From assembly GCA_016871725.1 (NCBI GenBank), contig VHCL01000015.1, positions 1-37,054 on the forward strand: a stretch of DNA of 37,054 nucleotides, read 5' to 3'. The DNA comes from Verrucomicrobiota bacterium. Lineage in GTDB: Bacteria; Verrucomicrobiota; Verrucomicrobiia; Opitutales; UBA953. Below the pieces are notes generated by a model, which saw nothing but the letters and a program-made list of their open reading frames with translations, made no database searches and was not told where the DNA came from. The position numbers and the translations under genes are program-made. Within the stretch, counting starts at the first letter, position 1, and every line of letters starts with the position of its first letter. Positions 1-37,054 of the stretch are shown here, in pieces.

Positions 1-127
1 GCAGGGAGTCGGCGGCGGTGTTATCGACGGTGACGGCGCCGGCGGTCAGGCCCGTGCCGGAGAAGACCGCGGTGCCCGCGGCGCCCACGGTGATCGTCGG
101 CGTCGCGCCGAAGTCGACCGCGGTCAA
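1..127. repeat. Perfect 127-bp direct repeat of 15538-15664
   Basis: Base-by-base comparison shows identity from position 1 to 127 against 15538-15664, with the first mismatch at 128 (a against c at 15665). Beyond it the two genes are clearly diverged. The offset of 15537 is a multiple of three, so both copies are read in the same frame ([17 protein letters not shown] and so on). The length equals the largest k-mer of widely used de Bruijn assemblers, so the left edge is probably a contig end at a graph branch. Confidence 0.95.
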
Positions 128-3100
128 AGATCCGCCCGTGACATTGAGGGCGGAAGTACCCGCGAGGGCGCCCGCATTGGCGATGAGCGAGCCCGCGGAG
201 ACCGAAGTGGCGCCGCCGAAGGTGTTGGCGCCAGAGAGGGTCAGGCTGCCAGACGTAGCCTTGATGAGCGAGCCGTTGGCTCCGCCGACCACGCCGCCGA
301 AGCTGCCGGCGTCGATCGTCAAGACCGTCGTGCCGAGGTTGATGGTGCCGCCGTTGAGCGTGCCGATGCTGGCCGTGGCGCCGTTGAGGTTCAGCGTGCC
401 GGAAGTGAGGGTCGTGACCGTGGCGACGCCGCCTATGGTGGTCGTGCCACCGTTGACCGTCGTCACGGTGGCGACGCCTGAGATGGCGTTGGTGCCGCCG
501 GTGACGGAGGCGGAGGAAAGAGCGCCGAGCGCATTGTTGCCCGCGGTGATCGATCCGGTGAGCAGACCAGAGACCGTGATCGAACTGCCGACGTTGCCGC
601 TCATCGAAGCCGCCGTGATCGTACCGGCCCCGGCGAGGACATTGCCGGTGAGCGCGCCGGTCAGGCTGACATCGCCGCCCGAGACGTTGCCCGTGAGGGC
701 CGCGGCGGTGACCGTGCCGCCGGTGATATTGGCGCCGAGCGTGCCGACCACGGTGACGGTGCCGACCGAGACGCCGCCCAGGACGTCGGCGTCGGCGCCG
801 AAGCGGGTGGCGCCCGAGCCAGCAAGGCTGGCCAGCGTGACCTTGCCCGTCGAAGCGGTGAAGTTGAGCGAATCGGCCGTCTGGTTGGCGTTCGTCACCG
901 CGCCGGCGGTCAAGCCGGCGCCGGAGAAGGCCGCGGTGCCCGCGGCGCCCACGGTGATCGTCGGTGTCGCGCCGAAATCGACCGCCGTCAAAGATCCGCC
1001 GGTCACATTGAGCGCGGAAGTTCCTGCGAGGGCGCCCGCATTGGCGATGAGCGAGCCCGCGGAGACCGAGGTGGCGCCCGTGTAGGCGGAAGAACCTGCC
1101 AAGGTGAGCGTGCCCGCACCGGTCTTGGTCAAGCCGCCGGTGGTATTAATGCCACCAACGTCACGCAACGTGCCCGCCAGGGCGTTGAACGTGATGGGGG
1201 CGCCGGCGGTGCCGATATTGCCTCCGGTCAGGTCCAAGGTGCCGCCGTCGAGGGTGATCGTGTTCGTCTCCGTGCCCAGGCCGTTCGTGTATTGGATGTT
1301 GCCACCCACGGTGAGGGAGCCCGTGCCCGTGATGTTGATGGACGCCGTGGCGGCGTTGTTGGCGTCGAGCGTGGTGGCGCCCATGACGAGGTTCGTCGAG
1401 CCGGCCAGGGTCAGCGACCCGGCGCTGATGTTGAGCGTGGAGAGGGCCGTGTTGACCGTCGTCGCGGCGTTCGCCGCCGAATTCTGCGCGCCCATCGCGA
1501 AGCTCGTGTTCACGGTGACGGCGCCGCCGGTGAGGTTGAGGGTGGCTTCCGTGTTGCTATCGCTGGCGAAACCGGCCGCGACGGTGTTCACGCCCATCGT
1601 CAGCGCGTTGATGCTGACGGTGCCGCCGCTGATGTTCAGCGTCGAGACCGCGTCGCCCGTCGAGTTGCCGGAAGTCAGGGCAACGCTGTTCGTGCTCATG
1701 GTCACGGTGCCGAGGGCGACGGCGCCGCCGCCGATGGTCAGGTTGCCAGTGGTGTTGCCTGTGGTTAAGGTGCTGCCGTCCCGCTTGCTCAGGATGACGG
1801 TAGTCGCATCCAGTATGCCGGCGCTGAAGGTCACTGTGCCGGCAGGGCTGGAGGTGTTGGAGGTGGCGGTGGTGCTACGGGAGCCAATGGTGAGCGTGCT
1901 GACGAGGAGGTCAGCATCGTGGCCCGCCAACAGCAATTCGCCGGTCATGGCTGTGTTGGTGCCGTAAGTGGTGTTGGTGACATTGACGATGGCGCGACCG
2001 GTCCCGTTGGCGGCGCGGACGACCAAGCTGCCTCCGGCTCCCGCGAAGTCCAGCAGGCCAGAGGCGCGCCCCGCGGAGGCGATGCTGATGGTGTTCGAGT
2101 TGATGGTGGTGACGCCTCCACCCATGCGCATGGTCTGCAAGCCGCTGTGGCCGCCGGTTCCGAGTTCGAAAAGATTGGCGGTGATCGTGCTCGTGTTGGC
2201 GAGAAGCAATGAGTTGGTTTCCGTCACAGCATTGGTGTCAGCACTGCCCATCCTGAAGTTGCCCGTGGTGCCGAGGTTGGCGGTGAAGACCGCCAGGCCG
2301 CTCATGTCGAGGGTGGTGGCATAGGCGGAATTGCCAGAGCTGCCCACGCGGAAGGTGCCGCCCGAGGCATTGATGATCCAAGCCGCGGTGCCTGCGCCGC
2401 TGACGTTCAGGCGGGTGGCCAGGGCGCCGGTGGTGGAGTTGCCGCCGATGGTGACGTTGCCGTTGGTGGTCAGCGCCTCACCGGTGCCGATGGTGATGGT
2501 GTTGGCTGTGGCCGTGTTGGTTTGGACAACCATGGCACCCGCGAAGGCGGCGCTGGCGCCCGTGAGGTCGAGCGTACTGGTGTTGGTACTGTTATTGCTG
2601 GATCCGATCGTCAGAGCACCGGCGAGGGAAGCATCCGCCGTGAGCACAACAGTGCCGCCGTCGAGCAGCGTGGCGCCCGAGTAGTTGTTGGCAGCGGTCG
2701 CGCTGAGGCCACCCAAAGTGAGGGTGCCTGAGCCCGTCTTTTCGAGGTTGAAGGTGTTCACGCCGTCGTCGATGACGCCGTTCACGGTCAGGTTGCCGGC
2801 CGTCACGGTGACCGGGATATTCGCCCCCAAGGTCACGGCACCGGCACCCATCGCCAGGTCGTTGGTGCCGAGGAAGGTGAAAGCAGCGTTCCAGGCCTGG
2901 GCGACGTTTCCTCCGAGCGCCAGCGTCGCGCCGGAAACATTGTTGAGGACGCCACCATTCAGGGTGAGCGTGCCGCTTCCGAGCGCATTGACGTGGCCAA
3001 GATTGAGGGTCGCTCCCGAGGCTACGGTGACGCCGCCGGCGGCACCAGCATTGTCGCCGCTGAGGACGAGGGTTCCGCCGGCGAGGACGGTGACGCCCCC

Positions 3101-6100
3101 GTAGGTGTTGCCACCGGCCAAGGTGAGCGTGCCCGCGCCGGTTTTGGTCAGGCCGAAGGTGGCGGCGCCGTCGCCGATAACTCCATCGACGGTCAGAATC
3201 TGGGCGGAAACGGTGGCGATGACGTTGTCGCCGAGGGTGACCGCGCCCGCACCGAGGTTCAGGGTGTTCGTCCCCGTGAAAGTGAAGCTGCCGTTCCAGT
3301 TCTGGAGGTTGTTGCCGGCGTTGACGACCGCGCTCGCGCCCGTATCGAGGGTCGTGCCCGCGCCGATGCTGAACGTGCCCGTGCCGAGGGCGTTGCCGTG
3401 GCCCAGCACCAGGGTGCCCGCTGCCAGATTGAAACCGCCGGAGCCGGAGTTGCTTCCGCTCAGCGTGAGCACGCCGGCGCCCGTCTTGCTGATCGGGTGG
3501 CCGATGGCCACCGCCCCCGTCACGGACAGGGAAGAACCGTTGGCCCCGCCGCCGACGACTTCCCAGGTCTGCGTCGCGCCGGTCGCGATCGGCGCGCCGA
3601 TGGTGATCGCCCCGGCGTCGGCGGGGACGGAGATGCCGTTGTTAGCGGAGGCCGGAACGAGGGTGAGCGTCCCGGAAGTCCCTTGATTGATCGCCACGGC
3701 AGTGACGCCGACGGGGTTGGTCGTGAACTTCAGGCTGTCGGCGGTGAAGTTGCCGTCCAGAGTGGTGGTGATGCTCGGTCCGACGGCCGACGTGGCGGCG
3801 AAGACCAGCGTATCGGTCGCGATCGGCAGCGCCCCGAGGTCCGTCGCGCCGGCCAGGTCGCTGGCCCAGTTGGTGTCGCCGGAGACGTTCGCACCCCACG
3901 ATCCGCTCACGTCGCCCTTCCAGTAGACCAGGTTCAACAGGCTCGTGGTCAGCCGCAAGGTCTGACCTCCGTTGACGGTGGTGAAGTTGTAATTCACGCC
4001 GGAGGGCGCGATGCCGAGGACGTAGTCGGCGGCGTTGAGCGTGCCGGCGCTGACGGAGAGGAGGTCGTAAGAACCGGCGCCGAGGGTGCCCAAGGCGTTG
4101 AAGTTCAGGGAGACCGACGGCGCGATGGCCGCGGTGCCGGTGAGGCTGAGGACGTCGTTGACGCCGTTGGCGCCGAGGTCGAAGCCGAGCGAACTGCCGT
4201 TGGCCAGCGTGAGTCCGGTGATCGCCATCGTGGTGGCGGCGCCGTCGTAAAGGTTGAGCGTCGCGGCGGCGGACACGGCGAGCGCGCCGACGCCGTTGGC
4301 GGTGAAGCCGAGATTGAGCACACCCGCGCTGACGGTCACGTTCCCGCCGTTGAGGTTGGTCGACCCGGTCACAGCGACGGCGCCGAGGCCGGTCTTGGTC
4401 ACGTTGGCCGCCGCAGGCGTCACGATGCCTCCCTGCAGGTTGAGAACGCCGGCGGCGTCGGAGACGTTGAGCGTGGTGCCGCCGCTGCCGACGGTCACCA
4501 CCTGATTGGCGACCAAGTTCGCGCTGGCGGAGCCCGTGTAGCTCAGGGTTCCGCCGTTGAGCGTAAGGGTGTTCGTCGCGGAAGCGTCGCCGAGCTGGTT
4601 GCCCGCGGAGAAAGCCAAGGTGCCGCCCGTGACGCTGGTCACGCCGGAATAGGTGTTCGCCTTGGAGAGGGTCACGGTATCCGCCGTGGTCTTGTTCAGA
4701 CCGACCGCGCCGCCGAGGCTGGCGCTGACCGAGCCGTTGCGCAGGTCGTAGTTGGCGGAGGAAGTGAGGACGCCGGTGGTACCGGTGATGGCCCCGCCTT
4801 GGAGAGAGACGGTCCCGACGGCGTTATTGAAGGACACCATATCTAACGTCCCGCCCGTGATGGTGACATTACCGGCGGTGGCCAGGACGTTGTTGGCGCC
4901 GAGCGCGAGGGTGCCGTTGTTGATGTTGGTGCCGCCGAGGTAGGTATTGGCACCGGAAAGCGTGAGCGTACCAGCCCCGGTCTTGGTGAGTCCGCCCGAA
5001 ACATTGCCCGAATTGAAAGTGACCGCGCCGAGCGTGGCCTGGGTCGTGTAGACGCTCGCGTTGTCCACGAAGCTCACCGTCAGCGTATCCGTAACGAGAT
5101 ACCCCGTGCCCGGATTGGTGATCGTGAGGCTGCCGATCTTGAAGGTGCCGTTACCGCTGCCATCGTCGACCATGTTGGCCATCGCCGTGGCGCCGGAGCC
5201 GGTGCCGCCGGTGATGCGGACGAGGGGGGCGCCGATGTAGCCCGTTCCTTCGGTGCTCACCGCGATGCTTTGGACGCCCAGGCCGGCCGGCGCCCGCAGC
5301 GGAGAAGGAATGGTCGAATTCAGGCCGTTGGTATCGACCGTCAGGCCGCCGGCGTAGACGAACGCCCCGCTATTGGCCGTCAGGGTGTTGTTGGTGTTAT
5401 TGAAATTGATCAGGTTCGCGGTGGCCTGGTTGGTGACGATCGTGCCGCCGTTGAGATTGATCTGGACGAAGTTGTTCGTGGCGCCCGAAGTGGTGCCGTT
5501 CGTGATGCCGCCTGAGGCCGTCCGGATGGTGCCGCCCGTGAGCAGGTTGAGCACGTTGGTCATGTTATCCCGATTGGCGTTATCTCCGCGATTGAGGAGG
5601 ATCGTCGAACCGGTCGCCGCGGTGAAAACCGCGCTGCCACGGATGTTCACGACGGAGGTGGAACCGGCATTATCGACCCCCATGGCGAAGTTCGTGCCGG
5701 AGTTGTAGGCTCCGCCCGCGAGGTCGAGCAGCACGGTGCCGGAACCGTGTCCGACCGTGGTCCAAGTCGTGATGTTCACCACGCCGCCCGTCTGCCGGAA
5801 GATGCCCGATCCGGAGCTGCCAGGATTCGAAAGAGTCAGACGGCTCAAGCTCAGCGTACCGTCGCTCAGCTCGTAATAACCATAGCCCGTGTTAGCGTTA
5901 CCTAGGCCGAAGACGCCGTTCCCATCGGCCGCCGTCAGGACCACAGTCCCGCCGGTCTGGTAACCCGCGCCTGCCGCTGCCGTGGCATTGGAACCGAAGT
6001 CCATGTCGACGGTGGTGATCGAAGCGCCGGAGCCGATCAGGAGCATGCCGCGCGTATTGGCGGCGGAACCCGTCGTGAACTGTCCGGCGGTCATCGTGGT

Positions 6101-9100
6101 CGTGCCCGTGACCACCGAAAGTCGGCCGCCGTTCACCGTGAAATTACCCGTGTTGGTGTTCGTGCCGCTGAGGGTCAGCATGCCGGTGCCGGTCTTGGTC
6201 AAGCCGAGCCCGAACGAGCCGCCGTTCTGCAGCGTGCCGCTGAAGGTGGTGCTGCTGTTGTCCCCGCCGACGGTGAGCGTCCGGGCGTTGGCCGTGCCGC
6301 CGTTCTCCACCGTGCCGGCGCCCGTGAGGGATCCGATGGTGGCGTCGAAATTATTCAGGCGCAGGATGGCGCCGGCGCTGACGGTATGGCCGGAGGCATT
6401 GCTGAAACCCTGGGCGATGCCGGCCTGAAGGACGCCTTCGGCCACGGTGGTCATACCGGAATAGGAGCTGCCCGCGGCAGCGAGGGTCAGGATGCCCGCG
6501 CCGGTCTTCTCGAGATTGAAGCCGCCGGTAATGGCGCCGCTCACGGTGAGGGCGGAGCCGTTGGCGCCGCCGCCGACGATGTTCCAGCGCTGGTTCGCAC
6601 CGAGGGCGACCGGGGCGCTGATGGTGACGGTGCCAGCGTTGGCGGCCACGTCGATGCCATCGGTCGCCACGGCGGGCGTGATGGTCAGGGATCCTGCCGA
6701 GATCACGCCAGGGGCGATGCTCACGGAGGTGATGCCGTTCGGATTGGCGGCGAATTCCAGGTCCTTGATGCTGAAATTGGAGTTAAGAGCCGTGGCGATC
6801 GTGGGACCTCCGGCGGTATTGGCGCTGAAGATGACGCGGTCGTTGAGGCCGGGCAGGCCGTTGGCGTTGGTGCCCGCCAGATCGGTGGCGAAATTGCTGG
6901 CGAACCCGAGATTCGCCGACCAGTTACCGTCGCCCAACGCGTTGGACCAGTAGAGATCCGAAGTGAAGGCGGTGACGTTGAGGCGGACCACGGTGTCGCT
7001 GACGGTCAGCGTGCGGCTGCCGCCGGCCACGTTGAGACTGCCGATGGCGTAGGTGGCGCCGCCGGAGGTCAGGCCGCCGGCGGCGGTGAGCAGGTCATAG
7101 TCGCCGACTCCGGAGCCGCTGAGGCCGGTCAGGTTCAGGACGACCTCGCCGCCCACCACGGCGGCGCCGGTCGAGGTGATACGGTCATAGGCGGTGAGGG
7201 AGCCGAGCTCGAGGCCGAGCACGGCGCTACCGGTGCCGGTCGCGCCCAGCGTCAGGATACCCGAGCCAAGGTTGACGGCCTGTCCGGCAGTGTTGACCAG
7301 ATTAAGGGTGGCGCCACGCGCCACGGTGAGAGCCGAAGTGGCGAGGGCGGCGGCGGGCGAGCCGGCGAGATTCAAGGTACCGCCGTTCACGACGACGGGT
7401 CCCGCGAAACTCAACGTCGCGCCCGTCAGAGTCAGGTTGCCGACGCCGGTCTTCGTGAGGCCGAGGTTGTTCTGGTTCGGCCCTGCGCCGCCGAGATTGC
7501 CGGCGTAGGTGCTGGTCGTCGACTGATCGACGGTGAGGACGGACACTGCCGCGTCGCCGGCCACGATCGAACTGGTGCTCGAGCCGCTGAGCTGGCTCAC
7601 GGTCTGGTTGGCGGCGCCGCTGCCGGCACCGAGCGTGAGCACGCTGTTGGCAGCCATGGACAGTGCGCCGGTGCCGATGGCGCCGGAAGCGCCGAGCGCG
7701 AGGGTGCCGGCGTTGACGTTGGTCCCGCCCGTGAGCGTGCTGGTCGCATTGAGCGTGAGCACGCCCGCTCCGGCCTTCGTGAGGGAACCGACCCCTGAAC
7801 CGAGCGAATTGGCGAAAGAGATGTTATTGCTGTTGGTGTCGAAGGTGGCGCCACCAGCCCCGAGGACCACGGTGCGAACTGAGATATCGAACGTCGCGCC
7901 GGTCGCCCAACGCAACCCGCCGCCGAAGAAGTTCAGATTGCCTGAACCCAGATTTCCGAGCACGCTGGCTTCAATCAGGCCTTGGTTAAAGAACGTGCCG
8001 CCGGAGTAGGTGTTGCCGGTAAGGCCATTGAGGACCAAGACGCCCGCGCCGCTCTTGGTCAGCGCCGCGGCGGAGGTGGTCAGGGGTGAACCCAAGGTGA
8101 ACTGGTTGTTAGTGACGAAGACGACGTATTCGTTATTCGTCGAGGTCGTGATGCCCGCGAAGCCCGTGAGCTCGGTATTGTTGGCGGCCGCACCCGTGGA
8201 AAGCAGCGCGCCAGCGGCGAGCACCAGGGTGTCTGAGCCGGGACCGGTGACAGTGACCGCTCCCGAGGTCGAATCGATGGCGAGGGCGTTGATCGTCTTG
8301 GTGCCGGCACCGGCCGCGGCCACCGTACCGGAGGTGGTAAAGCGTAGGTTGCTCGTCGTGGAGGCCGCCAGTCCGTCGTAACCCGCGACGTTGAAGACAT
8401 ATTCAGCATCGGCTCCGGTCGCGGTGGAAAGAGGCCGCAGACGGCCAGAGGTGTGACGTACGAAAGAGTTGCCCACGTCGGCGGCAGTCGGCGCCCCCGC
8501 CGTGGCCTGTCCGATCATGTAGGGGAAGATGCTCGCCGTGGTCGTGCCGTCCGCGCTGCCGCCGCCCACGGGGGCGTTGACCCCGGTGGGGACGGTAGTG
8601 ATAACGATACGGCCGCCAGTATCAGCGATGACCACGGAGCCGTAGGCGATGCTGCCGAGATTACGCCCGACCACTAGGGTGGTGGCGTTGTTGGTGCGGC
8701 TGATCGCATCGGTCGCAGCGCCCAACGTGAGAGTCCCGAAGCGGGTGGCCGTGCCGCCGGTGTAGTCGGCGGCGATCACGTTGTGTCCGGCCCCCAGGAT
8801 GACCGAGCCGATGGACTCGGAATTGCTGCCAGAGTTCTCGCTGTCACGGAAGAATAACCCGAGACCGGGCGCCGTGTTGTTCAGCGTGATGACGCTCGTG
8901 TTGGCAATGCGGTCCGGCGAGTTGTTGTTGTCGTGGTTAATATGCAGCTGGCTGCCGGGGTTGCTCACTGAAATCACCGTGGAGCCGATTCTTCCGCTGC
9001 CGGTGTCGTTTCCGCTCAGGCGGAGCTGGCCACCCAAGATTTGCAACGGCCCGGTGAAGGTGGCGCTGGAATTGATATTGATGGTGAGCGTGTTGGCGCC

Positions 9101-12100
9101 GTCCTTGATGAGCGTGCCCGTGCCGCTGATGAGGCCGGAGTAAGTCTGGTCGCTCGCCTGATTCAGACGCAGGGTGAAGGCTCCGATATCGATGGTGGTC
9201 TGTCCCCCTTGCGCGCTCTGTCCGCCGACGATGCCACCCACGGTCTCATTCGCCAGGAGCTGGAAGGTCGAAGCCCGGTTGCTGTTGATATTGAGCAACG
9301 AAGTATCGCCGATGGCGTTGCCGCCTTCCACCTGCAGCGTGCCGGCCTTGAGGTAGGTCACGCCGGTGAAATCGTTGATTCCGGAAAGCTTGAGGACCCC
9401 GTTGCCGGTCTTGGTGAGCGTGTGCGCGCCGCCGATGGCGGAGGAAACGGTGAGCGGGCGGGACGGCGTGGTGACGTCCGTGGTGAAAATCAGTTCATTG
9501 TCGGCGCCGGAAACCAGGCGGCCTCCGGTGAGGCTCGGGGCGACCGTGGACCCGACGCCCGCGGAGGTCTGGAGCACGCCGCCGGACATGATCGTGAGCA
9601 CGCGTCCGTCGGCGACGGTGACGGCCGAATCCGCGGCCGAATTAAAGCGCAGCGAGTTGACGCCGAGATTCTGCGCGAGCGTGCCGGAATAACCCGAAGC
9701 GCCGTCGGAGACGTGCTCGGCAGGAGCCCAGGTGGTGAGGTCCGCTTTCGTCGCGGAGGCTACGAGCACGACGCCTCCGGAGCCATCGTTAGCGGCGAAA
9801 TTAGTGACCCCCGCGGCGTTGGCCACGGTGGCCCAGCCGCCGAGGGTACCGTTGACGTTGGAAGAGGTGGTCCGGATGCCGTTCGTCGCGTCTTGGTCTC
9901 CGGCGGGCAGCATGAAGCGGACCGTACCGGCGGAAGTCCCCCGGGTGATCGCACCGAGGTCGAGGACGATCTTCTGCGAACCGCCCGGGGTGAGGCGCAG
10001 CGTGCTGAAAGCGCCGCCGGCAAGGGTCGTGCCGGCCACCGCCTGCGCGGTGTCCGCGGAGGCGTTGCCGAGCAGGATGAGATTGCCGCCCCCGTTCAAC
10101 GCCAAGGTCCCCGCGCTGTTGATCTTGGAGGTGTTGGACGTGGCGTAATCGAGGATCAGGCCGCCCGTCGTCAGGGTGGTGCTGCCCGTGTAGGTGTTGG
10201 TCCCCGAGAAGAGGAGGTTGCCGAAGCCGATCTTGGTCGGACCGAAGGCGCCCGAGGAAGACAGCGGCGCCGAGAAGATGAGCTCGGCCTGACCGGACGC
10301 CACCGCGGAACTGTCGCGCACGTCGAAGGTGCGGTTAGCGCCGAACGAGACGCGCCCCGTGCCCTCGGCCATGATCGCGACCGCCCTCATGGCGGCGCCG
10401 CCCGTGCCGGCGCCGTTGTAGATCATGTTCCCAGCCAGCGTGAGGACGCCGTCGTTCTCGATGAGGATGGAGGCGTCGCTGGCGGTGGTCGCGTTGCCGC
10501 CGAAGAAAATCAAGGCGTTGGTGTTGGTGCCGTTGACTCCCAAAGTCTGGCTGAAGCCGGCGCCGACCACCAGACGCGCCGAAAGATTGGCGGCGTTGCC
10601 GATCGTCATCGCGGCATTGGTCGCCAAGGCGTTGTTCGCGCCGATGCGCAAGATGCCGGACTGCAAGTCCGTCGTGCCCGTCCAGGCGCTCGTGCCGGCG
10701 AGCGTCAGGACGCCCGTGCCGACCTTGCGGATGATGTTGCCGGTGACGCCGCCAGCCGCGAACGTCCCCGAGAAGGTCGTCGAGGCGTTGCTGCCGCCGA
10801 CGATCAACGTCTTCGTGTTCGTGCTGGAGTTGACCACCGTCCCGGCTCCCGCCAAGGAACCGATGGTCATCTGCGGCGTGGTGCCGCTTCCCGTCAGGTC
10901 GAGCGTGCCGGCCGCCAGGACGGTGACCGGACTGGTGCCGCTGCTCACCTGGATGGAAGCGTCCGCCCTCACCGTGCCCTCATTGATGAAGAGAGGTCCC
11001 GTGAAGGTGGAGCTGGCGCCGATGACGAGCGTGCCGGGGCCGAGCTTCGTGTAGCCGCCGACGCCGCTGATGACGCCGCTCAGGGTAAGGACGGTTGCAG
11101 CCGTGGTGACTTCGATGTTACCATTACCGCCCTGAAGGAGGTAGGTGTGTGCCCCTGCGGTCGTGGCGGCACCACTGATCGTCCCGGTGGGACCGGTGTA
11201 GCGTAGCGTAGCACCATCGCGGATTTGAACGGCGGTGGTCGAGCCATTGCCAAGGCTGCCCGCGGCCGCCGCAGTCACGCTGCTGAAACTTAGAGTGCCG
11301 CCTTCGATACTTACGATGCCCGTCATGCCGTTGGCGCCTGAGCCGAGCGTCAGCGTGCCGGGCCCGGTCTTGACCAAGTTGTTACCGGCCAAGGGCGCAT
11401 TGATCGTGAGGCCCCCGGTGTTATGCTGGTGGATGAAGATGGTCGTCGAGCCGGAGCCGAGCGTGCCGGTTCCGTTGATGACGTAAGCGTGCGAACCCGT
11501 CACCAAGAGTCCGTTCATCGTCAAGGAATTGGCGCCGAGATTAAGGACCTGCGAAGCACCCGTAGCGGTGATCTTCAACGTGTTGATGGTGTTCGCGGGC
11601 GAGGTCTGGACCTGGCCGCCGGACAACGTGCGGTTATCCGCCGCGGCTCCGATGACGTCCGCCGCCAACGCCCCGGTGTAAGCCGGCGCGGTGCCGACGC
11701 CAAGACCGCCCAAGGTGAACGGCGAGCTGCCACCGTTGTGGCTGAGCCAGTTGACGGCCCCCGCCCCATCGCTGAAGACGGCGCGTCCGGCGCCATAAAT
11801 ATTGTTGGTGACGTTTGTGGTCGTGACCTGGACCGTGGTGTTGGTAGGAGCCTGGACCAGCAGGGTGCCGCCGGTGAAGGTCAGTGTGCCCAAGGTCAAC
11901 TGAGTGCCCAGCGCACTCCCATTCGGATCCATGATGATGGAGCCGCCGGTCCTGTCGAGGGTGAAGTTGCCCAGCGTCTGAGCAATCGCGGAGCCGCTGT
12001 TACGTCCTTTGACCTGCAGGTTGCCCCCAGCGATCGTCAATGGAGTCCCCGCCAGCATGCTGGTGAGGCTTCCTGCTGTGAAATCCAGTAGAATGGAGCC

Positions 12101-13087
12101 ACCATTGATGACCGTCGCCCCTGTGTAGGTGCTCGCTTCCGTGGGAGCGAGAGTCAAAGTACCCGCCCCGATCTTGGTGATCGCCACACGTCCGGCGGTG
12201 GCGGGATTGATACGCCCGCTAAAGGTCGAGCTCGTGTCATCACGGCCGATGGTGACGTTGCGGTTTGTGCCTGAGCTGTTGGTGAGATCGCCGGCGCCGG
12301 CCAGCGACCCCATCGTCACCGCCTGTTGCACATTGAGGGTCGCGCCGCTGGCGATCGTCACGGCGGTGCGGATCGGCAGGGCCGAAGAAAGGTTAAGCAC
12401 CAGCGTGCCAGCGTTCACCGTGGTCGTGCCGGCGTAGGTATTGGCGCCGGACAGTCGGGCGGTGCCCGTGCCGCTCTTTGTAAGATTACCCGCCGTGGAA
12501 ATGACGCCTGAGATGTCAATGGCCGCCGCACCAGCGGTACTCGTTCCATTTAGCGTGATGCTAGATGCGACCGATTGCAGCGCGCCCGAAAGGGTCAGCG
12601 TGCCGCCGCCGGCGTTGTTGGAAATGGTCAGCGCGTCGTTGAACAGGATATCCGCGGAGATCGTGTCCAGGCTGGGCGAGAGGTTCAGCTTATTGATGGA
12701 CACGTCACCATCCGTATCATCCAAGATCAGGAGCCCGTTCGTGCCGCCAGCCAAAGTGTAACCGGCGGCCGAAGAGGGCGCGGACGCTCCGAAATTCAGT
12801 TCGCCGATGGTGATCACGGCGTTGAGGTTCACCGTCTGCGCGCCATCGAGCGCGCCGCTCAGGTTCGCGATATCACCGATCGCGTCAGGGAAACCAGAAC
12901 CTCCCCAGTTGGCCGAGTCAGTCCAACTGTAAGTGTTGACGGCCGACTGGCTCCACGTGAGGTTCGCCGCCTGAGCCTGCGGGGCCGTCGACAGGGCGCC
13001 GCCAAGGAGGACGGCCGCGACCATGAGGGACGCCCGAGACAACGAAGCCTTGGGAGTGAGAGAACAGGGCCGTTGGGAGGGGGACAT
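1..13087 (-). CDS. Giant PATR-repeat secreted protein, N-terminal 4,362 codons (3' end outside window)
   Basis: The minus-strand frame starting at ATG 13087-13085 stays open to the left edge. I checked the frame at the signal peptide, near 12150, 8800, 6950, 3920, 1124 and 1-216; each reads as PATR-type protein. Residues 1-40 form a Sec signal peptide with an arginine-containing n-region, hydrophobic core [10 protein letters not shown] and AQA cleavage site. A W-rich header follows ([17 protein letters not shown]). The first PATR motif is near residue 200, and I count about 20, for example [15 protein letters not shown] headers recur with their Trp at residues 2047 and 3056, each after a C-terminal-like domain. 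PATR (Pfam PF12951) is known to form beta-helical surface passengers. The best paralogue is the neighbouring 7,776-residue protein, whose C-terminal 2.9 kilo-residue part it resembles most. If that collinearity continues, about 2 kb and a PEP-CTERM tail lie beyond the window. No Shine-Dalgarno sequence is visible before the ATG. Ligand and function are unknown. Confidence 0.93.
465..780 (-). repeat. Insertion of about 100 residues carrying four 14-16 residue TGNV repeats
   Basis: The protein reads [40 protein letters not shown] and [13 protein letters not shown] in direct succession, each unit about one turn of a beta solenoid. The flanks ([13 protein letters not shown] on one side, [16 protein letters not shown] on the other) align with the upstream gene at 15380-15510, which lacks the block. 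Limits are approximate. Confidence 0.75.
865..1078. repeat. Second, diverged copy of 1-214 (tandem internal duplication)
   Basis: Positions 865-1078 align without gaps to 1-214 at an offset of 864 bases (288 codons), with roughly nine bases in ten identical by eye. Both encode [17 protein letters not shown] / [12 protein letters not shown] followed by [16 protein letters not shown]. The downstream protein therefore carries this segment twice in tandem; the upstream gene has it once. Confidence 0.85.
3470..3960 (-). other. Internal YW header segment (third passenger unit) in the downstream gene
   Basis: The strand reads [16 protein letters not shown], then [19 protein letters not shown] and [10 protein letters not shown], leading into the PATR motif [13 protein letters not shown]. 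The header Trp is residue 3056. The preceding 150 residues ([33 protein letters not shown]) look like the terminal domain that normally sits just before a PEP-CTERM tail. It is closely similar to the header at residue 4878 of the upstream protein. Confidence 0.7.
5090..5280 (-). other. GTGY / GGTGSGATA segment inserted in the PATR array
   Basis: About 60 residues read [38 protein letters not shown] and [16 protein letters not shown]. This pairs two G-x-GY turns with a Gly/Ala-rich GATA stretch. Similar units occur in bacterial and phage surface proteins as short beta-rich modules. It interrupts the usual PATR rhythm and I see no second copy in either gene here. Its function is unknown. Confidence 0.6.
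6500..6970 (-). other. Internal YW header segment (second passenger unit) in the downstream gene
   Basis: The strand reads [15 protein letters not shown], then [11 protein letters not shown] and [15 protein letters not shown], followed by a beta-rich stretch that runs into the PATR motif [12 protein letters not shown]. The header Trp is residue 2047. The layout matches the mature N-terminus of these proteins (aromatic W, NW, P-x-x-D) and follows a domain that resembles a PATR C-terminus (YDRITSTG, then YDLL). I infer a fused passenger unit; it has no signal peptide of its own. Confidence 0.7.
12968..13087 (-). other. Signal peptide of the downstream PATR protein
   Basis: Residues 1-40 begin [10 protein letters not shown], then [16 protein letters not shown], and end in the A-Q-A signal peptidase I site just before AANLTW. 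The core matches that of the upstream protein ([12 protein letters not shown], then APQA-AANL-W). This shared prefix supports the chosen ATG and a common export route for both proteins. No lipobox is present, since no Cys follows the hydrophobic core, so a lipoprotein is unlikely. Confidence 0.9.
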
Positions 13088-13363
13088 CCGGATGATGGTT
13101 AAGTTTTTGATAAAAAAACAGCCCCAGCGGGCCGAGACCGAGGGTTTCTGGTTTTGAAAATGGGGTTAGAGTCATTCTAAGGGGTAAACCTAGTTCACAA
13201 TCAAAAACGCCTTAAAAGGCATCTAATTAGGCCTATTCGCCTAAAATGCCCCATTTAAATTCATAAACTATTATATATTAATGGTTTATATAAATATTCA
13301 CCCCGCCCCACCCCGATTCCTGACTCAAACCCTGGTTTACCTTCGAATTCGTGCATCTGCCTT
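13088..13363 (-). promoter_or_regulatory. AT-rich leader and presumed promoter region of the downstream PATR gene
   Basis: Between the hairpin cluster and the ATG the sequence turns sharply AT-rich, most of all at 13251-13303, unlike the GC-rich genes. On the minus strand a TATAAT hexamer lies at 13275-13270. No convincing -35 box sits at 17 bases and no Shine-Dalgarno sequence precedes the ATG. If that hexamer is the -10 box, the untranslated leader is about 175 bases long. No ORF with protein-like content was seen here. Confidence 0.4.
13209..13250. repeat. Nested inverted repeats in the leader
   Basis: GCCTT/AAGGC at 13209-13220 is followed by an overlapping larger hairpin. Its inner arms TTAGGC (13227-13232) and GCCTAA (13239-13244) lie inside outer arms AGGCAT (13217-13222) and ATGCC (13246-13250). 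The first AAGGC arm is shared by both structures, so they exclude each other. This could be an operator, or an RNA switch in the leader of the downstream gene. The structure is seen; the role is inferred. Confidence 0.5.
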
Positions 13364-13504
13364 GGGTAGGGACGCGATCGCCATCGCGTCCGCCGTTCGC
13401 CGCAGGGCGAACCGGTAGGGCTGACCGGCTCGGTCAGCCGCGGTTGAGCGGGCCGCTCAACCCTACCCGAGGCAACTAGGTCAGCACGCAGTGCTGACCC
13501 TACC
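13364..13504. repeat. Composite palindromic element: five perfect hairpins framed by GGTAGGG / CCCTACC boxes
   Basis: Five stems follow each other: 13371-13390 (8-bp arms GACGCGAT), 13395-13412 (7-bp arms GTTCGCC), 13419-13439 (8-bp arms GGCTGACC), 13442-13462 (up to 10-bp arms GGTTGAGCGG) and 13479-13499 (9-bp arms GGTCAGCAC). All arms pair perfectly. GGTAGGG boxes lie at 13365-13371 and 13414-13420, and their reverse complements at 13461-13467 and 13498-13504, so the whole element is also symmetric. It resembles REP/REPIN-type or miniature mobile repeats. It could end transcription of the upstream gene, but no U-tract follows any stem. Confidence 0.85.
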
Positions 13505-13524
13505 TCGAGACGGACACTCCCCCT

Positions 13525-13552
13525 ATACTCGATACTCCATACTCAATACTCC
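13525..13552. repeat. Four perfect tandem copies of the heptamer ATACTCN
   Basis: The units are ATACTCG, ATACTCC, ATACTCA and ATACTCC, each seven bases with only the last base varying. The array starts seven bases beyond the stop codon of the upstream gene, so it lies in its 3' untranslated region. It may be a short sequence repeat or a protein-binding array. Confidence 0.85.
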
Positions 13553-13558
13553 TAAGCG

Positions 13559-16500
13559 TCAGGCTTTCGCCTGCCGCTTACGACGACGGATCGCCGCGGC
13601 GGCCAGGGCGAGGGCGCCGAGGCCGAAGCCGTAGGTCGAAGGCTCCGGCACGGCGGTCAGCGTGATGGCGCCGTTGCCTTGGTTCCAATCGATCGACCAG
13701 AGGCCGGCGTTGGACGTGCTGCCGTCGGAGTAGGTGAACTCCGAGAGGTCGAACTGGAAGACGTCGCTGATGTTCTCGCCGTTGTTGAGCGCGACGCCGC
13801 CGACGGTGCCGAAATTGAACGTCCGGATGGAGGAGCGCCCGTTGGGCGGGCCGAAGTTGAGCGGATCGCCCGACGTGTTGCCGTCGCCGGCGCCGAGGCG
13901 CGAGATGACCTTGAAGACGACCTTGTTGCCGGCGGTGGCGCCCGTCAGGTCGAGGTTGCCCGAGAGGTTGATCTTATCGTAACCCGTGGCGCTCGTCGCG
14001 TTCTGGACCTCCCATTCGAAGACCGAGCCGCCGGTGAGGACGAGGGTGGTCGCGTTGAGGGTGCCCGGCGAGTTGCCCGGCGCGAGGATGGCGCCGGTGC
14101 CGACGTTGGCGGTGCCGATGGTGCCGGTGCCGCCGAGGCGTGAACCCGAAGCCAGCGTGATGTTGCCCAGCACGCCGTTGACGGCGAGCGTGCCGGAGGA
14201 GACCGCGACGTTGAGGGTCGGGGCGCTGACGGCCGAGGAGATGTTCAGCTTGCCGGTGCCTTCCTTCTGGAGCGAAGCGCCGGCGCCGGCGGAGGGAGCC
14301 GCGGCGAAGGTCACGTTGTTGTTCCCGAGGTCGAGCTTGGCGGTGGCGCCGGCCGCGATGCTGATCTTGGACGAAAGATCGTTCGTGTTGCTGCCTTCCC
14401 AGCGCAGCGTGGTGCCGTTGGCCACGGCGATGGTCGCGCCGGCCGGCAAGGCGCCGGACTCCAGGCCGATGGTGGCGCCCGCGCCGGCTTCGATGCGGAC
14501 GTCGTTCTTGAAGCGGTTGGCGGCGCCGCCGATCACCCAGGTGCCGGTGCCGTCGACGACGAGGTTCTTGATGCCGTTGCCGGCTTGGATGTCGGCGTCG
14601 GTCAGGCTGGCGCGGAAGATGTTGGTGCCGGTGTTGTTCGCGGTCAGCTTGAGCTGCGGCTCGGCGCCGACGAGGGCGATCTTGGCGTCGGCGGTGAAGG
14701 TCAGCGTGCCGGCGCCCGCGCCGGCGGCGATGCCGGCCGAATCGGACAGAGTGAAGCTGCGCGAGCTCACCGTGTTCGTGGTGCCCGTGAACTCGAGGGC
14801 GGCGCCCGCGCCGAGCTGGAGCTTGGTGGGGTCGTTCAGCGCGCTGGCGCCGAGCGAGCTGCTGTTGTCGTCCAGGAAGGCCGCCTTGATGACGGCGCCC
14901 GCGGTGGTGGCCGTGACGGCGCCCGTGAAGAAGTTCGGGGTCGTGAGCGTCAGCTCGCCGCCGTCGCTCTTCGCGAGGCCGCCCGTGCCGGTGAGCACGG
15001 TCGTGACGGCGGTCGAACCCGTGGTCGTGACCGAGGCGGTCGTCGGTCCGCCTTCGACCGTGCCGCCGGTGGCGACCGTGATCGCGTTCGAGACGCCGAG
15101 ATTGTTCAGGTCGAGGATCGCGCCGGCGGCGACGGTGACCGCGCCGGTGCCGAGGGCCCCGGCGTGCTGGATGATGAGCTCGCCCGCGTTGATCGTGGTG
15201 CCGCCGCCGAAGGTGTTGGCGCCGGTGAGCGTCAGGATGCCGGTCGTGGCCTTGATCAGGGAACCGTTGGCGCCGGCGAGGAGGCCCGCGAAGCTGCCCT
15301 CGTTGACCGTGAGCGCCGTCGTACCGAGGTTGACCGTGCCGCCGTTGAGCGTGCCGACGGAGGCCGTGGCGCCGTTGAGGGTCAACGTGCCGGAAGTGAG
15401 GGTCGTGACCGTGGCGACGCCGCCCACGGTGGTCGTGCCGCCGTTGATCGTGCCGATGGACAGGTTGCTGGCGAAGCGCGCCTTGCCCGCCCCGCCGAGG
15501 CTGGCGAGAGTGACGGTGCCGGTCGTTCCGCTGAAATGCAGGGAGTCGGCGGCGGTGTTATCGACGGTGACGGCGCCGGCGGTCAGGCCCGTGCCGGAGA
15601 AGACCGCGGTGCCCGCGGCGCCCACGGTGATCGTCGGCGTCGCGCCGAAGTCGACCGCGGTCAACGACCCACCGGTGACGGCGAGGGCCGAGGTGCCCGC
15701 TAGCGCGCCGCCGCCGGCGACCAGCGAGCCGGCCGAGACCGTGGTGGCTCCGGTGTAAGTGTTGGCTCCGGACAAGGTCCAGGTGCCCGTCCCCGTCTTG
15801 CTGACGGCGGCAAGGCCGCCGGCATTGGCCCCGGAGCCGTCCGCGATCACGCCCGAGACCTTGCTGCCCGCATGCGTACCACCGAGGGCGAAGACACCGG
15901 TGCCGGTGTTACGACCGACGGTAAGGTTGCCGAGTTCGATCGCCGCCGTCGTCGGATTGAAGGTCATCGTGCCGAGCGCCCCGGCCGAATTGATCAGATT
16001 GGCGACATAGAGGGAGTAGCCGTCCGCGCCGGTCACGTTCAGCGTGGCGTTGCCATAGCCCGTGCCGCCGGCTCCGTTCAGCTGGACGACCCCGTTCGCG
16101 CCCGCGCCATTGTTCGAGACATGGATGGTCGACGTGATCGTGCTGTTGCCGATGAAGGAGACCGGCAAGGCGATCGTGCCGCCGCCGTCGACGGCGAACT
16201 GGAAGACCGGCGTCGTGGCGCCCGTGGCGGCATTCAAGGTGACGACCGATCCGAGGGCCGCCGCCGAAGTGACGCGCAAGGTCGAGCCCGTGCCGCCGCT
16301 GATGGTCGCCGTCGTGGAGGCCAGCGAAGTTCCGGCGAGCACCAAGGTGCCGCCCGTGACGGTGGTGGCCCCCGCGTAGGCCGCGGCGCCCTCGAGCGTC
16401 AGGGTGCCCGCGCCGCTCTTCGTGAGGCCGCCCGTGCCGTTGAGCGTGCCGACGTCGCGCAGCGTGCCAGCCTGGGCGTTGAGGGTCACCGTGTTGGTGG

Positions 16501-19500
16501 CGTCGCCGACCGCGAAGCCGTTGAGGTCGAGGGCGCCGCCGTTCAGCGTCACCGAAGCGACGCCGGCGCCCGCCCGACGCAGGGCCGCGCCGACTTCCAC
16601 CGAACCACCGGTGATGTTCAGTTGGCCTTCACCGGCGGTGGCGAGCACCAGCGAGCCGGCGCCGGCGTCGCCGAAGGCGGCCGATCCGCCGAGCTTGACG
16701 TTGCCGCCGCTGATGATGACACGGTTGAGCGAGGCGCCCGTGCCCTTGGCGAAGGCCATGTTCAGGTTCAGGATGTCCAGCGTGCCGGCGGAGAAAAGCA
16801 GGTCGTTGGTGTTCGCGGCGGTCTTGGCGCCGAGCGAGGTGGCGTAGGTGCCGATGGCGACGTCGGCTTCATGGCCGGAGAGGTCGACGACGTTGTTCGT
16901 GGTATAGCCGGTCCCGAAGGCTCCGGTCGGCCCAAGCGTGAAGTTCGTACGGCCTGAGCCCGTACGGTCGCGGAAGCTGACCGTGCCGCTGGCTCCGGCG
17001 AAGGCGATGAGTCCGGAATCGCGGTCGGCCACGCCCAGATTCACTTCATCGGCGCGGATGACATTGATGCTGGCGCCCAGATGGAGCGTCTGCTGCGGAG
17101 TGGCGCTGCCTGCCCCCGCCGCGCTGGCGCCGACCATGAGCTGACCGGTCGTCAACGTGTTGGCGCCGTCGGAAAGCCGGAGGATGGAACGGGCATTGGC
17201 TTGGTTGTCACTGCGTCGGGCGATGACGATGCGACCGGCGTCCAGATCAGCGGAAGCGAGTCCGGAGAGGTCAAGCGTGGCCCGGACGTCGTTATTGGTG
17301 CCCGCGAAATCAGCAAGGTAGACCTCCTCGGCGGCCACCACCAGGGCCCCGCCGCCCGTGATGGTCAGCAGGGTGACGGCTCCGTCGGTGGATCCGGTCA
17401 GACCGACGTCGCCATTGACGCGGAGCGTGCGACCAGGAGAAACGTTGATGACCGACGCCGTCGCGCTGTTGGCGCGGGCTTCGAGGCCGGAAAGCGTCAC
17501 GTCGACGTCGACGAAAGTGACGGTGGCGGCTGACGTGCCCCCACCGACGGTGAGCAGGGTGCCGTCCGGGATCGCTTCGCGGACCGAAGCCACGGCGGTG
17601 CCGCCCAAGATCGACGTCGGGCCCTGGTAGGTCGCGGGCGCGCCCAAAGTAAGGACGCCGGCGCCCAGCTTGGTGAAGCCACCCTCGCCGGCGCCAAGGC
17701 CACGGGGCAGCGTGATGTTGGTCGCGTTCTCGATCGAGGCGCCGCCGGCGAGGACGGAGATCGGACGGTTGATGACGGACTGCGCGAAGCCGGCGGACAG
17801 GCGGAGCGCCCCGCCCGCGAAGACGAGGTCGCCGACGTCGCCACCGATGGCGGCAAGGGAGGCGATCTCCAAGGTGCCTTCGTTGAGCACCGTGGGGAAA
17901 GCGCCGCCGCCGGCCGTGTTGGCGCCGGAGAGGATGAGCGTGCCGCGGCCGGACTTCACGAGCGCGCCTTGGCTGGTGAGCGGAGAGGAGACCGTGACGG
18001 CGAGCGTCGGCGTGGTCGCCGCGGCGGAAGGATTGACGACCGAGAAGACATACTCCGTGGCGGCGGAACCAAGCGCGACGCCCCCGTCGAAGCCGCCGAA
18101 GGTCACCGTATGGGCCGTCGAAGCGGTGGCGGCCGAGTTCAACGTGAACAGGAAGGCGCCGCTGGTATTGACCAAGGCCTGTCCGGCGCCGGTACCCGTG
18201 ACAGCGAGGGTCGAAGCGGCGGTGCTGCCGTTGTGCACGACCAGTGAGTTGACCGTGCGGCCGGCGAGGCCGGTGAGGCTGGTCGTCAGGGACTCACGGA
18301 TGTTCGCGGTGGCGCCGCCGGCGGCGTAGGTCGCGTATTCCGTGCCGTGGACGAGGGGGCGGAAACCGGCTCCGGAGACGTAGGTCACCAGCGAGTTGCC
18401 CATGTTGGCGGCGGCGACTTCAGCGGTCAGCGTCTCGCCGACGGCCCAGGGCACGATGCTCATCGTCGTCGAAGCCGCGGCGCCGCCGGCGCCGAGCAGG
18501 GAAGACGCCATGAAGCCCGTCTGGGCGGCGGCATCGCTGATGCGGAAGTTATTGCGTTCCGCAGAAGTGAGGCCGAGCGCGCGGCCCATCACGACGGTGG
18601 TGGCGTAATTGCGGCGCTCGAACGCGGTGGCGAGCACGGAGGTCTCGGCGCTGGTGCCACCGCTAGCCCAGCCGGTGAGATAGTTCGTGCCTGATCCGAA
18701 GACCAAGGATCCGATGGTCTCATTGGTGCCCGCGTTCTGGTCCGTACGGATAGAAAGCCCGCGAAGCTGCGTCTGTCCACCCCAGGTTCCGTCCGCGGAG
18801 TTGAGGATGATGTTGGAGGTGTTACCCACGCGGTCGCTGGAGCGCGTACCGCCGTTGTTATCCAGCAATACCGACCCACCGCGACGGATCTCGACCGAAG
18901 AAGCGCCGATGCGGCCGCCGGCCGAAAGTTGGAACAGGCCGCCGGCGGAAATCACAGTTCCAAGGAAGTCCGGGCTGTTGCTCTGGATGTTCAGGTTGGC
19001 CGTGCCGGCCAGGCGCAGGACGCCGCTGCCCGTGAAAGTTCCGGCCATCGTGCCGTTGGCGGACTGACGGACGGAAAGAACCGCGCCCGCGACGACTTCA
19101 ACGACACCGTAGTTGGAGTCGGTGCCGACGCGTCCGCCGGAGAGAGCGCCGATCGTCTCGGACTGCAGGACACGCAGGCGGGTGTTGGCACGATCGCTCA
19201 AGGCCACGGCGGTTGTGTCGGAGAGAGCCCGGCCGCCGCTGAGCTCCACGGTGCCGCCCTGCAAGACCAGGGCCGGCGACACGTTCCGTCCCGAGAGGCG
19301 CAGGACGCCATTGCCCGACTTGGTGAGCGTGTGCCCCGCGCCGATGCCGGAGGCGATCTCAAAGGTCTGAGCGGAGTCCTGGAACACGACGAGCTCGTTG
19401 GTCGCCGAGCGCAGGAAGCCTCCCGACAGGGAAGGCGCGCCGGCGGTCACGCGGTCGGTGACCAGGATGCCGCCGCTGGCGAGAGTGAGCGTCGATCCGG

Positions 19501-22500
19501 AGACCTGGCCGAGGGCCGATCCCGTGGCGGCGTCGTAGCGCAGGCTGCCGATCGAAAGGGTCTTGGCGGAACCGACGAACCCGCCGGCGTCGTCGGTGAC
19601 ATGGGCGGCGGCGGTCCAGCTGGACGCGTCATTGACGACCGACGAGGCGCGTCCGACGACGGCGCCGGCGTCGACGCGGGCGAAGGAGGTGACGCCGGCG
19701 GACTTCACCGTGGCGAAGGCCGTCGTGCCGAGGAGTCCATGCGCGGCATCGGCGCTGGTCGTGGTCAGGCTCGCTCCCGGAGCGTATTCATAGCGCAGCG
19801 TGCCCTGGCCGGCGGCTCGGGCGAAGGCGGCCGCGGCCAAGGTGAGCGACTGTCCGGAGCCGGGCGTGAGCGCCAAGCGACTCTGCCAACCACCGGCCAA
19901 GGTGAATTCGCCGACGGCTTGGGTCGTGGCGGCAGAGGCGTTGCCGAGGAGCTCCAGGGCGCCGCCCTGCAGGTTCAACTTCGAAGCAGCCCGCAGCTTG
20001 ACGTTGTTGTCGGTGGCATAATCGAGACGAAGGACACCTTCGGCGACGATGGAATCGCCGGTCGAAGCCAGTCCGCGGTTATCGCCGGCCAAGGTGACGA
20101 GGCCGGCGCCCCACTTGTCGATGGAAGCGGTACCGGTGGAAGCGAGCGCGGCCCGGATGACGCCGCGGTAGAGATCGATGTCACCGCCGGTGACGGTAAG
20201 CAGGCCGGCGCCGTTGATATCACCGGTGCGGAGGACCGAGCGCTCACCCAGGATGAGGCGCGAGGTGGTGAGCGCATACGCGCCCATGTTCAGGGCGGTG
20301 GCGGCGCCATCCGCATCCTGCGAAAGGTACAAGCGGTCGAAATCGGCGGCGACGACGGCGTTGTCCGCGCCGAGATTCAGGACCGCACCGTCACGGAGGA
20401 GCAACGAAGCGTCGGCGCTCGCGGCGGCGTTGTAGGAAAGGATGCCGGTGCTGTTGAGGTTGAGCACCGTGCCGACGCCGGAGACCACGAAGTCGTCGCC
20501 GACGGTGACCGGAGAGGAACCGCTGAAGGTCCAGTTGCCGCCATACATCCAGGAGTCGGTGGCTCCGCTGGAGGTGACGCCTCCGGTGATGAAGCCGGGA
20601 GAACCCGGGTTGCCGGTAAGGGTGAAGCCGCTGGTGCCGGCGGCGATCGCGCCGGCGAAGGTGATCGACGCGCCGTTCGTGCCCTTGGCGCCGAGGCCGA
20701 CGACCACGTTCGTGGCGCTGTTGTTGATCGGGCGGTTGGTGGACTGATCGGTCGAACCGCAGAAGACCAGCGACCCGCCGCCCATGATCAGATTAGCTCC
20801 CGCCCCGAGGCTGCTGGCGCCGCCGCCTACGCCCGTCACGGTGGTGAACTCGAGGTCGCCGGCGAAGACCGTGAGGTCTCCGGTGAAGGTGTTGGCCCCG
20901 GTGAAGCGGACGACACGATTCGTCTGACCCCAGCCGCCGAGGTCATCGTTGATGTTGACCGCACCCGAGCCGGAAATCACGCCGGTGAAGGCCATGAAGC
21001 CGCCCGTTCCGGCGCCCGAGGAGGAGAGGCTGACTCCGCCGCCGATGGCGACGTTGCCGCTCAGCGTGAGAGTGCTGAGGATGCCATCGCTGAGGTAACC
21101 ACGGAGGGCGGAGCCCGCTCCGAGCGTCACCGGGCCGGCCAGCGTGACGGAAAGGGCGTCGGCGGGGGCGGCGGAGACGTTGTCGACGTTGAGTTCGGCG
21201 ACGGCGGCCGCGGACAGCGTCAGGCCGTTGGCGGCAGTCCAGTTCTCACCGTTCTGCCCCTGCCAGGTGATCTTACCGAGATTCATCTCTACCGTGCCCG
21301 TGCCGAGGGCGTTGGCCTGGGCGGCGATGACGGTGCCTCCGTTGATCAGCATGCCGCCCGTCCAACCGACGTTGTTGCCGGCGAGGCGGAAGTTGCCGGT
21401 GATCTGGTTGCCACTGCCGGCAGTGTCGATCGATGCTAAGGTCAGTCGACCGGTTCCGCTCAGGACACCGAGGAGGTCGACCTGACGGGCGGTCGTGGTC
21501 GTGACCGCCGAATTGGCGTCGCGCAGATTGACGACGGAATTGGCCGAGACCGTGACCGGTCCCGCGTAGACCTGCGCGGCGGTGGCCGCCGAGATCGTCC
21601 CGCCCGCGAGCTCGATCGGCGTCGGAATGGTCATCGTGGAGGCGTCGGCGGCGTAATAGACGCCGCCGGCCCCGACGATCACCTTCATGAAGTTACGGTC
21701 TTCTTCTCGGCCCAAGGCCCAAGGGTTGGACTGGATGAGCGTGCCGGCCGAGACCGTCAGGGTCGAAGTACCCGCGGGATTGAAATCCGCCGCCGCGTTG
21801 CCGGAAAGCGTAAGGCGACCGGCGCCCGCCTTCGTCAGCGAGGCCGCGCCGGTGAGGGCGCCGGTGAGAGTGAGATTGGCGGTGGCGTCGGTGACCGTCC
21901 AGGTCTGCGCGGCGCCCAGCTGCACCGGGGCGGCGATGACGACGGAGGCGGAGGCGCCGGCCTCGAGCGTGATACCGGCGGCAGAGGTAGCCGGGAAGAG
22001 ATCGAGACGGCCGCCCCCGTTGGTCAACGTGACCGTGCCCGGCGTGACGCCGGCGGACGTGCCCGGCGCGAAAGCGAGCGAGCGGACGCGGAACGGACGG
22101 TCCAGGTTGGTGGTGATCGCGGCGGCCGCAGCGGAGTCGCGCTGGATGCGCACCGCGCTAGCTTGGCCCGGCAGGACCGTGGAAGCCGTGGTACCGGCGA
22201 GATCGCTGGACCAGCTGGCAAGGCCGGCGGACCAATTCGAACCGCTGGCGCCCTGCCAATAGACATCGCCCGCGATGAGCGCACCAGTGGTGAGCGTGAC
22301 GAGACCGTCGGCGGCCGTGAGCGTCAGGGAGGAGAAACCTCCCGGGGTCGCGCCCAGCAGCCAGTCGGCGGCGCCGAGCACACCGGTCGTCAGGCCGCCA
22401 TCCGGCGCGGAGACGAGCGTATAGGTCTGGTTCTCGCTCAGGCCGGCGTCGACGAGGTTGAAGGTGACCTTATTGCCGGCGAAGAGACCGAGAGAGCCGC

Positions 22501-25500
22501 CGGATGCGAGGCCGAGCACGTCGGTGCGCAAGGCGTCACCCGCGGCGGAGAGGTCGCCGACATTGAGCTCGAGGATGGAATTCGCGCCGCCGGCGGAACC
22601 GAGCTGGAGCGTGGCGAGCGAGGTGAAGGTCGTGCCGGCGCCGTCCGCCAGGCTGAGCGTGGCGCCCGCGCCGACGGTGACGGCGGTGACGACGGAGGGA
22701 GCGGAGTGACCTCCGGCCAAGGCGAGCAAGCTGCCGTTGCCCGTGACGGAAAGCGCGGTCGAAGCGGTCAGCGGAGAGCGGAGGGTGAGAGAGCCGCCGG
22801 TGACCGAGGTGGCGCCCTGGTAGCTCAAGCTCACGCCGTCGGCGACCACCGCGACGCCCGCGCCGGTCTTGGCGAAGGAAAGCGCGCCCGCGCCGGAATC
22901 GGTGATCGCGTAGGTTCCGGCGCCGCCGCCGAAATTCACGTTCGCTCCGCCGGCACCGACGGTGAGCGTGGCCGCCGTGGCCGCGGAATTATCGATGGCG
23001 ATCGTGCCGTTGGTCACGGCGGTAAGGCCGGTGATGGTCTCGGAACGGCCGGCGAGATCGAAGGTGGCGGCGTCCGCGGAGTAGCCCTCGGCGGCGAGGA
23101 TCAGGCCGCCGGCGCCGGCGCCATGCGGGATGACTTCGTCGGCGCCGAGCGCGAACACGCCGCGGCGGACGATGATCGGGGCGCCGCCTTGATTGAAGTT
23201 CGAACCCGCCGAGGGAGCGAAAGTGAGCGTGCCGTCGCCGGCCTTGACCAGCGACACGCCGAAGGCGCCGGCGGCGGCGAACGCACCTTGGAGCGAGGTG
23301 GCGCCGGACCCGTCGATGGTCCAGGTACCCGGGTTCAGGAGTTCGGAAGCATTGACGCCCGCGGCGAAAGTGACGCTCTTGCCGGCGACGACGAGGTTAC
23401 GGAGCGTGAGGTCGAGGACGTCGCCCGCGAGGACGACCTGGGAGGAGAAGGTGAACGAGCCGTCGCCCGCGAGCGTCTGCGTGGCGTTGTCAAGGAAGCG
23501 GACCGAGCCGCCGAACGTGCGGTCGCCACCGACGGCCTGCACGGTCGCGTCGCCGAAGCGGACGGACGGCGTCGACGCGACGTCGGCCGCGGCCAAGCGC
23601 AAGGTTCCGCCGAGGATTTCCAGCCCGCCCGCGTAGCTGCCTTGACCGGAAAGGGTGAGCGTTCCCGGACCCTGCTTGACCAACGTACCCGCGCCGCCGA
23701 TGGCGCCGGAGAGCGAGCCGGACGAGAGGACGAGCCGGCCCGCCGAGATCGTCGTGGCGCCGGAGTAGGCGGCCGGACCCGTGACCGTGAGCGTACCGGC
23801 GCCCTGCTTGACCAACGTGAGCGGCCCCCCGAGGGAGCCGACGCTCGAGGCGGCGGCGGAGCCGACGATCAGCGTGGCCGCCGAAGCGGTGGTGACCGCG
23901 CCGAGACCGGCAAGGCGGGAAATCGTCAGGGCGTTGCCGTTCAGGTCGAGCGTCGCGCCGGAAGCCACGGCCAGCGAAGTCACGGACGGCAGGGCCGAGG
24001 CCACGCCGAGGCGGAGGGTGCCGGCGGCGACGTCGAGGCCGCCGGTGTGCGTGGACTGCGCGGAGAGCGTGAGCGCGCCCGTCCCCGCCTTGCGCCAGAC
24101 GCCGGCTCCGGCGAGACCGGTCGCGAAGGAGACATCGTTCGCGCCAAGGTCGAGCGTGGCGACCACGCCCGCGGGCACGGCGCCGAGTCGGGCGGAAAGG
24201 TCGGTGGTGTTGACGCCGGACCAGCGCAAGGAGGAGTCCGACGCGAAGGTCACCGCGCCGGAACCGCTCGCGCCCGAAGCGAAGGCGAGCGTGCCGCCCG
24301 CGAGGCGAAGCCCGCCGGTGAAGGTGCCCGCGCCGGAAAGGGTCAGCGTGCCAGCGCCCAGCTTGGCCACGCCTTGGGAACCCGCGATCGCCGCGCCGAA
24401 GGAGCGGTCGCCCGCGGTCGTGTCGAAACCAAGGAAGGAGCCGGCGGCGAAATTACCGCTGCCGAGGGCGGCGGTGATGTCGGCCTCCGACGTCGCGGCG
24501 CCGAAGGCGAGCGTGGCGCCGGAAGCGACGGACCAGCGGGAAGCGGCGGCGAGTCCGCCAAGGGCCTCGCCGGAGGCGACGGTCAGCACGCCCGCATTGA
24601 CGGCGGTGACGCCGGTAAAACCGGCGGCGGAGCCCGCGAGGTTGAACGTACCGACGCCGACCTTGGTCAGGTTGCCCGCGCCCGCGAGGACGCCCGTCGC
24701 GGAACCCGCGGCGAGTTCCAGCGTCCCGGCGGAGACCGTGAGGGCGCCGAGCGCCGACGTTCCGTCGAGGCGCGCCGTGCCGGCTCCGGTCTTGGCGAGC
24801 GTGCCGGCGGCGGTGACGGCGCCAGGCACGGTCAAGGTGACTCCGACCGGGACGTCGAGGGTGCCGCCGGCGGCGCCGATGGTCAGGCCTCGGCGGGCTG
24901 ACAGGGCGAAGGAGGCGGTCGCCTGCAGGCCGCCGCCGACGAAGTTCAGGTTGTCGGCGTCGAACGCATTCGGCACGGCGCCGAGGGCGGCATCCATCGC
25001 GACGGAGACCAGACCGCCCGCGAGCACCGTGCCGCCCCGGTAGGCGTTGCCGGTCGTCGCATCCCCCAGGGCGTCCACGGGCGCGAGGGTCAGCACGCCG
25101 GCGCCTTCCTTGCGGAGCGTCAGGTTGCCGTTCAGCGTGCCCGTGAGGGTGGTCGAGGAAGACTGCCGGACCGTGAGGGTGTTCAGCGCGAAGGCGGAGT
25201 TCGTCACGTTGCCGGCGTCACCGGCGAGCGAGGCGACGCGCTGATCGTAACCATTGAGGTCGAACATCCCGCTGGCCGACTCGAGGACGAGCCCGGTCGT
25301 GACCGGGAGCGCGTCGGCTCGGCCGATCTGCAGGACGCCGTCCTCGACGCGGGTCAGCCCTTGGTAGGTGCTGGCTCCCGCCAGGAGGATGACGTCCTGT
25401 CCGACCTTGGTCAGGCCGCCCGGACCGGTGATCGCGCCGTCGATCTGGAAGTAAGAGCCGCGAAGACCCGGGTCGTTAGGGTTGTTCGCGTTGGGCTGAT

Positions 25501-28500
25501 TGAGCTTACCTTGGTCGTAAAGGCGGGAAAGATCCCAGCTGCCGTTGCCACCCGATGCGTAGGGCTGTCCGAGATAGGAATCCGAGGCGAGATTGAGCGT
25601 GATGCCGGCGCCGAGCTTCTGGATGACCGCCACCTGATCCCAATCACGGGGCACGTAACCCATGACCGAACCACCGCTGAGCGTGATCGTCTCCCCGCCG
25701 GTCTGACTACGCATCACCTGGAGGTGGACGCCCGCCGGCAGGACATAGTTACCGGCCCGGGCGCCATCGACGGCCCAACGTTCGAAGGAGCCGGGCTGCT
25801 GGACGAGGACCGCCGTGGGCGACCAGCCCGCCGTCGCGATCTCAAGGGCCCCGCCCTGCTCGATCGAGGCGGTGACCGTCGCGGCGCCGAGGGAGCCGGC
25901 GTGCGTGACGCGGAGAGCGCCTTCGCCGACGGCGAGGGAGCGCGTCCCGGTGAAGCTCGCGCTGATGTCACCGAGGGTCAGGACGCCGTCCCCGACCTTG
26001 TTGAAGTCATAAAGTCCCTGGTTGTTCAGGCCGCCGACGCCGGCGCCGCCGCCGAACTGCACGCCGACGGTCGATCCAGGACCATGCGAAGTGGCGTCGA
26101 CGTTGACCTGGTAATGGTCATGGAGCGTGACCACTCCGGTTCGGGCGGTCGCCCGCGACCCATCGACCTGGAAGATGAGACCACCCGGCTGGCCGACGCC
26201 CGCGACGGCGTTGGTCGTCCGCAGCTGGAGCGCGGGGATCTGCTGGAGCCGGTCGTTGGCGAGGACGACGCGGACCTGGTTGAAGTCGTAGGCGGTGATG
26301 GCCCCTCCGTTCCAGGTGAAGAGGTCCGGCGACCCGCTGTTATAACTATACCGGAGCTCCGTCATGGAGTAGGTGTTATCGCGGTCGTTCATGCGGCTCC
26401 CCATCAGGGAGACCGCGCCCGACCCCTGGGCGGCCGGCGTGAGGAACTGCAGGCCGCCGCCGTTGACGACCCACGAGCCGGCGAACTGCGGCTGGTCGGC
26501 GCGGATGTTCAGGAAAGCCGTCCCGGATTTGGTGACCTGCGAGGCATAGATCGCGCCGTTCAGCTGCAGGGTGTTGTTCGAGGCCCAGACGAAGGCCTCG
26601 CCGGTCCCGTCGCCGGCGGATCCGAAATAAAGGTCGGCGTTGATGGTCGGCGTGTTGGCCGACTGCATCAGGCCGCCGCTACGGAGGATGATACGATTGA
26701 AGCCGCCGTCGGCGCTGACGTTGATGTCGCGGTCGGTACGCAGCGCGTAGAGGTCGAGGTTGGCGCCGAGGGTCGCCGTCGCCGTCCCGAGGTTGAGGAT
26801 CGTCGTACCGTCGTTCGTGGCGACCGTCAGCGCACCGCCGGCCGACGTGACGTAATTGGCGGGGACGGTGCCGGTCGTGATCGGCATGAAACCGAGCACG
26901 GCGTCATACTTCAGGAACTGATTGCCGGCGCGCTCGGTCAGCCACGGAGCGACCATGCCGTTCGCCATCAGCGCCGCTCCGTTCGAGGCCAGGAAGCGCA
27001 TCGCCGTGGTCGTCCCCGTGACACCGAGGCCGGTCGAGGTGTTCGTGTTGGTGTCCATGCCCGTCACCATGAGGGTGCCGGACCCGACGCGGGTGACGTC
27101 GCCGGAGATGAGTTCGGCGAGGAAGGCGCCGCGGCGGCGGACGACGACCTCGGACCCGCCGGCGACGGACAGGGCGCCGACGGTCTCGGTGTTGTAGGCG
27201 CTGGCGGCTCCGTCGCCGTAGATCTCCAGCACCGCGGTGTTCAGCGCGATGGGCGCGGCGTCCGCCCAGCGTCCCTGCGTCGAAGCGGTGGACAGCGGCG
27301 TGTCGTTGTCGAACCGGATCCGGGAGCCCGGATGGAAGACCCAGACGTTGGCGTTGGCGTCGGCGGCGTTACGGGCCGTGCCGGCCGCGTTCTCCAGGCG
27401 GACCTCACCGAAGACCTCTACGGCGCCGGAGCCGAGCGGGCGACGGAAGGTCGTCGCAGCGCTCTGACCCGCCTGCAGGACCAGCACCGATCCACGGTAA
27501 CCACCGTCCATGTTGCGGGAGCGCGTGACCAGCGTGCCGCCGCCGAAGGTGTTGTCGGAGTTCGCGCCGAAAGCGACGGCGAGATGACCGAAGCCGACGT
27601 TGGCGACGCCGACGACGAGGGCGTTGCCCGCGCCCGCGAGCTGGGCGCCGGCCGCGGCGGGATTCAGCGTCAGCGTGTTCGCTCCGCCGCCGAGCAGGAA
27701 CTGCGTCCCGCCGGCCCCCCAGGGCGTCAGGCTCGCCGCGGAGAGCGTGCCCCCCGTGTTCGAACCGAGATACCAGTCACCCGCCCGGAAACCGGCCATG
27801 TCAGGGGCCGTCGTGAACGTCTGTCCGTTGTCGAGCGCGAGCACGCCCGGACGGGAGCCGACCATCGTCAGGCTGTCGTAGAGGGAATACAGGGCGGCCT
27901 GGCCCGCCGGCAGGCTGACGCCGAGCACCGGGAAGTTGAGCGAAGACGTCGCCCGGACCTCCAGGGCGGCGGCTCCGAGGTTGGTGGTCGAACGCAGGCT
28001 GAGGGCCGCGGAAGGATTGACGATCACCGAGGCCCCGGCGACGCCGAGGGTCGCGTTGTCCTGGTTGACGCGCACCGAGCCCTGCTGAAGGTCGAGGCGG
28101 CCCGTCCAACCGGCGTTGGCGGCGTTATGGTCGAAGTAGAAATACCAGTTGCCCGCCTTGGTGAGTCGTCCGCCGCCTTCGAGGAGGTCCCGCAGGAAGA
28201 CGTCCGAAGAGTCGTTCTGGAAGACGGCGCTGTCGCGGATGACCATCTTACCCTCGAAGATGTAATCGTCGCCGAAGCTGTCGGCGTTGAAGCGCATCTG
28301 GGCGGCGTTGACGGTGCGCAGGACGTTCGTCCCGCCGTTCGCGCCGAAGGTCCGGTTGGCCGCCGCCGAATTTCCGGTGCCACGGTCGGACACGACCGTG
28401 ACGGCGCCGCCGAACACGAGATCCTGGCCGGCGGCGGCGAAATAGGTCCGGGCGTCGTTGGCGGACGTACGGAGCGTGCCGAAATTAAGGTAATAATCCC

Positions 28501-31500
28501 CCGTGCCGAAGACGTTGTTGTTATTGTCGCCGACGCCGCGGATCTCGCCGCGCTGCATGGTCACGTTCGAGCTGAGCGACGTATTGACTCCGTCGAGCCG
28601 CAGGATCCCGTCGCCCGACTTGATGAGCGGCGCGGCGCCGCTCACGGCGCCGGCGAGGCGGAAGATACGCCCGCTCTGCTCGATGCGCAGCGCGATGGGC
28701 GCCGTGCCGCCGAAGCTCGTCGCGCCGCTGACGGTCAGGTCATGGCTGTTCGCGGAGTTCGTGCCGGAGGTCGAACCGATCACGAGGCTCGTGCCTTGGG
28801 CCGTCGAACCGCCCAAGACGGTGAACGTGCCGGAAAGCGTGTTGGTCGCCCCGGCCGTGGAGGTTCCCGTGTAGCGTTCGCCGATGATCCGGGCGTAGGG
28901 GACGTCCGCGAGGATCGTCACGCTGTTGGCGAAGGTCTGACTGGCGTTGTTATTGGTACGCAGCAGCAACTCGGCCATCTGGCTGCCGTCGTTGTTGTTG
29001 AGCCAGTCGCCGCCGAGCGCGATCGTCGCCGAAGCGGCGGTACCGGCGCCGTCAAGATAGAGCCGCCCGCCGTTCAGCTGGATGGTCCCGGTGATGGCGT
29101 TGGTCGTGTTGGTGAGCTGGAGGTTGCCTTCGCCGTGGACGGTGAGGCCGGCGGCCGTGACCTTGCCGCCCACGCGCGTGACCAAGCCGTTGCCGCCGAC
29201 GTAGAGGACTCCTTCCACCGGGGTCGTGCCATCGCCGAAGTAAAGGGCGGTGGTGTTGAAATTGACCCGTCCGGCGGCGTTGGCGTTGATGGTGACCAAG
29301 CCGCCGCTCAGGAGATTGATCTGTCCTCCGGTGAAGGTGGCCTCGTTATCGCTGGTGTTGGCCTGCACCCGGAGCGCATGCACGTTGATCGTGCCCGTGA
29401 GCGTGGGGTCGGCCGTGCCACCGATGAAATTCGCCACGGAGGACGAAGTCAGGCCGGCCAGGAAAGTCGCTCCAGCGGCGGAGTCGCCGGTCGTGAAGGA
29501 ACTGGTGAAGGCGGCGTTCTGGACCCCGAGGACGTCGGAGTAGGTGAGGAAGCCGTTGCGGGCCGGATTGAGCATCCAGACCGGCAGGAGTCCCTGGGCG
29601 TCGCGCAGCGCGGCGCCCCCTTGGATGAACAGCTTCTGTCCCTGCAGGTCGATGCGACCGAGCTCGTCGGCGTTCTCACGTATGGCGAACGTGGCCTGTC
29701 CTTGGCGGACCAGCCCGCCGGCGGAGAGGACGATCTGCCCGTTGGTGCCGTTGCGCTCGAGGTAGATGCCGGCGCCCTGGCTGACCGTGATGACCCCGAT
29801 TTCCTCGCGGGCGACGCGGCCGGAGGAGCTGACCAGGCTGAGGGTGGCTCCGCGCAGGAGCAGCGGCGTCGAGTCACCCCACTTGTTCTCCGCGACGGCG
29901 GTCGCGAGGTTCGAGGCGTCGAGACGGCTGGCGAAGGCGGTGTCGGCGACGTCATTCGCATAGTCAAGGCGGAGGACGGAGCCGGGATAAAGGTTCACTG
30001 CGTTGACCTGCGCGCCGGCGTCGTTCGTGAAACGACCGGCGCCGCGGGCCGTGAGACGGCCGAAGACGTGGAAGGCGGAAGTGGCGAGGTCGCCCGTGAA
30101 CTCGAGGAAATTCTGGGTGTTGCCCGCCTCGCGGTTACGGAAGACCGTCGTCTCCCCGGTGAACGATTGGTCGCCGTAAAGACGGAGGGAGCCGACGCCG
30201 TTGCCCAGGGCGAAACCGTTATCCAGCTGGGAGATGCCGACCTGCAGGGAGGCCGTGCCGGAAAGCGCGCCCGCCGACGTGACCGAAAGGGTCGCCGCAT
30301 TGGAACCGAAGAAGCGGTAGACGTCGCCGGCGCCCGCGCCGAGGGTCGGCGCGGTGTAGAAGGATTGGGTCAGCGCGGCCATGCCCCAGCGGCCGTTGCC
30401 GAGGAGAGACTGGTCGACCGACGTCGCGAAGAGCCCGTCGTTCATCGACAGGACCAAGGCGCCGTTGGAGCTGGAACGAAGCCCGTAGGCCGAGGGAGCC
30501 GCGTCGGTGCCGACCTGCACGGAGGTGACGGTGGTGGCCAGTGTGCCGTAGAGCTGGACCGTCGAACCGCGGGCGGTGAGGACGTTGGCCGGCGCGTTCA
30601 GGCGGATGGTCGTGCCGCGGTTGATCACGATATCCCCCGTGCCGGCGTTGGCCGCGGAGGACGGGACGAAGGTCGTGCCTTCGTAACGGATGTCGTCGGT
30701 GCCGCGCGAACCGAAGAGAATCGTGCCGTCGGTGGCGACGAGGCCGCCGTCCCAGGCGCGGTTGTCGGCGCCGATGGCAAGATCGAAGGCGCCACGCTTC
30801 TCAAGCGAATATGGCCCGACGATGGCGCCGGCCAGGACGAGGTTATTGTCCGTCTGCACGCGGCCGAAGTCGGTCAGGGTGGTCGGGCCGTCGAACCGCG
30901 GGATGAAGGTGTTGTCGTTGTTCGTGAGGAAGCGCTGCAGGCCGAGGGTCAGCGACCCGAAGGTAAGCAGCTTGTTCGCCCCGCCACCCTGGCTGCGGAC
31001 GGTGTTCAGGACCGAGTCGCCGCCGACGGCGACGATATCGTAGCCCAAGGCCACTCGCTGCAGGTTGGTGGTGCTGTCCCCGTTGACGCGGACGGAGAAG
31101 GTGCCGCCGCGCAGGAAGATGTCGGTCGAAGCCGGAAGCGACGGCGCGAAGCCGAGCGGCCCGCCCCAGGACTGGTCACCCGCGGTGATGGTCAGCGTAC
31201 CTTGGTCGACATAGGCCGCGTCGAGCGTGTTGGGACGGGCCGGATCCCAGTTGTCGAGCGTCAGGGTTCCTCCGCCCACCTTGACGAGGGCAGACCCGGC
31301 TCCGCCGACGATCTGGCCGGAATAGGTCCAATTGGACCCCTGACGACCGACGGTCAGCGCAGCGCCTTCCATCAGGAGCGTGCCGCCGAAATTGAGCACC
31401 GGGCTCCGGGTGAACGAACCACCGAGGTTGCCGAACTCCTGCGCGAGACCGTTCAGCTCGACCGTCGCGCCCGGCTGGATGACGACGGAAGCGCCGATGA

Positions 31501-34500
31501 CGGCGTTCTGATTGCCGAGGACGGCGAAAGCGTTGGCGACGTCCAGGGAGAGCACTCCTTCGTTCACCTGCACGTTGCCTTGGAGAGGGGAGACGGCGGT
31601 CAGGGACAACGTACCGGGGCCGAACTTGGTGAGGACGTTGACGAACGTGTTGCCCGAGTTGTTGCGAGTGTTCGCGAGAGGTACGCCGAGGGTCGAGACG
31701 CCCGCTGCCTCGACATAGAGGCTGAGCGCGTTGGTGCCCAGATGCAGCGCCGAGCCGGCGGCCCCCGTGAGGTCGGCGCCGGCGTTGAGGATCACGCCGC
31801 CCATGCCCAGCGTCCCGGAAGGAGCCGCCCCCACCCGGAGGACGTTGCCGCCGAGGTCGACGCCTTGGTCCGCGACGAAGGCGTAGACCGAGCGATTACC
31901 GGTGAGCAGGGAAGCCACGCCACGGGCGTCGTAGACCTGCGTGGCGCCGCCCGCCAGATCGAGGTCGCCGGTCGCACCATAGCCCGCCGAGAGGACGCTG
32001 CCGGCCGCGTAACCGGCGAAGGTGGCGGCGGTCGAAGCGCCGGAACCTTGGATCACGGCCCACGGCCCGATGATGCCGTTGACCAAGGTCGGGGGAGTCG
32101 TGAAGACGACCTTCTCGGCGCCGGCCGAGCCGAGGTCGGTGTCCGTGCCTTTGAGGGTGAGGGTCGCGTTGGCGGAACGGGTCAACGAACCGAAAGTGAA
32201 GGTGGTGGCTTGGCCGCCGCCGTTGACGGCGACGATCGCCGATCCCGAGTTGATCGTCAGGGCGCCGGAGCTCACGGCGGACGCCGCGGCGCCGGTGAGA
32301 TTGGCCAGACGCAGGGTACCGTCGGCAACCGTGAAAGCCGTGTTCGCCCCGAACGGGCTGCCGGTCGCGGTGGCCCGTCCTTCAAGCGTGCCCGCCACGA
32401 CGCTGACGCCTCCCGTGAAGGCGTTGCCCGCGGAGGGCGCGAGGATCACCGTGCCCGCGCCCACCTTGGTGAGGCCGCCGACGCCTGAGGCGGCGCCGGA
32501 GAAAGTGACGTCGCCGCCTATCTCCGCCGTGACGTTGATACCGCGGGTGAGCGTGAGCGCGCCGGAGAAGGTCTTGGCACCGGTGTCGAGACCACCGAGG
32601 GTCTGCGTGCTGCCGGTCGCCGTGTTCTCGAACGCACGGCTAATCGTCCGGACGCCGGAAGCCAGAATCTGGGAGAAGGATGCGCCACGGAACTGGACCG
32701 CCGTGGCGCTGTTGCCGAAGGCGGCGTTGTTTCCAGCCACGACGTATCCGTTGGAGATCGTCGTGCCCCCTGTGTAGGTATTGGCGCCGTTGAGCCAGAG
32801 GACGCCTTGCTCGTTCTTCCCGAGGGCGAAAGTGGCGCCGGAGATCACGCCGTTGACCGTGACCATGCCGCCGCGCGGACGCAGGTCGACGGAACGACTG
32901 AGGACGATGTCACCTAGCTGGAACCGGTAGCCGTTGTAGCCGTCGAAAAAGAGGGCGCTGTTTCCGCCGCCGCCCGCCGCGTAGGTGCCGGCGTGGCCGA
33001 CGGTGAGCGTCGGCAGCACGACCACGCCGTTCTCGTTGCCGGCAGACTTCGGACCGGCGACGAAGATGCGGTTGGAGCCGTCGTTGCCGCCGGAAGTCGT
33101 GATGCCGGCGTTGGCCAGCACGAAGGATGGCGCGCCGTCGAACCGGAACTCCAACCGGCTGGTGCGATCGTTTTCGGTGTTGAGGTTGATCGTGCTGGAC
33201 GCGAGGCCGGCGGCGCCGACGTGGCCGAGGACGAGGCGACCTTCCGTCACGAGCGTATTGCCGTCGTAGAGGTTGTCCGCGTTGAGCACCAGGACGCCGC
33301 CTTCGCGCTTGCGGAGATTCTGGGCGCCGGTGCTGCCGGCGTCGATCACCCCGTTGATCGTCACCAGGCCGTTGGCGGTGGTGTTCGTGTTGTCGTCCCC
33401 GATGTCGAAATAGAAATCCCCGGCGGCGCCGAGGTTGGGCGAGACGGGTCCGTTGAGGACGAAGTCCAGATACGTCCCGCCGTTGGCCCTGAAAGTAATG
33501 ACGCGATTATTGTTGGTATCCCGGTCGCCGATCACGAGTCCGCCCAGCTGCAGGGCAGAGAAGGCGCCGCCCAGGAGGCCCGTGGCGCGGATGTTGGGCG
33601 TGGCGGCGGCCACGTCGAAACTCCGCGAGCGATACTGCCCGTCCACGCCGCCGAAGAGTCCGGCGGCGACGTCAAGGCGGATCTCCCCCGACCGAAGGAC
33701 GATCTGACCGCCCGAGCCGAGGCCGAGCGCGCCGTCCACGCCGGCCTGCAGGATGCCGCCCGACCCGATGGTGACCGTTCCGGAGAAACCCTGCGCCTTC
33801 GGGATATAGACGATGCCGTCGGTGTAATTACGGTCGTTCTGATCCGGCGCGCCGACGATCAGCGGGAAAGCCCCGCGCAGGACGTTGGTGCCGGCGATCG
33901 TGAAGGTGCCGCCGGTGTTGCTGTGACCGCCGAGACGGAAAGCCGTGGCGGCGCCACCGGTCGGCGACAGCGTCGCGCCGGTAAACACGGCATTGCCGGA
34001 ATCGGCGCCGAACCAGGCTTCGACATTCGGGGCGACCGCGCGGATCTGGCCGGTGAGGTCGGCCTGGAAGTCGTTGAGTCCGCTGAGGGTGATCGCCACG
34101 CGGCGGGCCTGTCCGCTCTGGTTGTTCGCGATGAGGAAATTGAGCCCGCCGCCGAGGAGGTCGCCCCCCGTTCCGGTGAGCGAACTGAACGTGACGCCGG
34201 CGCCGGTGCCGTAACCCGCGCCGAGCGTGAGCGAGGCCGGGGTGTCATTGTTCTGATTCTGGAGAATGACGAGCTGTCGGGAGCCGATGTTGGCCGGAGA
34301 CTCCACGCGCAGGCGGGCGCCGGCGTTGATCTGGATGTCGTTGCCGGCGACGTTCGCCCCGGCGGTGCCGGCGCCGGTGAGCCAGAGCTCGCCTTCCTGG
34401 ATCGTGGTACCGCCGGCGTAGGACTTCGCATCCGTGAACCAGAGGATGCCGCCGCCGCGGCGGACGAGTCCGCCGTTCGTGATGTCTCCGGCGATGAAGC

Positions 34501-36889
34501 CGATGGCGCCGCGGCCGGCGGCGGAGGCGTTCCCGTCGAGACGGATATGCCGGGCGTCGCCGCCGAGGTCGAGGCCGTTGGCCAGCGTGACGGCATGCGT
34601 GGCGTTGCCGCCGTTCAAGGTGAAGATGCCCGGATTGAAGTAAGGCGATCCCCACACCACCGTCTGTCCGGCGCCGCCGAAATCGACGTCGATGGCCGCG
34701 CCGTAGGCGCCGAAGCCCGCGCCAGTGCCGCCGAGGAAACGGACCTGCCCCGAACCGGCGCCGAGCGCACGTGTGAAATCGACGTCATTCTCATAGACCG
34801 CCTGCTGGGACTGCGTCCCGCTGAACACCAGGTTGGCGGCGGAGAGCGCCGGTGCCGCCGGGCGGGCGCCGATGACGTCACGCAGGTAGCCTTCGCTGAG
34901 ATAGGTCGCCCCGGTGTAGGTCGACGTCGCGAAAAGCGAGGTCAAGCCAGCCGAAGACTTGACGAAGGAGACGGGGTTCGCGCCGTTGTCCGTGATGACG
35001 GATGAGATCGCATGGGTATTCCAGGCGAGGTCGTAGAGATGATAATCGCCTTCAGCCCCGGCCGTCAGGAACGGGACGCTGATGACGTGGGCGCCGCCGC
35101 TGGCGAGCAGGCCGCCGGAGGCGATGATGAGGGTGGAGTTGGCGGCGCCGAGGATCGTCCGGGCGCTGGTGCCCTGCAGATTCAACGAGCGGACGGTCGT
35201 CGTACCGGCGCCTAAGGTGACGTTGCCCGCCGTGACCTTGACGTGCTGAGACGAGGTCCAGGTGCCGACCGCGGTGTCGACGGCGTAATCGGCGGCGACG
35301 AGCGGGGTATAACCGAAGCCCCCGGAACCTGGCGTGACATATTTCAGGAACTCGGCGTTGGAATACGCCCAGCCGCCGATGAAACCGACGTTGGCGGACA
35401 GCGCGCGGTTGAAGACCTGATAGCGGGTGGAAGCCCCGATGCCGGTGGCCGCCGAACCATCGCCCGACAGAAGCAAGGTCGCGGACGGATCCGTCCGCGA
35501 GATCGAGGCGAAGCTCAGCGAACGGACAACCGTGGCGTCGGCGGTGTCACGGAAGTCGACCATCGTCTGGCCACCCGCCAGCGTGAGCGGCCCGAACAGT
35601 TCGTTCCAGTTGACGGCGTTCTGTCCGCCCGTGCTGTTGTTGAAGGAATTGTTCTCGAGCCGGATGCGGCTGCCGCGGGAGACGATCGGCGTGTCGTCGC
35701 CGACGCGATTGGTCACCGTCAGTGCGGACGGATTGACGATCACCTGCAGGACGCTGTTGCGGAGGGCGAAGCCGGCGACGTTCGCGTAAGGATTATCTCC
35801 GGTCAGGCCATCGCCGAAGTCAGCCCGGAGCTCGCCGAGCACCGAAGTGATCGTGCCCGAGTAGGAGGAGGTCAGGCCTTGCAGACGGAAGCCGTTGATC
35901 CCGTAGTGCGTGATGGGCGCGGCGCCGATCGCACGCGAGGGCGTGCCGAAGCCGACGAACCCAGGACCCCCCACGGAAAGCGCGGCGTCGAGATCCCAGA
36001 CGCCGTTCAGGTTCAAAGTGCCCGTGAGATCGTTCTGCACGCGGGTCGCGCCGACCAGGTCGACCGCCCCGTTCACGCTGGCGCCGTTGGCGCCCATGAA
36101 GGAACGGAGGGCGCCGATCCCATTTAGACCGCGCCCGGAAAGCGTCAGGTTCTCGACCAACGTCATGCCCGTGCTGCCCGCGTTCACGGGACCGAGCGCG
36201 AGCGTGGCGCCGGCCCCGACCGTGGTGCCGTCGGTTCCGAAGATGCCGAGCGGGTCATGAGTGTTGCCCTGCCCCGCGGCGACCACCATGCCCGTCTGGA
36301 TGTCCGTGGCGCCTGAGCGATTGGAATGACCACGGAGGAAGAGGACGCCGTCGCCAGTCTTGGTCAGACCGCCGACACCACCAAGGGCGGCGCGGAGGTC
36401 AAGCAAGCCACCGATGGCGAAGGTCGCGGCGGCGTTGAGGCTCAACGTGCTGTTGACCGCGACGGTGGCGCCCGCGGCGACGCTCAGGGACGGCGAACCG
36501 CCGGCCAGCGTGAGGGCGGAGTTCGCGACTCGCGTCAGCCCGGCCGCACCGAAATTCAGGCCGCCGACGGTGATCGCCTCGCCGAGCGTGACGGTTCCGG
36601 ACGTCGGCCCAATGAAATAGGCGATGTCTAACGCACTATTGGACCAGGCCTGATTGGAGGTGCCGTTGAACCATTCGGCGGTGGTGGTATCCCAGGTGCC
36701 GGGACCCCCGAGGCCGGCTCCAGTAGAAATAATATTGTTCCCCGAGTCGGCGTCGCTGTCCCAATAGAGATTCGCCGCCTTCGCCTGGGGCGCCCGGGCG
36801 ACGCCGACGCCGAGCAGCGCCGCGGCCACCATGAGGGAGGCTCGCGACAGGGCTCCGCGGGGGCGGGCTCGTCGGGGGGAGACGGACAT
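13559..36889 (-). CDS. Giant (7,776-residue) PATR-repeat secreted protein with PEP-CTERM sorting tail
   Basis: This is a complete ORF, ATG 36889-36887 to TGA 13561-13559. A TTG at 36892 would add one residue; the ATG gives MSVSPRRARPRG and is preferred. Residues 1-38 are a Sec signal peptide (SLMVAAALLGVGV core, AKA site), and the mature chain opens with a W-rich header (NLYWDSD). About 33 PATR motifs follow, such as LTKVGVGTFNLAG and LVKQGPGTLTLSG, usually with YTGGTT and a GTL strand. A second header has its Trp at residue 4878. Residues from about 7600 (APGNSPGTL, GYDKINLSGNLDL) form the usual end domain, and 7747-7776 are a PEP-CTERM tail. There is no autotransporter barrel and no catalytic motif. 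PATR proteins with PEP-CTERM tails are known as very long exported proteins of Verrucomicrobiota. Estimated mass is near 0.75 MDa. A role as adhesin, fibre or matrix protein is inferred only. The next gene, 471 bp downstream, is a paralogue. Confidence 0.97.
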   Translation of the reverse strand: MSVSPRRARPRGALSRASLMVAAALLGVGVARAPQAKAANLYWDSDADSGNNIISTGAGLGGPGTWDTTTAEWFNGTSNQAWSNSALDIAYFIGPTSGTVTLGEAITVGGLNFGAAGLTRVANSALTLAGGSPSLSVAAGATVAVNSTLSLNAAATFAIGGLLDLRAALGGVGGLTKTGDGVLFLRGHSNRSGATDIQTGMVVAAGQGNTHDPLGIFGTDGTTVGAGATLALGPVNAGSTGMTLVENLTLSGRGLNGIGALRSFMGANGASVNGAVDLVGATRVQNDLTGTLNLNGVWDLDAALSVGGPGFVGFGTPSRAIGAAPITHYGINGFRLQGLTSSYSGTITSVLGELRADFGDGLTGDNPYANVAGFALRNSVLQVIVNPSALTVTNRVGDDTPIVSRGSRIRLENNSFNNSTGGQNAVNWNELFGPLTLAGGQTMVDFRDTADATVVRSLSFASISRTDPSATLLLSGDGSAATGIGASTRYQVFNRALSANVGFIGGWAYSNAEFLKYVTPGSGGFGYTPLVAADYAVDTAVGTWTSSQHVKVTAGNVTLGAGTTTVRSLNLQGTSARTILGAANSTLIIASGGLLASGGAHVISVPFLTAGAEGDYHLYDLAWNTHAISSVITDNGANPVSFVKSSAGLTSLFATSTYTGATYLSEGYLRDVIGARPAAPALSAANLVFSGTQSQQAVYENDVDFTRALGAGSGQVRFLGGTGAGFGAYGAAIDVDFGGAGQTVVWGSPYFNPGIFTLNGGNATHAVTLANGLDLGGDARHIRLDGNASAAGRGAIGFIAGDITNGGLVRRGGGILWFTDAKSYAGGTTIQEGELWLTGAGTAGANVAGNDIQINAGARLRVESPANIGSRQLVILQNQNNDTPASLTLGAGYGTGAGVTFSSLTGTGGDLLGGGLNFLIANNQSGQARRVAITLSGLNDFQADLTGQIRAVAPNVEAWFGADSGNAVFTGATLSPTGGAATAFRLGGHSNTGGTFTIAGTNVLRGAFPLIVGAPDQNDRNYTDGIVYIPKAQGFSGTVTIGSGGILQAGVDGALGLGSGGQIVLRSGEIRLDVAAGLFGGVDGQYRSRSFDVAAATPNIRATGLLGGAFSALQLGGLVIGDRDTNNNRVITFRANGGTYLDFVLNGPVSPNLGAAGDFYFDIGDDNTNTTANGLVTINGVIDAGSTGAQNLRKREGGVLVLNADNLYDGNTLVTEGRLVLGHVGAAGLASSTINLNTENDRTSRLEFRFDGAPSFVLANAGITTSGGNDGSNRIFVAGPKSAGNENGVVVLPTLTVGHAGTYAAGGGGNSALFFDGYNGYRFQLGDIVLSRSVDLRPRGGMVTVNGVISGATFALGKNEQGVLWLNGANTYTGGTTISNGYVVAGNNAAFGNSATAVQFRGASFSQILASGVRTISRAFENTATGSTQTLGGLDTGAKTFSGALTLTRGINVTAEIGGDVTFSGAASGVGGLTKVGAGTVILAPSAGNAFTGGVSVVAGTLEGRATATGSPFGANTAFTVADGTLRLANLTGAAASAVSSGALTINSGSAIVAVNGGGQATTFTFGSLTRSANATLTLKGTDTDLGSAGAEKVVFTTPPTLVNGIIGPWAVIQGSGASTAATFAGYAAGSVLSAGYGATGDLDLAGGATQVYDARGVASLLTGNRSVYAFVADQGVDLGGNVLRVGAAPSGTLGMGGVILNAGADLTGAAGSALHLGTNALSLYVEAAGVSTLGVPLANTRNNSGNTFVNVLTKFGPGTLSLTAVSPLQGNVQVNEGVLSLDVANAFAVLGNQNAVIGASVVIQPGATVELNGLAQEFGNLGGSFTRSPVLNFGGTLLMEGAALTVGRQGSNWTYSGQIVGGAGSALVKVGGGTLTLDNWDPARPNTLDAAYVDQGTLTITAGDQSWGGPLGFAPSLPASTDIFLRGGTFSVRVNGDSTTNLQRVALGYDIVAVGGDSVLNTVRSQGGGANKLLTFGSLTLGLQRFLTNNDNTFIPRFDGPTTLTDFGRVQTDNNLVLAGAIVGPYSLEKRGAFDLAIGADNRAWDGGLVATDGTILFGSRGTDDIRYEGTTFVPSSAANAGTGDIVINRGTTIRLNAPANVLTARGSTVQLYGTLATTVTSVQVGTDAAPSAYGLRSSSNGALVLSMNDGLFATSVDQSLLGNGRWGMAALTQSFYTAPTLGAGAGDVYRFFGSNAATLSVTSAGALSGTASLQVGISQLDNGFALGNGVGSLRLYGDQSFTGETTVFRNREAGNTQNFLEFTGDLATSAFHVFGRLTARGAGRFTNDAGAQVNAVNLYPGSVLRLDYANDVADTAFASRLDASNLATAVAENKWGDSTPLLLRGATLSLVSSSGRVAREEIGVITVSQGAGIYLERNGTNGQIVLSAGGLVRQGQATFAIRENADELGRIDLQGQKLFIQGGAALRDAQGLLPVWMLNPARNGFLTYSDVLGVQNAAFTSSFTTGDSAAGATFLAGLTSSSVANFIGGTADPTLTGTINVHALRVQANTSDNEATFTGGQINLLSGGLVTINANAAGRVNFNTTALYFGDGTTPVEGVLYVGGNGLVTRVGGKVTAAGLTVHGEGNLQLTNTTNAITGTIQLNGGRLYLDGAGTAASATIALGGDWLNNNDGSQMAELLLRTNNNASQTFANSVTILADVPYARIIGERYTGTSTAGATNTLSGTFTVLGGSTAQGTSLVIGSTSGTNSANSHDLTVSGATSFGGTAPIALRIEQSGRIFRLAGAVSGAAPLIKSGDGILRLDGVNTSLSSNVTMQRGEIRGVGDNNNNVFGTGDYYLNFGTLRTSANDARTYFAAAGQDLVFGGAVTVVSDRGTGNSAAANRTFGANGGTNVLRTVNAAQMRFNADSFGDDYIFEGKMVIRDSAVFQNDSSDVFLRDLLEGGGRLTKAGNWYFYFDHNAANAGWTGRLDLQQGSVRVNQDNATLGVAGASVIVNPSAALSLRSTTNLGAAALEVRATSSLNFPVLGVSLPAGQAALYSLYDSLTMVGSRPGVLALDNGQTFTTAPDMAGFRAGDWYLGSNTGGTLSAASLTPWGAGGTQFLLGGGANTLTLNPAAAGAQLAGAGNALVVGVANVGFGHLAVAFGANSDNTFGGGTLVTRSRNMDGGYRGSVLVLQAGQSAATTFRRPLGSGAVEVFGEVRLENAAGTARNAADANANVWVFHPGSRIRFDNDTPLSTASTQGRWADAAPIALNTAVLEIYGDGAASAYNTETVGALSVAGGSEVVVRRRGAFLAELISGDVTRVGSGTLMVTGMDTNTNTSTGLGVTGTTTAMRFLASNGAALMANGMVAPWLTERAGNQFLKYDAVLGFMPITTGTVPANYVTSAGGALTVATNDGTTILNLGTATATLGANLDLYALRTDRDINVSADGGFNRIILRSGGLMQSANTPTINADLYFGSAGDGTGEAFVWASNNTLQLNGAIYASQVTKSGTAFLNIRADQPQFAGSWVVNGGGLQFLTPAAQGSGAVSLMGSRMNDRDNTYSMTELRYSYNSGSPDLFTWNGGAITAYDFNQVRVVLANDRLQQIPALQLRTTNAVAGVGQPGGLIFQVDGSRATARTGVVTLHDHYQVNVDATSHGPGSTVGVQFGGGAGVGGLNNQGLYDFNKVGDGVLTLGDISASFTGTRSLAVGEGALRVTHAGSLGAATVTASIEQGGALEIATAGWSPTAVLVQQPGSFERWAVDGARAGNYVLPAGVHLQVMRSQTGGETITLSGGSVMGYVPRDWDQVAVIQKLGAGITLNLASDSYLGQPYASGGNGSWDLSRLYDQGKLNQPNANNPNDPGLRGSYFQIDGAITGPGGLTKVGQDVILLAGASTYQGLTRVEDGVLQIGRADALPVTTGLVLESASGMFDLNGYDQRVASLAGDAGNVTNSAFALNTLTVRQSSSTTLTGTLNGNLTLRKEGAGVLTLAPVDALGDATTGNAYRGGTVLAGGLVSVAMDAALGAVPNAFDADNLNFVGGGLQATASFALSARRGLTIGAAGGTLDVPVGVTLTVPGAVTAAGTLAKTGAGTARLDGTSALGALTVSAGTLELAAGSATGVLAGAGNLTKVGVGTFNLAGSAAGFTGVTAVNAGVLTVASGEALGGLAAASRWSVASGATLAFGAATSEADITAALGSGNFAAGSFLGFDTTAGDRSFGAAIAGSQGVAKLGAGTLTLSGAGTFTGGLRLAGGTLAFASGASGSGAVTFASDSSLRWSGVNTTDLSARLGAVPAGVVATLDLGANDVSFATGLAGAGVWRKAGTGALTLSAQSTHTGGLDVAAGTLRLGVASALPSVTSLAVASGATLDLNGNALTISRLAGLGAVTTASAATLIVGSAAASSVGSLGGPLTLVKQGAGTLTVTGPAAYSGATTISAGRLVLSSGSLSGAIGGAGTLVKQGPGTLTLSGQGSYAGGLEILGGTLRLAAADVASTPSVRFGDATVQAVGGDRTFGGSVRFLDNATQTLAGDGSFTFSSQVVLAGDVLDLTLRNLVVAGKSVTFAAGVNASELLNPGTWTIDGSGATSLQGAFAAAGAFGVSLVKAGDGTLTFAPSAGSNFNQGGAPIIVRRGVFALGADEVIPHGAGAGGLILAAEGYSADAATFDLAGRSETITGLTAVTNGTIAIDNSAATAATLTVGAGGANVNFGGGAGTYAITDSGAGALSFAKTGAGVAVVADGVSLSYQGATSVTGGSLTLRSPLTASTALSVTGNGSLLALAGGHSAPSVVTAVTVGAGATLSLADGAGTTFTSLATLQLGSAGGANSILELNVGDLSAAGDALRTDVLGLASGGSLGLFAGNKVTFNLVDAGLSENQTYTLVSAPDGGLTTGVLGAADWLLGATPGGFSSLTLTAADGLVTLTTGALIAGDVYWQGASGSNWSAGLASWSSDLAGTTASTVLPGQASAVRIQRDSAAAAAITTNLDRPFRVRSLAFAPGTSAGVTPGTVTLTNGGGRLDLFPATSAAGITLEAGASASVVIAAPVQLGAAQTWTVTDATANLTLTGALTGAASLTKAGAGRLTLSGNAAADFNPAGTSTLTVSAGTLIQSNPWALGREEDRNFMKVIVGAGGVYYAADASTMTIPTPIELAGGTISAATAAQVYAGPVTVSANSVVNLRDANSAVTTTTARQVDLLGVLSGTGRLTLASIDTAGSGNQITGNFRLAGNNVGWTGGMLINGGTVIAAQANALGTGTVEMNLGKITWQGQNGENWTAANGLTLSAAAVAELNVDNVSAAPADALSVTLAGPVTLGAGSALRGYLSDGILSTLTLSGNVAIGGGVSLSSSGAGTGGFMAFTGVISGSGAVNINDDLGGWGQTNRVVRFTGANTFTGDLTVFAGDLEFTTVTGVGGGASSLGAGANLIMGGGSLVFCGSTDQSTNRPINNSATNVVVGLGAKGTNGASITFAGAIAAGTSGFTLTGNPGSPGFITGGVTSSGATDSWMYGGNWTFSGSSPVTVGDDFVVSGVGTVLNLNSTGILSYNAAASADASLLLRDGAVLNLGADNAVVAADFDRLYLSQDADGAATALNMGAYALTTSRLILGERSVLRTGDINGAGLLTVTGGDIDLYRGVIRAALASTGTASIDKWGAGLVTLAGDNRGLASTGDSIVAEGVLRLDYATDNNVKLRAASKLNLQGGALELLGNASAATTQAVGEFTLAGGWQSRLALTPGSGQSLTLAAAAFARAAGQGTLRYEYAPGASLTTTSADAAHGLLGTTAFATVKSAGVTSFARVDAGAVVGRASSVVNDASSWTAAAHVTDDAGGFVGSAKTLSIGSLRYDAATGSALGQVSGSTLTLASGGILVTDRVTAGAPSLSGGFLRSATNELVVFQDSAQTFEIASGIGAGHTLTKSGNGVLRLSGRNVSPALVLQGGTVELSGGRALSDTTAVALSDRANTRLRVLQSETIGALSGGRVGTDSNYGVVEVVAGAVLSVRQSANGTMAGTFTGSGVLRLAGTANLNIQSNSPDFLGTVISAGGLFQLSAGGRIGASSVEIRRGGSVLLDNNGGTRSSDRVGNTSNIILNSADGTWGGQTQLRGLSIRTDQNAGTNETIGSLVFGSGTNYLTGWASGGTSAETSVLATAFERRNYATTVVMGRALGLTSAERNNFRISDAAAQTGFMASSLLGAGGAAASTTMSIVPWAVGETLTAEVAAANMGNSLVTYVSGAGFRPLVHGTEYATYAAGGATANIRESLTTSLTGLAGRTVNSLVVHNGSTAASTLAVTGTGAGQALVNTSGAFLFTLNSAATASTAHTVTFGGFDGGVALGSAATEYVFSVVNPSAAATTPTLAVTVSSPLTSQGALVKSGRGTLILSGANTAGGGAFPTVLNEGTLEIASLAAIGGDVGDLVFAGGALRLSAGFAQSVINRPISVLAGGASIENATNITLPRGLGAGEGGFTKLGAGVLTLGAPATYQGPTSILGGTAVASVREAIPDGTLLTVGGGTSAATVTFVDVDVTLSGLEARANSATASVINVSPGRTLRVNGDVGLTGSTDGAVTLLTITGGGALVVAAEEVYLADFAGTNNDVRATLDLSGLASADLDAGRIVIARRSDNQANARSILRLSDGANTLTTGQLMVGASAAGAGSATPQQTLHLGASINVIRADEVNLGVADRDSGLIAFAGASGTVSFRDRTGSGRTNFTLGPTGAFGTGYTTNNVVDLSGHEADVAIGTYATSLGAKTAANTNDLLFSAGTLDILNLNMAFAKGTGASLNRVIISGGNVKLGGSAAFGDAGAGSLVLATAGEGQLNITGGSVEVGAALRRAGAGVASVTLNGGALDLNGFAVGDATNTVTLNAQAGTLRDVGTLNGTGGLTKSGAGTLTLEGAAAYAGATTVTGGTLVLAGTSLASTTATISGGTGSTLRVTSAAALGSVVTLNAATGATTPVFQFAVDGGGTIALPVSFIGNSTITSTIHVSNNGAGANGVVQLNGAGGTGYGNATLNVTGADGYSLYVANLINSAGALGTMTFNPTTAAIELGNLTVGRNTGTGVFALGGTHAGSKVSGVIADGSGANAGGLAAVSKTGTGTWTLSGANTYTGATTVSAGSLVAGGGALAGTSALAVTGGSLTAVDFGATPTITVGAAGTAVFSGTGLTAGAVTVDNTAADSLHFSGTTGTVTLASLGGAGKARFASNLSIGTINGGTTTVGGVATVTTLTSGTLTLNGATASVGTLNGGTVNLGTTALTVNEGSFAGLLAGANGSLIKATTGILTLTGANTFGGGTTINAGELIIQHAGALGTGAVTVAAGAILDLNNLGVSNAITVATGGTVEGGPTTASVTTTGSTAVTTVLTGTGGLAKSDGGELTLTTPNFFTGAVTATTAGAVIKAAFLDDNSSSLGASALNDPTKLQLGAGAALEFTGTTNTVSSRSFTLSDSAGIAAGAGAGTLTFTADAKIALVGAEPQLKLTANNTGTNIFRASLTDADIQAGNGIKNLVVDGTGTWVIGGAANRFKNDVRIEAGAGATIGLESGALPAGATIAVANGTTLRWEGSNTNDLSSKISIAAGATAKLDLGNNNVTFAAAPSAGAGASLQKEGTGKLNISSAVSAPTLNVAVSSGTLAVNGVLGNITLASGSRLGGTGTIGTANVGTGAILAPGNSPGTLNATTLVLTGGSVFEWEVQNATSATGYDKINLSGNLDLTGATAGNKVVFKVISRLGAGDGNTSGDPLNFGPPNGRSSIRTFNFGTVGGVALNNGENISDVFQFDLSEFTYSDGSTSNAGLWSIDWNQGNGAITLTAVPEPSTYGFGLGALALAAAAIRRRKRQAKA
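13562..13651 (-). other. PEP-CTERM sorting signal
   Basis: Residues 7747-7776 begin VPEPSTYG, continue with an Ala/Leu-rich membrane span (about 7753-7767) and end with the basic cluster RRRKRQ. This is the three-part PEP-CTERM signal (Pfam PF07589) that exosortases recognise and cut. It predicts export followed by exosortase processing at the envelope. No exosortase gene lies in the window. Confidence 0.96.
15538..15664. repeat. Partner copy of the 127-bp direct repeat, inside the upstream gene
   Basis: This is identical to the first 127 bases of the window and in the same reading frame. It lies within a longer paralogous block at 15218-15757 that matches 216-465 and 780-1085 of the downstream gene. 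Confidence 0.95.
15760..16375 (-). other. Block of about 205 residues present in the upstream gene and missing in its paralogue
   Basis: In this gene the PATR motif LTKSGAGTLTLEG / AYAGATTV is separated by about 205 residues from the next one, TGTGTWTLSG / TYTGATTVSAG. In the downstream gene the equivalent motifs are merged into one, [13 protein letters not shown] / [11 protein letters not shown], at 1069-1135, with both outer flanks still aligning. The extra block (VDGGGTIALPVSFIGN, YSLYVANLINSAG, LTVGRNTGTGVFALGG) is therefore an indel bounded by two copies of the repeat motif. Confidence 0.7.
21830..22275 (-). other. Internal YW header segment (second passenger unit) in the upstream gene
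   Basis: The protein reads DVYWQGASGSNWSAGLAS, then WSSDLAGTT and LPGQASAVRI, and passes into LTKAGAGRLTLSGN. The header Trp is residue 4878. It follows LELNVGDLSAAGDALRTD, QTYTLVSAPDGG and LTAADGLVTLTTG, the layout of a PATR C-terminal domain. The two internal headers of the downstream protein show the same order. Confidence 0.7.
36776..36889 (-). other. Signal peptide of the upstream PATR protein
   Basis: Residues 1-38 comprise a basic n-region (RRARPR), a hydrophobic core LMVAAALLGVGV and the A-K-A cleavage site before ANLYWD. The same SRASLMVAA block is found in the downstream protein. The n-region has RR but lacks the full twin-arginine consensus, so Sec export is more likely than Tat. 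Confidence 0.92.
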
Positions 36890-37054
36890 CAAAAGGGGAC
36901 GTAGCCGGGTAGGGACTACTCCCTAGAAAATGACCCTAATTCGGCGGATGGGAAACTTAAATTGTGAATAACCCCTCATTTCCGTCGTTTATCAAGGTTT
37001 GGCTTCAAGGCCGCTGAAAACGTAAAAATATCGTCAAAATTGAGCCTAAACCGA
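36890..37054 (-). promoter_or_regulatory. Leader region of the upstream PATR gene
   Basis: This stretch of 165 bases, richer in A+T than the gene, precedes the ATG. An inverted repeat lies at 36910-36925 (TAGGGA, loop CTAC, TCCCTA), centred about 28 bases before the start codon, where it could mask or time translation initiation. A weak TTGATA (36995-36990 on the minus strand) lies 18 bases before TTATTC (36971-36966). I do not regard this as a firm promoter. No Shine-Dalgarno sequence precedes the ATG. Confidence 0.35.

Follow-up and report, generated by a model that had tools for sequence, protein, structure and literature searches.

A mosaic cluster of GTAG REP units, most likely copied by several RAYT families, between two giant genes of a Verrucomicrobiota bacterium

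Why do five perfect hairpins with unrelated arms stand side by side, behind one and the same short box, between two genes of a Verrucomicrobiota bacterium? The locus lies in contig C15 of G000, a draft genome of 2.37 Mb and 178 contigs; the whole 37,054-nucleotide stretch analysed is referred to here as the window. The answer at which we arrive, and which we hold with high confidence, is that the locus is a mosaic, BIME-like cluster of GTAG REP units, most likely copied there by REP-associated tyrosine transposases (RAYTs). Its setting is unusual in itself. On one side, a repeat-rich gene of 7777 codons with a PEP-CTERM-like end (13559–36892, minus strand) has its stop about 55 bp from the hairpins; on the other side, a second giant gene of at least 4362 codons (2–13087, minus strand), truncated where the contig ends, starts 277 bp away. 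The original prediction regarded these genes as highly similar. They are indeed paralogous, yet the best long stretch has only 34% identity, and the 86% identity is confined to a piece of 87 residues. At the DNA level, parts of the two adjacent repeat-rich genes are 74–86% alike. Just past the stop of the 7777-codon gene there is also a TATACTCGATACTCCATACTCAATACTCC tract (13516–13551), and similar tracts recur near REP clusters.

The five hairpins occupy positions 13365–13504 and are accompanied by four outward-facing GGTAGGG boxes, two direct (13365–13371 and 13414–13420) and two inverted, reading CCCTACC (13461–13467 and 13498–13504). All of these elements agree with the original prediction; the end of its overall span, 13364–13504, was also right, while the start was one base off. 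Four of the hairpins follow a common plan, in which GGTAG leads into a 9-bp perfect stem starting with GG and closed by a loop of three or four nucleotides. The final two G of each box are thus the first two stem bases, and GGTAGGG is constant because the stems after GGTAG all begin with GG. Unit 1 (13365–13391, plus strand; hairpin 13370–13391) has the stem GGACGCGAT/ATCGCGTCC with the four-base loop cgcc and matches our covariance model with 29.2 bits. It is followed by the only hairpin without a box of its own (13395–13412, no strand assigned), a 7-bp stem, GTTCGCC with GGCGAAC, around the four-base loop gcag. The model likewise matches the other three units, each with a three-base loop: unit 2 (13414–13439, plus strand; hairpin 13419–13439; stem GGCTGACCG/CGGTCAGCC, loop gct), the inverted unit 3 (13442–13467, minus strand; hairpin 13442–13462; stem GGTTGAGCG/CGCTCAACC, loop gcc) and the inverted unit 4 (13479–13504, minus strand; hairpin 13479–13499; stem GGTCAGCAC/GTGCTGACC, loop tgc, then TAG). 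Units 2 and 3, separated by 2 bp, make up a 54-bp head-to-head, REPIN-like heterodimer (13414–13467), which unit 1 precedes and past which unit 4 stands at a distance of 11 bp. The dimer together with unit 4 forms a 91-bp composite (13414–13504) that recurs in the genome and the genus.

Such a concentration of stems is not due to chance: 13 of the window's 88 perfect-hairpin matches (arms of at least 7, overlapping matches included) fall into the 140 bases of the cluster. The cluster also folds far better than expected, at −99.6 kcal/mol compared with −69.4 ± 4.1 kcal/mol for dinucleotide shuffles (z −7.3; 0 of 200 shuffles). Many stems in a short space might bring to mind a CRISPR-like array, a ribozyme or another known structured RNA, but there is no repeat-spacer periodicity, and an Rfam scan of the whole window returned 0 families at the gathering score, so that we consider an identity of this kind barely conceivable. 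A different possibility is that the cluster persists mainly for its function as an RNA element, protecting the 3′ end of the mRNA or acting by attenuation into the next gene, with the spread of the repeats being secondary. The very stable fold and the position about 55 bp past the stop of a 23-kb gene speak for such a role, and roles of REPs in mRNA stability and termination are proposed in a study of GTAG REPs (PMC3733652). On the other hand, no stem with a T-tract was detected by the terminator scan within 13365–13504, and terminator-like sites, one of them on the minus strand at 13140–13119, were all outside the cluster. The original prediction was therefore correct in holding that the locus is neither a CRISPR nor a standard terminator. 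The minus-strand site just mentioned (13119–13140) is a stem with a T run, 32 bp ahead of the point where the left giant gene starts; it could serve to end the upstream transcript or as a leader attenuator.

If the hairpins are units of a repeat family, they should not be confined to one locus. A genome search for further box-plus-hairpin copies had been set as the test of the original prediction, with their absence as the adverse outcome, and many copies were found. A rigid pattern (GGTAGGG plus fixed spaced bases) gave only 2 stray matches; the pattern of the 54-bp dimer occurred at 17 places of the genome (16 of them exactly 54 bp) and at none in the reversed control. With a covariance model built from single units (R1), for which E-values are rough, at least 193 unit copies were detected in G000, and the sampled contigs contain dozens of units with many different arms and one constant box. 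Among the 17 dimer places, 12 are on contigs shorter than 10 kb (among C58–C138); breakage of the assembly by repeats is probably behind these short contigs, contamination not being excluded. The box-less hairpin is recurrent in G000 as well, mostly 3–5 bp ahead of a GGTAGGGGC unit. Beyond this genome, R1 units are present in 54 of the 55 genomes of the genus (Opitutae-type) and in 1 of 13 genomes from other genera of the order, the remaining 12 having none; named contigs bearing the dimer come from metagenome assemblies of Opitutae, Opitutales and Verrucomicrobia, plus one labelled Akkermansia. Another dispersed repeat, GTGCAAAAGTGCAAATCGGCC with its continuation, adjoins REP units at positions 484 and 1871 of locus L022 and at 8256 of L034.

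The arms of these units vary in a compensatory manner. Among 24 distinct units, substitutions in one arm are matched by substitutions in the other at seven of the nine stem pairs, and the covariation score is 0.847, compared with 0.227 in shuffles (0 of 500 reach the observed value) and 0.02–0.16 in slid structures. Because sequences entered this set by having the GTAG box and at least 8 of 9 pairs, the paired percentage is subject to selection bias; the covariation count demonstrates the freedom with which arms change without losing complementarity. Similarly, the box is invariant in the unit alignment, which was itself gathered by that box.

Do the hairpins have a transposase of their own? 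A Pfam Y1_Tnp search revealed transposase-like genes in many genomes of the genus. In G000 it identified two long proteins of 310–311 residues, one of which is adjoined by other palindromes: in locus L016 (885–970; contig C107 of G000), the gene for the 310-residue protein is followed by a different repeated palindrome, GGGTCAGGCTACTAGGTGGTAGCCTGACCC. The long proteins were dropped as candidates for hairpin-linked RAYTs, the class-linked ones being compact. Since the compact transposases sit between REP units, eight of them were aligned (alignment A3) and used for a new search. The alignment features conserved MPDHxH, a downstream Tyr and NPxRA, with H68, H70 and Y121 invariant, corresponding to the HxH of the HUH motif and the catalytic tyrosine. 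All eight proteins match the NCBIfam family NF047646, "REP-associated tyrosine transposase", and their profile matches the structure of E. coli TnpA-REP (4ER8) with an E-value of 3.8e-15. At E ≤ 1e-15, compact RAYT genes were found at 54 places in 28 of the 55 genomes of the genus.

The association of these genes with the hairpins is both tight and specific. All 52 loci readable by our script have units on at least one side and 47 have them on both; in 42 of these 47, a near-identical hairpin is present on both sides, compared with 8.3 (maximum 17) obtained by shuffling. Of the five remaining both-side loci, four come from a single RAYT group, in which the same two hairpin classes are always paired. 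Clustering of the RAYT proteins at 60% identity produced 18 groups, with hairpin similarity of 0.97 within and 0.43 between groups, although the within-group value is partly inherited, because orthologous RAYTs of sister species are not independent. The similarities of RAYT proteins and of hairpins are correlated over all loci (Mantel r 0.74) and over group representatives (r 0.34), with 0 of 5000 permutations reaching these values. Each RAYT clade, then, has its own hairpin class, and the clade predicts the hairpin. At two loci, the downstream GTAG box supplies the TAG stop codon of the RAYT gene (L146, G024:C43, 1931–1935; L141, G002:C37, 1937–1941). Furthermore, units are more numerous in congeners that have a compact RAYT than in those without (median 114.5 versus 37, p 3e-5; 121 versus 30, p 0.002, for genomes at least 90% complete), where the per-genome counts are among the matches listed (about 140–150 candidates) and RAYT presence, completeness and phylogeny are confounded.

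This correspondence makes it possible to ask which RAYTs the hairpins of the window belong to. The arms of unit 4 are those of the RAYT group 0 class, and the arms of units 2 and 3 are those of the group 1 class, with 14 of 14 arm bases identical in each case; the loops of units 2 and 3 are gct and gcc, and most group 1 loops are ccct. For unit 1, the nearest are groups 15 (GGATGCGATgac) and 17 (GGACGTGATtgcc), each sharing 12 of 14 arm bases, with group 9 tying through a locus that also bears a group 17 hairpin, so that the proposed class of this unit is the least certain of the four. Hairpins like the box-less one stand on both sides of a group 16 RAYT in a congener (G061). Genome-wide, 132 of the 195 units of G000 have arms identical to a RAYT-flanking hairpin. 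A looser assignment (at least 11 of 14 bases) would have covered 191 of the 195, but column-shuffled hairpins reach that threshold in 47% of cases, and for this reason it was rejected and exact arm matches were relied on. Judging from the arms, about four REPtron families most likely contributed modules to the 140 bp; as the hairpins match the classes of about four RAYT clades, we read the cluster as a BIME-like mosaic of several REPtron families. In G000 itself, compact RAYTs of one class are assembled, GGGCAGCACcgc, in the form of two fragments that lie at the end of contig C100 and at the end of C17 and may be one gene. Since this fragmented draft assembles class GGGCAGCACcgc only, the RAYTs cognate to the hairpins of the window are known from congeners alone. 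Taken with the intergenic copies, the varied hairpins and their compensatory arms, the cognate RAYT genes bear out the original idea of a modular REP-like or miniature mobile family of exchangeable cassettes.

Comparison of orthologous intergenic sites in congeners shows that they differ by whole units, that is, by gain or loss, whatever the mechanism. Contig C67 of G000 has two extra units relative to L048, with flanking sequences of 1246 bp (87% identity) and 1901 bp (83%), and L052 differs from L079 by one 54-bp dimer, with flanks at about 76%. In these empty-site comparisons the flanks are about 76–96% identical and some lie within other repeats; the candidates L126 and L189 were left out as overlapping stretches of one genome. 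The 91-bp composite (13414–13504) might itself be the mobile unit, with ends from two RAYT systems. Of 137 BLAST copies of the region, 73 start exactly at 13414, 31 end at 13467 and 30 end at 13504/13505; composites with 72–97% identity, often bounded by outward GTAG boxes, are found in several contigs and genomes. However, repeated insertion of unit beside unit would look identical, as would the spread of larger repeats containing the composite (some matches extend up to 13551, into the TATACTCGATACTCCATACTCAATACTCC tract), and the spacers vary in length. We therefore regard the composite as an improbable unit of mobility. Were mixed-end composites nevertheless amplified as single units, RAYT families would share and recombine their substrates and thereby build modular elements, an outcome to which we give an equally small chance.

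The placement of the clusters also bears on their nature. Of 90 clusters, 82 fall outside called ORFs, in sequence of which 82.5% was called coding, and the 354 kb sampled of G000 contain such clusters at about 80 further intergenic places. The suggestion that the cluster is a barrier, a functional insulator or boundary between near-identical genes, draws on its location between two paralogous giant genes; it is not supported, as these genes are only partly similar and the same units stand between other genes throughout the genome, which makes it highly improbable. Of 75 clusters with known neighbours, 37 are in tandem, 28 in convergent and 10 in divergent gaps, compared with 97, 32 and 39 among the gaps of at least 20 bp in the sampled sequence; these counts come from a simple gene caller of our own and from contigs chosen for holding units. 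The preponderance of tandem and convergent gaps is what a role in RNA would favor. Yet related gene ends in two congeners are followed by REP units that differ largely in class and order, and thus no specific hairpin is conserved behind them. On balance, retention mainly as an RNA element appears unlikely, whereas, within the preferred reading, the hairpins may secondarily act as RNA at the 3′ end of the upstream transcript.

That preferred reading, a stack of RAYT-copied REP units, may be outlined as follows. Each unit would most likely be non-autonomous: a RAYT, a HUH/Y1 tyrosine transposase, would copy it as single-stranded DNA, using the constant GTAG box together with the stem and loop of the hairpin. 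Successive insertions from several REPtron families would then stack in one intergenic space. Unrelated perfect hairpins could stand behind one box because different RAYT lineages use different hairpins. We infer that the RAYTs move the units and that they recognize them in the manner of the REPtrons studied in vitro; the order in which the units arrived is likewise our inference. Stacked REP units in this way explain the puzzling structure of five unrelated hairpins with one box, and they suggest that several RAYT systems act simultaneously in shaping the intergenic DNA of this lineage. How a RAYT chooses its own REP among many GTAG-tagged perfect palindromes is poorly understood. What is notable here is the number of naturally paired RAYT and hairpin sets: with 18 RAYT groups in one genus, several coexisting per genome, the recognition code (stem and loop versus protein) becomes directly testable.

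How does the cluster compare with known systems? GTAG-tagged REPs have been described as having such stems and loops, head-to-head dimers, heterodimers, groups, several families per genome and repeat-specific REPtrons (Di Nocera et al. 2013, PMC3733652), the sole relevant paper we found on RAYTs or REPtrons in Verrucomicrobia or Opitutus. In it, Opitutus terrae is described as having high numbers of GTAG REPs, with dimers only 1–2 bp apart. The repeats studied here are likewise tagged palindromes in many copies, mainly extragenic and arranged in head-to-head dimers. They share with the GTAG REP superfamily an unpaired GTAG tag at one end, a short perfect stem, a loop of 2–4 nt, heterodimers, close spacing within dimers (2 bp here, 1–2 bp in O. 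terrae GTAG-17), several families per genome, repeat-specific REPtrons and the host phylum, Verrucomicrobia; the likeness to GTAG-17, GTAG-19 and GTAG-20 of O. terrae is one of description rather than of individual bases. As in REPtrons, the RAYTs of the genus are flanked by the same REPs and have the HUH motif and the catalytic tyrosine. With REPINs (Bertels and Rainey 2011, PMC3116915), the dimers have in common two inverted REP units and a tie to a RAYT, but their halves usually differ in arms, making them heterodimers. In BIMEs, too, intergenic DNA carries several REP units that alternate in orientation and are separated by short spacers, whereas a single cluster here mixes units belonging to different RAYT families. 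A similar hairpin form is seen in the group 3 REPtron of S. maltophilia, one of three REPtrons dissected in vitro (Corneloup et al. 2021, PMC8266576), where GTAG is followed by a perfect palindrome (8 bp there, 9 bp here) with a loop of 3 nt. Its TnpA-REP shares the HUH motif and the tyrosine with our RAYTs, a likeness in sequence features. TnpA-REP uses GTAG and the stem-loop, and loop bases are crucial for perfect-palindrome REPs (PMC8266576); the class-linked loops seen here would agree with such loop-dependent recognition. Thus, as every testable defining feature of GTAG REPs is present, the cluster is an unusually rich example of an already known kind of repeat, and differs from the GTAG REPs described so far in that a single genus combines 18 RAYT groups and their hairpin classes behind a common box.
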